Positions 1-64,000 of a stretch of 64,000 nucleotides of DNA are shown here, in pieces. The DNA is from an uncultured Lachnospiraceae bacterium (GTDB lineage Bacteria; Bacillota; Clostridia; Lachnospirales; Lachnospiraceae). Below the pieces are notes generated by a model, which saw nothing but the letters and a program-made list of their open reading frames with translations, did not search any database and was not told where the DNA came from. A program made the translations under genes and the position numbers. The stretch is taken from contig CAMQTN010000002.1 in NCBI GenBank assembly GCA_947037115.1, positions 1-64,000 of the forward strand, read 5' to 3'. Each line of letters begins with the position of its first letter. Position 1 is the first letter of the stretch.

Positions 1-28
1 TTATTCTATTATAAATATAGAAAGGGGA

Positions 29-45
29 TATAATGAATATATAAT
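29..45 (+). promoter_or_regulatory. possible -10 elements upstream of the DUF4143 ATPase gene
   Basis: The AT-rich first 50 bases contain two exact TATAAT hexamers, at 29-34 and 40-45. No convincing -35 hexamer lies 16-18 bases upstream of either one. The gene's ribosome binding site (GGAGGG at 55-60) follows. The upstream context is cut by the window edge, so this is only a candidate promoter. Confidence 0.25.
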
Positions 46-65
46 ATTCGCCATGGAGGGTTGTC

Positions 66-1283
66 ATGATTATCCGGGAACGTATTTTAAACAAAATAAG
101 GCCTTTCTATGACAGTGAACTGATTAAAGTGCTGATTGGCCTGCGGCGTTCGGGCAAATCGGTTATTCTACGGCAGATCATGGACGAGCTGGCAGAAAAC
201 GGGGTTGAGGAATCGCAGATTATTTATATAAATTTTGAGGATTTTCAGTACTCGTTTCTTGCGAATGCGGAGCGGTTTTATCAATACATCTGTGAACAGA
301 GAAAAAATGAAAAGAAATATTATCTGTTTTTTGATGAAATTCAGATGGTAAATGAATTTGAGCGTGTTATCAATTCATTCCGGGCTACATGGGATGTGAG
401 TATTTTTATTACTGGTTCCAACGGAGAATTGTTGTCGGGCGAATTGGCGACATTATTATCGGGAAGGTATGTAAGCTTTCGTGTGACACCTTTTTCTTTC
501 GGGGAATACTGTGAAATCAGACAAATCCCGGGGCCTTCGGACGAGGATCTGATAGAATACATGAACTGGGGAGGTATGCCTCAGCGGTTTTCCATGAAGG
601 GGGAAACGGAGACGAGAACTTTTTTGCAGGATTTATACAATTCCATTGTCCTGCGGGATATTGTCCAGAGAACAGGGGCGAAGGAAGTCGACCTGATCAA
701 TCGCATTATGGAATATCTGATGCTGAATCCGTCACAGACTTTTTCGGCCAAGGGAATTTTGAATTATTTTAAGAGCGTAGATCGTACGGTCAGTGCACAG
801 ACACTGTATAATTACCTTGAACATATACAGACGTCTTTGATTGTCAGTAAAGCACAGCGCTATGATATTCGCGGAAAGAAGCTTCTCACCACGCTGGACA
901 AATATTTTTTGACGGATCTGGGATTGGGGCGGATTCATAACAGCGGATATAAGCTGGAAATAGGCGCTATGCTTGAAAATATTGTGTATAATGAGCTTAG
1001 GAACCGTGATTATGAGGTGTATGTCGGAAAGATACCAAACGGAGAAGTGGACTTTGTAGCGGTAAAGGGGGATAAAAGAGAATACTATCAAGTGGCATAT
1101 TATCTAGCAGAGCAGGCTGTAATTGATAGAGAATTTGGCGCTTTTCGGGGGATCCCGGATAATTATCCAAAGTATGTGCTTTCCATGGATAAGTTTGATT
1201 TCTCGAAGGACGGGATTATCCATAAGAATGTAATAAAGTTTTTATTGGGGAATCAGGTGGGAGACAATCGACTTTGTTTGTGA
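66..1283 (+). CDS. AAA-family ATPase with C-terminal DUF4143 domain
   Basis: A 405-residue protein of the common ATP-binding AAA_14/DUF4143 family. Near the N-terminus a Walker A motif GLRRSGKS covers residues 25-32, a Walker B FFDE lies at 88-91 and a sensor-like ITGSN follows. The C-terminal third carries the DUF4143 pattern, with LENIVYNELRNRDYEV followed by GEVDFV, which resembles a PD-(D/E)XK nuclease fold. Length is normal for the family. The start is supported by GGAGGG 5 bases upstream. Cellular roles of this family are poorly defined, and members are often scattered accessory genes. Nothing ties it to polysaccharide synthesis, and the promoter of the next module overlaps its stop codon, so I regard it as an unrelated neighbour. 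Confidence 0.9.
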   Translation: MIIRERILNKIRPFYDSELIKVLIGLRRSGKSVILRQIMDELAENGVEESQIIYINFEDFQYSFLANAERFYQYICEQRKNEKKYYLFFDEIQMVNEFERVINSFRATWDVSIFITGSNGELLSGELATLLSGRYVSFRVTPFSFGEYCEIRQIPGPSDEDLIEYMNWGGMPQRFSMKGETETRTFLQDLYNSIVLRDIVQRTGAKEVDLINRIMEYLMLNPSQTFSAKGILNYFKSVDRTVSAQTLYNYLEHIQTSLIVSKAQRYDIRGKKLLTTLDKYFLTDLGLGRIHNSGYKLEIGAMLENIVYNELRNRDYEVYVGKIPNGEVDFVAVKGDKREYYQVAYYLAEQAVIDREFGAFRGIPDNYPKYVLSMDKFDFSKDGIIHKNVIKFLLGNQVGDNRLCL

Positions 1284-1289
1284 TATAAT
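1261..1289 (+). promoter_or_regulatory. promoter of polysaccharide module A
   Basis: A -35-like GAGACA (1261-1266, 4 of 6 matches) is separated by exactly 17 bases from a perfect TATAAT (1284-1289). The preceding TGA (1281-1283) makes it an extended -10 element and is also the stop codon of the ATPase gene. Transcription would begin near 1296 and give a leader of about 110 bases holding a small AGGAT/ATCCT hairpin (1296-1309) and the structured repeat at 1316-1371. It is well placed to drive the sugar transferase gene at 1406 and the long operon behind it. Confidence 0.65.
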
Positions 1290-1315
1290 CGTCGAAGGAT
1301 CAGCATCCTGCGACC

Positions 1316-1371
1316 AAAGAACTGCTTCGCAATTCTTTCCTGAAATATTTCGCCATAATGGCTTCTGAGAT
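1316..1371 (+). repeat. hairpin intergenic repeat, family R, copy 1
   Basis: The left arm AAAGAACTGC (1316-1325), loop TTC (1326-1328) and right arm GCAATTCTTT (1329-1338) form a 10-pair stem with a single mismatch. A tail follows that ends in GGCTTCTGAGAT (1360-1371). The same layout recurs near 19773-19826, 21354-21371, 38479-38530 and, more degenerately, 54861-54910. Here it lies in the 5' leader of the sugar transferase gene. Confidence 0.6.
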
Positions 1372-1405
1372 TGTGATATATTTTATCCGCAGAGAGGAAC
1401 AATAT

Positions 1406-2065
1406 ATGTATAAGAAATGTATTAAGAGATGTCTGGACTTTATACTTTCCCTGTGCGGGATTATTGTACTGAGCCCCGTTTTGGTTGTGCTTTGTATTCT
1501 GGTGCGAGTTAAGCTGGGAAGCCCGATTTTCTTTAATCAGGAGCGGCCGGGGAAGGATGAGAAGATTTTTACCCTCCATAAATTCCGCACCATGACAGAT
1601 GCACGGGATGAGAAGGGGGAGCTTTTGCCGGATGCTGTGCGGCTTACGAAGTTCGGAAAGTTTCTGCGGGCTGCGAGTCTGGACGAGCTGCCGGAGCTTT
1701 TCAATATTATAAAGGGGGATATGAGCATCATAGGGCCAAGGCCCCTGCTTGTCTCCTATCTGCCCTATTACACGGAAAGAGAACGTCTCCGGCACAGCGT
1801 GCGGCCGGGCCTGACGGGGCTTGCGCAGGTCAGCGGGCGCAATTTTCTGGATTGGGACAGGCGTTTTCAGAAGGATGTGGAGTATGTGGAACACCTGACT
1901 TTTGGCATGGATCTGAAGGTTTTGTGGATGACGGTGCAGACGGTGCTTGGACATACCGAGGAAGTGGCGGAAGATACCAACGCGGCGGAGGGGAATTTCG
2001 CGGAAATCAGAAAGAAACGGCTCGAGGAGACGGGACGCTTAGAGCAGAGTGAAAAGAACTTCTAA
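1406..2065 (+). CDS. monotopic phosphoglycosyl transferase (initiating sugar transferase, PglC-like)
   Basis: This enzyme should move a sugar-1-phosphate from a UDP-sugar to undecaprenyl phosphate on the inner face of the membrane, starting glycan assembly. The 219 residues begin with a hydrophobic re-entrant helix (about residues 11-36). The bacterial sugar transferase signatures follow: KFRTM near 59-63, the catalytic Asp-Glu pair at 93-94 in SLDELPELFN, GDMSIIGPRP and PGLTGLAQVSGR. The length matches the small PglC class and lacks the N-terminal membrane bundle of WbaP. I start at ATG 1406, behind AGAGAGG, rather than at an upstream in-frame start at 1358 with no good binding site. The tail after residue 190 is charged and variable. 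The sugar substrate cannot be read; a HexNAc derivative is plausible from the neighbours. Confidence 0.92.
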   Translation: MYKKCIKRCLDFILSLCGIIVLSPVLVVLCILVRVKLGSPIFFNQERPGKDEKIFTLHKFRTMTDARDEKGELLPDAVRLTKFGKFLRAASLDELPELFNIIKGDMSIIGPRPLLVSYLPYYTERERLRHSVRPGLTGLAQVSGRNFLDWDRRFQKDVEYVEHLTFGMDLKVLWMTVQTVLGHTEEVAEDTNAAEGNFAEIRKKRLEETGRLEQSEKNF

Positions 2066-2166
2066 AGCTCAGCAGCAGAGGCTACATCGCAAAGTCAGCA
2101 TAGCTGACTTGGAAGTTCTATGTTTCACTCGGGAGAATGCTTGAAAAGCAGCATTCTCCGCACTGT
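2047..2166 (+). repeat. multi-hairpin intergenic repeat, family H, copy 1
   Basis: An outer stem pairs GAGTGAAAAGAACTTC (2047-2062, inside the end of the preceding gene) with 2112-2130: 16 pairs with a 3-base bulge. It encloses a perfect 8-pair hairpin AAGTCAGC/GCTGACTT (2092-2110). A third hairpin follows directly, GGAGAATGC (2132-2140) with GCATTCTCC (2151-2159), then GCACTG. The arrangement recurs at 8910-9003, and the last hairpin again at 26539-26570. It fills the whole gap before the ATP-grasp gene and has no T-run after it, so it is not a standard terminator. Confidence 0.65.
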
Positions 2167-2183
2167 GATGTCATGGAGGTAGT

Positions 2184-3167
2184 ATGAATATTTTGATTTT
2201 GAGTGCGGGCACCCGCGATAAGGTGGTGCAGTATTTTAAGAAGGAGCTTGCGGGCAGGGGCAGGGTGATTGCCACGGACTGTTCCAATCTGGCGCCGGCG
2301 GTGTATGAGGCGGACGCCTTCTATCTGGTGCCCCGGATTACGGAGCCGGGATATCTGGACAGGATATTGGATATCTGTGAAAAAGAAAAAATAACGGGCG
2401 TTTTTTCTTTGATCGATCCTGAGCTGTCTCTTCTGGCAAAGGAGCGGGAGCGGTTTCTTGCGGTGGGTACAACACCCATTGTTTCCGGGTATGATATGGT
2501 GGAAACCTGTTTTGATAAATACAGAATGTTTGAACTGCTACAGAAAATGCAGATTCCAACTGCAAAGTGCTATGCGGATAAAGATGCATTTTATCGGGCG
2601 AATGAGGCGGGAGAAATCGATTATCCCGTGTTTGTGAAACCTGTGCGGGGGAGCGCCAGCATCCATATCAACAAAGTGGGCAGCAGGCAGGAGATTGACG
2701 TGCTCTGTGATCTCTATGAGGATCTGATGATTCAGGAGTATATGGACGGCACGGAGTTCGGCGCGGACGTGTATGTGGATATGCTTTCGGGGAAATGCAC
2801 GGACATATTTGTGAAGAAGAAGATTAAGATGCGGGCGGGAGAGACGGATAAGTCTGTTTCTTATAAAGATGAAAAACTCTTTTCGCTGATACAGGACTTT
2901 GCGGAAAAATGCGGCTTCCGCGGTATGATAGATATTGATATTTTTCAGATAGACGGCGTTTATTACATCTCAGAGGTCAATCCCCGTTTCGGGGGAGGCT
3001 ATCCCCATGCCTACGCCTGCGGCGTGAATATGCCCGCGGCGGTGATCCGCAACCTGGCCGGGCAGGAGAACGAAGTGCGGATCGGCGCTTATGGGGAAGG
3101 CATATGCATGATGAAGTACAATGAGGTGATGATACGGGATATGCAGGGCGAGGAGATCGTGCCGTAA
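2184..3167 (+). CDS. ATP-grasp family enzyme (carboxylate-amine ligase type)
   Basis: A 327-residue ATP-grasp protein resembling carbamoyl-phosphate synthase large-chain domains. Residues 1-95 look like the N-terminal PreATP-grasp fold. The ATP-grasp core follows, with FVKPVRGSASIH (lysine and glycine-rich loop), MIQEYMDGTEFGADVYVD and, near the C-terminus, the metal-binding EVNPRFGGGYPHA. These ligases activate a carboxylate as acyl phosphate and join it to an amine or other nucleophile. In a glycan locus that also makes a uronic acid, an attractive substrate is a sugar carboxylate or an amino acid for a sugar amine, but the sequence does not say which. Start at ATG 2184 behind TGGAGG, directly after the hairpin repeat. 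Confidence 0.85.
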   Translation: MNILILSAGTRDKVVQYFKKELAGRGRVIATDCSNLAPAVYEADAFYLVPRITEPGYLDRILDICEKEKITGVFSLIDPELSLLAKERERFLAVGTTPIVSGYDMVETCFDKYRMFELLQKMQIPTAKCYADKDAFYRANEAGEIDYPVFVKPVRGSASIHINKVGSRQEIDVLCDLYEDLMIQEYMDGTEFGADVYVDMLSGKCTDIFVKKKIKMRAGETDKSVSYKDEKLFSLIQDFAEKCGFRGMIDIDIFQIDGVYYISEVNPRFGGGYPHAYACGVNMPAAVIRNLAGQENEVRIGAYGEGICMMKYNEVMIRDMQGEEIVP

Positions 3168-3183
3168 AGCGGAGAAAACAATT

Positions 3184-4269
3184 ATGGATAAAATATTGGT
3201 TCTGACAAATTCCTCCGGCGGTCTGTATGACTTTCGGGGTGAGTTTGTAGAAGAGCTGTGTAAAAAATACGAAGTGTATGTGAGTATGCCGGACGATGTG
3301 AAAGAGAAAGAGCTCGCGGCTCTGGGATGCCGGATCATCAAAACGCCGATCAACCGCAGGGGAATCAATCCGCTTGAGGACTTGAAGTTATGCCGCGCTT
3401 ACGGTAAAATAATGAAAGAATTGCGGCCATCGCTGGTGGTGACTTACACGATCAAGCCCAATATTTACGGCGGTTTTGCGGCGGCTGTGAAAAAAATCCC
3501 CTGCATCGCCACGATTACGGGGCTTGGCGGAGCCTTTGACAGGACCGGCCCGCTGTTAAAACTGATTGTTACGATGTATCGTATGGGTTTGAAACGTGCA
3601 GCCTGCGTGTTTTTCCAGAATGAGGAGAACAGGGGTATCTTTCAGGACATGGGCATTACGGCGAAAAAGACACGGATGGTCATGGGTTCCGGGGTGAATC
3701 TGGAAAAGCATAGATATGAACCTTACCCCGAGAGGGAAGAAACCCACTTTCTTTTTGTGGGACGAGTCATGAAGGAGCGGGGCATCCTGGAGTATATTGA
3801 GGCGGCCAGACAGCTTCACAGTGATAAGGTGTTTTTCGACATTATGGGCTACTGTGACGAGGATTATCAGGAGCTTCTGGACAGTCTGGAAAAAGAGGGC
3901 GTGGTAAGGCAGATCGGCTTTCACACACAGGTACATACCTTTCTGGCGGCGGCCGACGCCATTGTGGTGGCCTCTTTTCACGAGGGCATGTCCAATGCCC
4001 TGATCGAGGGTGCGGCCACAGGAAGGCCCGTCATTGCATCAGATATCAGCGGATGCCGGGAGGCCTTTGAGGAGGGTGTGACGGGGCTTGGTTTTACGCC
4101 TGGAAAGGCGGAGGAGCTGATAAGGGCCATGAATCAATTCCTTTCTTTACCGAGAGAGGAGCGGGCGGACATGGGGCGGCGCGGCAGGCAGAAGATGGAA
4201 CGGGAATTTGACCGTAAACTTGTGACTGCGGCTTATATGGATGAGGTGGCAGGTATTCTTCATCAATAA
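3184..4269 (+). CDS. GT4 glycosyltransferase, PglA/CapM-like
   Basis: A 361-residue GT-B fold retaining glycosyltransferase, cytoplasmic and probably membrane-associated. The N-terminal half carries a segment typical of the PglA/WbnH/CapM group: TYTIKPNIYGGFAAA, then TITGLGGAF. Members of that group often add the second sugar to an undecaprenyl-linked HexNAc. The C-terminal nucleotide-sugar domain has LFVGRVMKERG and the E-x7-E motif FHEGMSNALIEG (Glu267 and Glu275). It lies 16 bases after the ATP-grasp gene and close behind the initiating transferase, so it is a good candidate for the second assembly step. Donor and linkage are unknown. Confidence 0.85.
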   Translation: MDKILVLTNSSGGLYDFRGEFVEELCKKYEVYVSMPDDVKEKELAALGCRIIKTPINRRGINPLEDLKLCRAYGKIMKELRPSLVVTYTIKPNIYGGFAAAVKKIPCIATITGLGGAFDRTGPLLKLIVTMYRMGLKRAACVFFQNEENRGIFQDMGITAKKTRMVMGSGVNLEKHRYEPYPEREETHFLFVGRVMKERGILEYIEAARQLHSDKVFFDIMGYCDEDYQELLDSLEKEGVVRQIGFHTQVHTFLAAADAIVVASFHEGMSNALIEGAATGRPVIASDISGCREAFEEGVTGLGFTPGKAEELIRAMNQFLSLPREERADMGRRGRQKMEREFDRKLVTAAYMDEVAGILHQ

Positions 4270-4296
4270 AAAAGGATAAAAGGAGAACAGAAAGAA

Positions 4297-5613
4297 ATGG
4301 GTTTATATGAGAGACTGGTAAGCGGGGAGGAAAAGCTTTCTCTGGTCGGGCTTGGCTATGTGGGCATGCCGATCGCGGTGGCCTTTGCGAAGAAGATAAA
4401 AGTGGTGGGTTTCGACTTGAATGAGGAGAAAATCGCCCTCTATCAAAGCGGCGTTGATCCCACAAATGAAGTGGGAAATGAAGTGATCCGCGACACGAAG
4501 GTAGATTTCACGGCAGACCCTGCCAGACTGAAAGAGGCGAAATTCCATATTGTGGCGGTGCCCACTCCCGTCAATGACGATCACACGCCGGATCTGTCTC
4601 CCGTGGAGGGAGCGAGCCGTATTCTTGGGCAGAATCTGACAAAGGGTTCCGTGGTGGTGTTTGAGTCTACCGTGTATCCCGGTGTGACTGAGGACATCTG
4701 TGTGCCGATTCTGGAGCGGGAGTCCGGGTTAAAATGCGGTGTGGATTTCAAAATCGGATACTCTCCCGAGCGTATTAATCCGGGAGATAAGGTACATAGG
4801 CTGGAGACTATCACAAAGATCGTGTCAGGTATGGATGAGGAGACGCTGGATACGGTCGCGAAGGTCTATGAGCTGGTGGTTGATGCAGGCGTCTACCGCG
4901 CCGAGTCCATCAAGGTGGCGGAGGCGGCCAAGGTGATAGAGAACAGCCAGAGAGATATCAACATTGCTTTCATGAATGAGCTTTCCATGATTTTTCATAA
5001 GATGGGAATTGACACGAAAGCCGTGCTGGAGGCGGCGGGGACGAAGTGGAATTTCCTGAAATTCATGCCGGGCCTGGTGGGAGGCCACTGTATCGGTGTG
5101 GATCCGTATTATCTGACCTACAAGGCGGAGGAGCTGGGTTACCACTCCCAGATCATCCTTTCCGGCAGACGGATCAACGACGATATGGGTAAATATGTGG
5201 CGGAGAGTCTGGTCAAGGATCTGATCCGGGCGAATATTCCCGTCAAACATGCTAAGGTGGCGATTTTGGGCTTTACCTTCAAGGAAAACTGCCCGGATAC
5301 CAGAAATACGAAGGTGATAGACATTTACCGGGAGCTGGGAGAATATGGGATTGTTCCCATGGTGGTTGACCCCGCGGCAGATGCTTCTGAGGCGAAGCGG
5401 CTTTATGGGATTACGTTCCAGACTATGGATGATATCAAGGATGTGGATGCCCTGATTGTGGCGGTGGCGCATGAACAGTTCTTAAGCCTCGACAGGGAGA
5501 AAATTTCCTCCTTCTATAATCCGGCGCATAAGAGGAAGGTGCTGATGGATCTGAAGGGTATATTGAACCGCAAAGAATATCTGACAGAGGATTATCTGTA
5601 TTGGAGATTGTAG
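4297..5613 (+). CDS. UDP-N-acetylhexosamine 6-dehydrogenase (WbpO/TviB-like)
   Basis: A nucleotide sugar dehydrogenase of 438 residues that oxidises C6 of a UDP-sugar to a carboxylate with two NAD+. The N-terminal Rossmann motif is VGLGYVGMP, followed by VAVPTPV and FESTVYPG. The catalytic cysteine is Cys265 in GGHCIGVDPYYL, and the C-terminal UDP-binding domain includes GFTFKENCPDTRN. The sequence style (PDLSPVEGASR, WNFLKFMPGLVGGH) fits the WbpO/TviB group, which act on UDP-GlcNAc or UDP-GalNAc, better than UDP-glucose dehydrogenase. Together with the 4-epimerase at 6972 it should supply UDP-GalNAcA or a related uronic acid. An AGGAG site lies 12-16 bases upstream of the start. Confidence 0.9.
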   Translation: MGLYERLVSGEEKLSLVGLGYVGMPIAVAFAKKIKVVGFDLNEEKIALYQSGVDPTNEVGNEVIRDTKVDFTADPARLKEAKFHIVAVPTPVNDDHTPDLSPVEGASRILGQNLTKGSVVVFESTVYPGVTEDICVPILERESGLKCGVDFKIGYSPERINPGDKVHRLETITKIVSGMDEETLDTVAKVYELVVDAGVYRAESIKVAEAAKVIENSQRDINIAFMNELSMIFHKMGIDTKAVLEAAGTKWNFLKFMPGLVGGHCIGVDPYYLTYKAEELGYHSQIILSGRRINDDMGKYVAESLVKDLIRANIPVKHAKVAILGFTFKENCPDTRNTKVIDIYRELGEYGIVPMVVDPAADASEAKRLYGITFQTMDDIKDVDALIVAVAHEQFLSLDREKISSFYNPAHKRKVLMDLKGILNRKEYLTEDYLYWRL

Positions 5614-6956
5614 GATTGAATAGAGACAAAAAGAGAGCTCTGTGTCTTCTCGCAGGGCTTCTTGCCTTTTTTCTGGGACTGCTTGCAGTCGGCGGCGTCG
5701 GCGTCTATAATGATTCCGAGCAGTATATCACCATGCACATCCACAGGGAACCGCTCTATCCGCTCTATCTGGCGGCTTTTCGGACGGTTTTCGGGGAGGG
5801 GTATCTTGTGCCGGCGATGGCCGGCCAGGGGATTCTCACGGCACTTGGGATTACGGCGCTCACGGAATATTTGGCCGGGCGGTTTGGGCTCAGACTGTGG
5901 GAGGAGCTTTTGGTGGCAGCTTTGCAGCTGGCGCCGCATCTGATTACGCGGTATGTGTCGGCTCTGCATATTTTTCTTGAAAATTCAGTGATGAGCGAGG
6001 CTCTCTGTATTCCGCTGTTTACTTTTTTCCTGTATTTTCTCCTGCGAATGCTCTTTGAGGGCAGGTGGCGGGACGTCTGGCTTGCACTGCTTTTTTCTTA
6101 CCTTCTGTCCATGACCAGAGGACAGATGATGACCACGATTCTCCTGTGGGCGTTTCTCTGTTTTGTGCGCCTGATTGTATATAAAAAATACCGAGTGTTA
6201 TTTATTCCCGTAGCGGCGCTGGTTCTGACTTTTCTTCTGCGGGATCTGACGGTGCATGTTTACAATTATGCCGTCACCGGTTACTTTATGGGCAACACTT
6301 ACGGGCAGGTCAACACCCTGACCAACGTGATGTATGCCTGCGACGAGGAGGACCGGGCCGTCTTTGAGGAAGGGAGTCTGGAACAGGTCTTTTTTGATCG
6401 GTTTTACGAGGAGGCACAGGAGCGGGGGCTGAATTATAAATTTGGCGGTGACAGCTTTGCGGAGCGCGCCTCCTATCTGGAGGATAACCATGACATCCTC
6501 AAATTCCAGATTCTGGAGGCGGATCTGTCGGCTTACTATTTTAGTCTGGGCGAAGTGGATTACTATGAACAGAGCAGTATGTCAGACGATATGGCGGGAA
6601 AAATGATAAAAAAGCTTTTGCCGGCATGCTTTGGGCAGTGGCTGTACGATTACATTCTGTTGTGCCGGAACGGATTTGTCAGAAGTATTGCGGTGGTGCA
6701 TCCTCTGATCAACCCCGTGGCTTTTCTGCTCTATCTGTTGGCGGCGGGCTTGGCGCTCTGGCAGGCTTTTGTAAAAAAGCGGTATCCGGCGGCGGTCGTC
6801 ATGGGGACGGCGCTACTGTTCATCACGGCGAACGTGTGTGCCACGTCGATTACGATCATGTGCCTTTCACGCTATATGATATACGGGTTTTCTTTGTTTT
6901 ATATTGCGTTGTTTTTACTGCTGAGGGAGTTGCTTAAGAATCACGCTGATTTTTAA
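5601..6956 (+). CDS. multi-pass membrane protein, GT-C-like glycosyltransferase candidate
   Basis: A 451-residue integral membrane protein with many hydrophobic segments from residue 12 to the end. Soon after the first segment it has VYNDSEQYITMH, followed by EPLYPLYLAAFR. The similar protein at 61757 has LFDDSGSYM then PAYPIFLLVN in the same place. An acidic motif in the first outer loop is typical of GT-C enzymes that use polyprenyl-phosphate sugars, so a role in periplasmic-side glycosylation is inferred. No named family is certain. The TTG start at 5601 overlaps the dehydrogenase gene by 13 bases; a second TTG at 5616 just past that stop is equally possible. A long hydrophilic loop lies near residues 230-320. 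Confidence 0.75.
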   Translation: MEIVGLNRDKKRALCLLAGLLAFFLGLLAVGGVGVYNDSEQYITMHIHREPLYPLYLAAFRTVFGEGYLVPAMAGQGILTALGITALTEYLAGRFGLRLWEELLVAALQLAPHLITRYVSALHIFLENSVMSEALCIPLFTFFLYFLLRMLFEGRWRDVWLALLFSYLLSMTRGQMMTTILLWAFLCFVRLIVYKKYRVLFIPVAALVLTFLLRDLTVHVYNYAVTGYFMGNTYGQVNTLTNVMYACDEEDRAVFEEGSLEQVFFDRFYEEAQERGLNYKFGGDSFAERASYLEDNHDILKFQILEADLSAYYFSLGEVDYYEQSSMSDDMAGKMIKKLLPACFGQWLYDYILLCRNGFVRSIAVVHPLINPVAFLLYLLAAGLALWQAFVKKRYPAAVVMGTALLFITANVCATSITIMCLSRYMIYGFSLFYIALFLLLRELLKNHADF

Positions 6957-6971
6957 AATGGAGGTATTTTC

Positions 6972-7949
6972 ATGAGCTATCAGGATATTCAGTTTGAAAA
7001 AGGAACGGTGTTTCTGGTGACGGGCGGTGCTGGCTTCATCGGCTCGAATCTGTGTGAGGCGCTGCTGGACATGGGATGTACCGTGCGCTGTCTGGATGAT
7101 CTGTCCACCGGTAAATATGAGAATATTGAGCCTTTTATGGAAAGGGGAGCCTTTACCTTCATCAAAGGGGATATACGGGATCTGGAAACCTGTAAAAAAG
7201 CGGCCGAAGGGGCGGATTATGTGCTGCACCAGGCGGCCTGGGGAAGTGTTCCCAGAAGCATTGAGATGCCGCTTCTGTATGAGGAAATTAATATCCGGGG
7301 CACACTGAATATGATGGAGGCGGCGCATGTGTGCGGCGTGAAAAAATTTGTCTATGCTTCCAGCTCTTCCGTTTACGGGGACTCCACGGAGCTCCCGAAG
7401 AGAGAGGGGCATGAGGGAAGGGTGATCTCCCCCTATGCGCTGACAAAGAAGACGGACGAGGAGTACGGACGGCTCTATAAGGAGTTATACGGGCTTGACA
7501 CTTATGGAATGCGGTATTTCAATGTGTTTGGCCGCAGACAGGATCCCGACGGCATGTATGCGGCGGTAATCCCGAAGTTTATCAAGCAGCTGCTGCACGG
7601 GGAAGTACCCACCATCAACGGGGACGGGAAACAGTCAAGGGACTTCACTTACATCGATAATGTGATTGAGGCTAATCTGCGCGCCTGCATGGCAGACAGC
7701 GATGCGGCCGGGGAGGCCTTCAACATCGGTGCGGGCGGACGGCTTTATCTGATTGATATGTATGACCAGCTCTGCCAGGCGCTTGGCGTGAATGTCACAC
7801 CAAATTTTGGCCCGCCAAGGAGGGGGGATGTGCGGGATTCCAACGCGGATATCAGCAAGGCGAGAAAGCTTTTGGGATATGACCCTTCCTACGATTTTGC
7901 GCGGGGGATCTCGCTCGCAATTGACTGGTATAAGGAATACTTGAAGTAA
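6972..7949 (+). CDS. UDP-N-acetylhexosamine C4-epimerase (WbpP/TviC-like SDR)
   Basis: An extended short-chain dehydrogenase of 325 residues. The NAD-binding GGAGFIG is at 18-24, the catalytic pair is Tyr155 and Lys159 in SPYALTKK, and the active-site serine lies in YASSSSVYGDS. Typical WbpP/TviC features follow: RYFNVFGRRQDPDG, then GDGKQSRDFTYIDNVIEAN. These enzymes interconvert UDP-GlcNAc/UDP-GalNAc or their uronic acids. The pairing with the WbpO/TviB-like dehydrogenase at 4297 repeats the gene combination that makes UDP-GalNAcA in Vi antigen and Pseudomonas O6 loci. It sits 15 bases after the membrane protein gene with GGAGG upstream. Confidence 0.9.
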   Translation: MSYQDIQFEKGTVFLVTGGAGFIGSNLCEALLDMGCTVRCLDDLSTGKYENIEPFMERGAFTFIKGDIRDLETCKKAAEGADYVLHQAAWGSVPRSIEMPLLYEEINIRGTLNMMEAAHVCGVKKFVYASSSSVYGDSTELPKREGHEGRVISPYALTKKTDEEYGRLYKELYGLDTYGMRYFNVFGRRQDPDGMYAAVIPKFIKQLLHGEVPTINGDGKQSRDFTYIDNVIEANLRACMADSDAAGEAFNIGAGGRLYLIDMYDQLCQALGVNVTPNFGPPRRGDVRDSNADISKARKLLGYDPSYDFARGISLAIDWYKEYLK

Positions 7950-7989
7950 AATATACAATATGCGATGAAAGAGTAAGGATGGGAGAGCT

Positions 7990-8910
7990 ATGAAATACAG
8001 GGTAGTAGTGTTTGGTGTAAAAGATACTTCGGAGAATATCATCAACTTTATCAGGGAGGAAATCTGTCCCGTGGATCTGGTTATTACGATCAGCCCGGAG
8101 GTGACGAAGAAAAATCAGGTTTCGGGGTACAAAGGCCTGTCTGTCCTGACAGAAAAATACGGGATTCCCGTACACGAGGCGGACAGTTATTTCCTGACGG
8201 ATGAGAAGACGCAGAAATTCATGCAGGAGAATGAGTTTGACATCGGTATCTCCATGGGGTGGCAGAGGCTCATTCCAAAATCCGTTCTGGACTGTTTCAA
8301 ACATGGCATATATGGTTTCCATGGCAACAGCGGATATCTGCCTTTCGGCAGGGGACGTTCTCCTTTAAACTGGTCAGTGATTCTCGGGGACACCCGCTTT
8401 AACCTGAATTTGTTCCGCTATGACGAGAAGGCGGACAGCCCGAATGTGTTTGCAACGGAGATGTTTTCCATCACGCCCCACGATGATATCCGCACGGCGC
8501 AGTACAAAAACATGATCTGTTCGAAACGCCTTATCCGCAGGCTTCTTACCGCCTATGAAAGCGGCCATATTGAAATCAGGACAGATTCTAAGGACTTTGA
8601 CTCCTGGTATGAGAAACGGACGGCGGCGGACGGCAAGGTTGATTTTCATAAAAGAACACGTGATATTTATAATTTGATCCGCGGGGTGGCAGCTCCTTTC
8701 CCGGGCGCGTTTGCCTTGTGCAGGGGTGAGGAAGTGCGCATCTGGGAGGCGCATCCCTTTGATGAGATGATCGATTTTTCGGCTTACGCACCGGGTGAGG
8801 TGATCGATGTTTTTGAGGGAAAGCCTGTGGTGCGCACGGTGGACGGCTCGCTTTTGATTGACAGGTATGAGAGCAGCGCCGTGCTGAAGACGGGAGATAT
8901 ACTGTCATAG
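7990..8910 (+). CDS. formyltransferase-fold protein with altered active site
   Basis: 306 residues with the fold of methionyl-tRNA formyltransferase and sugar N-formyltransferases. The core SGYLPFGRGRSPLNW matches the family pattern SLLP-x2-RG-x2-P, and a C-terminal segment resembles the second FMT domain (APFPGAFA). The family triad is Asn-x-His plus Asp. Here His111 and Asp149 are present, but the Asn is Gly109 (YGFHG). A loss of activity, a changed substrate or a changed mechanism are all possible. Sugar N-formyltransferases need an amino sugar, and no sugar aminotransferase is visible in the window. It follows the epimerase by about 40 bases and precedes a hairpin repeat. Compare the formyltransferase at 16990, which has the intact triad. 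Confidence 0.75.
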   Translation: MKYRVVVFGVKDTSENIINFIREEICPVDLVITISPEVTKKNQVSGYKGLSVLTEKYGIPVHEADSYFLTDEKTQKFMQENEFDIGISMGWQRLIPKSVLDCFKHGIYGFHGNSGYLPFGRGRSPLNWSVILGDTRFNLNLFRYDEKADSPNVFATEMFSITPHDDIRTAQYKNMICSKRLIRRLLTAYESGHIEIRTDSKDFDSWYEKRTAADGKVDFHKRTRDIYNLIRGVAAPFPGAFALCRGEEVRIWEAHPFDEMIDFSAYAPGEVIDVFEGKPVVRTVDGSLLIDRYESSAVLKTGDILS

Positions 8911-9003
8911 AGTGAAAGTGATTCTAATGCTCACGCAGAGGGCGTTTCGCAGGGAATTACTAAGTTTCACTCAGGAGAATGTCAAAAACGGGCATTTTCC
9001 GTG
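8910..9003 (+). repeat. multi-hairpin intergenic repeat, family H, copy 2
   Basis: This copy has the layout of 2047-2166. GAGTGAAAGTGATTC (8910-8924) pairs with 8954-8972, which ends in GTTTCACTC, with a 4-base bulge. An inner hairpin lies around 8928-8950. A last hairpin GGAGAATG/CATTTTCC (about 8974-9000) follows. It occupies the gap between the formyltransferase-like gene and the next GT4, and ends a few bases before that gene's ribosome binding site. Confidence 0.55.
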
Positions 9004-9020
9004 TGGAGGAGTGTAAGTAT

Positions 9021-10157
9021 ATGGAAAAAGTGATACGTGTACTGCATGTGCTGGGCGGGGTCGGTCTGGGCGGCGCGGAGAGCCGTATCATGGATCTCTA
9101 CAGGCAGATGAACCGGGATGAGATCCAGTTTGACTTTTTGGTTCACAGCGCAGATGTGAACCGGAGGAAACCTCAATTTTACGACGAGGAGATACTGGCT
9201 ATGGGAGGGCATATTTACGTGCTCCCCAAATTTAAAGTATATAACTATTTCTCCTACAAAAGAGCCGTCCGGAAATTCTTTGCGGAACATAAAGAGTTCC
9301 GGGTGGTACAGGGACATATGACCAGCACCGCGGGGATTTATCTTCCTGCCGCAAAGGCGGCCGGGGTGCCGATTACGGTGGCACATGCCAGAAACGCGGG
9401 TGTGGTGAAGGGACCAAAGGGCGCTGCCACCCGTTTTTTCAGACAGGGACTTGCCTGCAAGGCAGACTTTTGCTTTGCCTGCTCCGTGCTTGCGGGAGAG
9501 GATGTGTTCGGCAGGGAAGCCGTGCATAAAGGAAGGGTTAAAATAATCCACAACGCCATCGATGTGAGGCGGTTTACCTATGATGAAAAGGTGAGGGAGG
9601 CTGTGAGAGAACAGCTTGGTGTCTCCGGCAAGCTGGTGTTTGGCCATGTAGGACGGTTTGAGTATCAGAAAAACCATCCCTACCTGCTGGAAGTCTTTGC
9701 GGCGGTCTGCAGGGAGAGGCCTGACGCTGTCCTGCTCCTGCTGGGGGAGGGGGAGGACAGGCCCGCCATGGAGGAGCGGTGCAGACAGATGGGGATTGCC
9801 GTTCAGGTGAAGTTTATGGGAAACCGTAAGGATACGGAACGTTATTATCAGGCTATGGACATTTTTCTTCTGCCTTCCTTTTTCGAAGGCTTACCGGGTG
9901 TGCTTGTGGAGGCGCAGGCGGCGGGCCTTAAGTGTTTTGTGTCGGATACTGTCACAAGGGAGGCAAAAGCCACGGATCTTGTGACCTACCTGAGCATAGA
10001 GCAGCCGGCACAGAACTGGGCAGAAGAAATTCTGGGACGGGCGGATTATGAGCGCAGGGATACATCGCAGGAACTGACTGCGGCCGGGTTTAACGTGTGC
10101 ACACAGGCCGGGGGCTACCGCCTTTTTTATGAGAAGGGAGACAATTCGGGCATATGA
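9021..10157 (+). CDS. GT4 glycosyltransferase
   Basis: A 378-residue GT-B glycosyltransferase. The N-terminus has the acceptor-domain pattern VLGGVGLGGAESRIMDLY, and the C-terminal domain has GHVGRFEYQKNH and the E-x7-E motif FFEGLPGVLVEA (Glu289 and Glu297). I start at ATG 9021, which has GGAGGAG 9 bases upstream, instead of the ATG at 8979 inside the hairpin repeat. It is the first of three consecutive GT4 genes (9021, 10154, 11329), and its stop overlaps the next start by 4 bases, so the two are translationally coupled. Sugar donor and acceptor cannot be inferred. Confidence 0.85.
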   Translation: MEKVIRVLHVLGGVGLGGAESRIMDLYRQMNRDEIQFDFLVHSADVNRRKPQFYDEEILAMGGHIYVLPKFKVYNYFSYKRAVRKFFAEHKEFRVVQGHMTSTAGIYLPAAKAAGVPITVAHARNAGVVKGPKGAATRFFRQGLACKADFCFACSVLAGEDVFGREAVHKGRVKIIHNAIDVRRFTYDEKVREAVREQLGVSGKLVFGHVGRFEYQKNHPYLLEVFAAVCRERPDAVLLLLGEGEDRPAMEERCRQMGIAVQVKFMGNRKDTERYYQAMDIFLLPSFFEGLPGVLVEAQAAGLKCFVSDTVTREAKATDLVTYLSIEQPAQNWAEEILGRADYERRDTSQELTAAGFNVCTQAGGYRLFYEKGDNSGI

Positions 10158-11272
10158 AAAAAATGTTGTTGGTCGTGCCTTCACTGCATCAGGGAGGAGC
10201 GGAAAAGGTATGCGCAATGACGGCTGTTATTTTAAGGCCGTATTTCGAGGTACAGATTGCCATTTTTGATTCTGCCAATATCGACTTTGACGTGGAGGGA
10301 ATACCGGTGACGGATCTGGGACTGCCAAGCCGTCCCGGGAAATTGGCAAAAGTCCTCAACGTATTCAGGCGTGGCCACAGACTTAAAAAGCTGAAGAAGA
10401 AGGAACGGATTGACATTGTCTACAGCTTTGGCCCGACAGCCAATCTGGCAAATATCTTTGCAGGGCGGCTCTTTTCAAGGCGGGGTCCGAAATGCTGGCT
10501 GGGGGTCATGAGCTATATGGACATGGACAGCTCCTGGCTTGGGCTCTTTTGTAAGCGGTCTGACAGGATGCTTTGCTGCTCGGAAACCCTTCGGCAGATG
10601 ATTGAGAAGAAGTATGCCTGTGATCATACCTATACGTTGCAGGGATTCTTTGATATTGCGCAAATCCGGGCAAAAGCGGAGGAAGAAGAGGCGCAGCTTC
10701 CATGGCAGGATGGACGGGTCATTGTGTCCATGGGGCGGGAAGATGTGGTCAAGGGCTTCTGGCATCTGCTCAAAATTTTCTCGCTGGTACATGAGAAGCT
10801 CCCGGACACGAAGCTTTTGATTATCGGGAAAGGGGAGTTTACGCCATATCGGAAACTCGCGGCTGACTTGGGGATCGCGGAGGCCGTGTATTTTGCGGGA
10901 CTACAGAAAAATCCATATCCCTACCTGAAAAAGGGAACGCTTTACCTTCTGACTTCTTATTGGGAAGGATTTCCGAACGCTCTGGTGGAGGCTATGGCGA
11001 TGGGGCTCGTGGCGGTGGCCACAGACTGTATGACCGGCCCGGCGGAAATTTTCGACGGAAAATACGGGGTTTTGGTGCCGAACATGGGAAAGGACCCGGA
11101 TATGGACGCCTCCCACATAGAAGACGGAGAGAAAAGTACGGCGGCCCGGGTGGTTGAGCTGATGCAGAATGAGGAGGAGATGGCGCATTACAGCAGGCTT
11201 TCGGTGGAGCGGGCGGGCGTTTTCTCCAAGGAAGAATATATACGCAAAATCAGGGAATGGTCGACTGACTGA
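10154..11272 (+). CDS. GT4 glycosyltransferase
   Basis: A 372-residue glycosyltransferase with the short GT4 N-terminus VVPSLHQGGAEKVCAMT, a donor-domain GREDVVKGFWHL and the motif YWEGFPNALVEAMAMG (Glu271 and Glu279). The E-x7-E pair and the following DCMTGPAEI loop are typical of enzymes using UDP-hexose or UDP-HexNAc. The gene overlaps the preceding GT4 by ATGA. It resembles the next gene (11329) in layout, which suggests an old duplication. A cytoplasmic step in repeat-unit assembly is inferred from the context only. Confidence 0.85.
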   Translation: MKKMLLVVPSLHQGGAEKVCAMTAVILRPYFEVQIAIFDSANIDFDVEGIPVTDLGLPSRPGKLAKVLNVFRRGHRLKKLKKKERIDIVYSFGPTANLANIFAGRLFSRRGPKCWLGVMSYMDMDSSWLGLFCKRSDRMLCCSETLRQMIEKKYACDHTYTLQGFFDIAQIRAKAEEEEAQLPWQDGRVIVSMGREDVVKGFWHLLKIFSLVHEKLPDTKLLIIGKGEFTPYRKLAADLGIAEAVYFAGLQKNPYPYLKKGTLYLLTSYWEGFPNALVEAMAMGLVAVATDCMTGPAEIFDGKYGVLVPNMGKDPDMDASHIEDGEKSTAARVVELMQNEEEMAHYSRLSVERAGVFSKEEYIRKIREWSTD

Positions 11273-11328
11273 TATGGTCAGAATTGGTGTGGATTGCGGA
11301 GACAAATTTTCCTGACATGGAGGTAAGC

Positions 11329-12453
11329 ATGGCGCGAAAAATTGCTTTTCATTTGAACTGCCTGGAGCAGGGCGGCGCGGAACGGGTGGTATCGAATCTG
11401 TCCAACCGCTTTGTGCAGAACGGTTATGAGGTGCTCGTGGCCACGGAATGGCAGGGCGAGGATGAATTTTGGATAGACGAGAGGGTGCGGCGCGTGCATG
11501 TGGGACTGCGGGAGGGTGACGAGAAGAAGCCCCGTATCGTGCAGTTTCTTCTGCGTATCCGCTATCTAAAGCAGTTTTTAAAGGAAGAGAAACCGGATAT
11601 CCTGATTCCTTTTGCAAGAAAAGCGCTCTATCGGGGACTGACTGCCGCCTTTTTCATTAAGATCCCGGTGATTATCTCCATACGGACGGACCCGGTGGGA
11701 CATTATGACAGGCCTTTTGATAAAGTGCAGATTCCGTTTCTCTTTCCGAGAGCGGACGGCTGTGTTTTTCAGACGGAGGGGGCGAGGGAGTTTTTTGCGC
11801 CAAGGCTGCAGAAAAACTCCTGTATTATCTTAAATCCCCTGAATCCGAAATATATTGGTGTGCCCGAGCCCGCGAAACGGACAAAGACAGTGGTGCAGTC
11901 GGGGCGGCTGGTAGATTTCAAAAACCAGGTTATGCTGATCCGCGCCTTTGACCAGGTGCACAAGAAACATCCGGATTACGACTTGAAGATATACGGAAGA
12001 GACACGGGGGACGGCACGAAGGAGCTTCTGGAAAAGACGATCAAAGAGCTTCATGCGCAGGATTATGTGCATCTGATGGGCGCCAGTGACAGTCTGGAGA
12101 AACAGCTTACGGATGCGGCGCTTTTTGCTTTCAGCTCTGACTGGGAGGGGCTTCCCAATGCGCTGATGGAGGCCATGGCTCTGGGACTTCCCATTGTGGC
12201 CACGGACTGTCCCTGCGGCGGCCCCCGCACAATCATGACGAACGAGGTGGACGGCCTGCTGATTCCCATCAAGAACCAGAAAGCGATGGAGGAGGGGATC
12301 AACCGGCTGATTGAGGATCCGGCGCTTGCCGAAAGACTTGGGCGGAATGCGAGAAAGATTGCCGAGAAGGCCAATGACGAGGCGGTCTATGGACAGTGGC
12401 GCGATTATATCGAAGAGGTGTGCGAGACATATCGGAAAAAACACGGAACATGA
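11329..12453 (+). CDS. GT4 glycosyltransferase
   Basis: 374 residues of GT-B fold with CLEQGGAERVVSNLSNRF at the N-terminus, QSGRLVDFKNQVMLIRAF in the donor domain and the E-x7-E motif DWEGLPNALMEAMALG followed by CPCGGPRTIM. The latter loop is frequent in GT4 enzymes transferring GalNAc or galactose, but donor prediction from it is weak. I choose ATG 11329, preceded by TGGAGGT, over a TTG at 11284. It is clearly similar to the GT4 at 24331 (same QGGAER start, NPLNP/NSLNP motif and spacing). Confidence 0.85.
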   Translation: MARKIAFHLNCLEQGGAERVVSNLSNRFVQNGYEVLVATEWQGEDEFWIDERVRRVHVGLREGDEKKPRIVQFLLRIRYLKQFLKEEKPDILIPFARKALYRGLTAAFFIKIPVIISIRTDPVGHYDRPFDKVQIPFLFPRADGCVFQTEGAREFFAPRLQKNSCIILNPLNPKYIGVPEPAKRTKTVVQSGRLVDFKNQVMLIRAFDQVHKKHPDYDLKIYGRDTGDGTKELLEKTIKELHAQDYVHLMGASDSLEKQLTDAALFAFSSDWEGLPNALMEAMALGLPIVATDCPCGGPRTIMTNEVDGLLIPIKNQKAMEEGINRLIEDPALAERLGRNARKIAEKANDEAVYGQWRDYIEEVCETYRKKHGT

Positions 12454-12521
12454 CGGCGCAGGCATAGGAGCTGTGCCGGAGGGCGAAGCACGGGAACTGC
12501 ATGAGAGCACGGAGGAAAACG

Positions 12522-14213
12522 ATGGGATCTGAGATGGAGAGAAAAATAAGGCGGCCCGGAAAATATCAGTTTCTGCTGTTGATCCCCTTTGCTTTCTGCT
12601 ACGCTTTTTTCATCGTTCTGGGAGACTGGCAGAGGTCTGCGCCCTACAGCAACACGCAGAACATGGCGCGGCTGTTGCTCTGGATACTCGTAAGCTACGG
12701 CGTTTTGCTTTTGCTGGGGTTTCTTGTGGAAAACGGCAGTGTGTTTGTGGCGGCATATGTACCCGCCGGCGTGCGTGCGGTTTTGTCCAGACTCTTTTCT
12801 TCGAGAGGCGTGCGGCAGGGACATTGGTGGGTGTGGCTTCTCTTTTCTCTTGTGTGTCTGATCTGCTATCTGCCTTACTATCTCATGTATTTTCCTACCT
12901 GGTTTAACAACGACGCCGTGTGGCAGATGGAGCAGGCTTTGGGGCTTGCGGCGCGCTCCAACCATCATCCTTACTTTCATACCATGATTATTAAGGTGTT
13001 TCTTACGGCGGGATATGGATTGTTTCACAGTTATACGGCGGCGGTGGCGCTTTACACGTTCTTTCAGATGGCGCTTACTGCGGCTGTGTTTGGATATTTT
13101 CTGTATCTTTTATACCGAAGAGGCACGGGACTCTTGTGGCTGATCCTTGCGGTCTTTTTCTACGCGTTTCTTCCCGTCAACGGAATGTTTAGTATCTGCA
13201 TGGGAAAGGACGCCTGGTTTACGGCGGCATTCCTGCTTTTTCTGTGGACGACCCATACCTGTGCCTGCGGCCGGGAGAGCGGAAGGCATCCGTGGATACG
13301 GTTTTTTGTGACGGGACTGGCAGTCTGCCTTCTCAGAAGTAACGGCATTTTTATTTTTTTGGGTACATCGGTATTCCTGATTCTGGAAGGACTATGGGGC
13401 AGGAGAAAGAGGAGAACAGAGGAGGGGCAGGGCTTTTGGAAGCGGTATAACAGGTATCTTGCGGTGGCGGCAGTGCTTCTTGTATACCTTCTGTGGCAGG
13501 GGCCGGTGCTCGGCGCACTACAGGTGGAGCCGCCGGATACCATTGAGAGTCTGACCATGCCAACACAGCATCTGCTGTGCGCTTATAAAAGGGGCGGGAG
13601 TCTGACGCAGGAGGAAATAGATATGCTCGAGGCGGTGGTGCCGCTTGCGCAGATCGACGACTATTACAACCCGTATCTGTTTGATATGACAAAGAATTAC
13701 ATACGCGAGCACGGAAACCAGCAGGCCATTGCGGATCACAGAGGGGACTATGCGAAGCTCTGGCTGCGGGTAGGGCTGCGAAACCCCATGCTGTATCTGG
13801 AAGCGGAAATACGGCAGACGGCCGGGTATTACGCCTTACATATTCCCCATGAACAGATTCTCTACAGCGAATACTTTATGGTGGACAACCCCTTCGGGAT
13901 AGAGACGCAGAGAAAGCTTTTCAGTTATGATGCGGAGCTGTCTATGGGCGCGTTTTTACAGTGGTTTCAAGAATTTTATAACAAAGTGTGGAGTCTTGGA
14001 ATGAACACATGGCTTTTGCTTGCGGCCTTTGCGTGTGCGCTTTACAGAAGGCGGAACGCTTTTGCCTTTGTGCCCTGTGTTATGCTGCTTGGAAGCCTGC
14101 TTCTGGCGACTCCTGTTTACAATGAGTTCCGCTATGCCTACGGGGTGTTTGTGGCGCTGCCGCTTCTATTTAGTTTGAGTTTTGGAAAAGAGACGGAAGA
14201 GAATGAAAAATAA
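12522..14213 (+). CDS. multi-pass membrane protein, DUF6020-like
   Basis: A 563-residue integral membrane protein with about a dozen hydrophobic stretches. After the third it has YYLMYFPTWFNNDAVWQME followed by HHPYFHTM. This resembles the DUF6020 group, in which a conserved aspartate in an outer loop precedes a HP-rich segment. That arrangement resembles GT-C enzymes, so a glycosyltransferase role is possible but not shown. A hydrophilic domain lies around residues 340-450. I start at ATG 12522 behind GGAGG (12511-12515); an ATG at 12501 is possible. The end overlaps the next gene by 11 bases, which couples it to the Dlt-like cassette. Confidence 0.7.
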   Translation: MGSEMERKIRRPGKYQFLLLIPFAFCYAFFIVLGDWQRSAPYSNTQNMARLLLWILVSYGVLLLLGFLVENGSVFVAAYVPAGVRAVLSRLFSSRGVRQGHWWVWLLFSLVCLICYLPYYLMYFPTWFNNDAVWQMEQALGLAARSNHHPYFHTMIIKVFLTAGYGLFHSYTAAVALYTFFQMALTAAVFGYFLYLLYRRGTGLLWLILAVFFYAFLPVNGMFSICMGKDAWFTAAFLLFLWTTHTCACGRESGRHPWIRFFVTGLAVCLLRSNGIFIFLGTSVFLILEGLWGRRKRRTEEGQGFWKRYNRYLAVAAVLLVYLLWQGPVLGALQVEPPDTIESLTMPTQHLLCAYKRGGSLTQEEIDMLEAVVPLAQIDDYYNPYLFDMTKNYIREHGNQQAIADHRGDYAKLWLRVGLRNPMLYLEAEIRQTAGYYALHIPHEQILYSEYFMVDNPFGIETQRKLFSYDAELSMGAFLQWFQEFYNKVWSLGMNTWLLLAAFACALYRRRNAFAFVPCVMLLGSLLLATPVYNEFRYAYGVFVALPLLFSLSFGKETEENEK

Positions 14214-15291
14214 GCTGAAAAAATGGTACAGACCGGCGCTGTTTCTCCTGCCGGTTCTGCTTTTTATAGGGATCGTGAACTGGCATGTGGATTCCTATGC
14301 GCTCCTGCGCGTCACTTATGACGATATTGCCGCGCAGATGGCGGCGGGAAAGAACGTGGAGGGGCTTGAGGAGTCTGACTATAACGACAGGAATCTGCTG
14401 GCTGCCCGACTAAGCGGTCAGGAAGAACCGTTTCAGACAGTGGTTCTTGGGTCCAGCAGGGTATATACCTTCGATCATACCATGTTCGGGACGCATTCCT
14501 TTTACAATGCGGGACTGTCGGAGGCGACGATCTATGATCTTCTTGCCGTGGCGGGTATTTTGTTTCAACAGGATAAACTGCCACAGACCATGGTGATCGG
14601 GGTAGATCCTTTTCTTTTCAATACTAGCCACGACAATGAGAAATGGAAGGAACTGCAATCTTACGCCAATTATATGGGACTTATGATAGATGGGAAATTC
14701 AGTGAAGATTCGCTGCTTCCGTCAAAGGATACAGGAAGGGATTTTTCAAAAACGCTTTCTCTGGATTATTTCCGTTACAATGTGACGCTTCTCCCCGAAA
14801 AGAAGCGGTTTGCCGTTTCCTACACGGAGCAATGGGAGACGGACGGGTATCTCAAGCATGCTGACGGAAGTGTCAGTTATCAGCGGGAGCTTCGGGAGGT
14901 TGAGGCAAAGGACGTGGAGGAAATGACAAGACAGGCCATGGAGGAGCATGTGGTCTACCGCATGACAGATTACCATGAGATTGACAACGATCATTTCTGG
15001 CGGCTTTCCGCGCTGATTGACCATCTGGAGGAGGCGGGCGTGGAGGTCATTTTATACTTGCCACCCTATTCGCCCATGATGTATAATTACATAGAATCTG
15101 AGGAGGCCTTTCAGATCACGCTGGATGTGGAGGAAAAGGTGAAAAATCTGGCGGCGGAGAAGGGAATTGCGCTCTACGGTTCTTATGATCCGGCGGGATG
15201 CGGCCTTGAGATGACGGATTTGTATGATGTTTATCATGTAAAGACAGAGATGACGCAGGATACTTACTATCCCGTGATTTCTGTACCATAG
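14203..15291 (+). CDS. SGNH/DltD-like membrane-anchored acyl-handling protein
   Basis: 362 residues: an N-terminal signal anchor (about residues 8-26), then an extracytoplasmic domain of the SGNH type. The nucleophile motif is VVLGSSRVYTF with Ser85, and a late DVYH gives Asp342 and His345, completing the expected Ser-Asp-His set. DltD and the acyltransferase helpers of MBOAT systems have the same plan. ATG 14203 with a GGAAGAG site is preferred to the TTG at 14182. It opens a cassette with an adenylating ligase, formyltransferase, carrier protein and MBOAT, so it probably helps move the acyl or aminoacyl group to the exported glycan, or trims it. Confidence 0.75.
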   Translation: MKNKLKKWYRPALFLLPVLLFIGIVNWHVDSYALLRVTYDDIAAQMAAGKNVEGLEESDYNDRNLLAARLSGQEEPFQTVVLGSSRVYTFDHTMFGTHSFYNAGLSEATIYDLLAVAGILFQQDKLPQTMVIGVDPFLFNTSHDNEKWKELQSYANYMGLMIDGKFSEDSLLPSKDTGRDFSKTLSLDYFRYNVTLLPEKKRFAVSYTEQWETDGYLKHADGSVSYQRELREVEAKDVEEMTRQAMEEHVVYRMTDYHEIDNDHFWRLSALIDHLEEAGVEVILYLPPYSPMMYNYIESEEAFQITLDVEEKVKNLAAEKGIALYGSYDPAGCGLEMTDLYDVYHVKTEMTQDTYYPVISVP

Positions 15292-15362
15292 ATTGTGCTG
15301 ACAGGAAGAGGGAGCGGAACAGACAGCCCTGACCGTAGAACCTGACCTGACAGGGAGGATGT

Positions 15363-16883
15363 ATGAAAGCGAACGTTACTTACTGGCTGGACGAGACGGC
15401 GAAGCGTTTCCCGGACAAGACGGCCTATGCGGATGAGAAGAAGGAGATTACCTTCGGCGCGCTGCGGGAGAGGGCGAGGGACATTGCCTGTGAATTGACC
15501 CAGAGAGGCCTGTTTAAAAAGCCTGTCGCTATTTTTCTGGAAAAGGGTGTGGACGTGCTTGTTTCTTTCATGGGCGCGGCTTACAGCTGTAATTTTTATT
15601 CCCCCATCGATGTGGACATGCCGGGAAGCCGTGTCAATAAGATTCTGGAGGTTCTGGAGCCAGCTGTGGTTATCACTACGGCTTCTTTAAAGGATGTTTT
15701 TGCGGCATATGATTATGAGGGAGAGTTTCTTCTGCTGGAGGAAATTTTTTCCATGCAAGGGAGAGATCAGGAGAAGGAAGAGAAGCTGGAAGAGGCCCGC
15801 AGGCGCGGTATTGACACCGACCTTTTGTATGTGCTGTTCACCTCGGGCTCTACAGGAGTGCCAAAGGGTGTGACCATCAATCACCGGGCCGTGATCGACT
15901 ACATTGACTGGGTGACGGAAACCTTTGAGATCACGGAGAAGGACAGCTTTGGCAATCAGGCGCCCTTCTATTTTGATAATTCCATTTTGGATATTTACAG
16001 CACCTTGAAAACGGGTGCGACTACTTATATTATACCGAAAAATCTCTTCGCCCAGCCGGTTCTTTTGCTGGAGTATTTGAAGGAAAAGAAGATTAATACC
16101 ATTTTCTGGGTGCCCTCGGCGTTAATTGTGGTGGCGAAGCTGAAAGCGTTTCGGAATGTGGATCTGACGGATACCTTAAAAAGGGTGTTGTTTTGCGGCG
16201 AGGTGATGCCCAACAAGCAGCTCAATGTATGGCGGAAATTCCTGCCGGACGTGCAGTATGCGAATCTTTATGGGCCTACGGAGATCACGGACGCCTGCAC
16301 TTATTATATTGTGGATCGTGAGTTTTCGGACGAAGAACCGCTCCCTATCGGCTTCCCGATGCCGAACACGGATATCTTGGTTTTAAACGAGAAGAATCAG
16401 CCGGTGGCGGAAGAGGAGTCGGGTGAGCTCTGTGTCAGAGGTACGTCTCTGTCCATGGGATATTATAAAAATCCGGAGAAGACCAGAGAGGCCTTTGTGC
16501 AGAATCCGCTGAATCAGGCGGTGCCCGAGCTGATCTATCGGACAGGGGATATTGTTAAATACAATGAGCGGGGAGAAATCATATATCTCTCGCGGAAGGA
16601 TTTTCAGATTAAGCATATGGGGCACAGGATCGAGCTGGGAGAGATCGAGACTGCGGTGTCATCTCTGGAAGAAATTTCCCTTTGCTGTTGTCTCTATGAT
16701 GAAAGGCATCAAAAGATTGTGCTCTTTATCGAGGAGGAGCTGGATAAGGCATATATTAATGAAAGAATAGCCCGGCTGGTGCCGGAGTATATGCTGCCCA
16801 ATAAGGTGATTCGGGTGGAGAAAATGCCCATCAACGCCAACGGCAAGATTGACCGGGTGAAGCTGAAGGAGCATATGAAGTAA
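15363..16883 (+). CDS. amino acid adenylation enzyme, DltA-like carrier protein ligase
   Basis: A 506-residue ANL-superfamily ligase. It carries core A3 LFTSGSTGVPKG, YRTGDIVKYNERG (A7), DFQIKHMGHRIELGEIE (A8) and the A10 lysine Lys495 in NANGKID. Asp205 in FYFDNSILDIY occupies the position that binds the alpha-amino group in amino acid activating enzymes. The neighbouring pattern is close to DltA (DLSVMDIYP), so an amino acid substrate is likely. Length equals DltA (about 500). It would adenylate the amino acid and load it on the carrier protein at 17906. D-alanine is the default guess, but the formyltransferase in the cassette allows others. GGGAGG lies upstream of the start. Confidence 0.85.
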   Translation: MKANVTYWLDETAKRFPDKTAYADEKKEITFGALRERARDIACELTQRGLFKKPVAIFLEKGVDVLVSFMGAAYSCNFYSPIDVDMPGSRVNKILEVLEPAVVITTASLKDVFAAYDYEGEFLLLEEIFSMQGRDQEKEEKLEEARRRGIDTDLLYVLFTSGSTGVPKGVTINHRAVIDYIDWVTETFEITEKDSFGNQAPFYFDNSILDIYSTLKTGATTYIIPKNLFAQPVLLLEYLKEKKINTIFWVPSALIVVAKLKAFRNVDLTDTLKRVLFCGEVMPNKQLNVWRKFLPDVQYANLYGPTEITDACTYYIVDREFSDEEPLPIGFPMPNTDILVLNEKNQPVAEEESGELCVRGTSLSMGYYKNPEKTREAFVQNPLNQAVPELIYRTGDIVKYNERGEIIYLSRKDFQIKHMGHRIELGEIETAVSSLEEISLCCCLYDERHQKIVLFIEEELDKAYINERIARLVPEYMLPNKVIRVEKMPINANGKIDRVKLKEHMK

Positions 16884-16989
16884 CAATTCGGTCGGAGGGA
16901 ATACCCGTATATAAGTAAAAAGCGATGCAAGCGCGTTTTGTGAATGGCGTGTGCCAAATGGGAATGTGGTATCGGAAATGAGGAATTGC

Positions 16990-17862
16990 ATGGAGACGGA
17001 TTTTGAAAGAGTCGTGGTGATCGGTTACGGCAAGGCCGCCGGGGAGATCCTGAAATATATTGCGGACAGACAGGCGGATTACGGTTACCTTCTGGAATTT
17101 ATCGAGCATGAGCTCCATGCGCTGAGCGTTACAGCACAAATTTGTGAGGAGAGTGGAATTCCTTTTTCTTCCGTGCCAGACAGGCGGGAGCTTGGTGTAT
17201 ACTTGAAGGAAATACAGGAGAAAACCCTGATTGTTTCAGCCAGCAACAATTATCTTTTCCCGGCCTCACTGGTGGAAAAGGAGAATATTGCGATTATCAA
17301 TTTCCACAATGCGCTCCTGCCGGATTATCCCGGAAGAAACGCCCCCAGCTGGGTCATTTATCAGGGCGAAAAGCGGACAGGTATCACATGGCACTATGTG
17401 ACGGTGGGCGTTGATGAGGGAAATATCATTATACAAAAGTCCTGTGAGATCGGGCCGGACACGAAAGCTTATGAGTTGGCAGAGCAGTTGATGGATCTGG
17501 CCTGTGAAGGATTTTTCGAGTGTTTTGACGCGGTTCTTTCGGAAAAAGTGGAGACCAGACCGCAGGCGTTTTCCCCGGAGCGGAGGATGTACCGTTCCAC
17601 GGAGATACCGGGGGAGGGATTTTTGAACCTGGAGGAGGAGCCGGATAAGATTTATCGGCTGCTTCGCAGTGTGGATTACGGAAAGACGGGCGTTTTTCCT
17701 CCGCTTCAGACAGTGGTGGACGGAAAGCGTGCAAAGATTCTGCGGTACCGTAAAATTGCGCCGGAGAAGAAAAAGGAGGAGGCGGACATGCTTTATCTGC
17801 CCCTTGCGGATGGAAACCTGTTGAAGATAAAATATACTAACATGTCCGATGAAGTCGGATAA
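16990..17862 (+). CDS. N-formyltransferase with intact catalytic triad, within the Dlt-like cassette
   Basis: 290 residues of the formyltransferase family, using 10-formyl-tetrahydrofolate. The triad is complete: Asn104 and His106 in NFHNALLPDYPGRNAP, and Asp142 in VDEGNII. The usual TGIT strand lies between. ATG 16990, 5 bases after GAGGA, is preferred to ATG 16978 or GTG 16951. It is encoded between the ligase and the carrier protein, and no amino-sugar biosynthesis gene is near. I therefore infer that it formylates the amino acid, free or on the carrier, as the formylation domain of LgrA does with valine on its carrier. Formylation of a sugar amine remains the main alternative. Confidence 0.82.
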   Translation: METDFERVVVIGYGKAAGEILKYIADRQADYGYLLEFIEHELHALSVTAQICEESGIPFSSVPDRRELGVYLKEIQEKTLIVSASNNYLFPASLVEKENIAIINFHNALLPDYPGRNAPSWVIYQGEKRTGITWHYVTVGVDEGNIIIQKSCEIGPDTKAYELAEQLMDLACEGFFECFDAVLSEKVETRPQAFSPERRMYRSTEIPGEGFLNLEEEPDKIYRLLRSVDYGKTGVFPPLQTVVDGKRAKILRYRKIAPEKKKEEADMLYLPLADGNLLKIKYTNMSDEVG

Positions 17863-17905
17863 AGAGCGCGTAAGCGCGGGGTGTGAGTAAAAAGACGGAG
17901 GATAT

Positions 17906-18142
17906 ATGATGGAAGAAAAAGTATTGGAGATCTTAGAGGAGTATTGCGAGGAAGCTCTCGATTACACGGGAGACAATATGATGGAGGAGGGTGTGATCGA
18001 TTCCTTCACCGTGATCAATATCGTGAGCGAGCTGGAGGACGTCTTCGACATTGAAATCGACGCCAAATACGTGGTAGCGGAGAATTTCAGGAATAAAGAG
18101 TCGATTATGGATCTGGTAAAACGTCTGGTGGATGACGAATGA
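17906..18142 (+). CDS. acyl/aminoacyl carrier protein, DltC-like
   Basis: A 78-residue acidic carrier protein. The phosphopantetheine attachment serine is Ser33 in GVIDSFTVINIVSELE, and the helix that follows (FDIEIDAKYVV) has the usual carrier layout. The D-S-F context and short length fit DltC and stand-alone peptidyl carriers. It would receive the activated amino acid from the ligase at 15363 and present it to the MBOAT at 18165. ATG 17906 and ATG 17909 are adjacent; an ACGGAGGA site serves either. A 4'-phosphopantetheinyl transferase is not encoded in the window. Confidence 0.88.
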   Translation: MMEEKVLEILEEYCEEALDYTGDNMMEEGVIDSFTVINIVSELEDVFDIEIDAKYVVAENFRNKESIMDLVKRLVDDE

Positions 18143-18164
18143 TACGATCCGAACGGAGGGATTC

Positions 18165-19745
18165 ATGCAGTTTCTGTCGAGTAGCTTTGTGATATTGTGG
18201 GTGATCTGTTTTGCCCTGTATTACCTGGTGCCTAAAAAATGGCAGTGGGTGATTTTGGCCGCGGCCAGCGGCCTGTTTTATGTGATCGGCACGGGCGGGA
18301 TCCCGGTGGGTCTGCTTTTGACGGGAGCGGGAGCTTATGCCTGCGGGATATACTTAAAACGCAGTCTTGCGGCGCAGGGGCAGGCGCTTTCGGCGTGTGT
18401 GGAGAAAGAGAAGAAAAAGACGGTGAAACAGGGATTTGAGAGGCGCAGAAAACGCGTTCAAATCCTTTATTTTGTGTTGGGCCTGGGAATTTTACTTTTC
18501 ACAAAATACATGGTGGTGCTCCTGCCGTTTCTGCAAAATGCAGGTTTGACAGGTCTTCGGGCGGACGCCTTTTTCGCCCGTGTGGTGATGCCGCTTGGCA
18601 TTTCCTTTTATACACTGACGGCCATCGGTTATGTGGTGGATGTGGGGCGGGAGCAGTGCGGGGCGCAGGAAAATTTCCTGAAACTTTTATTATATCTGGC
18701 CTATTTTCCGGCGATCACGCAGGGGCCGTTCCACCGCTACGGGAAACTCCAGGAGGAGTTTGAGAGGCCCCATGTCTTCGACTATGAGCGGATGCTTTTC
18801 GGTGTACAGCGGTTTGTCTGGGGCGCCTTTAAGAAGCTGGTGATTGCGGATCGGATCAATCTCTTTGTGGGAAGCGTGTTTGGAGGCGGAGGTAATGCAG
18901 CACCGGGCAGTATTTATGCGCTGGCGGTGGTTCTTTACATGTTGCAGCTCTATGCGGACTTTTCAGGCTATATGGATATGGCGCTGGGTGTCAGTGAAAC
19001 TTTTGACATTATTTTGCCGGAGAATTTCAGGAGACCCTATTTTTCTAAATCGGTGGCTGAGTTTTGGCGCAGATGGCATATTACGCTTGGAACCTGGTTT
19101 AAGGACTACGTGATGTTTTCCTTTGTCATGTCTTCAGCCGGACGGAAGATCGGCAAAGGCGCAAAGAAGAGATGGCCAAAGATGGGAAAGCATGTGACGG
19201 GAATCATCGGCACTATGTTTGTCTGGCTGTTGACGGGTGCGTGGCATGGCAGAACGGTAAGTTACCTTCTGTGGGGTATTTACTATGGTGTGATTATGTG
19301 TGTGTCACTGGTACTGGAGCCGCAGTATGCCCTGTGGAGAGAGAAGCTTCATATAAAGGAAAGCAGGCTCAATGGCCTGTTTTGCATGGCAAGAACGTGG
19401 GTGATTGTCTTTTTTGCGGATGTGCTGATCCGTGCGGAAAGCCTTTCTCAGGCGGGACAGATTTATCGATCTCTTTTGCTGGACTTTCGTCTGCGGGAAG
19501 GGGTTTTTGACGTGACCTCCTACGGGCTGAGTAAATATGGTTTTTTGCTTCTGGCTGCGGCCTGTCTGCTGTGGCTTGCAGTCTCTTTGCTGGAGGAGCG
19601 GGGAAAAGATGTGCGCCGCGTCCTGTCGGCCCGTCCGATGCCTGTCAGGTGGGGATGCTATTATGGTGTGGTGCTGCTTTTGATTGTTACAGGAATCTAT
19701 GGCGGAAGTTATGATACGGCGGCATTTTTATACCAGAGTTTCTAG
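18165..19745 (+). CDS. MBOAT-family membrane O-acyltransferase (DltB/AlgI-like)
   Basis: 526 residues with many membrane segments. The MBOAT signatures are present: GISFYTLTAIGYVVD, QGPFHRYGKLQEEF, FWRRWHITLGTWFKDYV with His305, and LTGAWHGRTVSYLLWG with the catalytic His361. Such proteins take an acyl group from a thioester carrier across the membrane to a hydroxyl, on lipoteichoic acid in DltB or alginate in AlgI. Length is slightly above DltB. ATG 18165 is preceded by GGAGG; the ATG at 18132 lies inside the carrier protein gene and has no site. A basic loop of about 30 residues (EKEKKKTVKQGFERRRKR) follows the third segment. It closes the five-gene cassette. Confidence 0.9.
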   Translation: MQFLSSSFVILWVICFALYYLVPKKWQWVILAAASGLFYVIGTGGIPVGLLLTGAGAYACGIYLKRSLAAQGQALSACVEKEKKKTVKQGFERRRKRVQILYFVLGLGILLFTKYMVVLLPFLQNAGLTGLRADAFFARVVMPLGISFYTLTAIGYVVDVGREQCGAQENFLKLLLYLAYFPAITQGPFHRYGKLQEEFERPHVFDYERMLFGVQRFVWGAFKKLVIADRINLFVGSVFGGGGNAAPGSIYALAVVLYMLQLYADFSGYMDMALGVSETFDIILPENFRRPYFSKSVAEFWRRWHITLGTWFKDYVMFSFVMSSAGRKIGKGAKKRWPKMGKHVTGIIGTMFVWLLTGAWHGRTVSYLLWGIYYGVIMCVSLVLEPQYALWREKLHIKESRLNGLFCMARTWVIVFFADVLIRAESLSQAGQIYRSLLLDFRLREGVFDVTSYGLSKYGFLLLAAACLLWLAVSLLEERGKDVRRVLSARPMPVRWGCYYGVVLLLIVTGIYGGSYDTAAFLYQSF

Positions 19746-19746
19746 C

Positions 19747-19770
19747 GCCGCAGACGCGGGAGCCTGCGGC
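19747..19770 (+). repeat. GC-rich inverted repeat after the MBOAT gene
   Basis: GCCGCAG (19747-19753) and CTGCGGC (19764-19770) form a perfect 7-pair stem with a 10-base loop, starting right after the MBOAT stop codon. No run of T follows, so an intrinsic terminator is not supported. It abuts the family R repeat at 19773 and may be part of the same element. Confidence 0.45.
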
Positions 19771-19772
19771 CT

Positions 19773-19826
19773 AAGAAGTGCTGTGTAATTCTTTCTTCCA
19801 TAATTTACGGTAGTGGCATCTGAGAT
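19773..19826 (+). repeat. hairpin intergenic repeat, family R, copy 2
   Basis: AAGAAGTGC (19773-19781) and GTAATTCTT (19785-19793) pair around a TGT loop, with one mismatch at the same stem position as in copy 1. The tail ends in GGCATCTGAGAT (19815-19826) against GGCTTCTGAGAT in copy 1, and both are followed by GATATAT. It lies between the Dlt-like cassette and the DUF6056 gene. Confidence 0.55.
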
Positions 19827-19847
19827 GATATATGGAGAATCAGGATC

Positions 19848-21338
19848 GTGAGACAAAAAAGTTGGATAGGGATTTTTATTTCAATAACATGTGTGATTAT
19901 AATTGTGGCAGCCGTAGGTGTGATTGCCGTGGGGGCAGGCTATACGGTGATTAGCGGGGATGATTTTACCCATGGCGTGAGAGTGGGTGTCTTTCATGTA
20001 TCACTCCCGAAATATTTTGCTGCTTCGCTCCTGTATGTGAAAGATTTGTACATGGATTGGCAGGGCACGTTCTTTGCTATGTTTCTACAGGCTTTTCTCT
20101 CTCCGATTAATAATTTCGGGCTTTCACAGCTGCGGGCTGTGATGGTGGGAAATGTAGTTTTCTTTTTTACGGCGCTTTTTGCACTGTTGTGGGCGGGACT
20201 CTCTTTTTTTCAGGCAGACGCAGACGGTTCTTCGGAAGGACCGGGGATGGAAGAGAGAAAGCGGGTGCTTCTTCTTAGGCTTGTGCTTCTGACCATTTTT
20301 GTTGTGACGTTAGTGAACGCGGACGTCTATGCAGAGATCTGGTTCTGGTATTCCGGCGCGGTGGCATACAGCATACCGTTCTCCGTTCTGCTTGTGGCGT
20401 TAACCCTGTTTCTTCTTATTAATAAAGAGGAACTACGTGGACGGAGAAAGACGGGGTATGCAGTCTGTGCGGGGATTCTGTTTTTTCTCTCTTCCGGCGG
20501 TTCCCTTGCGGTGGCGGGAGCGGGTTGTTATACGGCGCTGATCCTGACGGTAGTTTTTTTCCTGTTGTCGCGAAAGGTATCAGTCCACAATCTGGCAGTT
20601 CTGGCAGCGGGGGTGGCCGGCGCTCTGGTCAATGTGGCGGCGCCCGGAAATTTTGCCAGACACGACGGGACGGCGGGGGCCGGACTGCATTTTGGGAAGG
20701 CGTTTCTGTATACGGCACGTATGTTTGCGGAGGAGACGAGCAGACTTTTTAAAGAAACCATATTCGGGTGGGTGTTTCTTCTCATGATCGCGGCGGGACT
20801 GTATATGGCGGGGAAGTGCAGGATTGCTCTGAAAGAGTACGGTGTGATTACGGTGCTTTCGCTGGCGGCGGGACTTGTGGCGTACTTTCCTGTGGCGCTG
20901 GGTTATGGAGATTATTATGTACCAAACAGATGTTATTTTATAATTGACACGGCTCTTGTCCTGGCGTTGCTGAACCTTGCACTGTTTGCCGGGATTTGTC
21001 TTCACAGACTTTTGGGACTGCCAGCAGATGGGAGCAGTATGGCGGTCCTGATCTATGTCTGTCTGGCGGCTGTAATTGTAAGTCCTCTGTCTGTGGAGGA
21101 AATGCCGCTTTACAGGGTAGCCCGCTCGGTGCATAACGGAAGTTACCGGGAGTATTACGAAAAATGTGTCGGGATTTATGATTATCTGGAAACCTGCCCG
21201 GAGGAGGAAGTTGTGCTGGAGATGCCGGAGTATATCGATGATTTTGAGTGTTTCTATTTCGATTCGGACGAGAACGGATGGGTGAACCAGGGAATTGCGG
21301 CGTATTATGGCAAGAAATCTGTGCGGCGAACGGAGTGA
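19848..21338 (+). CDS. DUF6056-like multi-pass membrane protein
   Basis: 496 residues with about eleven hydrophobic segments. After the first comes VISGDDFTHGVRVGVF and then YMDWQGTFFAMFLQAF. This DD...W-(Q/S)-G-T/R pattern marks the DUF6056 group, also seen in the proteins at 33841 (CIDDYDYGRR, EWQGTYVS) and 60408 (YWDDAQFAR, EIWSSRITIE). A double Asp in the first outer loop is what GT-C transferases use, so a role in outer-face sugar transfer is inferred. The GTG start at 19848 is supported by GGAGA 9 bases upstream. It sits between two family R repeats as a free-standing gene. Confidence 0.7.
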   Translation: MRQKSWIGIFISITCVIIIVAAVGVIAVGAGYTVISGDDFTHGVRVGVFHVSLPKYFAASLLYVKDLYMDWQGTFFAMFLQAFLSPINNFGLSQLRAVMVGNVVFFFTALFALLWAGLSFFQADADGSSEGPGMEERKRVLLLRLVLLTIFVVTLVNADVYAEIWFWYSGAVAYSIPFSVLLVALTLFLLINKEELRGRRKTGYAVCAGILFFLSSGGSLAVAGAGCYTALILTVVFFLLSRKVSVHNLAVLAAGVAGALVNVAAPGNFARHDGTAGAGLHFGKAFLYTARMFAEETSRLFKETIFGWVFLLMIAAGLYMAGKCRIALKEYGVITVLSLAAGLVAYFPVALGYGDYYVPNRCYFIIDTALVLALLNLALFAGICLHRLLGLPADGSSMAVLIYVCLAAVIVSPLSVEEMPLYRVARSVHNGSYREYYEKCVGIYDYLETCPEEEVVLEMPEYIDDFECFYFDSDENGWVNQGIAAYYGKKSVRRTE

Positions 21339-21353
21339 CACGGGCATTCAAAG

Positions 21354-21371
21354 AATTATTTCGTAATTTCC
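21354..21371 (+). repeat. hairpin intergenic repeat, family R, copy 5 (short)
   Basis: AATTAT (21354-21359), loop TTC (21360-21362) and GTAATT (21363-21368) form a 6-pair stem with one wobble, followed by TCCGGCAAAAT. The TTC loop and TTCCG-AAAT tail match copies 1 and 3, while the stem bases differ. The longer tail is missing; a promoter-like sequence takes its place. Confidence 0.45.
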
Positions 21372-21380
21372 GGCAAAATG

Positions 21381-21389
21381 TGCTATACT
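21381..21389 (+). promoter_or_regulatory. extended -10 promoter candidate
   Basis: TGC followed by TATACT (21384-21389) is an extended -10 element, 31 bases before the ATG at 21421. No good -35 is present; the expected position falls on the short hairpin repeat. It could start a transcript for the deacetylase-like gene and the AsnB gene behind it. Confidence 0.4.
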
Positions 21390-21420
21390 GTTGATAAAAA
21401 AAGACAAGGCGGAGGCGACC

Positions 21421-22179
21421 ATGTTTTCATTTAACGATTACAGAGAAATTATCAGGATCATAAAGTCTACAGGCAGACAGTGCAGTTATGCGGAGGCGCT
21501 GAACAGGGATTCCTTTATCATCATGCGTCATGATGTGGAGTACAGTGTAGACAGGGCATGGCAGCTTGCCAAAGTGGAGCAGAGCATGGACTTCACCTCC
21601 ACATTCTTTTTTCAGTGGACAAACAATTCTTATAATATTTTATCAAGAAAAAATATGGACATTATCAAGGACATGCACGAGAGGGGACAGCATATCGGCC
21701 TGCATTTTGCCCTCAACGGCATGACAGACATGGAGCAGATCAGGAAACGCATCCGCATGGAAATAGATATTTTGAGCGAGATGTTCGGCTTTGCCATCAC
21801 AGAATTTTCCGTGCACAGGCCTTCCAAGGATGTGCTCAGAGAGAATATCAAACTGGACGGCATTTTGAATGCGTATCAGGATGACTTCTTTACTTTTGCA
21901 GATAAAATAACAGACGATACGAAACTGGGCGTAAAATATTTGTCTGACGCAAACCATATCTGGCGTTACGGTTATCCGGACGAGGCTAACATCACGGGAT
22001 TTGATAAGGTGCAGATTCTGGTACATCCCTTCGCATGGTGTAAAGAGGGGTATGACAATTTCGGTAATTACAGGGCGCTTTTGCAGGAGAAATATGTGGA
22101 GCTGGTGGAATCTGTGGACAATGAGTGCAAGGACTTTGGCGAGTATAAGGAATATTTTTTGGGCAAGGATGTGAGATAA
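21421..22179 (+). CDS. polysaccharide-deacetylase-like protein
   Basis: 252 residues that look like a divergent NodB-fold deacetylase. A candidate metal-binding RHDVEYS has His37 and Asp38, and QHIGLHF has His91 and His95, in the order expected for the family. There is no signal peptide, so it should act in the cytoplasm, for example on a nucleotide- or lipid-linked amino sugar. The family assignment rests on these motifs; a non-hydrolytic relative is possible. I start at ATG 21421 behind GGAGGC rather than at TTG 21391. It precedes the AsnB gene by 29 bases. A free amine produced here could be the target of a formyltransferase encoded in the locus. Confidence 0.65.
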   Translation: MFSFNDYREIIRIIKSTGRQCSYAEALNRDSFIIMRHDVEYSVDRAWQLAKVEQSMDFTSTFFFQWTNNSYNILSRKNMDIIKDMHERGQHIGLHFALNGMTDMEQIRKRIRMEIDILSEMFGFAITEFSVHRPSKDVLRENIKLDGILNAYQDDFFTFADKITDDTKLGVKYLSDANHIWRYGYPDEANITGFDKVQILVHPFAWCKEGYDNFGNYRALLQEKYVELVESVDNECKDFGEYKEYFLGKDVR

Positions 22180-22208
22180 CTGCGCGGGAAGAACTGGGAG
22201 AAGACGGC

Positions 22209-24131
22209 ATGTGTGGAATATGCGGATACATCAGAAAGAGGGAGCTTTCCCCTGAAAAGCTGAGACAGATGAATGATACGATGTATCACAGGGGCCCGGA
22301 CGACAGCGGGGCGGAAATATATCCGGCGGCGGGCGGTTATCAGCTGGGGCTGGCGCAGAGGCGCCTTTCGGTTATGGATCTTTCGCTGCTGGGGCATCAG
22401 CCCATGCATTCGGAAAACGGACGGGTTGTTCTGGTTTATAACGGAGAAATCTACAATTTCAGAGAGCTTAGAGAAGAGCTGGCGGACTATCCCTTCCGAT
22501 CGGACTGCGATACGGAAGTTATCATAGCCGCCTATTTAAAATGGGGGATTTCCTGTGTGAACCGGTTTAACGGAATGTTTGCCATCGCGCTCTATGACAG
22601 GGAGGAGGAAGCGCTTTATCTGATTCGTGACCGAATCGGTAAAAAGCCGCTCTATTATTGGTATGAGCAGGGAGAGATCGTGTTCGCTTCCGAGTTAAAG
22701 CCGATCATGGCCTGTCCCGATTTTCAGGGCAGGATCGACAGAGGCGTGCTCTCCCGCTATCTGTTTCAACAGTATATCAATGCACCGGACAGCATCTATG
22801 AAAATGTTTATAAGCTGTCTCCCGGTTCGATTCTCAGGTTTCAGGGCGGACAAATAAAGGTCTGGAGTTACTGGAGCGCAGGCAGGGCTTACGCGGGGGC
22901 GTCGAAGTTCCCGGTGGGAAGTTATGATGAGGCGAAGGAGCAGCTAAAGGCTCTCCTGAAACGCGCCGTGTCGCTGCGCATGATCGCGGATGTGCCTCTC
23001 GGGACTTTTTTGAGCGGCGGTTATGATTCTTCACTGGTAACGGCTCTGGCGCAGGAATGTTCGGCGGAGCCGGTCAGGACTTTCTCTATCGGATTCCATG
23101 AGGAAAAATATAATGAAGCGGCCTATGCCAAAGCGGTGGCCGATTATCTGGGGACGGCCCATACGGAGCTGATGATCGACGAGGCGGATATGCTCCGCAT
23201 GGTGGAGGGCATCCCGAAATATTATGATGAGCCTTTTGCCGATCCCTCCCAGATTCCAACGATGTTGGTCTGCAAGCTCGCAAGACAGCAGGTGACGGTG
23301 GCGCTCTCGGGCGACGGCGGGGATGAGTTTTATTGTGGGTATCATATTTATGATAAGGTGGCGCAGGCGCAGAAGCTGGATCTGTTTGGAGCCGTGGTGC
23401 ATCATTTGTGCAGACTGCCGGGGTTAAAACAGCTCCGTGTGCAGGACAGGCTTCCCTTTAAAGTGCGGGTGATTGCGGGCAACAGGGAGCGGGAGCTGAA
23501 GACCCAGTTCGCCGCCGGAAATTATCCGGGGATGGCGCGTGCCATGGTGGGAGAGCTTCCTGTAGGAAAACACGCGTTATCTGTGCATTATCCCGTCGAG
23601 AGCAGCTATCATGTGAAGGACTGGCAGATCTGCCGGATGCTGCTGGATATGGAAACCTATCTGCCGGGCGATATTCTATGTAAGATGGACAGGGCGTCCA
23701 TGAGGTACTCTCTGGAGGCGAGATGTCCGATTCTTGATCCGGATGTGATGGATTTCTCCTATCGGATTCCCCATCAGTATAAGTACAGGGCGGGCGACAA
23801 GAAACATATCCTGAAAGAGATTGCCTATGATTATATACCGAGAGAGCTGCTGGAGCGTCCGAAGAAGGGCTTTGGCGTTCCTCTGGATAAATGGCTCAGA
23901 GGGCCGCTGAAAGAGCAGCTGTTATGTTATGCGGATTATGAATTTGTAAAGCGTCAAAACATATTTGATGCGCCGTATGTATCAAAAATGGTGAGGGCGT
24001 ATGTGGAGACCGGCGACAGGGGAGCGTCGACGGGAGAAAACTATTCAGGGCTGGCCTGGGCCTATTTCGTCTTTCAACAGTGGTATGAGAGTTTCCATGG
24101 AAGTCATAACGTGTGGGATATGATAAAATGA
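22209..24131 (+). CDS. AsnB-type glutamine-dependent amidotransferase 1
   Basis: 640 residues of the class II asparagine synthase family. Cys2 is the N-terminal glutaminase nucleophile (MCGICGYIR), with VYNGEIYNF and DRIGKKPLYY following. The ATP pyrophosphatase loop SGGYDSS starts at residue 269, and the synthetase domain ends with RYSLEARCPILD and ERPKKGFGVPLDKWL. All catalytic elements look intact. In glycan loci such proteins are thought to amidate uronic acids rather than aspartate; the dehydrogenase at 4297 supplies a possible substrate. A true asparagine synthase cannot be excluded. A second, divergent paralogue lies at 26606. Confidence 0.85.
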   Translation: MCGICGYIRKRELSPEKLRQMNDTMYHRGPDDSGAEIYPAAGGYQLGLAQRRLSVMDLSLLGHQPMHSENGRVVLVYNGEIYNFRELREELADYPFRSDCDTEVIIAAYLKWGISCVNRFNGMFAIALYDREEEALYLIRDRIGKKPLYYWYEQGEIVFASELKPIMACPDFQGRIDRGVLSRYLFQQYINAPDSIYENVYKLSPGSILRFQGGQIKVWSYWSAGRAYAGASKFPVGSYDEAKEQLKALLKRAVSLRMIADVPLGTFLSGGYDSSLVTALAQECSAEPVRTFSIGFHEEKYNEAAYAKAVADYLGTAHTELMIDEADMLRMVEGIPKYYDEPFADPSQIPTMLVCKLARQQVTVALSGDGGDEFYCGYHIYDKVAQAQKLDLFGAVVHHLCRLPGLKQLRVQDRLPFKVRVIAGNRERELKTQFAAGNYPGMARAMVGELPVGKHALSVHYPVESSYHVKDWQICRMLLDMETYLPGDILCKMDRASMRYSLEARCPILDPDVMDFSYRIPHQYKYRAGDKKHILKEIAYDYIPRELLERPKKGFGVPLDKWLRGPLKEQLLCYADYEFVKRQNIFDAPYVSKMVRAYVETGDRGASTGENYSGLAWAYFVFQQWYESFHGSHNVWDMIK

Positions 24132-24143
24132 ACAGATTGCGCA

Positions 24144-24152
24144 TGTTATACT
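24144..24152 (+). promoter_or_regulatory. extended -10 promoter candidate upstream of the GT4/SGNH/AsnB2 block
   Basis: TGT followed by TATACT (24147-24152) lies just after the AsnB stop codon, at the head of a 199-base AT-rich gap (24132-24330). No -35 hexamer is evident at 16-18 bases. The rest of the gap is A-rich and holds a direct repeat of TTTTGCCGA (24246-24254 and 24256-24264) offset by 10 bases, which could be an operator. I see no gene in the gap. Confidence 0.35.
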
Positions 24153-24330
24153 GAGGAAAATGAAAATAAGTTTTCAGAAAATAAAGCAAATTGTCAAAGC
24201 ATTCAAACAGACGAAAATAAATGAAAATTTAATTAAGGACGGAAATTTTGCCGATTTTTGCCGAAAATGCAGGATCAAAACAAGAAAAATGGGTGTTATG
24301 GTTGAAAAATGAAGGATTTTATGCAAGGCT

Positions 24331-25440
24331 ATGAATGAAAAAAATGCGAAGAAAAAAATAGCATTCTATATCGGCTCCCTTCACAAGGGTGGAGCAGAAC
24401 GTGTGTTTGTAAATCTGGCGGGATATTTTCAGGAAGAAGGATATCGTGTTCTCATGGTGACACAATATCAGAAGGAGGAGGAGTATGTTCTCCCGGATGG
24501 CGTTGAGAGAATCCTGTCTGATATCGGAGAAGATGAAGTGTCCGCAAGCCGGATCGTCAACTTCTTCCGGCGTCTAAATAAATTACATGCGATATGGAAA
24601 AAACAGAAGCCGGATCTGGTGCTGTCCTGCATCGGGAAAAACAATTTCATGGCTGTTGTCACGGCCGTGGGAACGAAAACAAAGCCTGTGGTCTCTGTTG
24701 TGGGGGAGGCGAAGGAGGAATATCCGGGCAGGGGAATGCGTATGCTGGCAGATTTTCTCTTTTCCCGCGCGGCGGGGATCATTTTACAGACTGAGAGATC
24801 CCGGTCATTCTTCTGCAAAAAAGTGGGAGAGAAGGCGGTGATCCTGCCCAATTCCCTGAATCCTGATTTTCTCAGGCCCAGATACGAAGGGGAGCGGGAG
24901 AAGAGAATTGTGTCCGTGGGACGCATGGACGCCAACAAGAACCATGAAATGCAGCTTCGCGCCTTTGCGGCTTTGAGGGACAAGTATGCCGGATATGAGC
25001 TTGTGATCTACGGGGATGGAGGGCTCCGCGCTCATATAGAAGAAACGGCTGAGGAGCTTGGCATTGCAGACCGGGTTTTGCTGCCCGGCGTGGTGCCTGA
25101 TGTGGCGGCGCATATTGAGCGGGCGTCCCTGTTTCTGCTCACCTCCTATTCGGAGGGCGTCTCCAATGCCCTGATTGAGGCGCTGGCGCTTGGGCTTCCC
25201 GTGATTGCCACGGATGTGCCAAGCGGCGGCACGGAGGAGTTAATGAGGGACGGGGAAAATGGTCTGGTCATTCCTGCCGGGGATTTGGAGGCTCTCAAGT
25301 CGGCCATGGACAGACTGCTGGGGGACAGGGCTTACGCGGATGCGCTTGGCAGGGAGGCTGCCAGAATACAGGAGGAGCTTTCGCCGGAGCGGGTCAATCC
25401 GCTGTGGAAGGCATATTTTGAGAGGATTATAAATGAATAA
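24331..25440 (+). CDS. GT4 glycosyltransferase
   Basis: 369 residues with GSLHKGGAERVFVNLAGYF at the N-terminus, VSVGRMDANKNHEM in the donor domain and the E-x7-E motif SYSEGVSNALIEALALG followed by DVPSGGTEEL. It is similar in layout to the GT4 at 11329. The start at ATG 24331 has only a weak site (AAGG, very close), with a better GAAGGA 14 bases upstream, so initiation may be weak. It begins a block (24331-28564) with an SGNH protein and a second AsnB, set off on both sides by the two longest and most AT-rich gaps of the window. Confidence 0.83.
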   Translation: MNEKNAKKKIAFYIGSLHKGGAERVFVNLAGYFQEEGYRVLMVTQYQKEEEYVLPDGVERILSDIGEDEVSASRIVNFFRRLNKLHAIWKKQKPDLVLSCIGKNNFMAVVTAVGTKTKPVVSVVGEAKEEYPGRGMRMLADFLFSRAAGIILQTERSRSFFCKKVGEKAVILPNSLNPDFLRPRYEGEREKRIVSVGRMDANKNHEMQLRAFAALRDKYAGYELVIYGDGGLRAHIEETAEELGIADRVLLPGVVPDVAAHIERASLFLLTSYSEGVSNALIEALALGLPVIATDVPSGGTEELMRDGENGLVIPAGDLEALKSAMDRLLGDRAYADALGREAARIQEELSPERVNPLWKAYFERIINE

Positions 25441-26527
25441 CACTCGTGATTATAAAATACCCATACAGATTTTCTTATTTCTTGCGATCTTTCTTGCGCT
25501 GCTTGTGCCGGTGTCCTATATGGTGCGGACAAACGGCGACGTGAAGGACCGCTTTGCGGGTTTCTACGCCGAAAAGAAAGATTCGCTGGACGTCGTCATG
25601 ATCGGATCGAGTCCGGTATTTCCCTACTATGCGGCGCCGAAGCTCTGGGGGGAGACGGGGATCGCGATGTATCCCCTTTCCACCAACGTACAGCGGCCGG
25701 CGGCCATGCGGTATCTGGTGGAGGAGGCGGAGAAAACCCAGTCGCCCTCGCTTTACATCTTCGAGATGCGCATGTTTACAATGGAGGAGAAAGGGCTGAT
25801 GGATAATATGGCCTATACGCGGGGAGTGACGGACAATCTGCGGTATTCTTCCCTGCGGACAAAGGCCATACAGGGACTGGTGCCCGAAGATGACGGGGAA
25901 GGCCGTTTGAGCTATTATATCGACATTATGAAGTATCACACAAACTGGAAAATGCTGGCGCTGCCTTCGGAATGGGCCAATATGTTTTACCATCACAGCC
26001 ATCCTTTAAAGGGCTATACCTTCCGGGATGAGGTGGGGCCTCAGCCAATGCCCTCCTGTGGCGGCGGCAAGGGTGTTCTGGAAATCCCAGAGGAACAGGA
26101 GACATATTTACGTGAGCTGATCGCGTATTTGCAGGAGGAGGGGAAGGAGGCGCTGTTTATCGTCTCTCCCTACGGGGAATCGCCGGAAGAGCAGCAGATG
26201 TTCAACTATATGGCCGGAATTGTCGAAGACAGCGGTTATTCCTTCCTCAATATGAATGATTATTATGAGGAGATCGGTATTGTCTTTGAGGAAGATTTCG
26301 CAGATTACGGCAGTCATACCAACGCGGTGGGGGCAGAAAAGTGTACGGAGTTTCTGGGAAAATACCTGAAAGCCCATTATGGCCTCTCAGACCACCGTGG
26401 AGACGTTTCTTATGCATCGTGGGACAATTCCTATGCTCTGTGGAAAGAACGGCAGGATGAGGCTGTCAGGACGGTCAGAGAGCGTATTGCGAATGAAGAC
26501 TATGCGCCGCGTGAGGAGGACTTCTAA
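25433..26527 (+). CDS. SGNH/DltD-like membrane-anchored protein 2
   Basis: 364 residues: a signal anchor at about 10-29, then an extracytoplasmic domain. The motif VVMIGSSPVFPY places the nucleophile at Ser60. DYGSHTNAVGAEK near the C-terminus supplies the Asp and His in a form common in SGNH proteins of DltD and AlgX type. It overlaps the GT4 gene by 8 bases. It is distinct in sequence from the SGNH protein at 14203 and has no carrier or MBOAT of its own nearby, so it may share the cassette at 15363-19745 or act as an esterase on the exported glycan. Family assignment is by motif only. Confidence 0.7.
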   Translation: MNNTRDYKIPIQIFLFLAIFLALLVPVSYMVRTNGDVKDRFAGFYAEKKDSLDVVMIGSSPVFPYYAAPKLWGETGIAMYPLSTNVQRPAAMRYLVEEAEKTQSPSLYIFEMRMFTMEEKGLMDNMAYTRGVTDNLRYSSLRTKAIQGLVPEDDGEGRLSYYIDIMKYHTNWKMLALPSEWANMFYHHSHPLKGYTFRDEVGPQPMPSCGGGKGVLEIPEEQETYLRELIAYLQEEGKEALFIVSPYGESPEEQQMFNYMAGIVEDSGYSFLNMNDYYEEIGIVFEEDFADYGSHTNAVGAEKCTEFLGKYLKAHYGLSDHRGDVSYASWDNSYALWKERQDEAVRTVRERIANEDYAPREEDF

Positions 26528-26538
26528 CACTTGCATCA

Positions 26539-26570
26539 GAGAATGCCTGAAGACGGCGTTCTTCGCACTG
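26539..26570 (+). repeat. hairpin intergenic repeat, family H, copy 3 (partial)
   Basis: GAGAATGCC (26539-26547) pairs with GGCGTTCTT (26555-26563) including two wobbles, followed by CGCACTG. This matches the last hairpin of copy 1 (GAGAATGC...GCATTCTCCGCACTG). The outer GAGTGAAA stem of copies 1 and 2 is not recognisable. It lies between the SGNH gene and the second AsnB gene. Confidence 0.5.
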
Positions 26571-26605
26571 ATTATAAAACAGGAGAAAAGAGGAATAAAT
26601 AACAT

Positions 26606-28564
26606 ATGTGTGGAATTGCGGGCTTTTGCAACTTTAGAGGGGACTGGCGTAAGAATATCGAGCGGATGTGCGATAAAATGCGCGATCGCGGGCCGGATGC
26701 CTCAGGCGTGTGGGCTTCCGACGACTGCAGGGTTGTACTTGGGCACAGGCGGCTTGCGATTGTAGATCTGACTCCCACAGGCGCCCAGCCCATGACGTCT
26801 CATGACGGCAGATACGTGATGGTCTACAATGGAGAGATTTATAATCACACTGATATCAGAAAAAAGCTGTTGGCGGAAGGAAGGGTGTCTGCCTTTCGGG
26901 GGACTTCCGATACAGAGACGCTTCTGGAAGCGGTTTCTGCATACGGATTGGCCGACACACTGAAAATGGCAAAGGGAATGTTTGCGATTGCGTTGTACGA
27001 CCAACAAGAACGAGCGTTATTTCTTTCCCGCGACAGAATTGGAGAAAAGCCGTTATACTACGGATTATTAAAAGATGATATAAATAGTGGTAGTTATGGA
27101 GGCGGGTTTGTGTTTGGCTCAGACCTCAGTTCGATCGCCTCGCTGGATGGATTTACCAATCCGGTCAATGTAGATATATTGGGCGATTACATGCGTTATG
27201 GTTATATTTCCGCCCCCTATTCCATCTACCGCGGAATCTGGAAGCTGGAACCGGGTAAAATATTAAAGGTTAAATCACCATTTGATAAACCAGAGATTTC
27301 AAGCTACTGGTCGATGGTGGAAACAGCGGTTTTCGGGCAGAAAAATCTCTTTCGCGCAAGCAGGCAGGAAGCGGCGGAAGAATTGGAGCGGCTTTTGAGA
27401 AAATCCATTGCCGGACAGATGGTGGCGGACGTGCCCGTGGGCGCTTTTCTCTCCGCGGGGATCGACAGCAGCACAGTAGTGTCGCTGATGCAGGCACAGA
27501 GTACGCACAAGGTCAGAACCTTCACCGTGGGCATGGGTGAGGAGCAGTTCAACGAGGCGCCTGTCGCAAAGGAGATCGCTGCAAGGCTCGGCACGGAGCA
27601 CACGGAGGTTTATATCACGGAGGAGGATGCGAAAAGCGTGATTCCTTCCCTTGCGGGCATGTTCGGGGAGCCCTTTGCGGATTCTTCGCAGATTCCCACC
27701 TATCTGGTGAGTAAGATCACGAGGGAGCATGTGACGGTATCTCTGAGCGGAGACGGCGGGGACGAGCTCTTTTGTGGATATAACACCTATTATTCTATTG
27801 ACCGCATCTGGAATAAGGTGAAAAAACTTCCCTGGCCGCTGCGCAGGGCCGGCAGTGATGCGCTTGGCATGGCGGCCCGTCTTTCGGGGAAAGGGGCTCT
27901 CGCCACAAGGGCTGGACTTCTGGGGGCGCGCTCCATAGAGGATATGTATCTGCGCTCGGAGATTGGAGAGGGGATCAGGCTGGTAAGGAGAAGGCCCTGT
28001 GCGGAAAGCGCCGCTTTCGGTCCGTGGGACGCGGTACAGGCCAGAGAGGCAGGGCTGACATGGATGGATACCTACCCGTCAGGACTTCTGGAAGATCCGC
28101 AGCACAATCTGATGCTGATGGATCTGCTGATGTATCATCCCGACGATATCTTAAATAAGGTGGACAGAACGGCCATGGCAGTCTCGCTGGAGACAAGGGT
28201 GCCCATGCTTGACCGGGACGTGGTGGAGTTTGCATGGACGCTGCCGCTTGCCTACAGACAGGGGGACGGGGTCAGCAAGAGGATTCTGAGAGATATTCTT
28301 TACCGTTATGTGCCCCGTGAGCTGATGGAACGTCCCAAAAAAGGGTTTTCGATTCCCCTTCACCGATGGCTGAAGGAACCTGAACTCCGAGAATGGGCAG
28401 AGAGCCTTCTTGCCCCCTCCCTTATGGAAGAGCAGGGACTGCTTGAGACGACAGCAGTAAGAAAATTATGGGATGATTATATTATGAGAGATGTCTGGAA
28501 ACCGCAGATTTGGTACATTTTGATGTTTCAGGAGTGGATGCAGAAAATGAAAATTAAATCATGA
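26606..28564 (+). CDS. AsnB-type glutamine-dependent amidotransferase 2
   Basis: 652 residues of the class II asparagine synthase family. Cys2 in MCGIAGFCN is the glutaminase nucleophile, and VYNGEIYNHTDIR and DRIGEKPLYYG follow. The pyrophosphatase loop is SAGIDSS from residue 283 (SGGYDSS in the paralogue), and the C-terminus has VSLETRVPMLDRDVV and ERPKKGFSIPLHRWL. All key residues are present. It is only distantly similar to the AsnB at 22209, so the two probably have different acceptors. Amidation of a uronic acid residue is the favoured role from context. Confidence 0.85.
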   Translation: MCGIAGFCNFRGDWRKNIERMCDKMRDRGPDASGVWASDDCRVVLGHRRLAIVDLTPTGAQPMTSHDGRYVMVYNGEIYNHTDIRKKLLAEGRVSAFRGTSDTETLLEAVSAYGLADTLKMAKGMFAIALYDQQERALFLSRDRIGEKPLYYGLLKDDINSGSYGGGFVFGSDLSSIASLDGFTNPVNVDILGDYMRYGYISAPYSIYRGIWKLEPGKILKVKSPFDKPEISSYWSMVETAVFGQKNLFRASRQEAAEELERLLRKSIAGQMVADVPVGAFLSAGIDSSTVVSLMQAQSTHKVRTFTVGMGEEQFNEAPVAKEIAARLGTEHTEVYITEEDAKSVIPSLAGMFGEPFADSSQIPTYLVSKITREHVTVSLSGDGGDELFCGYNTYYSIDRIWNKVKKLPWPLRRAGSDALGMAARLSGKGALATRAGLLGARSIEDMYLRSEIGEGIRLVRRRPCAESAAFGPWDAVQAREAGLTWMDTYPSGLLEDPQHNLMLMDLLMYHPDDILNKVDRTAMAVSLETRVPMLDRDVVEFAWTLPLAYRQGDGVSKRILRDILYRYVPRELMERPKKGFSIPLHRWLKEPELREWAESLLAPSLMEEQGLLETTAVRKLWDDYIMRDVWKPQIWYILMFQEWMQKMKIKS

Positions 28565-28768
28565 TTTGGTAAAAATAGCCATATTGACATAAAGAAACGT
28601 ATGTTACGCAAGAAAAGTATCCTTTGCGGAAAAGATTTCATAACAGGCAGACAGCGTTATTTATTTATATTAAAGTGATTACACTGAATTACAATATAAA
28701 ATATCAACAGATATTAAATGTAAACCGCGAAGAGGTATTGCGGGAAAAAAGGGACAGGAGAGACAACT
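28565..28768. other. AT-rich intergenic gap without a recognised gene
   Basis: The longest gap in the window (204 bases). It contains a perfect TTGACA at 28584-28589, but no -10 hexamer at 16-18 bases. Further on, TACAAT (28690-28695) and TATAAA (28695-28700) lack a -35. A promoter for the GT2 gene at 28769 is plausible but not resolved. I see no hairpin terminator and no coding signal. Confidence 0.4.
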
Positions 28769-29848
28769 GTGGAAATTTTGAATCAGTACCGGCCGCCCGA
28801 ACTGCACAGGGAAGAACAGACGGAATTGCTTACTGTGATCGTCGCCGCCTACAATATAGAGAAGTATATTGAGAGAGGAGTCCGCTCGGTCTGTGACCAG
28901 ACTTATCGCAATCTGGAAATCATTGTGGTGGACGACGGCTCTACGGATGCCACCGGGCGGATTCTTGATGAGCTGGCCGGGAGCGATGACCGCATACAGG
29001 TGATTCATGAAACGAACGGGGGCCTTGCCCGCGCAAGAAATACGGGAATCGCGAGGGCAAAGGGAAACTATATCGGATTTGTGGACGGGGATGACTGGAT
29101 CGACCCGGATATGTATGAGAAACTGTTTTCTGCACTGATAGATAAAAAGGCGGATATTGCGGTCTGCCGTTACCGTCAGATTTCCCGCACGCGAACCTTT
29201 GATGAGTCGGTGGACAGGGCAGTTCTCTTCGAGGGACAGGAGGCGCTGGCGGTCTATGTGGAGGAGCGGAAGGAGTTCGAGATCCAGAATGCGGCGTGGA
29301 ACAAGCTCTACCGGAAGGAACTTCTCCCCGAGGCGCTTTTTCCGGAGGGACGATGGTATGAGGATATCGTGTTTACCACAGAGGCGCTGGCCCGTGCCGG
29401 ACGTTGCATTTACCTTGACAATGCCCTGTATAACTATATAATAGACAGAGAGGACAGCATCATGAACCGGCGGATCAATTCGCGTACTTTTACGGATCAG
29501 ATCCCGGCTTACTACGAAAAGACAAAATTTTTGCTGGATTTGGGCAGGGAGGATCTCGCGCTGGTACATGATTATTTTTTCTATAAGAGACTTCTGATTT
29601 TCTATGGAGATCTTGCGAAGACGGAGGACGGCGGGGGATACCTGCGAAGACTGGAGGAAATTCTGCGAAGAGACAGAAAACGGGCAGAAAGCGCTTTTCA
29701 GACGCCCGTCGCAGATCCAAGGGACAGAAAGAAGCTGAAGCTATTTTACCGCTCCCCGGCGGCGTACTGCAGGAAGCTGCGGTGGGACGAGCAGGTAGTG
29801 GTTCCCTGTAAAGTGCAGGTGAAAAAGCTTCTCGGAAAATATAAATAG
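28769..29848 (+). CDS. GT2 family glycosyltransferase
   Basis: 359 residues with the GT-A fold. The N-terminal VIVAAYNIEKYIERGVRSV, the nucleotide-binding VVDDGSTDATG, GGLARARNTGIARAKG and the metal-binding DGDDW are all in place, followed by the acceptor-side WYEDIVFTTEAL. The C-terminal 100 residues are basic and helical, probably binding the membrane. The start is GTG 28769 with an AGGAG site 8 bases upstream. It heads a run with a fucosyltransferase-like gene and an ABC flippase. Donor sugar unknown. Confidence 0.87.
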   Translation: MEILNQYRPPELHREEQTELLTVIVAAYNIEKYIERGVRSVCDQTYRNLEIIVVDDGSTDATGRILDELAGSDDRIQVIHETNGGLARARNTGIARAKGNYIGFVDGDDWIDPDMYEKLFSALIDKKADIAVCRYRQISRTRTFDESVDRAVLFEGQEALAVYVEERKEFEIQNAAWNKLYRKELLPEALFPEGRWYEDIVFTTEALARAGRCIYLDNALYNYIIDREDSIMNRRINSRTFTDQIPAYYEKTKFLLDLGREDLALVHDYFFYKRLLIFYGDLAKTEDGGGYLRRLEEILRRDRKRAESAFQTPVADPRDRKKLKLFYRSPAAYCRKLRWDEQVVVPCKVQVKKLLGKYK

Positions 29849-29874
29849 CAACTGTTTTTAAAACAAGGGTAAAG

Positions 29875-30861
29875 ATGGTAATTGTACAGCTTGCGGGCGG
29901 CCTGGGCAACCAGATGTTCCAGTACGCCCTATATTTGCAACTGAAAAGCCTTGGCAGAGAAGTGAAGATTGACGATGTGTCCGGGTTTGTGGAGGATGCG
30001 CAGAGAGAACCGGCGCTTGCCCCTTTCGGTGTCACCTACGAACGGCCGACGAAAAAGGAGCTTCGGAAGATGCTTGACTCCTCCATGCTGCCATGGCAGC
30101 GGGTGAGGCGGAAACTTTTTGGCAGGCATAAGAAATCCTATTTTGAGGAGAGCAAATTTTTCATTCCTGAGGTGTTTTCCAGGGACGATATTTATCTGGA
30201 AGGATACTGGCAGTCGGAACAGTATTTCCAGGCAGTGGCGGATCAGGTGAGAAAGGCCTACGATACGGACAGGCTGATCCGTTTTCTGGAGGAGAAGGGA
30301 CTGTGGAACGGCGACAGCCGGTGTGAAAAGGAGAACGGCGGCAGACGTGAAGGAGGCCGGTCCGGCGCAGACGGAGCGGGTGAGGAAATGAAATCAGCCG
30401 CACAATATTTGCGAGAGATAGATAACGAGTGTTCTGTATGTGTACATGTCCGCAGGGGGGATTACCTGACGCCGGAAAATCAGACGCTCTTTGGCGGTAT
30501 CTGTACAGACGCTTATTATATAGAAGGAATCCGTCAGATGAGGGAGCGGTATCCAAAGTGCAGATTTTATCTTTTCTGCAACGATAAGGAGTGGGAAAGC
30601 GGCGGAATATGGAAAGCGGAAGACATCGAGAAGGTTGTGCTTTTGGGGGATCAGAGAGACGTGGATTATGCGGAGTTTGTGCTGATGGCCCGCTGCAAGC
30701 ATCACATTCTTGCAAACAGCAGTTTCAGCTGGTGGGCTTCCTATTTAAACGCCAATCCGGAAAAGACGGTTCTGGCGCCGGAAAGGTGGCTGAACGGACC
30801 GGATTGCAGAGACTGCTACCGCGGGGATATGCATAGGATTGTCCTGCGGACAAAAAGGTGA
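29875..30861 (+). CDS. GT11 glycosyltransferase (alpha-1,2-fucosyltransferase-like)
   Basis: 328 residues. The family hallmarks are LAGGLGNQMFQYALYLQL at the N-terminus, HVRRGDY (His191 to Asp196) for GDP-sugar binding and ANSSFSWWASYLN near the C-terminus. A hydrophilic stretch of about 35 residues, rich in Gly, Glu and Arg, sits just before the HVRRGDY motif and is longer than usual. GT11 enzymes transfer fucose from GDP-fucose to galactose in alpha-1,2 linkage. No GDP-fucose synthesis genes are visible here, so the donor must come from elsewhere. Confidence 0.88.
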   Translation: MVIVQLAGGLGNQMFQYALYLQLKSLGREVKIDDVSGFVEDAQREPALAPFGVTYERPTKKELRKMLDSSMLPWQRVRRKLFGRHKKSYFEESKFFIPEVFSRDDIYLEGYWQSEQYFQAVADQVRKAYDTDRLIRFLEEKGLWNGDSRCEKENGGRREGGRSGADGAGEEMKSAAQYLREIDNECSVCVHVRRGDYLTPENQTLFGGICTDAYYIEGIRQMRERYPKCRFYLFCNDKEWESGGIWKAEDIEKVVLLGDQRDVDYAEFVLMARCKHHILANSSFSWWASYLNANPEKTVLAPERWLNGPDCRDCYRGDMHRIVLRTKR

Positions 30862-30881
30862 GGATATGCCGGAGGAGACGG

Positions 30882-30909
30882 TTTGCATCTATATGTACTG
30901 ATATATAAT
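30882..30909 (+). promoter_or_regulatory. weak promoter candidate before the ABC flippase gene
   Basis: TTTGCA (30882-30887, 4 of 6 matches to a -35) and TATAAT (30904-30909) are 16 bases apart. The start of transcription would be only about 14 bases before the ATG at 30930 and within the ribosome binding site region, which weakens the case. Confidence 0.3.
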
Positions 30910-30929
30910 AAGGAAGGAATACGTGATTT

Positions 30930-32738
30930 ATGAAAGATACCGCGAAGGGAAACGAACAGGAAAGGGCAGGATTGTTTCGTAAAATTGCATATCTTTTCGA
31001 CAGGAGACAGTTGATACAGCTGGCAGGGCTTGCGGTTCTCATTCTGATTGGCGGTACGCTTGAGACATTGGGCGTGTCCATGATGCTGCCGCTTGTGCAG
31101 GCGATTATGTCGCCGGATCAGATTATGGAGAACGAACTGGTGGGCGACATTGCCGCCTTTCTTCATATCGGTTCCTCGAGAGAGCTGATACTCTGGATGC
31201 TCGGTGCGACGATTTTTCTTTTCATTTTCAAAAACGCTTATCTTTTGTTCCAGACTTATGTGCAGAATACGTTTGTGACCAGAAACCGAAACCGGATGAT
31301 CAGCCGGGTGATGCGGGAATTTTTGAACAGGCCCTATGAGGAGTATCTGGGGGCGGATATCCCCACGGTGTTTCGACTGACGGACAGTGACATCCCTAAC
31401 GCCTTCCAGTTGATTCTGGTGCTGATTCAGATGACCACGGAGATTGTGGTGGCAGTGTCGATCTGTCTCGTGCTGGTGGTCTGGGTGAGTCCGGCAATCT
31501 CGATCGGCTGTGCGGTTCTCTTTCTGGGAATGACCCTGATGATTACGAAGGTGTTAAAACCAAGGTTAAACGCTATCGGCAGAAAGAACCAGGCGATTCA
31601 GTCGCGGATTGCAAAATGGCGCATTCAATCCATATATGGTCTGAAGGATGTAAAGGTGCTGCACAGGGAAGAATTTTTTGTGCGCAATTATTATGAGAGC
31701 GGCGCGGTCGGCGCCAATGTGGCGAGAAACTATGCGGTTTTAAACAACACGCCCAGACTTTTGATTGAGACGGTTTTCATCGCGGCGATGCTGTCCTTTA
31801 TTTTTATCTTCATGGTGCAGGGTGGAGATATCACGGTGCTGTTTTCACAGCTCACCGCTTTTGCGGCGGCGGCTGTCCGGGTAATGCCGGCCACGAACCG
31901 CATCAACACGTACCTTTCGGAGATTGCCTACGCGCAGCCCTGCCTTGATTACCTGTACGAGAATTTGACGCAGAATATGAAACAGGATGTAAACGGCAGT
32001 GTGACTGGGCTTATGGGAGAACAGGAACAGAAGAGGCAGCCGCTTACACTGACAGACAGGATTGTCCTGGATCATATCAGCTTTGCATACCCGAACACGG
32101 ACAAGCCCATTTTTACGGACGCCCATATGGAGGTCAGGAAGGGACAGTCGGTGGGAATCATGGGGCCTTCGGGTGCGGGAAAATCCACGATCGTAGACAT
32201 TCTGCTGGGACTTTTGCATGTGCAGGAGGGAATGATTACCTGTGACGGCAGGGATATTTTTGAAAATTATCCATCCTGGCTTGCGAAGATCGGGTATATA
32301 CCACAATCCATCTACCTGATTGACGAGTCCATCAGGGACAACATAGCCTTCGGTATTGATGCGGATCAGATTGATGACAGGCGGATCTGGGAGGTGCTGG
32401 AGGAAGCGCAGCTCAAGAGTTTTGTGGAGGAACTGCCGGAAGGGCTGGAGACGACGATAGGTGACAGAGGCGTCAGGATTTCCGGCGGGCAGAGACAGCG
32501 TCTTGGTATTGCAAGAGCGCTTTATCACAATCCGGAGATTCTGGTGTTTGACGAAGCAACTTCGGCGCTGGACGGGGAGACAGAGTCGGCGGTCATGGAA
32601 GCGGTCAACAGTTTCCACGGGAAAAAGACCATGGTGATCATTGCGCACCGCCTGAATACGATCGCCAAGTGCGATGTGATATATAAGGTAGAGAATGAAA
32701 AAATAACGCAGACTGTGCTGGAACAGGAAATTAAATAG
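30930..32738 (+). CDS. PglK-like ABC transporter, fused permease and ATPase (flippase candidate)
   Basis: 602 residues. A membrane domain with six expected helices covers about residues 25-330, then an ATPase domain with Walker A GPSGAGKS (412-419), signature ISGGQRQRLGIARAL and Walker B ILVFDEATSALD. The half-transporter layout, length and text (SIRDNIAFGI, GYIPQSIYLID) resemble PglK/WlaB flippases for undecaprenyl-linked oligosaccharides, and MsbA-type exporters more distantly. It is a clear paralogue of the transporter at 58594, which keeps the same beginning (KIAYLFDRR against KLGYIFDKR). It would work as a homodimer. Confidence 0.85.
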   Translation: MKDTAKGNEQERAGLFRKIAYLFDRRQLIQLAGLAVLILIGGTLETLGVSMMLPLVQAIMSPDQIMENELVGDIAAFLHIGSSRELILWMLGATIFLFIFKNAYLLFQTYVQNTFVTRNRNRMISRVMREFLNRPYEEYLGADIPTVFRLTDSDIPNAFQLILVLIQMTTEIVVAVSICLVLVVWVSPAISIGCAVLFLGMTLMITKVLKPRLNAIGRKNQAIQSRIAKWRIQSIYGLKDVKVLHREEFFVRNYYESGAVGANVARNYAVLNNTPRLLIETVFIAAMLSFIFIFMVQGGDITVLFSQLTAFAAAAVRVMPATNRINTYLSEIAYAQPCLDYLYENLTQNMKQDVNGSVTGLMGEQEQKRQPLTLTDRIVLDHISFAYPNTDKPIFTDAHMEVRKGQSVGIMGPSGAGKSTIVDILLGLLHVQEGMITCDGRDIFENYPSWLAKIGYIPQSIYLIDESIRDNIAFGIDADQIDDRRIWEVLEEAQLKSFVEELPEGLETTIGDRGVRISGGQRQRLGIARALYHNPEILVFDEATSALDGETESAVMEAVNSFHGKKTMVIIAHRLNTIAKCDVIYKVENEKITQTVLEQEIK

Positions 32739-32779
32739 CATGCGTTACATTAAGACGGGAAAGGGCTTGTGAAAATCGG

Positions 32780-33832
32780 ATGGTAGGGACAGAGTTTATC
32801 AACGGGCAGGGGCTGGGAAATCAGTTGTTCTGTTATGTGACAGCCAGAGCGGCGGCACTGGAAAACGGCTATGAGTTTGGCACTGCCGGTCAGGAGCGCT
32901 TTGCCGTCAACATCCATAGTGACAGAGGCATGTACTTTATGAATGTGGATCTGGGGCATGCGATTTCGGAGGAAGATAAGAAAAAATATAAGGTCTGCCA
33001 CGACGCGGAGGAGAGACTCTTTATCGGCAATTCCAAACACGACCTGACCCACGGCTGTTATGTGGCCGGCGCATCTTTGGACATACAGCGGGTGGAGGAT
33101 AACACACTCATCTACGGAAACATGCAGGATGAATCTTATTTTATCAAATATCTTCCACAGGTGAGGGAATGGCTTAAGGTAAAGCCGGAGTACGATTCCT
33201 GTGAGTACAGCAGGGAAAACCTCTGTATCATCAATATGCGCGGCGGAGAGTATACGGGCAGCCCGGAACTGCTGATCGGCCGCAGATACTGGCTCCATGG
33301 GATCGCACATATGAGGAAGATCCGTCCGGATATGGAATTTATGATTGTAACGGATGATGTAAAGACGGCACAGCGGATGCTGCCGGGGATAGAAGCGCAT
33401 CATTTTGATATCGCAAAGGACTATGTGACCCTGAAAAATGCGCACTATCTTCTTTTATCCAACTCTTCCTTCGCCTGCCTGCCTGCTTTTACCAGCGAGA
33501 CGGTGAAGTATATCCTGGCGCCGAAATACTGGGCGAGACATAATGTGTCGGACGGTTACTGGGCGTCGGAGCAGAATATATACACAGGATGGCATTACAT
33601 GGATCGGAAGGGTCGTGTGTTTACCGACAAAGAGTGCAGGGAAGAACTTGCGGATTATAAAAAGAAGTCGAAAAAGTATGCCGCCGTGAATCGGAAGCCC
33701 ACGGGCATGAGCCTTTCAATGATGAAACTGCACGCATGGTATCTTTATAAAAAGGCGTATCTTTGTAAGATTGGCCGGGGCGTGGAGAGAAGACTGCAGG
33801 GAATTGTTAAGCGTTCACAGGAAAAAGGATAA
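32780..33832 (+). CDS. GT11-like glycosyltransferase with altered donor motif
   Basis: 350 residues related to the GT11 group: the N-terminus INGQGLGNQLFCYVTARAA matches the GGLGNQ-F signature, and LLLSNSSFACLPAFT corresponds to the NSSFSWW region. The HxRRGD motif that contacts GDP-fucose is changed to NMRGGEY (Asn152, Arg154, Glu157). This suggests a different donor or reduced activity. The start is ATG 32780, since upstream readings are blocked; a GGGAAAGGG site lies about 13 bases before it. It follows the ABC flippase by about 40 bases. Confidence 0.7.
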   Translation: MVGTEFINGQGLGNQLFCYVTARAAALENGYEFGTAGQERFAVNIHSDRGMYFMNVDLGHAISEEDKKKYKVCHDAEERLFIGNSKHDLTHGCYVAGASLDIQRVEDNTLIYGNMQDESYFIKYLPQVREWLKVKPEYDSCEYSRENLCIINMRGGEYTGSPELLIGRRYWLHGIAHMRKIRPDMEFMIVTDDVKTAQRMLPGIEAHHFDIAKDYVTLKNAHYLLLSNSSFACLPAFTSETVKYILAPKYWARHNVSDGYWASEQNIYTGWHYMDRKGRVFTDKECREELADYKKKSKKYAAVNRKPTGMSLSMMKLHAWYLYKKAYLCKIGRGVERRLQGIVKRSQEKG

Positions 33833-33840
33833 GATTGTAT

Positions 33841-35361
33841 ATGGATAGTATGCGGCAAATTGGGAAAGGAATATCGATCCGGCAAATGACAGTGTGCGCG
33901 GCCATTCTGTTATGTCTGTCCCTGATTCCCCTGCTTTGGCTGGGAAGATACAATGTGATGTGCATCGACGATTATGATTATGGAAGAAGGGTGCATGATG
34001 TCTGGCAGGCGACGGGCTCCGTTTCCGCTTCCGTGCAGGAGGCATGGCGGCAGAATATGGACTTTTACCAGGAGTGGCAGGGGACGTATGTGTCCTGTTT
34101 CCTGATGGGGCTGTGCCCTATGAACTTTCACTATGGGGTTGCATGGGTGGTTCCTGTTTTGATGATCGGTATGTTTGCGACCTCCTCCTTTGTGCTGGGG
34201 CGGCATATTTTTGTCAGATGGCTTGGCTGTGAGAGGGAGGGTGCGTCTCTCGTCATGCTGCTCATGCTGTTTGTGTTCTATCAGGTGATAGAGGCACCCT
34301 TTGAGGGGATTTACTGGTACAACGGTTCTACCCACTATGTTCTGATTCAATCCATCTGGTTCTTTTCGCTGACCCTCGTTTCTGGGGCGGTCAGGGCGGA
34401 AAAGAAAGAACGGGCGATGATCTGCTGTGGGGCGGCGGCCCTTCTGGCTGTGATTGTGGGCGGCGGCAATCTGGTGACAAGCCTGCAGGCTGAGATACTG
34501 ATGGCGTTTCTTGTGTTCTATGCCATCTGGCAGAGAAAAGATAGGATAGCATATGTTATTGTTCCTTTTCTGACAGGAAGCGCGGGGTTTCTGGTGAATG
34601 TACTTGCCCCCGGCAACACCAGACGGGGAAGCATGGACATGGATGAAGGGTATTCCGCGGTGAAGGCGGTCGCGCTGTCCTTCTATCACATGATGGTGTT
34701 TGCGATCCGCTGGACGCCGGTGCTTGTGATCATTTTGTGGCTGGCGCTTCTGCCTCTTCTGTGGAAGCTGGCGAAGGCTTCCAGACGGGATTTTTCCCAC
34801 CCGGTTCTGGTGACAGCGGGAGCGTACTGTGTGCTTTCAGCCATGTTTACCCCCACGCTCTTCGCCGTGGGCATGGTAGGTCTTTCCCGGGTGGACAGCA
34901 TTATTCAGATGACTTATTATCTGTCGGTTTTGCTGGTGACAACCTATTGGCTGGGGTATTTTTCACACAGAGAGGGGCGCAGGGAGGACGCGGCGGCCGC
35001 TTTCGGCCTGTTTTTAGAGAGGGCAGGGAACGGTATGAGCGTGGTGTGCCTGCTTTTCCTCCTGGCAGTATGGGTGCTGACGGCGGATAAGAACACTTAC
35101 ACGAGCATTTCCGCCCTGCGGTCTGTCGTGAAGGGGGAAGCGCAGACGTTTTATCAGGAGGCCATGGAGCGCCATGCGCTCTACACGGATGAGAGCATTG
35201 CTGAGGTGGAAGTGACGCCTTACAGTGTAAGGCCCGCTCTTTTTGACTTTGACGACTTGAGCGAGGATGAGGGAAACTGGCTGAATCTGGCGGTGGCACG
35301 GTACTATCACAAGGACAGTGTGCGCTGTGCAAGAAGTACGTCCAAAGACAGCGCGCCATAG
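33841..35361 (+). CDS. DUF6056-like multi-pass membrane protein
   Basis: 506 residues with about eleven hydrophobic segments. CIDDYDYGRRVHDVW follows the first, then EWQGTYVSCFLMGL, matching the protein at 19848 (SGDDFTHGV, DWQGTFFAMFLQA). A shared late segment VLAPGNTRR / VAAPGNFAR also links the two. The acidic pair in the first outer loop is consistent with a GT-C-like transferase, which is inference. The start at ATG 33841, 10 bases behind AAGGAT, is preferred to TTG 33835. Confidence 0.7.
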   Translation: MDSMRQIGKGISIRQMTVCAAILLCLSLIPLLWLGRYNVMCIDDYDYGRRVHDVWQATGSVSASVQEAWRQNMDFYQEWQGTYVSCFLMGLCPMNFHYGVAWVVPVLMIGMFATSSFVLGRHIFVRWLGCEREGASLVMLLMLFVFYQVIEAPFEGIYWYNGSTHYVLIQSIWFFSLTLVSGAVRAEKKERAMICCGAAALLAVIVGGGNLVTSLQAEILMAFLVFYAIWQRKDRIAYVIVPFLTGSAGFLVNVLAPGNTRRGSMDMDEGYSAVKAVALSFYHMMVFAIRWTPVLVIILWLALLPLLWKLAKASRRDFSHPVLVTAGAYCVLSAMFTPTLFAVGMVGLSRVDSIIQMTYYLSVLLVTTYWLGYFSHREGRREDAAAAFGLFLERAGNGMSVVCLLFLLAVWVLTADKNTYTSISALRSVVKGEAQTFYQEAMERHALYTDESIAEVEVTPYSVRPALFDFDDLSEDEGNWLNLAVARYYHKDSVRCARSTSKDSAP

Positions 35362-35470
35362 GATGCGATACCCGAAACATGCAGCCCTGCGCGGAAAATT
35401 TCTGAATAGGGGCATCTTCTGTGCGGTATGATGGCATTGTAAGGAGACGGTATACAGGGAAAGGTAATTT

Positions 35471-36232
35471 ATGGAACAGCAGACAACAGGACAAAAACGA
35501 AAACTGCCAGACGTGACACTGGCGGCTATGACCAGTGTGAATGTCTATGAGACGATCCGCGCCATGGAGTACAGTATGCGGGGGATCGAGTTCGGGGATG
35601 TGGTGCTTATCACCCACAGAAAGCCGCTCTCTCTGCCGCGCACGATCCGCTATTCCCATACCTCTAAACTGGACGATATTGACAAGTTTAACTATAAAAT
35701 GGTGTACGAGCTGGGAGAACACATTCACACGGAGTTTGCCCTGATTGTACACGCGGACGGTTTTGTGGTGCACCCGGAGAGCTGGCGGGACGAATTTCTG
35801 GATTATGACTATATCGGTTCCCCCTGGCCATTGCCGGAGAACGACTATTCCTACCGGGACGGAAAGGGTAATCTCTGCCGGGTGGGAAACAGCGTGTCGA
35901 TCCGCAGTAAAAGGCTTCTGGATTTTCCCGGACAGGCGGGACTTGCCTGGGAAAAGATCGAGGAGGAAGATGAGTACAACGAGGATATCTTTCTGTGCTG
36001 TAAATACCGGAATGAGATTGAGGAGGCGGGGATGCGTTTTGCGCCCATCGAGGTGGCGAAATACTTCGGCCACGAGCATATGATTCCCGAAATCATGGAT
36101 GTGGAGAAACCGTTCCTCTTCCACAAATGGCGCGGTAGAAATGCGCAGTATCCGCAGTTTCATAATCCCTGGAAGGTCAGGTGGCAGTGGTGTAAGGACC
36201 GGATCAGACCGTTTCTGTTCTGGAGAAGATAG
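35471..36232 (+). CDS. DUF5672 family protein, probable glycosyltransferase
   Basis: 253 residues with the DUF5672 pattern: LIVHADGFVVHPESWRDEF, then YDYIGSPWP and GNSVSIRSKRLL. The HADG segment resembles the metal-binding DxD region of GT-A enzymes, and this family is common in cell-surface glycan loci, so a transferase role is likely but unproven. AAAGG lies upstream of ATG 35471. The 109-base gap before it holds no clear signal. Confidence 0.75.
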   Translation: MEQQTTGQKRKLPDVTLAAMTSVNVYETIRAMEYSMRGIEFGDVVLITHRKPLSLPRTIRYSHTSKLDDIDKFNYKMVYELGEHIHTEFALIVHADGFVVHPESWRDEFLDYDYIGSPWPLPENDYSYRDGKGNLCRVGNSVSIRSKRLLDFPGQAGLAWEKIEEEDEYNEDIFLCCKYRNEIEEAGMRFAPIEVAKYFGHEHMIPEIMDVEKPFLFHKWRGRNAQYPQFHNPWKVRWQWCKDRIRPFLFWRR

Positions 36233-36282
36233 GGCGGCGGCCTGAAAAGGGCGGACGGACAGATAGGAAGAAAGGATTGTAT

Positions 36283-37227
36283 ATGGTATACGATTGTATC
36301 CCCTTTTTTAATGAACTGGACATTTTGAAGCTGCGCATGCAGATCATGGCGCCCTATGTGGATTTTTTTGTGATCGAGGAGGCTTCCGTCACGTTTTCGG
36401 GGGAGGCCAAGCCCATGATCTTTGCCGGGAACAGACAGCTTTTTGCAGAATTTGAGGACAAGATACGGTATGTGGCGGTGGAGGATTCCCCTATGGAAGG
36501 AGTCACGACCCACGAGCGGGACAAGTATCAGAAAAACCAGCTGATCCGCGCCATGGGGGACTGTAGGCCGGAGGATATCATTATTTTCAGTGATGTGGAT
36601 GAGATCCCGAAACCGGAGACCCTTGTGCATGTGATCGAACACTTTGAAGCAGGGAAAATATATCACCTGGCACAGCGGATGTTCTACTGCTTTTTAAATA
36701 TGGAAGAGGTTTCCGGCAATCTTCTGTCCATTACAGGGGAATTTCCGAACGTGGAAAAACGACAGTGGCTGGGTACGAAGATATGCAGTTTTGCGGATAT
36801 TCCCGAGGAGGGTATCGTCTTTTTGCGGGAAGTTCCTCCCACAGACAAAAGGAGCGTAAGGGTTCCCGAGGGCGGCTGGCATTTTGGGTATATGGGCGGA
36901 GACGGTGAGCGGGACGTGGCGAAGCGGATTGGTGAAAAGGTACAGGCGGCCGCTCATTCAGAATATAATAGCAAGCGTTATTTAAACGAGGCGGTGGACA
37001 GGCTCCTCTGCGGCGAGGATATTTTTGACCGGGACGCAAAGTTTGTACGGGTGCAGATTGATGAGAGTTTTCCCGCTTATCTGCGGGCCCACCGGGAAGA
37101 GTATGATTTCCTGATTGCGCCTGAGATCGGAAAAATGGGCATTGCCCGCAAAAGAGCAAAGCTGGCGGCACGGCAATGGCTTCGCAGACTCCATGGGTTT
37201 GCGGCACGTTTACTGCATCGTTCATGA
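36283..37227 (+). CDS. GT17 family glycosyltransferase
   Basis: 314 residues similar to GT17, the family of eukaryotic beta-1,4-N-acetylglucosaminyltransferase III. The N-terminus MVYDCIPFFNELDILKLRM is characteristic, followed by FVIEEASVTFSG, RDKYQKNQLIR and the metal-binding FSDVDEIPKPE. Later GGWHFGYMGG closes the catalytic domain. It may add a GlcNAc-type sugar, though bacterial members are little studied. The ATG at 36283 with AAAGGA 6 bases before it is better than TTG 36277. Confidence 0.85.
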   Translation: MVYDCIPFFNELDILKLRMQIMAPYVDFFVIEEASVTFSGEAKPMIFAGNRQLFAEFEDKIRYVAVEDSPMEGVTTHERDKYQKNQLIRAMGDCRPEDIIIFSDVDEIPKPETLVHVIEHFEAGKIYHLAQRMFYCFLNMEEVSGNLLSITGEFPNVEKRQWLGTKICSFADIPEEGIVFLREVPPTDKRSVRVPEGGWHFGYMGGDGERDVAKRIGEKVQAAAHSEYNSKRYLNEAVDRLLCGEDIFDRDAKFVRVQIDESFPAYLRAHREEYDFLIAPEIGKMGIARKRAKLAARQWLRRLHGFAARLLHRS

Positions 37228-37245
37228 CGCGCGGAAGGAAGGGGT

Positions 37246-38484
37246 ATGGATAAGATAAAGAATCTTTACAGGCGGCTTCGGGATGAAAGCCCGGTTCCCC
37301 GTCTTCTTTTTTATATCGGGCTGACCGTTGAGCTGCTTATGGTCATCGTTGACAAGAGCAATTATATCAATCCCATTGAGGGCTATCTGTTTCGGGTAAC
37401 TTTTCTTCTGTTTGCCGCAAAGCTCATGCTTACGCGCTATGAATGGAAGGAGTGGGCATGGATTGTCCTGCTGGAGGGCGTTGGCTTTCTTTCCTACCGG
37501 GTGACAGGGGCAAACGACGTCATACGCATCGTCACTTTCGTGGCGGCATGTAAGGGTATGCCTCTGAAACAGGTATTGAAATATACGTTTTATGTGACGC
37601 TTGCCGGGTGCCTTGCCATCGTGGCCCTTTCGGTGACGGGAATTTACGGGGATATCAGCCTGACACAGGCTTATGGACGCGAGTCTGCAGAGACCACGAT
37701 TTATATAGGGGAGCAGGAGGCGGCAGAGACCCGCTATACACTGGGGATGGGACATCCCAATGCGCTTTCCTGCATGTTTTTTATGCTGACGGCGCTTGGC
37801 GTCTTTGTGTGGTTTGATCGGATGAAATGGTACCTGTATCTGTTTCTGATGCTGTTGAACGCCGGCGTTTATCTGCTTACCGGCTCAAAGACGAGCATGC
37901 TCATCACGATGGCCTTTCTTCTGGGGGCAGGATTGATGACCTGCGTCAAGCGTTTTCGGAAAATGACGTTTTTTTACGTCTGCGGTTTGTTGGTTTTCCT
38001 CCTTTGTATTGCCTTTTCCGTGGATGCGGCGGTCTGTGCCCAGCGGGTGAGGGATGCGCAGTGGAATGAATTTTTCTTTGTCAATCCCAGAGACAACAGT
38101 CATATTGTGGCGCTTGGGCGGATCGACCGCCACATAAGCGGCAGGATTATTTCGCTGACAGACTCGGAAAACAATGACGGCATGATCCATACCTGGTCGG
38201 CTTTTTCCTGTGAAAACAACATGAACTACTATTTCGATATGGGATGGGTCAAGGTGTTCTACCGCTACGGCGTGGTTCCGGGCATTATATATGTGGCGGC
38301 GAATCTGGCGCTTCTGTGGCAGATCTATAAGAAGAGGGACGGATGCGCCCTTGTGCTTTTTGTCATGTTTGCGGTGTATACGGTGGTGGAGGCCCATCTG
38401 ATCTCCGCTTATATCGGAAGGAATTATCTGCTCATGATGATGGGGGCTGCGTCGCAGGATGCGGATCCTGCGGCCGGGGAATGA
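37246..38484 (+). CDS. Wzy-like O-antigen polymerase/ligase family membrane protein
   Basis: 412 residues with ten or more hydrophobic segments. Wzy-like marks are LGMGHPNALSCMFFML in the middle and LLTGSKTSMLITMAF after it, with a large outer loop around residues 265-330. Such proteins polymerise lipid-linked repeat units on the outer face of the membrane. They are poorly conserved, so the call rests on topology and these short motifs. It lies 18 bases after the GT17 gene. Another Wzy-like gene is at 48004. Confidence 0.75.
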   Translation: MDKIKNLYRRLRDESPVPRLLFYIGLTVELLMVIVDKSNYINPIEGYLFRVTFLLFAAKLMLTRYEWKEWAWIVLLEGVGFLSYRVTGANDVIRIVTFVAACKGMPLKQVLKYTFYVTLAGCLAIVALSVTGIYGDISLTQAYGRESAETTIYIGEQEAAETRYTLGMGHPNALSCMFFMLTALGVFVWFDRMKWYLYLFLMLLNAGVYLLTGSKTSMLITMAFLLGAGLMTCVKRFRKMTFFYVCGLLVFLLCIAFSVDAAVCAQRVRDAQWNEFFFVNPRDNSHIVALGRIDRHISGRIISLTDSENNDGMIHTWSAFSCENNMNYYFDMGWVKVFYRYGVVPGIIYVAANLALLWQIYKKRDGCALVLFVMFAVYTVVEAHLISAYIGRNYLLMMMGAASQDADPAAGE

Positions 38485-38530
38485 CTTCGTCATTCTTTCC
38501 GAAATGAGATACGAGTACAGCTTCTGAGAA
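38479..38530 (+). repeat. hairpin intergenic repeat, family R, copy 3
   Basis: GAATGAC (38479-38485), loop TTC, GTCATTC (38489-38495): a perfect 7-pair stem containing the stop codon of the Wzy-like gene. TTTCCGAAAT follows and the tail ends in CAGCTTCTGAGAA (38518-38530). The same order of parts as in copy 1 is seen with a different stem sequence. Confidence 0.6.
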
Positions 38531-38547
38531 ATTCGGGGAGAAGAGCC

Positions 38548-39594
38548 ATGATAAGAGTATTGATGATCGGCCCGGCAAGAGGCGTGCACGGCGGTATTTC
38601 CGGTGTGGTGAACAACTATTATGAGGCGGGGCTTGACAGGAAAGTAAAACTGCGCTATATCGGCACGATGGTGGAGGGCGGCAGACTGCGGAAGCTGGTG
38701 CAGGCGGGGATTGCTTACATGCGGTTTCTGCCGGCCCTTTTTGGCTGTGATATTGTGCATGTGAACATGGCCTCCGACAACAGCTACAGGCGAAAGAGCA
38801 TTTTTATCAGAACGGCCAGGAAGTTTCGTAAAAAAATTGTCATCCATCAGCACGGCGGTGATTTTGAGACTTTTTACAGGAAAGAACAGGACGAAAAAGG
38901 GCGGGAGCGGATCAGGCGTGTGCTGCGTATGGGAGACGCTTTTCTCGTGCTTGCGCCGGCATGGAAGGACTTTTTCGGGGAGATCATAGGCGGGGAGCGG
39001 ATCACGGTGCTTCCGGACGCCATCGCCATACCGGCGGCCTATGAGAAATCCTGCGGGAATCACGATGTACTGTTTCTGGGCCGGCTGTGCCGTGAAAAAG
39101 GAATCGGCGAGCTTCTTTTGTGTGTGCCTGATCTGGTGAGGGAATTTCCCGGTTTTCATCTTTATCTTGGCGGTATCTGGGAGGATGAGGAGCTTCGGCG
39201 GCTTGCCGGACAGGACAAAGAGCACGTCACCTGGCTTGGCTGGGTGAGCGGGGAGGAGAAGAGAAAATGGCTTCGCAGGTGCCGGATTCTGACACTGCCC
39301 TCCTGGTTTGAGGGCCAGTCGGTGTCGCTATTGGAAGGGATGGCCAATTACTGCGGCATTGTGGCGGCTGATACCGGGGGGATTCCGCAAATGATACTGC
39401 CGGAAAAGACGGGGCTTCTTGTGCCGGTAAAAGATGCGGCGGCATTGAAGACAGGCCTGTCCCGCCTGCTGCGGGAGGAAGAACTTTGCAGGAGGCTGGG
39501 TGAGGCGGCGCGCAGGAAGGTAGAAACAGAGTTTGGCATAGAGGAGAATATGCGGACGCTTCTTGAGATTTACAAAAAGGTGCTTAGCGGATGA
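38548..39594 (+). CDS. GT4 glycosyltransferase
   Basis: 348 residues. The acceptor-side N-terminus has IGPARGVHGGISGVVNNYY and IVHVNMASDNSYRRKS, the donor side LFLGRLCREKGIGEL and the E-x7-E motif WFEGQSVSLLEGMANY. This style (MASDNSYRRKS, HQHGGDFETF) is typical of GT4 enzymes in capsule loci. GGGGAGAAG precedes the start. Its stop overlaps the next GT2 gene by 4 bases, so the pair is probably co-translated. Confidence 0.85.
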   Translation: MIRVLMIGPARGVHGGISGVVNNYYEAGLDRKVKLRYIGTMVEGGRLRKLVQAGIAYMRFLPALFGCDIVHVNMASDNSYRRKSIFIRTARKFRKKIVIHQHGGDFETFYRKEQDEKGRERIRRVLRMGDAFLVLAPAWKDFFGEIIGGERITVLPDAIAIPAAYEKSCGNHDVLFLGRLCREKGIGELLLCVPDLVREFPGFHLYLGGIWEDEELRRLAGQDKEHVTWLGWVSGEEKRKWLRRCRILTLPSWFEGQSVSLLEGMANYCGIVAADTGGIPQMILPEKTGLLVPVKDAAALKTGLSRLLREEELCRRLGEAARRKVETEFGIEENMRTLLEIYKKVLSG

Positions 39595-40649
39595 GAGAAG
39601 AGCTGATCAGTGTGATTGTGCCGGTTCACAACGGGCAGGCATATCTGAAAAACTGCATAGAAAGCATTGAGGCGCAGTCTTACGACAATCTGGAAATTCT
39701 TGTGGTCAATGACGGTTCTACGGACCAGACGGCGGCAGTCTGTGAAAATCTGAAAAAAGTGTACGGGAATGTGCAGGTGTTTACGCTGGAAGATGTGGGG
39801 GTGTCGGTGGCGCGCAACTATGCGGTTGAGCGGGCGAGGGGGGATTATATCACCTTTGTGGATGCGGACGACCGGCTTTGCCCGGGGGCGCTGGATTATC
39901 TCCATGCGCGGATCACCGCTACAGGGAGCGATCTGGCAGGATGCCGCTTTGCGGTCTGGGGCACGGAAGATGAGTGGGAAAAAATCTGTGCGGCCGGTGA
40001 GGCAGGGCCGGCAGCAGGCATGGCGGTGGAGGAGAGCTGCTTTGACAGTTACCATTATCTGAGAGACAGCATTTTGCAGGACAACTGCCGGTGCTGGAGC
40101 AAACTTTATCGGAAAAACCTGTTTGAGAAGGTGCGCTTCCGGGAAGGGCTTACAGTGGGAGAGGATATGTTGTTTCTTGTGGATCTTCTGCCTTTTCTGG
40201 GGCGGGCCGTGGAGACGGCTTATCCGGGATATGGCTATTATCAGAATCCGGCCGGTGTGATGCAGAGGCCTTTCACTCCCGCTTACATGGATCAGATCAG
40301 GAGCTGGGAACTGGCGCAGGAGCAGATTTTGCGCGTTGATGTGGGACTGAAGAGCCGGACGGCAGCCAAAATCATCATAGCGGTTATGCTTACGGTGGGA
40401 AAGATTGCGGCGAGTCCGCCGAAGGAGCGCCGGGAGGCAAAGACATATCTTGCGCGATGCAGGACGCTGTTGGGAGAACAGATGCAGGTGAAGGGAAACA
40501 CAGGATACCTGCCAGACGGGTATCGGCTGAAAATGCAGTGGTTTTATTTCCTGCCGGGAATGTATGTGCGGTGTTATGGTATTTTACAGGCGGTTAAGCA
40601 GCGGCGCAGGAGAAAGGTTGAAAAATTCCGCTCGCGGACCTCAGCGTAA
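39591..40649 (+). CDS. GT2 family glycosyltransferase
   Basis: 352 residues of GT-A fold: VIVPVHNGQAYLKNCIESI, VVNDGSTDQTA, VGVSVARNYAVERARG and the metal-binding VDADDRLCPG. An acceptor segment GLTVGEDMLFLVDLLPF follows, and the C-terminus is rich in Arg and Lys. It overlaps the preceding GT4 by ATGA and is followed 22 bases later by another GT2, with a similar early sequence, suggesting a tandem duplication followed by divergence. Confidence 0.87.
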   Translation: MREELISVIVPVHNGQAYLKNCIESIEAQSYDNLEILVVNDGSTDQTAAVCENLKKVYGNVQVFTLEDVGVSVARNYAVERARGDYITFVDADDRLCPGALDYLHARITATGSDLAGCRFAVWGTEDEWEKICAAGEAGPAAGMAVEESCFDSYHYLRDSILQDNCRCWSKLYRKNLFEKVRFREGLTVGEDMLFLVDLLPFLGRAVETAYPGYGYYQNPAGVMQRPFTPAYMDQIRSWELAQEQILRVDVGLKSRTAAKIIIAVMLTVGKIAASPPKERREAKTYLARCRTLLGEQMQVKGNTGYLPDGYRLKMQWFYFLPGMYVRCYGILQAVKQRRRRKVEKFRSRTSA

Positions 40650-40671
40650 AACGCTTCTGAATGGAGGAAAA

Positions 40672-41694
40672 ATGAGAGGAAAATCTTACAGGATCAGTGT
40701 GATCGTGCCGGTTTATAATAAGGAATCCTGGCTGCGGGAATGTGTGGACAGTATCCTGGCGCAGGGCTACAGAAATATGGAAGTCATCCTTGTGGACGAC
40801 GCATCCACAGACGGCAGTGGCAATATCTGCGACAGCTATGGGAGAAAAGAGCGGGTGCGGGTGATCCATCAGGAAAACGGCGGCCCCACGGCGGCCTGCG
40901 TGGCAGGGATGCAGGCGGCTTCCGGGGATTACTATATGTTTGTGGACAGCGACGACTATGTGGAGCCTGATATGCTGAGCGGCATGGCGGCCCACCTGAC
41001 GGGAGTAAAGGGTGAGATCGTCTGCTGCAATCATCTTCTTGAGAAGCAGAAAAAGACAGAACCGGTGTACAGCGCCATCCCGCCCGGAATCTACGAGGGA
41101 GAGGCGCTGCGGACGAAAATCAAGGCAAGACTGATCGGGCAGGAGCAGAAGGTGATTCCCCTGTCCAGGTGTATGAAGCTGTGCGAGAAGTCTGTTTTTG
41201 AGGGAAATGAGAAGTATTATGATTACAGCATGCGGTTTGGGGACGATTCCCACATGATGTATCCCGCTTTCTTAAACAGCAGCCGGGTGGTGGTTTTAAA
41301 GGATGCGCTGTACTACCATTACCGTTATGTGGAGGGTTCCATTATCCATCGGTATGACGGGGCCATTTATGAGAGCGTGCAGAAACTGATGGCTTCTCTG
41401 ACAAAAGCGGCGGCAGAAAAGCAGGCGCCCGACAGGGAAGAAGCTCTTGAAAGGGAGTATTGCTATATGCTTCTGTACGTGATGAAGAATGAACTGCGAA
41501 ATCCGGAAAAAGGGTACAGGGCGCGGATTTTGGAGATCTTCGGGGAAAAAGAAAACCGGGAGCGGCTTTTACATACGCCGCTGTATCTGCAGGACAGAAC
41601 CAACGTGCTGCTGTATCTGGGCGCTATGCATTTCAGGAGCATTCTGCCCGGGATTCTCAGGCTGCTGTTTCGAATGTATGACAGAAAGGCGTGA
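40672..41694 (+). CDS. GT2 family glycosyltransferase
   Basis: 340 residues: VIVPVYNKESWLRECVDSIL, LVDDASTDGSGNICDSYG, GGPTAACVAGMQAASG and the metal-binding VDSDDYVEPD. Beyond it, RFGDDSHMMYP marks the acceptor side. I start at ATG 40672, 6 bases after ATGGAGGA. Upstream in-frame ATG codons fall inside the neighbouring GT2 gene and would add 36 residues not typical of the family. Confidence 0.87.
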   Translation: MRGKSYRISVIVPVYNKESWLRECVDSILAQGYRNMEVILVDDASTDGSGNICDSYGRKERVRVIHQENGGPTAACVAGMQAASGDYYMFVDSDDYVEPDMLSGMAAHLTGVKGEIVCCNHLLEKQKKTEPVYSAIPPGIYEGEALRTKIKARLIGQEQKVIPLSRCMKLCEKSVFEGNEKYYDYSMRFGDDSHMMYPAFLNSSRVVVLKDALYYHYRYVEGSIIHRYDGAIYESVQKLMASLTKAAAEKQAPDREEALEREYCYMLLYVMKNELRNPEKGYRARILEIFGEKENRERLLHTPLYLQDRTNVLLYLGAMHFRSILPGILRLLFRMYDRKA

Positions 41695-41727
41695 GAAAAG
41701 AAGCGGGGCGGAATCATGGGGGTTAGT

Positions 41728-42639
41728 ATGATTATCATAAGAGTCATGGGCGGGCTGGGAAACCAGCTGCAACAGTACGCCCTGTATCGGAAAATGGAGA
41801 CGCTGGGACGGGAGGCAGGGCTGGATTTATCCTGGTTTGACAAGAAAATCCAGGCGAGCATGCAGGCTCCAAGAGAATTGGAACTGAACCGTCTGGAAGG
41901 CCTGTCCATGAATGTAGTCCCGCCGGAGGAAGTGCGCGCCCTGCTGGGGAGGCAGTATGGGGACAGTGAGAGTGTCCTTGAGAAGGTGAGGAGGAAGATT
42001 CGTCCTTCTCTGGCCCATGTATTTGAGGAGACGGACATGTACCACCCGGAAATTTTTCGGTGGCAGGATAAATATCTGGTGGGATACTGGGCATGCGAGG
42101 CTTATTATGCGGATATTCTGGACAGGCTCAGAGAGGAGATCCGTTTTCCCGGGAGCGCGGATTCCCGAAACAGGGAGACGGCGGAGGAAATGGAGGATTG
42201 TGAATCCGTCAGCGTGCATGTCCGCAGGGGGGATTATCTGGATGCCGCCAACGCGGAGATGTTTGGCAATATCTGTACGCAGGATTACTATGACTGTGCG
42301 GTCAGCTATATGAAGGAGCGGTATCCGAAGGCGGTATTTTATGTTTTTTCGGACGACAGCGCCTATGTGAGAGAGAAATATCGGGGGCCGGAGTACCGGA
42401 TTGTGGATTGGAACAGAAAGGAAAATAGCTTTTATGATATGATGCTGATGAGCCGCTGCAGACATAATATCTGCGCCAACAGCACTTTCAGCTTCTGGGG
42501 AGCCAGGTTGAACGGTCATGCCGGAAAGATTATGATACGGCCTTCCATCCATAAGAATACGCAGGTGTGTGTGCCGGATCAGATGAAACGGATGTGGCCG
42601 GGCTGGACGCTGATCTCGCCCGAAGGTGTATGTATTTGA
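41728..42639 (+). CDS. GT11 glycosyltransferase (alpha-1,2-fucosyltransferase-like)
   Basis: 303 residues with the GT11 hallmarks VMGGLGNQLQQYALYRKM, HVRRGDYLDAAN (from His164) and ANSTFSFWGARLN. Length and motif order are normal, so GDP-fucose-dependent transfer is expected. The ATG at 41728 follows a TGGGGG site of the kind used elsewhere in the locus (TGGAGGTAGTATG at 2184); ATG 41716 is the alternative. The promoter of module B lies across its stop codon. Two other GT11-related genes are at 29875 and 32780. Confidence 0.87.
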   Translation: MIIIRVMGGLGNQLQQYALYRKMETLGREAGLDLSWFDKKIQASMQAPRELELNRLEGLSMNVVPPEEVRALLGRQYGDSESVLEKVRRKIRPSLAHVFEETDMYHPEIFRWQDKYLVGYWACEAYYADILDRLREEIRFPGSADSRNRETAEEMEDCESVSVHVRRGDYLDAANAEMFGNICTQDYYDCAVSYMKERYPKAVFYVFSDDSAYVREKYRGPEYRIVDWNRKENSFYDMMLMSRCRHNICANSTFSFWGARLNGHAGKIMIRPSIHKNTQVCVPDQMKRMWPGWTLISPEGVCI

Positions 42640-42664
42640 TATTCTCATCAAAAGATGGTATAGT
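42636..42664 (+). promoter_or_regulatory. promoter of polysaccharide module B
   Basis: TTGATA (42636-42641, 5 of 6 matches) and TATAGT (42659-42664, 5 of 6) are separated by exactly 17 bases, and TGG (42656-42658) extends the -10. It overlaps the stop codon of the GT11 gene and would give a leader of about 25 bases before the ATG at 42695. It is the best internal promoter in the window, directly ahead of the second initiating transferase gene. Confidence 0.65.
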
Positions 42665-42694
42665 AGCCGCAGGAGAAAAACAAGCGGGAGAATC

Positions 42695-44107
42695 ATGAAT
42701 CGAAAGAAAAAGATCATAGAGGGGTACTGGCTGTTATTTTCAGACCTGCTCTGTATTGTAATTGCATATGTGGCGGCGATCCTTCTTCGTTACGGGAAGT
42801 TTGCGAGGGTGCAGGAGCCGGAGGTGCATGCGCTGATGTGTGTATTTTTCCTGCTGTTCTGTACGATTTACAGCTTTCTGCTTGACTGGAACAGGAGCTT
42901 TTTGGAGCGCGGTATTTTTGTGGAGTTTGTGGCTGTATTTAAGTTTAACCTTTTCATGGTGGTGGCCGCCGCCGGCGCACTGTTCATGCTTCAGCGGGGC
43001 GCGGCATTTTCCCGTCTGGTATGGGGCTATTTCGCAGTTTTTGATATGATCCTTGTCTGGGTAGTGCGGCTTTTCATGAAGCGGCTGCTGCGGGCTTATC
43101 TGACGTCGGAGTCCAATCTGGTGAAGATCATGGTGATCACCAAAGATAATGTGATGAACCAGACGGTTTCCCAGTTGAAGGAAAAGCTGGATCTGAATTA
43201 TGAGATTGTGGCGCTGGCCTGTGTGGATGAAGACCGGAAAGGCGTGGTGGTGGACGGCGTCAAGGTGACGGCGGATGGAAGCGATGTGCTGACGCTGGCA
43301 AGACGGATGGCGTTTGACGAGGCTTTTGTCAATCTGCCTGACATGAACAAGAAATATGTGAAAAATATCATTTACGAGTTGGAATCCATGGGTGTGGTCT
43401 GCCATTATAATATCGACATCCTTGACGGAGGGCAGCGGGAGATCACGGTGGCCAGTTTTGCGGGCTACACGGTCATGAGTTATTCCCTCAATCACTACGA
43501 CTACCGCCGTATGATGATCAAGCGGGTCATAGATATTGCGGGTGGTCTGGTGGGTATACTGATTACAGCGGTGATTACGCCCTTTGTGGCGCTTGCCATT
43601 AAAATGGATTCCCCCGGCCCCGTCTTTTTTGCACAGACCCGGATCGGCAAGAACGGAAGGCGTTTTAAAATTTATAAATTCCGTTCCATGTATATAGATG
43701 CGGAAGCGCGCAAGAAAGAGCTGGAAGCAGACAACGAGATGCAGGGCCTTATGTTCAAGATGGAAAATGACCCGCGTATCACAAAGGTGGGCAGGTTTAT
43801 CCGTAAGACCAGCATCGACGAGTTTCCCCAGTTTCTCAACATCCTGCGGGGCGATATGAGTCTGGTGGGGACAAGGCCGCCCACGGAGGATGAATTTGAA
43901 CACTACAATGCCCATTACAGGCGGCGAATCAGCATGACGCCCGGGCTGACCGGGTTATGGCAGATCAGCGGGCGCAGTGATATCTCTGACTTTGACGAGG
44001 TGGTGCGGCTGGATCTGGAGTATATCGATAACTGGTCGGTGGGACTGGATATTAAAATTCTGTTTAAGACGGTGGGAGCCGTTTTAAAGGGCAGAGGTTC
44101 CAAGTGA
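42695..44107 (+). CDS. polytopic phosphoglycosyl transferase (undecaprenyl-phosphate sugar-1-phosphate transferase, WbaP-like)
   Basis: 470 residues with an N-terminal bundle of four or five membrane helices (about 10-125), a central nucleotide-binding-like domain (about 140-250) and a C-terminal catalytic sugar transferase domain. The latter has KIYKFRSMYIDAE, the Asp-Glu pair Asp375-Glu376 in TSIDEFPQFLN, GDMSLVGTRPP and PGLTGLWQISGRS. This is the long form that starts many capsule and exopolysaccharide units. ATG 42695 behind GCGGGAG is chosen over earlier in-frame starts inside the previous gene. It is the second initiating enzyme of the window, heading module B. Confidence 0.92.
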   Translation: MNRKKKIIEGYWLLFSDLLCIVIAYVAAILLRYGKFARVQEPEVHALMCVFFLLFCTIYSFLLDWNRSFLERGIFVEFVAVFKFNLFMVVAAAGALFMLQRGAAFSRLVWGYFAVFDMILVWVVRLFMKRLLRAYLTSESNLVKIMVITKDNVMNQTVSQLKEKLDLNYEIVALACVDEDRKGVVVDGVKVTADGSDVLTLARRMAFDEAFVNLPDMNKKYVKNIIYELESMGVVCHYNIDILDGGQREITVASFAGYTVMSYSLNHYDYRRMMIKRVIDIAGGLVGILITAVITPFVALAIKMDSPGPVFFAQTRIGKNGRRFKIYKFRSMYIDAEARKKELEADNEMQGLMFKMENDPRITKVGRFIRKTSIDEFPQFLNILRGDMSLVGTRPPTEDEFEHYNAHYRRRISMTPGLTGLWQISGRSDISDFDEVVRLDLEYIDNWSVGLDIKILFKTVGAVLKGRGSK

Positions 44108-45318
44108 AGGAAAAGGATAAGAAGGATATGGAGTATAATAATGACAGAATTGTCATGTATTTGCACGGCGGCAGCGGAAACCACGGCTGTGAGGCGATCG
44201 TCAACAGCACCTGTCATATGCTGGAGGAGATCCCGAAACTTCTTGTAACCAACAGTGAGCGGGAGGACAGGTATTACTCGGTGGAACCTCTCTGTGATAT
44301 TTTGCAGGAGCGCAAGATTGCGGAACACTTTTTTGCACATGTGTGGTATTACGCATGGCGGAAGGTGTTCAAGGATCCCGAGTCCTTTATGCGGTACCGT
44401 TTTAAAGAGGTTATGGGAAAGAATCTGGCGCCTCTCTATCTCTCCATCGGCGGGGATATGTACTGTTACGAACTCTCAAAGAAGGAGGCGGTCACCGCCA
44501 ACAGCGCTTTTAACAGGGCAGGTGCAAAGACGGTTCTCTGGGGATGCTCTCTGGAACCGGAGCTTTTAAAGGAGCCGGAGGTGGTGGAAGATATGAGGCG
44601 CTATGCGCTGATTACGCCCAGAGAGTCCATTACGGCACAGGCGCTTGCCGCGGCAGGTATCACTGAGAATGTGAGACAGTTTCCCGATCCGGCTTTTGCC
44701 TTAAAACCGGAGGAGACGAAGATTCCGTTTGGTTTCAGCGAGGGAAATACCATTGGCATCAATATCAGCCCGATGATCCTCAGGCATGAGACAAAGAAGG
44801 GAATCACGATAGAAAATTACCGGAAGCTGATGGATCACATTTTGGAGACAACAGACTGTCATATTGCGCTGATTCCCCATGTCATGTGGAAATACAACGA
44901 CGACAGGCTGACGATAGGCGAACTTTACAGTGGCTATCAGGGGAACGACAGGGTGGTGAAGTTCGAGGATATGCCCTGTCAGAAAATCAAATATATTATT
45001 TCCAAATGCCGGGCTTTTATCGGGGCGAGGACCCATGCCACCATCGCGGCTTACTCTTCCTGTGTCCCGACGCTGGTGGTGGGCTATTCTGTGAAGGCGA
45101 GGGGGATCGCAAGGGATCTTTTTGGCACGGAGGAGAATTATGTGCAGCCGGTGCAGAAACTCTCTGACCCGGAGGAACTGATCAGGGCTTTTGACTGGAT
45201 GATGGAGAGGGAAGACGAGATACGGGCCGGGCTGCAAAAACGGATGCCCGCTTACTGCAGCGAGGCCGAAAAGGCGGGGGACGAGATACGAAAACTCTGG
45301 CACGGCCTGCACGAATAG
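44104..45318 (+). CDS. polysaccharide pyruvyl transferase family protein
   Basis: 404 residues. The family marks are YLHGGSGNHGCEAIVNST near the N-terminus, GGDMYCYELSK, and late FIGARTHATIAAYSSCVPTL. These enzymes transfer pyruvate from phosphoenolpyruvate as a ketal or related group to a glycan unit, giving it negative charge; some relatives have other activities. The GTG start at 44104 overlaps the previous stop as GTGA, with AGAGG upstream. ATG 44131 is a possible shorter start close to the conserved N-terminus. Confidence 0.85.
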   Translation: MKEKDKKDMEYNNDRIVMYLHGGSGNHGCEAIVNSTCHMLEEIPKLLVTNSEREDRYYSVEPLCDILQERKIAEHFFAHVWYYAWRKVFKDPESFMRYRFKEVMGKNLAPLYLSIGGDMYCYELSKKEAVTANSAFNRAGAKTVLWGCSLEPELLKEPEVVEDMRRYALITPRESITAQALAAAGITENVRQFPDPAFALKPEETKIPFGFSEGNTIGINISPMILRHETKKGITIENYRKLMDHILETTDCHIALIPHVMWKYNDDRLTIGELYSGYQGNDRVVKFEDMPCQKIKYIISKCRAFIGARTHATIAAYSSCVPTLVVGYSVKARGIARDLFGTEENYVQPVQKLSDPEELIRAFDWMMEREDEIRAGLQKRMPAYCSEAEKAGDEIRKLWHGLHE

Positions 45319-45336
45319 TCTTTTGGCAAATACACT

Positions 45337-46929
45337 ATGGGTAGAATACAGAAAGCCGAAAAAAACATTATATTCGGATATATCAGCAATCTGGTAATCC
45401 TGCTTGTCAATTTTATACAGAAGACGATCTTTATCTATGTGCTCGGCAAGACGCTGTCCGGCGTGAACGCGGTTTACACAGATGTCTTAAGCGTCCTGTC
45501 CCTGACAGAGCTGGGGATCGGCACGGCCTTAAATTACAGCCTGTATAAGCCGGTGGCGGAGCGCAATTACGAAAAGATCAAGTCCTATATGCGCTTTTAC
45601 AAGAAAGCGTATCTGACAATCGCGGGTGTGATCGCGGTTTTGGGAATAGCAATCTCGCCGTTTTTGAAATATATTCTGAAAAATCCGGGAAACCTGACGA
45701 TAGAGGAGCTGACGCTTTACTATTATCTGTTCCTGTTCAATACGGTGATCAGTTATTTTGTCACCTACAAGTACAGCCTGGTAAATGCGGAGCAGAAAAA
45801 CTATATCCAGACAAATATCAATACGCTGACGAAAATCGTTACGGCCACAGTACAGATCGGAATTTTACTGCTGTTTCGCAATTTTCTTTTTTATCTGCTG
45901 GCGCAGTCTTTGGTGGAGCTTTTGCAGAAGATTTTTGTGACGGTTTATTTAAACAGGCTCTACCCCTATCTGCTTGATAAGGATGTAAAGCCGCTGACAG
46001 CGGAAGAAACGCAGGTGGTGGCTACCAAAACAAAGGCGCTTATCTGTCATAAGATCGGGGATGTGGCGAGACTGCAGACGGATCAGATCATAATTTCTTC
46101 CTTTGTCAACGTGGACACTTCGGCGGTTGTGGGCAATTACGTCTATATCATTACCTATGTGGGGAATTTCGTAAATATCATTTTTGAATCCGTGATCTCC
46201 GGCTTTGGTAATGTGGTGGCGACGGAGTCCAGGGAGAGGCAGTACTTTCTCTTTCGGATATACCGTTTTTTCGCCTGCTGGCTCTTTGGCTTTGGCGCGG
46301 TGGGTTTCTATCATCTGCTTACCCCTTTTATTGACGGGATCTGGATGAGAGACGGGGGATGGACGCTTCCCCAGATTACGGTGACCCTTCTGGTGATGGA
46401 TTTTTACCTGAAAGGAGGCCGTACAGTGCTCCTTAATTTCAAGATTGCCTCGGGCCTTTTTGAGCAGGACAGATTTTTGCCGTTGGTGCAGGGGGGGCTC
46501 AATCTTGTGGTCTCCGTCCTGCTTGTCTTAAGGATCGGTGTGACGGGCGTTTATGTGGGGACGCTGGTGTCCGGCATTCTGGCGAATCTGATCCGCCCGG
46601 GGATTATTTACCGGGTATCTTTTGACAGGAAGCCATGGACGTACTTCAGGGATTCCCTGAAATATATGGTTGTGGTTTTTGCCGTCGGGGCTGTCATTAC
46701 GCCGATACGGCATTTGCTGATGAACGAGGTTACGGTTTTTTCCTTCGCTTTGATGGTGGTTGTCATTACACTGTTTTACAATCTGGTGTTTCTGGCAGTG
46801 TTTCACAGAACGGAAGAGTTTGCCTATCTGTGGAATGCGGTGGCGGCAAGAGTACCGGCGCTTGGGAAATTTTTCGGGGGAAAGGGTTCCCCGGGGAAAG
46901 GTTTCCGGAAGGGAGACATGGATGAATAA
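45337..46929 (+). CDS. Wzx-type polysaccharide flippase (MOP superfamily)
   Basis: 530 residues with twelve or more hydrophobic segments distributed evenly, beginning IFGYISNLVILLVNFIQKTI and followed by NAVYTDVLSVLSLTELGIGTALNYSLYKP. This is the pattern of Gram-positive Wzx/RfbX transporters, which move undecaprenyl-linked repeat units to the outer face. The C-terminal 25 residues are basic. Its last 8 bases overlap the hydrolase-like gene at 46922. It is the third flippase candidate in the window, besides the ABC proteins at 30930 and 58594. Confidence 0.88.
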   Translation: MGRIQKAEKNIIFGYISNLVILLVNFIQKTIFIYVLGKTLSGVNAVYTDVLSVLSLTELGIGTALNYSLYKPVAERNYEKIKSYMRFYKKAYLTIAGVIAVLGIAISPFLKYILKNPGNLTIEELTLYYYLFLFNTVISYFVTYKYSLVNAEQKNYIQTNINTLTKIVTATVQIGILLLFRNFLFYLLAQSLVELLQKIFVTVYLNRLYPYLLDKDVKPLTAEETQVVATKTKALICHKIGDVARLQTDQIIISSFVNVDTSAVVGNYVYIITYVGNFVNIIFESVISGFGNVVATESRERQYFLFRIYRFFACWLFGFGAVGFYHLLTPFIDGIWMRDGGWTLPQITVTLLVMDFYLKGGRTVLLNFKIASGLFEQDRFLPLVQGGLNLVVSVLLVLRIGVTGVYVGTLVSGILANLIRPGIIYRVSFDRKPWTYFRDSLKYMVVVFAVGAVITPIRHLLMNEVTVFSFALMVVVITLFYNLVFLAVFHRTEEFAYLWNAVAARVPALGKFFGGKGSPGKGFRKGDMDE

Positions 46930-47992
46930 GATTCCCATGGTGGAGAATGCCTGTAGGGAATTGCTTCAATGTGGAGTTTTTGACAGGCGGAAAAAATGCG
47001 AAAATTTTATAAAACGCCGGCTGCTGCACAGAATCGTGGCAGGGGAAGACCTGATTTTCTGGCCAACCGGGATTCTGGCGGCGGGACTGTGGTCCTGTAG
47101 AGGGGAGCTTGCCATGGACGGGCCGGAAGTGCGCGGCATAGAGGAGACGCTTTCGGCTTATTATGAAAGATGGATGAAAAAGGGGATGCCTGTTGCTGTC
47201 ATTGACGATCTGCTGGCGGGAGAGACGCTGCTTGCTGTTTATACGGAAATAAGGAAAGGCTCCCGGCGTTTCGACAAGGGCCTGTCTGAAAAGCAGGTTG
47301 AGGCTGCAGTTTACAAACTGGCATCATATGCGCAGGAACATCCGAAAGATGGAGAGGGCAGCTTTTTCTATCGGCCCGCGGGCGGAGAAACCTACATTTT
47401 TGTGGATACCATAGGTCTGTCCTGCCCTTTTCTTTACCAGTACGGGGAGATCTTTGACAGGCAGGAATACAGGGAGCTTGCGCTCAGACAGATTGTGAAC
47501 TTCCTGTCCTACGGTATGGATGGGGCCACAGGGCTTCCCTACCACGGCTATGATATGGCAGACGGTTATAAGTATGGGATTATCGGCTGGGGGCGGGCAG
47601 CAGGCTGGCTGCTTCGGGGTATGATGGGCTGTATGACATCAGACTATGGCAGGGAGCGGCTGAGCGCGCCATGTGTCGCTCTTATGGATGCAGTTTTAAG
47701 CTGTCAGAGGCAGGACGGATATTTTTCATGGCAGTTACAGGCGATGGAAGGGCCTGCGGATACTTCTGCTGTGGGGATGGTCTGCGCCGCCCTTAAGAGG
47801 GGATTGTCCATAGGCCTTTTTGCGGGAGAAAGATATGAGAATGCACTTCTTGCAGGCCGGCGTGCTCTGGAGAGATCCGTCAGGGACGGGCTGGTGTACC
47901 ATTGCTCCGGCGAGTGTGAGGGCTTTTCCAGATATCCCCAGCATTACGCAGCCTATCCGTGGTCGCTGGGTCCGGCGCTTGAAGTTTTGTAA
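46922..47992 (+). CDS. GH88/GH105-like (alpha/alpha)6-barrel glycoside hydrolase
   Basis: 356 residues resembling unsaturated glucuronyl or rhamnogalacturonyl hydrolases. VDTIGLSCPFLYQYGE, GLPYHGYDMADGYKYG and IIGWGRAAGWLLRGMMG match the usual order of substrate and active-site segments (DT, TG-x-HGYD, WGRxxGW). There is no signal peptide, so it should be cytoplasmic. A hydrolase of this class inside a biosynthetic operon is unexpected; it might trim failed intermediates or act on a uronic-acid-containing unit. ATG 46922 with GGGAG 6 bases before it overlaps the flippase end by 8 bases. The family call is moderate; other (alpha/alpha)6 enzymes are possible. Confidence 0.7.
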   Translation: MNKIPMVENACRELLQCGVFDRRKKCENFIKRRLLHRIVAGEDLIFWPTGILAAGLWSCRGELAMDGPEVRGIEETLSAYYERWMKKGMPVAVIDDLLAGETLLAVYTEIRKGSRRFDKGLSEKQVEAAVYKLASYAQEHPKDGEGSFFYRPAGGETYIFVDTIGLSCPFLYQYGEIFDRQEYRELALRQIVNFLSYGMDGATGLPYHGYDMADGYKYGIIGWGRAAGWLLRGMMGCMTSDYGRERLSAPCVALMDAVLSCQRQDGYFSWQLQAMEGPADTSAVGMVCAALKRGLSIGLFAGERYENALLAGRRALERSVRDGLVYHCSGECEGFSRYPQHYAAYPWSLGPALEVL

Positions 47993-48003
47993 ATGGAGTA
48001 AAG

Positions 48004-49647
48004 ATGAAGACGATACCGAGAGAGTTTGATAAAAAGATAACCATACAGGAAGCGCTTTTTTACGGTTTTTTTATCCTTTTGTCAGTGACAAAGGGATTGG
48101 GATTTTATGAGGGGCAGAAGATTTTTATCCTGCTTTCATCGACGGCTCTTCTGCTTGGGTTTTTGAAGCTTCTGGTGACGCCCTATACCAAAAGGCAGGC
48201 GGCGACACAAATTCTGCTGTTTTTGCTGACGGCTGTGGTTTATGCTTCGTCCAGAGAGCTTGCCATTCTCTTTGTGATGTTAACGGTACTGGGCATGAAG
48301 GGGATATCAGTCAAAAGGACGCTTCACATTGCCCTGTGGGTGTGGGCGTCCTGTGCGGTTGTGCTCAGTGTTTTCTCATTTTTCCGACTGGAACATACTG
48401 TTTACCGTGTGCATCAGAAGATGGGACTGGGGCATATTTTCCGTTGGAGTCTTGGTTTTACACACCCGAATATTCTCCACATTACTTATCTGACGCTCTG
48501 CGCGCTGATCATTCTGGAGATGGAGGAGGGATATGGCTTTAAGCAGTACATGCTTCTTATGTTGGGAAACCTTCTGGTGTTTTTCTATTCTGTCAGCTAT
48601 ACGGGTTTTGGTATGGCGGCGGTTTTGCTGACCGGGTGCCTGTATATCAAATTCCGTCCCAGATTCTGTCTGGTGGAGAAGATAGCGGCCAATCTGGTGC
48701 TGCCGGTCTGTCTGATCCTTTCCTTTGTTATGCCGCTTTTCCTATATCGATATTTTCATCTGGTCTATTTGTCCGGAAAACCTGTGCTGGGCACTCTGGC
48801 GCACCGCCTGAATAATCTGTTGAATACCAGAATCTGGCTGGCGGAGCAGTTTCTGGATGGGGGATACGGAAGCCTGTTTGGCAGGGACATCTCTCAGATT
48901 GTCAGTTCCTCCATGACACTGGACAATTCCTATGTCTGGTGTTATATCAATTTCGGGCTGATTCCCACGGTGGTCATTCTTGCCGGATACTTTGTGCTTT
49001 TGTTTTATGATACCCGTAAACAGCGCACAAGAGAGCTGGTGATTCTGGTCTGTTTTCTGGCGGCGGGCTGGACAGAGCCGTTATTGTTTAACACTTCCTT
49101 CAAAAATATCACCCTGCTCTTTCTGGGGGCGCTTCTGTTTCAGCAGAGGGAGGGGGCGAAGGAATACTGTCTGTTCCCGCAGTTTTGTGACAGGCAGGTC
49201 ACAGTTCCACTGGCAGGGCTTCCCGACCGGCTTTTCATGACGGCGCGCGCAGTCTGTCTGGCCCGCAGGGGCAGAATTTCAGGGGCCGTGGCGGCGGGAG
49301 CAATTCTTGGGGTGCTTCTTTGTGCACTTGTTTACAGGGAGCCGGAGGGCTATGTGGTGCAGCGCTTTTATACGGATGCGCTGGACGACAATTCCGTCTA
49401 TTTGGAGAGCCGTGAAGATCCGGCTTATGAGGGCTTTAAGGTAATGAATTATGCGGACGGGGATACGCCCATGCAGCTCGTTGCCGGAAAGGCCGTGAAA
49501 CTGGAGACGGCGCGCTACTATGCGGGCAGTGTGCTGATCGGGGGATTACTTGGCGGCATGGCAGCGGTACTGTGGCAGACAGGCAGACTGCTGAGGAAAA
49601 AATCAGCCGTGGCTGTGGCGGAAATATCCGGGTACGACAAACCATAA
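48004..49647 (+). CDS. Wzy-like polymerase family membrane protein with C-terminal outer loop
   Basis: 547 residues with about twelve hydrophobic segments. LGFTHPNILHITYLTLCA and TLDNSYVWCYINFGLIPTV are features of Wzy-type polymerases, and a long outer loop follows SKPVLGT-like sequence around 255-310. After the polymerase-like core there is an added section (about 400-547): two more membrane segments frame an outer loop of about 75 residues (YVVQRFYTDALDDNSVY to the last helix). The extra section is not typical of Wzy. It lies 11 bases after the hydrolase gene, with TGGAG upstream. Confidence 0.75.
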   Translation: MKTIPREFDKKITIQEALFYGFFILLSVTKGLGFYEGQKIFILLSSTALLLGFLKLLVTPYTKRQAATQILLFLLTAVVYASSRELAILFVMLTVLGMKGISVKRTLHIALWVWASCAVVLSVFSFFRLEHTVYRVHQKMGLGHIFRWSLGFTHPNILHITYLTLCALIILEMEEGYGFKQYMLLMLGNLLVFFYSVSYTGFGMAAVLLTGCLYIKFRPRFCLVEKIAANLVLPVCLILSFVMPLFLYRYFHLVYLSGKPVLGTLAHRLNNLLNTRIWLAEQFLDGGYGSLFGRDISQIVSSSMTLDNSYVWCYINFGLIPTVVILAGYFVLLFYDTRKQRTRELVILVCFLAAGWTEPLLFNTSFKNITLLFLGALLFQQREGAKEYCLFPQFCDRQVTVPLAGLPDRLFMTARAVCLARRGRISGAVAAGAILGVLLCALVYREPEGYVVQRFYTDALDDNSVYLESREDPAYEGFKVMNYADGDTPMQLVAGKAVKLETARYYAGSVLIGGLLGGMAAVLWQTGRLLRKKSAVAVAEISGYDKP

Positions 49648-49663
49648 CATAATGGAGCGGAAT

Positions 49664-51607
49664 ATGAAAAAAGAGCTGGAATACTGTAAAATACTGGGGA
49701 CAAACATCAATGTTACCAACATGGAGGACACCATCGCCTACATTACGGAAAATCTGGAAAGCCTGAAGGGCGATTATATCTGTGTCTCCAACGTACACAC
49801 CACGGTGATGGCCTACCGGGACAAGGCATACCGTAAGGTGCAGAACAGCGGGGCCATGGCGCTTCCCGACGGGCAGCCCCTTTCCATCGTCAGCAGGAAA
49901 AGGGGATTCTCGGAGGCCAGAAGAGTGCCGGGGCCGGATCTGATGCCGGCTATTCTGGATCTGTCCCAGAAGACGGGATACCGCCACTTTTTTTACGGCA
50001 GTACAGAAGCCACACTGGAAGCGCTGCGGGCGGCTCTCGTGCGCCGTTATCCGAAGCTGCAGATTGCGGGCATGTATTCGCCTCCTTTCAGGGAGCTGAC
50101 GAAGGAGGAGGACGAGGAGATTGTAAGGAAGATCAACGAAAGCGGCGCAGACTTTGTCTGGGTGGCTCTGGGAGCGCCGAAACAGGAGTGGTGGATGTAT
50201 GAGCACCGCCACAGAATAAACGCGCTGATGCTGGGTGTGGGAGCGGCCTTTGACTTTACGGCGGGCACGACAAAGCGGGCGCCTATGTGGATGCAGAAAC
50301 TTTGTCTTGAGTGGGTGTTTCGGATTCTGCGGGAGCCGAAGCGTATGCTGCCCCGGTATTTGAATACCAATTTTGCTTTTGTCTACAATGTTTACCGGGA
50401 GGGGAAGTCGCTCAGGGAGGCGGCAAGGCGGGGCATGCGCATTGCCATGATCGGCCATAAGCGGATTCCCTCCAGAGAGGGTGGCGTGGAAGTTGTGGTT
50501 GAGGAGCTGGCGGTGAGAATGTCAGCTATGGGCCACCGTGTGGATGCCTACAACCGTTTCGGACACCACGTCTCCGGGAAAAAATATGACCAGGAGTACG
50601 GGTGGAAGGGGCGGAAGTTCTACAAGGGCATCCGTGTCTACATTGTGCCGACTTTCCGCAGGAGCAGCCTGAATGCCATTGTGTACTCCTTCTTTGCGAC
50701 GATTATGGCGCTTTTTCACCGTTATGACGTGATTCATTATCACGCGGAGGGCCCCTGTGCGATGCTGTGGCTGCCTCATTTTCTGGGAAGGAGGATCGTG
50801 GTAACTGTCCATGGTCTTGACTGGCAGCGGGCCAAGTGGGGAAACTTCGCCTCTTTTGTGATCAAGTTCGGGGAGCGGATGGCGGCTAAATATGCCGACG
50901 ATATTATCGTGCTGTCAGACAATGTAAAACGGTACTTTGCAGATACCTATCACAGAGAGGTTACTTATATTCCCAACGGGATAAGCAGGCCAAAGCCCCG
51001 GGGAGTAGAGCTGATCGCTGAGAAGTATGGTTTGGAGAAGGACGGGTATTTCCTGTTTCTTGCAAGGATTGTGCCGGAGAAGGGTCTGCATTACCTGATC
51101 GAGGCATTCTCGGAGCTGAAAACGGACAAAAAGCTGGTGATCGCCGGAGGCAGTTCTCAGGCGATGGCTTATATGGAGCAGATTCACCGGATGGCGGCGA
51201 AAGATGAGAGAATACTTATGACGGATTTCGTGCAGGGGCAGATTTTGGAGGAGCTGTATTCCAATGCTTACGCTTTTGTGCTGCCAAGCGATGTGGAGGG
51301 TATGGCCCTTACACTTCTTGAGGCCATGAGTTATGGCGACTGCTGCCTTGTCAGCGATATCCGTGAAAATACCGAGGTGGTGGAAGACAAAGCGCTCACC
51401 TTTAAAAAGGGCGATGTGAAAGACTTAAGACGCTGTCTTGCCTGGATGCTGGAGCACCCGGACCAGGTGCGCCGTATGGGGGAGGAGAGCGTGGATTATA
51501 TCTGCGGAAAGTATGACTGGAACGATGTGACAAAGCGGACGCTGGCCGTTTATGAGAAGGCGGCAGGCCGGGAGACGCCGGGTATGAAGGGCGGCAGGCC
51601 GGAGTAA
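49664..51607 (+). CDS. bifunctional GT26 (WecG/TagA/CpsF)-GT4 glycosyltransferase fusion
   Basis: 647 residues joining two transferases. Residues 1-245 are a complete WecG/TagA domain: TNMEDTIAYI, YICVSNVHTTVMAYRD, ALPDGQPLSI, GPDLMP, WVALGAPKQEWWM and GVGAAFDFTAGTTKRAP. From about 258 a GT4 enzyme begins with IAMIGHKRIPSREGGVE, with ARIVPEKGLHYL and the E-x7-E SDVEGMALTLLEAM later. GT26 members usually add ManNAc or a similar sugar to undecaprenyl-PP-GlcNAc, so the fusion may add two sugars in succession. ATG 49664 has ATGGAGCGG upstream; ATG 49652 has no site. No frame break is seen at the junction. Confidence 0.88.
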   Translation: MKKELEYCKILGTNINVTNMEDTIAYITENLESLKGDYICVSNVHTTVMAYRDKAYRKVQNSGAMALPDGQPLSIVSRKRGFSEARRVPGPDLMPAILDLSQKTGYRHFFYGSTEATLEALRAALVRRYPKLQIAGMYSPPFRELTKEEDEEIVRKINESGADFVWVALGAPKQEWWMYEHRHRINALMLGVGAAFDFTAGTTKRAPMWMQKLCLEWVFRILREPKRMLPRYLNTNFAFVYNVYREGKSLREAARRGMRIAMIGHKRIPSREGGVEVVVEELAVRMSAMGHRVDAYNRFGHHVSGKKYDQEYGWKGRKFYKGIRVYIVPTFRRSSLNAIVYSFFATIMALFHRYDVIHYHAEGPCAMLWLPHFLGRRIVVTVHGLDWQRAKWGNFASFVIKFGERMAAKYADDIIVLSDNVKRYFADTYHREVTYIPNGISRPKPRGVELIAEKYGLEKDGYFLFLARIVPEKGLHYLIEAFSELKTDKKLVIAGGSSQAMAYMEQIHRMAAKDERILMTDFVQGQILEELYSNAYAFVLPSDVEGMALTLLEAMSYGDCCLVSDIRENTEVVEDKALTFKKGDVKDLRRCLAWMLEHPDQVRRMGEESVDYICGKYDWNDVTKRTLAVYEKAAGRETPGMKGGRPE

Positions 51608-51681
51608 GACGAAAAGTCCGGCTGGCAGGAAGCGGAAGCAGCAGAAAGAGACAGATTAAAAGGGAAGAAGGGAAACGGCGG

Positions 51682-53556
51682 ATGCGCAAGAGAAGCTGTA
51701 TGGGCATCATGCTTGCAGCGGCGGCTGCAGCGACAATGTTTTTTTTATATTTTTCCAGGCAGAACAGTGTAACATTGGAAATTGCGGGGGAGGGGATAAA
51801 TTCCCCGCAGCTCAATATTTGTGTGGATAACAGCAGCAATCAGGTTTTTATGTGGCAGGATGAAGAGAAAGGGTATTTTTTTCTGCCCTCCTGTATCAAA
51901 AGCAACAGAATCCGGCTGGGAGATACGGGAGAAAACAGCGTGCGCATAGACGGGGAACTTCTGGAGCCGGGCGACGCCTTTGTCTGGGAGGAGGAAAGAA
52001 GCTGCCAGTTACAGATCACGGATGCCTCCTATGAACAGCGTACCTATGAGGTTGTTTTTATGAAATCCGAGAACATTCCGGCTGTGTTTATCGACACCGA
52101 CAGCGGCAGTCTGGATAATCTTCACGATGACAGGGAGAACGAGGAGACGGGAAAGATCTGTGTGGTGCGGGAGGACGGTGTCACGGAGTATCAGGACGAG
52201 CTGCCCCGCATATCCGGCAGGGGAAATTCCACATGGGAGTATGAAAAAAAGCCCTACGCCCTTAAATTAAAAGCCCCGCATCCGCTCTGCGGCCTGAATC
52301 AGTCGGACAGGTGGCGGCTTCTGGCGCTCTGGCGTGAAGGCAGCAGGCTGGACAATAAGATTGCCATGGATATCTCGGAGGGACTGGGGCTTGCTTACAG
52401 TCCGCAGGGAACCTGGGTGGATCTGTATCTGAACGGGGAATACCGCGGTATCTATCTTCTGGCGGAATCTGTCACAGTGGGAGAGGGCCGGGTTGATATC
52501 CATGATCTGGAGAAGGAAAATAAGAGCAGGAACCCGTCCATAGGGCTGGGTACGGCAGAACGCTACGAGGAGGAAGGCAGTAAGGGCTACCTTTTGGAGG
52601 ACGGCGCGGATACGGACGGCGGTTACCTGATTGAGAAGGACCATCCGAAGCACTGGGAGGCGGAGGAGAGCGGTTTTCAGACTTCCAGAGGGGATTATTT
52701 CACGATCAATGCGCCCCGCCATGCGTCCAGAGAGCAGGTAACGTATATAGCCGACTATGTGGACGGTATTGACGCGCAGATCCAAAGCGGCGACGCCGGG
52801 GTTTGGGAGAGGCTGGATATCACAAGTTTTGCCAAAAGGTTTCTGGTGGATGAGATCGCCCTGGAGATGGACGCAGGATCGACCAGCATGTTTTTTTATA
52901 AGGACAGGGGCGACGGGAAGCTGTATTCCGGTCCGCCGTGGGATTATGATAACGCCTTTGGGGAGACCAGCGGCAGCGGCAGTGCCTATATAGACTATAC
53001 AGAGACGGATGTGCACAATAATGAGCGGCTTCTGATTGCCCTTAACTGGTATCAGAAACTTTATGAGACGCCTGAACTGTATCAGTGCATTGTGGAGGAA
53101 TATGCGGGGATGATGCCCTTCTTTGAACGGCTTTTGAGTGTGGGGATAGACGGGTATGCGGAGCGGATCAGGGCTTCTGTCAGCATGGATGATGCGCGCT
53201 GGAGAAGTACGCGGGAATCCGAGGGCAGTTTCACACGATATGAAAATTATGACGCGAGTGTCAATTACACAAAGTTCTTTCTTGCAAACCGGCTCAACTG
53301 TCTCTGCGCCAGATGGGGCGTGTTCCATGAGCCCTTTTCGGCTCCCCAAAGCGGGGAAATGCATCAGGTCACCTTCTCTGTCTATGAGGGTGTGGTGGAA
53401 ACCCTGCAAGTGCCGGACGGATCGGAGCTTTCCTATACGCCGGAATATGACGCGTCTAAATATCAGGGGTGGACTTATCGGAGGAGCGGAGAGCCCTACA
53501 GCGGTTACATTCCGGTTTACGAGGATATGGAACTGTACAATGCGAAGTGGGAGTAG
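51682..53556 (+). CDS. CotH kinase family protein with C-terminal InlB-type repeat
   Basis: 624 residues. An N-terminal signal anchor (about 7-25) places the rest outside the cell. A beta-rich segment up to about 135 precedes the CotH domain, which contains GRGNSTWEYEKKPYALK (from Gly179), VDLYLNGEYRGIYLLAES and PPWDYDNAFGE. Known CotH proteins phosphorylate spore coat proteins in Bacillus; secreted clostridial members are common but their targets are unknown. The last 60 residues (VTFSVYEGVVETLQVPDG to YNAKWE) resemble a Listeria-Bacteroides (Flg_new/InlB) repeat, a wall-surface module. Its presence among the transferase genes suggests that the target is surface-exposed glycan or protein. 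Confidence 0.85.
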   Translation: MRKRSCMGIMLAAAAAATMFFLYFSRQNSVTLEIAGEGINSPQLNICVDNSSNQVFMWQDEEKGYFFLPSCIKSNRIRLGDTGENSVRIDGELLEPGDAFVWEEERSCQLQITDASYEQRTYEVVFMKSENIPAVFIDTDSGSLDNLHDDRENEETGKICVVREDGVTEYQDELPRISGRGNSTWEYEKKPYALKLKAPHPLCGLNQSDRWRLLALWREGSRLDNKIAMDISEGLGLAYSPQGTWVDLYLNGEYRGIYLLAESVTVGEGRVDIHDLEKENKSRNPSIGLGTAERYEEEGSKGYLLEDGADTDGGYLIEKDHPKHWEAEESGFQTSRGDYFTINAPRHASREQVTYIADYVDGIDAQIQSGDAGVWERLDITSFAKRFLVDEIALEMDAGSTSMFFYKDRGDGKLYSGPPWDYDNAFGETSGSGSAYIDYTETDVHNNERLLIALNWYQKLYETPELYQCIVEEYAGMMPFFERLLSVGIDGYAERIRASVSMDDARWRSTRESEGSFTRYENYDASVNYTKFFLANRLNCLCARWGVFHEPFSAPQSGEMHQVTFSVYEGVVETLQVPDGSELSYTPEYDASKYQGWTYRRSGEPYSGYIPVYEDMELYNAKWE

Positions 53557-53575
53557 AGGGAGACGGAAGTATTCT

Positions 53576-54841
53576 ATGAAGATTCTGATGGTTAACAAAT
53601 TTTTATATCCTAACGGCGGCTCGGAGACTTATATTTTCCGGCTGGGGGGAGAATTACAGAAAAGAGGCCATGAGGTGCAGTATTTCGGTATGGAACATGC
53701 CGGGCGCATTGTCGGAAATCATGCGCAGTGTTACACCACCGATATGGATTTTCATACGGGAAAGCTGCAAAAGCTGCTCTATCCGTTCCAGATCATCTAT
53801 TCTTTCGAGGCAAAACGGAAGATGGAGACCGTGTTAAAAGACATGAACCCTGATGTGGTGCATTTCAATAATATCAACTTCCAGCTCACCCCCTCGGTGA
53901 TCTATGCGGTCCGGTCCTATGAGAAAAAGGCGGGACGCAAAGTGAAGATTGTGTATACGGCCCATGATTACCAGTGGGTATGCCCCAATCACATGATGCG
54001 GATTCCCGCTACGGGAAAGATCTGCTTTGCGTGCAGGGGCGGGCGTTTTGGCGCGTGCAGCAAAAACCGGTGTATTCACAATTCACGGATCAAAAGCCTG
54101 CTTGGAACAATTGAGGCAAAGTTTTATGCACGGCGGAAAACCTACGGTATGGTTGATGTGATTATCTGTCCCAGCGAATTTATGAAAAAACAGCTGGACA
54201 CCAACCCTCTTCTGGCAGAAAAGACTGTAATGCTACGGAATTTTGTTGAAAGGACTTCTGAGTCTGTAAAAAAACAGGGCGATGGCGCAGGTGGAAAGGA
54301 GCAGGGGACCGCAGCGGCGAAAGAGGCGGCGGATTATGTGCTTTACTTCGGACGGTTTTCCGAGGAGAAGGGCATAGGGACACTGCTTGCCGCCTGTCGG
54401 GCCCTGCCGGAGATTCCTTTTGTCTTTGCCGGATCAGGCCCTCTGGAACCGCAGATCAATCAGGTGGAAAATGTAGAAAACAAGGGATTTGTGACAGGAG
54501 AGGCCCTGTACAGGCTGATAGCCGGGGCACGGTTTTCCGTCTATCCTTCCGAGTGGTATGAAAACGGGCCGTTTTCCGTGATGGAATCGCAGATATACGG
54601 TACGCCCGTGCTTGTCTCGGATCTGGGCGGCGCGCCGGAACTGGTGCAGGCGGGCAGAACGGGAGAACTTTTCCGGGGCGGCGACGCGCAGGAGCTGACA
54701 GCCCATATCAGAGAACTTTGGGAACAGCCGGAACTGTGCAGGGAGTACCGGGAGAACTGCAGGGATATAAATTTTGACACAGTGGAGCAATACTGTGATA
54801 AAATAGTGAGGAAAGTGTATACTTGGGGAAACGCTGATTAA
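53576..54841 (+). CDS. GT4 glycosyltransferase
   Basis: 421 residues. It starts MKILMVNKFLYPNGGSETY and has HFNNINFQLTPSVIYA, VYTAHDYQWVCPNH, a cysteine-rich segment CFACRGGRFGACSKNRC, LYFGRFSEEKGIGTLL and the GT4 end motif EWYENGPFSVMESQIYG. The cysteine-containing region after HDY is typical of a GT4 subgroup in capsule loci. ATG 53576 follows GGAAG by 6 bases; earlier in-frame starts would lie in the CotH gene. A low-complexity linker (about residues 235-255, Gly/Lys/Ala) joins the two halves. Confidence 0.85.
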   Translation: MKILMVNKFLYPNGGSETYIFRLGGELQKRGHEVQYFGMEHAGRIVGNHAQCYTTDMDFHTGKLQKLLYPFQIIYSFEAKRKMETVLKDMNPDVVHFNNINFQLTPSVIYAVRSYEKKAGRKVKIVYTAHDYQWVCPNHMMRIPATGKICFACRGGRFGACSKNRCIHNSRIKSLLGTIEAKFYARRKTYGMVDVIICPSEFMKKQLDTNPLLAEKTVMLRNFVERTSESVKKQGDGAGGKEQGTAAAKEAADYVLYFGRFSEEKGIGTLLAACRALPEIPFVFAGSGPLEPQINQVENVENKGFVTGEALYRLIAGARFSVYPSEWYENGPFSVMESQIYGTPVLVSDLGGAPELVQAGRTGELFRGGDAQELTAHIRELWEQPELCREYRENCRDINFDTVEQYCDKIVRKVYTWGNAD

Positions 54842-54860
54842 AGCGTTTCCCGCGCCGGAT

Positions 54861-54918
54861 TTGCGCTGCGAAGCAGCAAATTCCCTGGCAAATTCATGCG
54901 TATCTGATTTTATCATGG
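54861..54918 (+). repeat. hairpin intergenic repeat, family R, copy 4 (degenerate)
   Basis: GCTGC (54865-54869), loop GAA, GCAGC (54873-54877), with outer pairing of TTTGC and AAA, then ATTCCCTGGCAAATTC and GTATCTGATTTTATCATGG. The order stem, ATTC-CCTG-AAAT, TCTGA-TT-AT corresponds to copy 1, but matches are fewer and the loop is GAA instead of TTC. It fills the gap before the radical SAM gene. Confidence 0.4.
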
Positions 54919-54932
54919 AATGAGGAAAACAT

Positions 54933-55940
54933 ATGGCGAGACGAACATTATACGGAACCGTGATTGTGACATACAGGTGCAATGCGCGCTGCAACATGTG
55001 CGACTGCTTCCGCGACCCCACCAGACCGGAGGAGGAGATCACGCTGGAGGATATCAAAAAACTGCCGGAGATGGCTTTCACCAACATTACGGGCGGCGAG
55101 CCCTTTATCAGGCAGGATATTCCTGATATTGTACGTGAACTGTATAAAAAATCTGACAGGATTGTCATATCTACCAACGGCTATTTTACGGATCGGATCA
55201 TCGCACTGTGTAAGGAATTTCCGCAAGTGGGAATCCGCATCAGTATAGAAGGGCTGCAGGAGACGAACGATAAAATCCGCGGGATTCCCGACGGATTTAA
55301 CAGGGGATACCAGACGCTGAAGACGCTGGTGGAGATGAAACATCCCGACGTTGGGTTTGGTATGACGGTACAGGATATGAACTGCGGGGATCTGGTGCCT
55401 CTCTACAACATCGCCAACGAAATGGGGATGGAGTTTGCCACGGCGACCCTGCACAATTCTTTCTATTTCCGCAAAACGGATAACAAAATTGACGATAAAT
55501 ACAAGGTGGCGCAGAACTTTGAGAAGTTGATCAACGAGCTGCTAAAGAGCAGGTCGCCCAAAAAGTGGTTCCGCGCTTACTTTAATCATGGACTGATCAA
55601 TTATATTTATGGCAACAAAAGGCTTCTGCCCTGCGATATGTCAAAAAATGCATTTTTCATTGATCCTTTCTGCGATGTAATTCCCTGTAACGGAATGGAA
55701 AAGAAGGCGGTCATGGGAAATCTGCGGGAACAGTCATGGGAGGAACTGTGGCATTCCGAACAGGCAGAGAAGGTGCGGGAATGCACCAGAAACTGCGACC
55801 GTAACTGCTGGATGATCGGCAGCGCCTCACCGGCTATGCACAAGTATATCTGGGTACCCGGGTGGTGGGTTGTGAAGCATAAATTTTTGAAGGGCGGCAG
55901 GTACAGCCTGAAAGAGAACAAGTATATAGGGCAGAAGTAA
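54933..55940 (+). CDS. radical SAM protein with SPASM-like C-terminus
   Basis: 335 residues. The cluster motif is YRCNARCNMCDC with Cys16, Cys20 and Cys23, and TGGEPFIRQDI and STNGYF are the SAM-binding strands. The C-terminal part has cysteines in the order CDVIPCNGMEK and later CTRNCDRNCWM, consistent with a SPASM-type auxiliary cluster. Radical SAM enzymes with this plan modify peptides or sugars; in a glycan locus, sugar oxidation, epimerisation or C-C modification are possible, but no precise family is recognised. It stands between two GT4 genes after a hairpin repeat. GAGGA lies upstream of ATG 54933. Confidence 0.85.
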   Translation: MARRTLYGTVIVTYRCNARCNMCDCFRDPTRPEEEITLEDIKKLPEMAFTNITGGEPFIRQDIPDIVRELYKKSDRIVISTNGYFTDRIIALCKEFPQVGIRISIEGLQETNDKIRGIPDGFNRGYQTLKTLVEMKHPDVGFGMTVQDMNCGDLVPLYNIANEMGMEFATATLHNSFYFRKTDNKIDDKYKVAQNFEKLINELLKSRSPKKWFRAYFNHGLINYIYGNKRLLPCDMSKNAFFIDPFCDVIPCNGMEKKAVMGNLREQSWEELWHSEQAEKVRECTRNCDRNCWMIGSASPAMHKYIWVPGWWVVKHKFLKGGRYSLKENKYIGQK

Positions 55941-55959
55941 TGATGTTTCGGAGGAAGAT

Positions 55960-57096
55960 ATGAAATTTCTCTATGTAGCACCCCGTTACCATACAAACCA
56001 GATGGATATTATGAAGGGACTTGTGCAGGAGGGCCATGAGGTGCGCTTTATCAGCCATTATGCGGCGCTGATCGAGGATTATAGCTGTGTGACGCCCATT
56101 GTGCTGGGTTATTCCGCGCTTTACCGGCTGATCGATTTTCTGTATGTGAAGGTGATCCACAGGAAAGACCCTACGGCCATTGTCTTTAAGATCCAGCACG
56201 GATTCCCGCCCATGGGAAAGTTAAAACGCCTGATCTGCGAGTTTGCCCCTGATCTGGTGATTCTGAGGGAGCGGTCCGTGTATTCTATGGCCGCATACCA
56301 CATTTGCAAAAAGAAGGGCTATCCCTGCATTCTCTACAACCAGAATCCGCTCTGGTCCGAACCGCCGAAGACGGATTTTGCGCACCGGCTGGTGGCGCGT
56401 ATGACGCCTGCGCTTCGCATGACGCCTGTGATGGGGGCCAAAAAGCCGGGGACGGTTGTGCGGAAGAACGACTATTTCGTGCCTTTTGTGGTCAATCCGC
56501 AGAGAGCGCCAGAGGAACGGACGTATTTTGCGGATGGCAGAATACATATTCTCTGCATCGGCAAGTATGAAATCAGGAAACATCATCTGATGCTCCTACA
56601 GGCGGCGCGGCAGCTTAAGGATAAGTATGAGATACATGTGACGCTGGTTGGGGAAGCCACCAACCATTTTCAAAAGGAATACTGTGAACAGGTCAGAAGA
56701 TACGTGGCAGAGCATCATATGGAGGATATGGCGGTTGTGAAGACGAACGTGGCCAGACGCGATATGGAACGGGAATATCTGGCGGCGGATCTGTATGTGA
56801 TTCCGAGTACCCTGGAAATGGCGTCGGTATCCCAGCTGGAGGCCATGAGCTATTCGCTTCCTGTCATTGTCAGCGATACCAACGGCACCGCCTGCTACGT
56901 GGAGGACGGCGTCACGGGTTTCTGGTTCAGGGACTGCGATGGGAATGATTTTCAGGATAAGCTGGACCGCATGCTTTCCGACAGGGAGCGGATGAAAGAG
57001 ATGGGAGCGGCGGGATACCGTGCGCTTACGGAAAAATACAATTATAAAAGCTATTTTGAAACGATTATGGGGATGAGAGACCAGATAGGAAAATGA
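55960..57096 (+). CDS. GT4 glycosyltransferase
   Basis: 378 residues: MKFLYVAPRYHTNQMDIMKGL at the N-terminus (here a variant without the usual GGAE), ILCIGKYEIRKHHLML on the donor side and the end motif STLEMASVSQLEAMSYSLPV, in which the E-x7-E spacing is changed. The altered glutamate spacing makes donor handling uncertain. A well-spaced GGAGG (55950-55954) precedes ATG 55960. The stop overlaps the GT-D gene at 57093 by 4 bases. Confidence 0.8.
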   Translation: MKFLYVAPRYHTNQMDIMKGLVQEGHEVRFISHYAALIEDYSCVTPIVLGYSALYRLIDFLYVKVIHRKDPTAIVFKIQHGFPPMGKLKRLICEFAPDLVILRERSVYSMAAYHICKKKGYPCILYNQNPLWSEPPKTDFAHRLVARMTPALRMTPVMGAKKPGTVVRKNDYFVPFVVNPQRAPEERTYFADGRIHILCIGKYEIRKHHLMLLQAARQLKDKYEIHVTLVGEATNHFQKEYCEQVRRYVAEHHMEDMAVVKTNVARRDMEREYLAADLYVIPSTLEMASVSQLEAMSYSLPVIVSDTNGTACYVEDGVTGFWFRDCDGNDFQDKLDRMLSDRERMKEMGAAGYRALTEKYNYKSYFETIMGMRDQIGK

Positions 57097-57956
57097 AACG
57101 GAAAATAAAGGATATTTTGGCGGCGATTGCTTACTTTCTTTATGAAAAGGGCATCCTGCACAACCGCATACAGGTGCATACGGTAGATGAGACCATAGAC
57201 GAGCTCCTGCATACAGATAAGAGCATGGTACGCTTCGGGGACGGAGAGATTGTCATGATTAAGGGCGGCGATCTGATGCTGCAGAAGGCAAGCCCGGAGA
57301 TTGCCATGGGACTGGCGGAGATTTTACGCTATACTGAGGATGATCTGATCGTGACCATACCGGGGATTTTTGAGACACTTTCCGATCATCGGAAGGCCAG
57401 CAGACAGTTCTGGAAGGATCACCTGCTTTTTTGCCGGAAAACCTACGAAAAATACTGTAATCCGGAACGGATTTACTACAGCACTTTTGTTTCGCGCTGC
57501 TATTATTATCTGGAGGACCGGGGCTGTGTCGGCGCGCAGTTTGCTAAAATCAGAAAAATATGGGAAAATAGAGACGTTGTTATTGTGGAGGGTACACGGA
57601 CGCACAACGGCGTCGGTAACGATCTGCTCGATACGGCGCACAGCGTTGAGAGAATTATCTGCCCGCCCAGCGACGCTTACGGGGCATTGTCCGAAATTCT
57701 GGAGGCGTGCCTTGGCTATGACAGGGACAGACTTTTTTTGCTGTCGGTGGGCGTGGCCGCAAAATTTCTGGCAGTGGAACTGTTCAAAAGGGGCTATCGT
57801 GTACTGGATATAGGCAATATGGATATAGAGTATGAGTGGTATGTGAGACGTTCTCCCGGAAAATGCAGGCTGGAAAAGCATGAGGCCGAGGGTGAGGCGG
57901 CGAATCGGGAGGCGGGATACCAGGAATATCTTTCTCAGGTTAAGGTGTGGCTATGA
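57093..57956 (+). CDS. GT-D fold glycosyltransferase (DUF1792/SP_1767 family)
   Basis: 287 residues of the SP_1767/DUF1792 family, whose streptococcal member is the glucosyltransferase GalT1/dGT1 of serine-rich protein glycosylation. The signature RFGDGE is at residues 47-52, followed by VIVEGTRTHNGVGNDLL and ICPPSDAY. The family has its own GT-D fold and binds metal with the D-x-E of that signature. Length is usual. It overlaps the upstream GT4 by ATGA and the downstream acetyltransferase by ATGA, so the three are tightly coupled. Confidence 0.88.
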   Translation: MKRKIKDILAAIAYFLYEKGILHNRIQVHTVDETIDELLHTDKSMVRFGDGEIVMIKGGDLMLQKASPEIAMGLAEILRYTEDDLIVTIPGIFETLSDHRKASRQFWKDHLLFCRKTYEKYCNPERIYYSTFVSRCYYYLEDRGCVGAQFAKIRKIWENRDVVIVEGTRTHNGVGNDLLDTAHSVERIICPPSDAYGALSEILEACLGYDRDRLFLLSVGVAAKFLAVELFKRGYRVLDIGNMDIEYEWYVRRSPGKCRLEKHEAEGEAANREAGYQEYLSQVKVWL

Positions 57957-58528
57957 TAGACAGCAAAAAAGCGTATCAATATTATCTGGAACAGGACAGG
58001 ATCGCCCTTGGCAGGAAAAAGGACAGGCATCCGCGGCTGTTTGGGGATGAAATCTGGAAATTTGAGAGGCTTCTGCGCAAGGTAGAATATGACAGCAACT
58101 GCAGGAGTGGTCTGCCGGCTTTATTGATCGGAAAATATCACAAGTTCCGGTTTCACCGTCTCAGTGTGAGACTGGGTATGACGATACCGGCCAATGTGTT
58201 TGGGCCGGGGCTTTCCATTCCCCATTACGGGACTATCGTTGTGCACGGAAACGCCAGGGCCGGCAGGAACTGCCGCTTACAGGAGGGCGTGACCATCGGC
58301 GCGACGAACGGAAGCCATGAGGCGGCCCTGATCGGGGACAACTGTTATTTCGGAAGCGGCGCAAAGGTGATCGGCCCCGTGCGCATTGCGGATGATGTGG
58401 CCGTGGGAGCCAATGCGGTGGTGACGGCGGATATTACGGAGCCTGGGACAACCTGGGCGGGGATACCGGCCAGAAAGATCAGCGGGCAGGATTCCCACAG
58501 CAACCTATGCCGGGCGCTCTTTGAGTGA
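57953..58528 (+). CDS. hexapeptide-repeat acetyltransferase (serine acetyltransferase-like)
   Basis: 191 residues. A helical N-terminal part (about 1-70) is followed by the left-handed beta-helix of the CysE/LbH group: FGPGLSIPHYGTIVVHGNA, CRLQEGVTIGATNGS, IGDNCYFGSGAKVIGPV, ADDVAVGANAVVTADI and WAGIPARKIS. It would acetylate a sugar hydroxyl or amine with acetyl-CoA. ATG 57953 overlaps the previous stop, with AAGG 7 bases upstream; GTG 57947 is a less likely start. Confidence 0.87.
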   Translation: MIDSKKAYQYYLEQDRIALGRKKDRHPRLFGDEIWKFERLLRKVEYDSNCRSGLPALLIGKYHKFRFHRLSVRLGMTIPANVFGPGLSIPHYGTIVVHGNARAGRNCRLQEGVTIGATNGSHEAALIGDNCYFGSGAKVIGPVRIADDVAVGANAVVTADITEPGTTWAGIPARKISGQDSHSNLCRALFE

Positions 58529-58593
58529 CGCGGATGTTTTGTGGGCAGGCGTGCACAGGAAAATGGAAACGGGACAGAAAGGCAAGTTACGGT

Positions 58594-60375
58594 ATGAGGA
58601 AAATGGGAGAGAAAAAGCAGACGGCTCTGCTTTCCAAACTTGGCTATATATTTGACAAAAGGGATAAGTGGAAAATTGCGCTTCTCACGGCGGCCATTGT
58701 GGTTGGGAGTTTTCTGGAACTGATTGCGGTGATGGTCTTCGTGCCCTTCATTGATGTGCTCCAAAATCCCGGAAACATTCAGACGACATGGTATCTGAGA
58801 GCGGTCTATGAGCTGTTTGGCTTCCACTCCACCAAGAGCTTTACGGTTCTGGTTGCCGTGGGCATTATCGGAATCTATGTGCTCAAAAACGGGTACCTGA
58901 TTCTGGAGAAGGACTACATTTTCCGATTTTCCTATAACACACAGATGAAACTTTCTACAAGACTGCTCGCTGCCTACATGAAGGAGCCCTATACGTTTCA
59001 TCTGAACAATAACATTGCGGTTTTACAGAGAACCCTTCACGAGGACACGTCCCGGTTTATGCAGGTCATCCTTTATGCGCTGGAGCTTCTGGCCGAGCTT
59101 GCAGTCTCGGCGGTGCTGGTGATTTACCTGCTTGTTATCAGCAAATCCATCACCATCATTGTGCTGGGATTTCTGGCGGTCTTTGTGGGCGGATTTCTGC
59201 TGATAACCAGAAAATACAGCCGCCGGCTTGGATTTGAAAATCAGGGCTATCAGGGAAAAATTTTTCAGTGGATGAACCAGGCCCTTGGCGGGATTAAGGA
59301 AATTAAGATTCTCGAGCGGGAGGCGTATTTTACCGACGAGTTCCGAAAATACTGGAAAAAATACGCGAGAGGGCTGCGCATTGCCAGAACGATTTCGATT
59401 CTTCCGAAGTACACGGTGGAGGCCGTCTCCATGACGGGACTTCTGGTCGCGGTGATCGTCAAACTGCTTTTTGGCGCGGCGGATTCCGTTTACTTCATAT
59501 CCCAGCTTGCCGCTTTTGCGGTGGCGGCCATGCGGCTGATGCCGAGCGTCGGGCGGATCAACGAGCATGCGTCGAACATGCTCTATGCGCTTCCCTCCGT
59601 GGAACTGGTCTATCATGATCTGGTGGGGATCGAAGGCCTGGCCGGGAATGACAGTAAGGAGCGGAAAGATGACTGGAGACTACAGAAGGGCATTCAGATA
59701 CAGGGAGTCTCCTACCACTATCCGGACACGGAGGAGTGGGTGCTCGACGACGTAAGTTTCACGATCAGAAAGGGCACTACCGTAGCCTTTATCGGTTCTA
59801 CCGGGTCGGGAAAAACCACTATGGTGGACATGATATTGGGACTTCTGACGCCTGTAAAGGGTGCGGTGATGGCGGATGAGATCAACATCCATGAGCAGGC
59901 GAAGACCTTTCACGCGCAGGTGGGTTATATCCCCCAGACAATCTATCTCTCTGACGATACGATCCGCAATAACATTGCGTTCGGCGTGCAGGAGGAGCAG
60001 ATTGACGAGGCGGCTGTGAAGGCGGCTGTGGAGAAAGCGCAGCTTAAGGAGTTTATTGAAAGTCTGCCTCATGGGCTGGACACAATTGTAGGAGACAGGG
60101 GCGTCAGGTTATCGGGAGGACAGAGACAGCGTATCGGCATAGCCAGAGCGCTCTATCACGATCCGGAGATTCTGGTGCTGGATGAGGCGACTTCCGCGCT
60201 GGACAATGAGACGGAGTCGGCGGTCATGGAGGCTATTGAACATCTGCAGGGAATGAAGACCATGATTATCATTGCCCACAGACTTACCACGATCCGCAAT
60301 GTGGATGTGATCTATGAGGTGAGCGACGGCAAGGTGTCGGAGAAGAGTAAGGACGAGGTGTTCGCAGAACTGTGA
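58594..60375 (+). CDS. PglK-like ABC transporter, fused permease and ATPase 2
   Basis: 593 residues: membrane domain with six expected helices (about 25-330), ATPase domain with Walker A GSTGSGKT (401-408), signature LSGGQRQRIGIARAL and Walker B ILVLDEATSALD. The whole protein parallels the ABC transporter at 30930, with LRAVYELFGFHSTKS in place of the first outer loop. Flipping of lipid-linked glycans is the likely role. I prefer ATG 58594 (AAAGG about 12 bases upstream) to the earlier in-frame start at 58525; ATG 58603 is also possible. Its presence alongside a Wzx suggests more than one lipid-linked product. Confidence 0.83.
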   Translation: MRKMGEKKQTALLSKLGYIFDKRDKWKIALLTAAIVVGSFLELIAVMVFVPFIDVLQNPGNIQTTWYLRAVYELFGFHSTKSFTVLVAVGIIGIYVLKNGYLILEKDYIFRFSYNTQMKLSTRLLAAYMKEPYTFHLNNNIAVLQRTLHEDTSRFMQVILYALELLAELAVSAVLVIYLLVISKSITIIVLGFLAVFVGGFLLITRKYSRRLGFENQGYQGKIFQWMNQALGGIKEIKILEREAYFTDEFRKYWKKYARGLRIARTISILPKYTVEAVSMTGLLVAVIVKLLFGAADSVYFISQLAAFAVAAMRLMPSVGRINEHASNMLYALPSVELVYHDLVGIEGLAGNDSKERKDDWRLQKGIQIQGVSYHYPDTEEWVLDDVSFTIRKGTTVAFIGSTGSGKTTMVDMILGLLTPVKGAVMADEINIHEQAKTFHAQVGYIPQTIYLSDDTIRNNIAFGVQEEQIDEAAVKAAVEKAQLKEFIESLPHGLDTIVGDRGVRLSGGQRQRIGIARALYHDPEILVLDEATSALDNETESAVMEAIEHLQGMKTMIIIAHRLTTIRNVDVIYEVSDGKVSEKSKDEVFAEL

Positions 60376-60407
60376 CCGGTGTATTGAGAGTAAAAGAGGA
60401 AAAGGGC

Positions 60408-61742
60408 ATGAAGCGTTTACAAACCAAATACAGGGCGTTGATCGGGCTGCTGCTCTTTTATCTGCCATTTCATATATTTCTTTCGCCAACTTACTGGGAC
60501 GATGCGCAGTTTGCGCGGATTTTGGGAGAATATCAGAATAACCTGATTCAATATACGATGACCAGATATGAGATCTGGTCGTCACGGATTACCATTGAAC
60601 TGGCGCTGCCGTTTCTGACAACCTGGCCTGCCGTTGTGTGGAAAAGCCTGAATCTTGCCATGATTGCCCTGCTGTACTGTGATCTGGTCTGGATACTGGA
60701 ACATCTCTTTGACCTGAGGGAAAAGAAAACGTATCTTCTGACAGCGGTTTTGCTTTGCGCTTTTCCCTTTTCCATCATGGCCCAGACCGGATGGATTGCC
60801 ACCACAACCAATTATCTTTGGGTGCTGGCGTTGGGACTTTACGTGATCAACCGTATGTTGAAGGCGGGAATGCTGGAACAGAACCTGTCCAGGGGGGAAA
60901 TTTTGTGCGCGGCATTGTCCGTTCTCTACTGCGCCAGTTTTGAATCTATGGCGGCGATTCTGTTCCTGATAGAAACTGGACTTGTGATCTATTGTTTTCA
61001 ACATAAAAAGAGATGTCCGGCAGTGGTCTGGATCTGCATGGGACTGACAGTGCTTTTCCTGCTCTATATCCTGAACTGTCCGGGGAACCGTGTGCGGCCT
61101 GTCAGTGATGCGGAGGACTGGATGCCGGAATATTTTGAACTGACTTTTCCGGATAAGCTGCGCATGGGGATTCTCTCCTCTTTTATGCATTTTGTATCCC
61201 TGCCGAGCCCGGTATTTTTTATTTTAAATGCCGTTATCTTTTACTCGTGGAGAGGAGAGCCGGCGGGAAAGCGGCTGTTGGCCGCACTGCCCGTACTGAC
61301 GGATGTGGCGTGGACGGGCTGGTTTATGGTTAATTATCTTTTGGGATGGCGTACATTCACCTATCAGGTGCCGGCGCCTCTTCCGAAAGAATGGCCTGAT
61401 AAAGTGGAGCAGGGGCTTTTGCTTTTAACGGCGGCTGTCTGGTTTGCTGTCGTGTTCTGGACACTGTTTCGCAAGGGAAGGGCAAAATGGACTGCAGTGG
61501 CTGTCCTGCTTCTGGCCTGTCTTCCCGAGATCGCGGTGGGGCTTACGCCGACAGTGATCGCCTCCATTCTGCGGACGATGATTTATCTGTACATGGCGAT
61601 GATTTTGCTCATTGTAATGCTGATGGAAGGCGGGGAGGAAAAATGGCCTGCGCTTTACAGGCGTTTCCTGTGGTTTTGTATGGGAGTGGGAGTTGTGTTA
61701 AATGCCTGTCAGATTTCGAGACATATCCTGCTCTATGGTTAG
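60408..61742 (+). CDS. DUF6056-like multi-pass membrane protein
   Basis: 444 residues with about ten hydrophobic segments. The first outer loop has SPTYWDDAQFARILGEY, then RYEIWSSRITIELALPFL, matching the DD and W-x2-R positions of the DUF6056 proteins at 19848 and 33841. LNCPGNRVRP corresponds to their APGN segment. A GT-C-like activity is inferred from the acidic pair. ATG 60408 has AGAGGA upstream; GTG 60372 overlaps the ABC gene and is less likely. It lies next to another membrane transferase candidate at 61757. Confidence 0.7.
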   Translation: MKRLQTKYRALIGLLLFYLPFHIFLSPTYWDDAQFARILGEYQNNLIQYTMTRYEIWSSRITIELALPFLTTWPAVVWKSLNLAMIALLYCDLVWILEHLFDLREKKTYLLTAVLLCAFPFSIMAQTGWIATTTNYLWVLALGLYVINRMLKAGMLEQNLSRGEILCAALSVLYCASFESMAAILFLIETGLVIYCFQHKKRCPAVVWICMGLTVLFLLYILNCPGNRVRPVSDAEDWMPEYFELTFPDKLRMGILSSFMHFVSLPSPVFFILNAVIFYSWRGEPAGKRLLAALPVLTDVAWTGWFMVNYLLGWRTFTYQVPAPLPKEWPDKVEQGLLLLTAAVWFAVVFWTLFRKGRAKWTAVAVLLLACLPEIAVGLTPTVIASILRTMIYLYMAMILLIVMLMEGGEEKWPALYRRFLWFCMGVGVVLNACQISRHILLYG

Positions 61743-61756
61743 AAAGGAATGGCACT

Positions 61757-63403
61757 TTGAGGGAAAAGGGAAAACGGTTTATATCTGAATACAGATTCCG
61801 GCTGCCTGTGTTTGCCGTCCTGCTTCTTCTCTTCTTATGGCTGGGGCATGACGGGCCGGTGTTGTTTGATGACAGCGGGAGTTATATGCGGATCAGGTGG
61901 CATGAGGGTGTTATGCCAGCCTATCCGATTTTTCTGCTTGTAAATCAATATTTTTTTGGGGATAGCTGGTATCTGTGGGCGGTTGTCGCAGAACAGAGCC
62001 TTCTGGCGGCTTTTGCGGTGACGGTGCTGGAGGAGACAGTGAGAAAACGGTTTGGGCTTCATCCCGTGGAAGGAGTTCTGCTCTGTCTTTTTGCGCTGTA
62101 TCCTTACACCATTGAGATGCCGGTGGTGATGACGCAGGCGATTTTGACGGAGGGGATTGCCTATTCTCTCTTTTATCTGTTTCTGGCGGTTTTGCTCAAG
62201 GCGGTCTGGGATAAAAGTTATATTTGGTTTGCGGGCGCTTTTGGTTTGACGCTGTTCCTTTCCGCAGTCCGCTCCCAGCTTCAGATCCTTTTCGGCGTGT
62301 GCGGGATTGTGTTCCTCTATCTGGTGTGCATGCGGGGGAAAGTGCCGGGCAGGGGAAGAAAGGCGCTTCGATTTCTGGCAGGCGCTGCAGGCTGTGTGGC
62401 TGTCAGTGTGGCGGGCATTTTTCTGGTGCTCGGGGTGATCGGGGGCTATCGGATTATGCTGCAGCCGGAGCATCCCTTCAACAGGTTTGGACTGAAAGTA
62501 CAGTGGCCGGAGGTTTATGAGATCGCTCTGGAGGAAGACAGGCAGAAACAGGAGGCGGCGGAAGCGGCAAAAGCTGAGGAGGGAGAACCGGGGGAAGAAA
62601 TTGCGGCAGACGCGCCGGAGGAGGAACTGTCCGGTGGAGAAGCGGCCGCAGAGGCAGCGTCGGTTGATAAGAGCTTTAGTACCAGCCAGTATATGACGCT
62701 GATTTTTTCCAGAGGTATGTACGAGGCGGACTATGAGGATGCAGCGCTGTTTCAGGACCCGGTGTTAAAGGGGCTCTATCTGGCCCTCTATGAAGCGGTG
62801 GACGCTGAAAAGCAGCGTTATGTCTATGCAGATGAAGGCCTGTGGATGTGGAAGGACATTGTGGGGGGAATCGGAAAGATTGGTTTGACCTGTTTCTTTA
62901 CGCCCTCCGAATACTATGTGGAATATGCGCCTGAGATTATTCTGTCGGAGCAGTTCAGCGAAATCAGGACTTCCCATCTGCAGACCATAGGATTGACACT
63001 GATCAGGGCACATTTTGGAAGATTTTTATACCATACGCTGATGCTTTTGCCGCAGGCCTTCATCAGTACGGTATTTTTTCAGTTTGCACCGCTCTATGGC
63101 TTCTGCCATCTGGTGACGGCCCTTTTGTATTTAGTGGCGTTTGCTTTGATGATATGGGGGTACGCAGATGTGCGCGTGCGGAAGGAAGCCGCTGAAATGA
63201 TGGCACTTGTGCTTGGGACGAACGTGGTAGTGGTGCTTATCATATCTTTGATATTTTTTGGGCAGCAGCGGTATCTGGTGTACAATTTTGGACCCTTTTA
63301 TATTGCGTTTTATCTGCTTCTCAGGCAGTTGTGGCTTGTGCGTGTCAGGAATTTTATCCGGCGGAGGTTTTCACCGGGGGATGAGGACGGCCGGGAGGCA
63401 TAG
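61757..63403 (+). CDS. multi-pass membrane protein, GT-C-like glycosyltransferase candidate
   Basis: 548 residues with about ten hydrophobic segments. LFDDSGSYMRIRWHEG and PAYPIFLLVNQYF follow the first segment and correspond to YNDSEQYI and PLYPLYLAAF in the protein at 5601. An outer loop around 260-310 is unusually rich in Glu and Ala (KQEAAEAAKAEEGEPGEE). The start is TTG 61757, with AAAGGA 8 bases before it; no in-frame ATG lies near. The DD in the first outer loop suggests a GT-C enzyme. The product may use the lipid-linked sugar made by the enzyme encoded next. Confidence 0.72.
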   Translation: MREKGKRFISEYRFRLPVFAVLLLLFLWLGHDGPVLFDDSGSYMRIRWHEGVMPAYPIFLLVNQYFFGDSWYLWAVVAEQSLLAAFAVTVLEETVRKRFGLHPVEGVLLCLFALYPYTIEMPVVMTQAILTEGIAYSLFYLFLAVLLKAVWDKSYIWFAGAFGLTLFLSAVRSQLQILFGVCGIVFLYLVCMRGKVPGRGRKALRFLAGAAGCVAVSVAGIFLVLGVIGGYRIMLQPEHPFNRFGLKVQWPEVYEIALEEDRQKQEAAEAAKAEEGEPGEEIAADAPEEELSGGEAAAEAASVDKSFSTSQYMTLIFSRGMYEADYEDAALFQDPVLKGLYLALYEAVDAEKQRYVYADEGLWMWKDIVGGIGKIGLTCFFTPSEYYVEYAPEIILSEQFSEIRTSHLQTIGLTLIRAHFGRFLYHTLMLLPQAFISTVFFQFAPLYGFCHLVTALLYLVAFALMIWGYADVRVRKEAAEMMALVLGTNVVVVLIISLIFFGQQRYLVYNFGPFYIAFYLLLRQLWLVRVRNFIRRRFSPGDEDGREA

Positions 63404-63420
63404 AGCGGGGAAAGTTGGTT

Positions 63421-64000
63421 ATGGAAAATAAAAAGATTCTGGTCATCATACCGGCGTACAATGAAGCCGAAAGTATTGTTCATGTGGTGAAAAATATGAT
63501 GGAGCAGGCTCCACAGTATGATTATCTGGTAGTCAACGACGGCTCCACAGACAGGACGCTTGCCATCTGCGAGCAGGAGAACTTTCGTTATCTGGACCTA
63601 TCCATCAATATGGGGATCGGCGGTGCAGTGCAGGCAGGCTATATCTACGCATACAAAAATAATTATGACGTTGCGGTGCAGATGGACGGCGACGGGCAGC
63701 ACGATGCGGCTTATCTGGAGAAGCTTCTGGAGCCGATTATGGAAGATGAAGCGGATGTGGTAATCGGTTCACGCTTTCTGGAGAAGGAGGGATTCCAGAC
63801 CTCCGCGAGCCGCAGGACAGGTATCAATATTTTAAGCGCCCTGATATGGATCACCACAGGGCAACGGATCAGGGATGTTACCAGCGGTTACCGGGCGGTG
63901 AACCGTATGTTTATCGAGATATACAGCAAGGACTATCCCATGGATTACCCGGAGCCGGAGGCCATTGTCTCCGCGATTATGCACCTTGGCAGAGTTCGCG
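63421..64000 (+). CDS. GT2 family polyprenyl-phosphate sugar synthase (DPM1-like), partial
   Basis: The gene starts at ATG 63421 and runs off the right edge after 193 complete codons, with no stop. The N-terminal GT-A domain has VIIPAYNEAESI, VVNDGSTDRT, NMGIGGAVQAGYIYA and the metal-binding MDGDGQHD (Asp89, Asp91), then VIGSRF and RDVTSGYRAVN. This is the pattern of dolichol- or undecaprenyl-phosphate mannose/glucose synthases. It would make the lipid-linked donor for outer-face GT-C enzymes. It follows two GT-C-like genes. A later membrane domain, present in some members, would be outside the window. Confidence 0.88.
   Translation, partial: MENKKILVIIPAYNEAESIVHVVKNMMEQAPQYDYLVVNDGSTDRTLAICEQENFRYLDLSINMGIGGAVQAGYIYAYKNNYDVAVQMDGDGQHDAAYLEKLLEPIMEDEADVVIGSRFLEKEGFQTSASRRTGINILSALIWITTGQRIRDVTSGYRAVNRMFIEIYSKDYPMDYPEPEAIVSAIMHLGRVR

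Follow-up and report, generated by a model that had tools for sequence, protein, structure and literature searches.

A Dlt-like gene cassette with an inserted formyltransferase: a candidate route to N-formyl-aminoacyl esters on surface glycans

In a 64,000-nt stretch of DNA from an uncultured Lachnospiraceae bacterium (the window), five genes on the plus strand, spanning 14203–19745, encode in order an SGNH protein, an adenylating ligase, a formyltransferase (FT), a carrier protein and an MBOAT protein. Across genomes, ligase, FT and carrier form a conserved module, and FT is an optional insert in the cassette. We propose a Dlt-like pathway supplemented by FT, which probably makes an N-formyl-aminoacyl-carrier whose acyl group would leave the cell and be attached as an ester to a surface glycan. 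A preliminary description of this DNA had claimed five consecutive genes with FT between ligase and carrier, and the ORFs bear this out, all five lying on the same strand. The residues it named in the ligase (Asp205), FT (Asn104, His106, Asp142) and carrier (Ser33) are all present, and its MBOAT histidines (His305, His361) are correct for a start at 18165. The FT Asn/His/Asp triad is invariant (78/78 FT rows), the carrier serine is kept in 158/158 carrier rows, and the gene order is retained far beyond the species, so the cassette is more than a chance arrangement.

Genes and proteins of the cassette

Many glycosyltransferases are encoded in the window as a whole, which is a polysaccharide cluster. 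Just upstream of the cassette is a context gene for a DUF6020 membrane protein (12501–14213, plus strand; PF19484). The ATG of the SGNH gene (14203) sits within the 3' end of this gene, and because of this overlap the two probably belong to one operon; the SGNH frame may also start further upstream, with a TTG at 14182. The SGNH protein (14203–15291, plus strand) has an N-terminal membrane helix. When its structure model (pLDDT 82.5) was compared with solved structures, the top 12 chains were all DltD entries, with low TM-scores of 0.35–0.41, and no DltD profile matched in the profile search. The motif GSSR...DxYH (GSSR at residues 83–86, D342, H345) is conserved in an alignment of 36 rows. 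On the basis of fold and motif, this DltD-like protein is predicted to be the final acyltransferase onto the glycan.

The ligase (15363–16883, plus strand) scored 344.6 bits against the amino-acid adenylation profile TIGR01733 (cut-off 317.4) and also exceeded the PF00501 cut-off. Against the DltA equivalog TIGR01734 it reached 331.2 bits, under the cut-off of 559.85, and five related ligases likewise fell short, at 270–297 bits. Its best match among solved structures is LgrA. By spacing, Asp205 (codon 15975–15977) and Cys278 correspond to Asp197 and Cys269 of DltA, given as D-Ala pocket residues of the Bacillus cereus enzyme in the accessible portions of PMC4176424 and PMC8972799; Lys495 was also located. 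Other pocket contacts differ, with Asn206, Leu209 and Asp310 in place of Leu198, Met201 and Val301 of DltA. In the FT-anchored set, Asp205 is retained in 67/68 ligases, the remaining one reading X, and the pocket code DNLFLCLDAK occurs in 53/68. A second FT group has the code DVKIMSLCNK in 4/4 ligases, so that two FT groups accompany two ligase pocket codes. The preliminary description had set its idea against a ligase that activates a fatty or hydroxy acid. Asp205 and the score against the adenylation profile make such a substrate unlikely. To decode the amino acid of the ligase, we looked for an E. coli O-antigen known to bear D-alanyl groups; a DNA search gave no match, and no such entry stands among the 120 matches listed when the Vibrio ligase was used as protein query.

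FT (16990–17862, plus strand; start ATG 16990, with GTG 16951 possible) scored 74 bits against PF00551 (Formyl_trans_N; cut-off 26.1). Its triad is encoded at 17299–17301 (Asn104), 17305–17307 (His106) and 17413–17415 (Asp142). Among the matches listed for the FT model (pLDDT 95.5), the closest solved structures are sugar N-formyltransferases (WbkC, QdtF, FdtF and WlaRD). The formylation domain of LgrA is not among the best 50 structural matches listed and is a weak sequence match (E 6.7e-6); by sequence, the solved structure that FT matches best is the hydrolase domain of 10-formyl-THF dehydrogenase. No FT–carrier fusion was seen among 239 FT proteins scanned with the carrier profile, a length-limited set whose reach stops short of FT–ligase fusions. 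We also considered FT1 (7990–8910) as an amino-acid formyltransferase, and this is less likely, the catalytic Asn being Gly in 5/5 aligned rows.

The carrier (17906–18142, plus strand; Ser33 at 18002–18004) narrowly passed PF00550 (21.5 bits, cut-off 20.8) and stayed under the cut-offs of the DltC equivalog TIGR01688 (23.7 versus 52.35 bits) and the DltC model NF003464 (36.5 versus 68 bits). Its best PDB matches are D-alanyl carrier proteins. The DltB-like MBOAT protein (18165–19745, plus strand) scored 44 bits against PF03062 and 151.7 bits against the DltB equivalog TIGR04091, under the cut-off of 375; its PDB sequence matches are DltB only. Both histidines are conserved in the alignment. 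They are His305 and His361 for the start at 18165, and His316 and His372 if counted from an alternative ATG at 18132, which overlaps the end of the carrier gene. The MBOAT C-terminus ends in FLYQSF (codons 19725–19742, plus strand), matching FxYxxF, which the available part of PMC12148441 describes as an acyl-shuttle motif. Within the clade, F532 and Y534 are present in 45/45 rows and F537 in 44/45, with one gap.

Conservation of the ligase–FT–carrier module and variation at the FT slot

To assess the gene neighborhood, we examined 70 FT loci from public genomes, collected by FT alone. Within 6 kb of FT, 64/70 loci have a ligase (immediately upstream in 55/70), 63/70 a carrier, 52/70 an MBOAT gene and 48/70 an SGNH gene. 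The preliminary description had called for a conserved gene order in relatives, and this is what we see: ligase, FT and carrier are directly consecutive in 50/70 loci. In four of the six loci that lack a ligase call, the contig stops within 570 bases on the upstream side of FT; in the other two, from Helicobacter (L097 and L099), a ligase is truly absent near FT. As a control, loci of Fmt-like matches contained a ligase or carrier in 0/21 cases, with ∼1.5 kb examined on each side. The core also occurs without MBOAT, in 12/64 ligase-bearing loci plus others, including methanogens (L081, L082) and Aureivirga (L104). In methanogens and a flavobacterium, the module is mostly without a close MBOAT gene. 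Because the core is found where MBOAT is not, FT appears tied to ligase and carrier and not to one glycan.

We similarly surveyed Lachnospiraceae-family genomes, where 98 ligases fell within stretches picked non-randomly, by likeness to the ligase of the window and, for six stretches, by an FT match. The gene following the ligase was the carrier in 47 cases, a LysA-like PLP enzyme and then the carrier in 21, FT and then the carrier in 4, and GNAT and then the carrier in 1; another ORF followed in 1 case, and 24 ligases had no downstream carrier. Near-identical cassettes without FT read ligase–carrier–MBOAT. An FT-containing locus (L155) and an FT-less one (L175) share 62% identity in the ligase, 74% in the carrier and 68% in MBOAT. 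On a 51-row ligase tree, the presence of FT requires at least 9 changes, 7 of these forced by strongly supported branches; with irregular loci labelled otherwise, the same tree requires at least 8 or 6. The slot is occupied by GNAT, with FT absent, in L148. We dropped the idea that GNAT is a mutually exclusive substitute for FT, since GNAT-like and FT genes occur together in L087, L090, L091 and five Helicobacter loci. One GNAT–carrier fusion was also seen, in L087.

A proposed pathway and its alternatives

In the proposed pathway, the ligase would adenylate a small amino acid, for which the DltA-like Asp205 and Cys278 suggest D-Ala or D-Ser as candidates, and, as in other members of its family, would load it onto the phosphopantetheine of carrier Ser33. 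FT, with its complete triad and its position between ligase and carrier, would then transfer the formyl group of 10-formyl-tetrahydrofolate to the amino group of the aminoacyl-carrier. The cassette brings its own ligase and carrier, so an acyl group held as a thioester on the carrier is the most likely donor. By analogy with DltB–DltX and PatA, MBOAT may carry the acyl group across the membrane and place it on the Tyr within the FxYxxF at its C-terminus, from which the DltD-like SGNH protein would pass it to a hydroxyl of an exported polysaccharide, the product of the surrounding cluster. Both the ester and its lack of charge are predictions.

Sugar N-formyltransferases act on nucleotide amino sugars and are usually sited with DegT aminotransferases. 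In a rival reading, the polysaccharide itself contains the amino sugar that FT formylates, while ligase, carrier, MBOAT and SGNH protein separately add a free aminoacyl (e.g. D-alanyl) ester. Consistent with this are the structural likeness of the FT model to sugar N-formyltransferases, the nature of the window as a polysaccharide cluster rich in glycosyltransferases, and a DegT aminotransferase near FT in 3/70 loci. Moreover, in L080 a NeuB–FT fusion adjoins ligase–FT–carrier, an indication that N-formyl sugars occur in such clusters. Yet the sugar-type FT of L080 is a separate fused domain, which leaves the slot FT for another substrate. No DegT-type sugar aminotransferase was found in the window or in 67/70 FT loci; two DegT queries matched 4/100 stretches that the family survey had anchored on a ligase or on FT, so they are able to find distant DegT proteins. 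The one sugar-formyltransferase control locus (n = 1, from 291 genomes) has DegT next door, with ligase and carrier absent. FT of the cassette, by contrast, keeps company with ligase and carrier in archaea and bacteria, and is gained or lost in otherwise similar cassettes. The preliminary description had counted action solely on an amino sugar against its idea. Two observations lower its likelihood, namely that FT accompanies ligase and carrier in distant lineages and that DegT is mostly missing, though the fold of FT still speaks for it, and we regard formylation of the sugar as unlikely overall.

We consider it quite improbable that FT modifies a free amino acid or a side-chain amine before loading, with the ligase then activating the formylated form. 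A second acidic pocket residue, Asp310 (Val301 in DltA), could recognize a side chain that is polar or basic, and the LysA-like PLP protein that relatives hold in the same slot is another amino-acid-altering enzyme. However, the identical pocket code in the FT-less L148 and L150 suggests that the pocket probably needs no formyl group, and Asp205, the holder of the free alpha-amino group, is retained in all but one ligase of the FT-anchored set. Finally, FT could be a folate-handling or hydrolytic relative, comparable to 10-formyl-THF hydrolases, that transfers no formyl group to the cassette product, with the order of the genes being a frozen accident. Its best sequence match among solved structures points in this direction, but the triad is invariant, and FT presence changes at least six times on the ligase tree while its slot stays the same, which is unlike a frozen order. 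We deem this reading very improbable.

Relation to known systems

The Dlt system of teichoic acid D-alanylation (DltA, DltB, DltC, DltD and DltX) has in common with the cassette a ligase, a carrier, a two-His MBOAT, a DltD-like SGNH protein and the pocket Asp and Cys. The cassette differs in that it scores below cut-off in all three Dlt families tested (DltA, DltB and DltC), has FT inserted between ligase and carrier, and carries FxYxxF at the C-terminus of MBOAT itself, with no DltX called in an ORF set that starts above very short frames. The preliminary description had limited classical D-alanylation to ligase, MBOAT, carrier and SGNH protein; this needs amending, as the microprotein DltX is also used, according to the accessible part of PMC12148441. 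The same portion of that source allows a comparison with polymer acylation by PatA/PatB, an MBOAT–SGNH pair, which shares the C-terminal MBOAT FxYxxF and the SGNH partner. The donor for PatA is acetyl-CoA, whereas the cassette encodes its own ligase and carrier.

The FT fold and catalytic triad are those of WbkC, QdtF, FdtF and WlaRD, and the DegT neighbor is missing in 67/70 loci. In the initiation module of linear gramicidin synthetase, LgrA (F-A-PCP), formylation, adenylation and carrier functions act in line on an aminoacyl-carrier. The cassette would combine the same three functions, but as separate proteins, with an FT fold closer to sugar formyltransferases and a product that would go to a membrane acyltransferase rather than a condensation domain.

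Capped aminoacyl groups are known from glycan chemistry. The available part of PMC10059132 reports N-formyl-L-alanyl in the LPS of Vibrio anguillarum O2, and those of PMC3210612 and PMC10609480 give N-acetyl-D/L-alanyl and other capped groups on O-antigens. The alanyl examples in the latter two, as far as these portions go, are amides on amino sugars, and none of the portions mentions an N-formyl-aminoacyl ester, the product predicted for the cassette. In an FT search from V. lentus, V. anguillarum was absent among the 120 matches listed, and other Vibrio and Shewanella were present. A literature search of open-licence PMC papers found no report of FT inside a Dlt-like cassette.

D-alanylation acts by putting positive charge on the cell wall. 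If our proposal is correct, the formyl cap yields a neutral group from the same machinery, so the purpose must differ. The product would be a new type of ester on surface glycans, with the carrier-bound amino acid tailored before export, and the cassette would allow capped aminoacyl groups, so far known from glycan chemistry alone as in V. anguillarum O2, to be recognized by a gene signature. More tentatively, and with a little less than even confidence, we suggest that ligase–FT–carrier is a portable module of bacteria and methanogens supplying N-formyl-aminoacyl-carrier, a capped, uncharged donor. Different transferases might use it: MBOAT together with an SGNH protein to esterify exported glycans with N-formyl-aminoacyl groups, and AAC(3)-like or GNAT-like proteins to form amides on amino sugars. 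FT, GNAT and the LysA-like enzyme would then be interchangeable inserts that tailor the amino acid in a large family of Dlt-like cassettes. The cassette is directly testable in cultured, named isolates: for example, Butyrivibrio sp. VCD2006 and Methanomicrobium mobile carry the core, and strain 1xD42-87 carries all five genes.

A Dlt-like cassette with an inserted formyltransferase

Five co-directed genes at 14203–19745 on the + strand, with intergenic gaps of no more than ~106 bases by ORF calling, encode in order an SGNH protein, an adenylating ligase, a formyltransferase (FT), a carrier and an MBOAT. The last four are backed by profiles of Pfam and NCBIfam. Every Dlt equivalog model was matched, each below its cut-off, so we term the cassette Dlt-like rather than Dlt. 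The SGNH protein gave a weak Pfam match to DUF1574, under the cut-off. The 12 solved chains best matching its predicted model were all DltD entries (E 2.9e-6 to 3.9e-4, TM-scores 0.35–0.41), and its GSSR and DxYH motifs are kept across 36 aligned rows. The FT structure was predicted with confidence (pLDDT 95.5). Together, the ORFs, the profiles and the SGNH model confirm the five-gene, FT-containing arrangement proposed in the preliminary description.

The MBOAT retains both histidines and ends in FLYQSF; within its clade, F532 and Y534 are found in 45/45 rows and F537 in 44/45. Excerpts of PMC12148441 give FxYxxF as the acyl-shuttle motif of DltX and PatA, and describe MBOAT–SGNH pathways other than Dlt as lacking a carrier. 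Judged by sequence, FLYQSF is this motif. The cassette thus differs from the non-Dlt pathways of those excerpts in combining a carrier with a shuttle motif built into the MBOAT.

The 48 other window proteins scanned are mostly glycosyltransferases, with two sugar-phosphate transferases, a pyruvyl transferase, nucleotide-sugar enzymes, ABC transporters and membrane proteins, a gene content that identifies the surroundings as a polysaccharide cluster. The same cluster holds a second FT-fold protein (FT1, 7990–8910), in which glycine replaces the catalytic asparagine (GFHGNSGYLP) in 5/5 aligned rows. The host genome (86% complete) encodes four Formyl_trans_N proteins, two resembling PurN and Fmt. 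Apart from the cassette's own ligase, it has none close to the DltA class; the next best scores 160.6 bits against a cut-off of 317.4.

Conservation of the ligase–FT–carrier order

An FT-only query returned 70 loci from public genomes, 46 of them titled Lachnospiraceae; the remainder come from, among others, Methanocorpusculum, Methanomicrobium mobile, Helicobacter, Vibrio lentus, Gastranaerophilales and Aureivirga marina (Flavobacteriaceae). Within 6 kb of the FT, 64/70 loci have a ligase (immediately upstream in 55), 63 a carrier, 52 an MBOAT and 48 an SGNH protein. Ligase, FT and carrier are consecutive in 50/70, so the gene order, whose conservation had been proposed as a test, is indeed shared. 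The ligase call is missing in six loci: L048, L072, L083 and L102 end within 570 bases upstream of the FT (L083 has a partial ligase), and in L097 and L099 the ligase is truly absent. FTs of L097, L099, L166 and L167 have no ligase call, and the FT–ligase tie is therefore not absolute. At 21 control loci of Fmt-like matches (~1.5 kb either side), neither ligase nor carrier was found. FT1 was matched at >300 bits in 37/70 FT loci.

Methanogenic archaea (L081, L082, L083, L092) also carry ligase–FT–carrier, with the L083 contig ending inside the ligase. A gene reading like glycyl-tRNA synthetase adjoins the set in L081 and L082, where no MBOAT lies within 6 kb.

Ligase pocket codes and the optional slot

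The positions that we take to be the ten of the GrsA code were placed on the ligases by motif. The window's code, DNLFLCLDAK, recurs in 53/68 ligases of the FT-anchored set. It also occurs without FT (L148, L150, L151), as do near variants (L149, L153, L157); an AAC(3)-like N-acyltransferase accompanies the ligases of L149, L150 and L153, and NeuB those of L149 and L150. A second FT group has DVKIMSLCNK (4/4), so that FT pairs with at least two amino-acid specificities. B. cereus DltA residues Asp197, Cys269, Thr297 and Val301, as numbered in excerpts of PMC8972799 and PMC4176424, align by the same spacing with Asp205, Cys278, Thr306 and Asp310 of the window ligase. The substrate may be a D-amino acid, to go by Cys278, and polar, to go by Asn206 and Asp310; our guess would be D-Ala or D-Ser. 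Serine replaces the amine-binding Asp (SMxYLALDIK) in the ligases of five other Dlt-like cassettes (L154, L156, L159, L162, L189), whose substrates are perhaps not alpha-amino acids; all but one of these ligases have carrier, MBOAT and SGNH genes downstream.

Ligases at E up to 1e-60 were found in 136/299 family genomes and FT at E <1e-30 in nine, the host genome included; Dlt-like ligases are thus common and FT rare. The next FT match (1.9e-17) fell in the range of Fmt-like matches, and a class-level survey found FT at E <1e-30 in 3/391 genomes. From 100 stretches of family genomes, picked by similarity to the window's ligase (six by FT match), we recovered 98 ligases. The carrier follows directly in 47, after a LysA-like PLP enzyme in 21, after FT in four, and after a GNAT or some other ORF in one each; in 24 it was not called downstream. 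A further case, L198, is reversed, with the carrier first and then FT. The PLP enzyme matched the TIGR03099 and LysA models below both cut-offs. PLP-slot cassettes (L207, L190, L211, L219 and 17 further stretches) share the code DVKxxSxCNK.

One genome, G179, holds both a plain cassette (L154) and an FT cassette (L155), with different ligase codes. L155 and the FT-less L175 share a code, at 62%, 74% and 68% identity for ligase, carrier and MBOAT. A 51-row ligase tree, of the quick kind and with two long branches, implies nine changes of FT presence, at least seven forced by strongly supported branches. The count is eight when Vibrio L094 and L165 (FT some genes away) are scored as FT-bearing, and six when seven irregular loci are left out. 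GNAT-type proteins also occur between ligase and carrier without FT (L148:7691-8551) and fused in frame with the carrier in an FT locus (L087:2859-3893).

Substrate of the FT and predicted product

The main rival reading is that FT acts on a sugar, because its predicted model is nearest to sugar N-formyltransferases among the matches listed. Yet DegT aminotransferases are absent from the window and near FT in only 3/70 loci, using queries capable of detection (matched in 4/100 family-survey stretches), whereas the single sugar-FT control locus (n=1) has DegT next door. Moreover, unrelated lineages keep FT together with ligase and carrier, and in L080 a NeuB–SAF–formyltransferase fusion (11184-12839), presumably the sugar enzyme, adjoins a complete ligase–FT–carrier set. 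DegT scarcity, the tie across lineages and the L080 fusion all weaken the sugar reading.

Excerpts of PMC10059132 mention N-formyl-L-alanyl in the LPS of V. anguillarum O2, and those of PMC3210612 and PMC10609480 list N-acetyl-alanyl and D-alanyl amides. No N-formyl-aminoacyl ester was found in the excerpted literature, and a search covering open-licence papers found no published account of this cassette. The preliminary description had predicted such an ester on an exported polysaccharide. Conservation, the optional slot and the shuttle motif strengthen that proposal; the ester itself stays a prediction. We lean towards the view that the cassette would make a formyl-aminoacyl-carrier.

The ligase–FT–carrier core also occurs without a near MBOAT (e.g. 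L081, L082, L084, L085, L104), so esters cannot be its sole product. L084 has an AAC(3)-like gene upstream of its ligase. Separately, ligase–carrier pairs in L149, L150, L152, L153 and L200 have AAC(3)-like or GNAT-like neighbours, and all of these loci except L153 also carry NeuB; aminoacylation of nonulosonic acids is possible at these loci.
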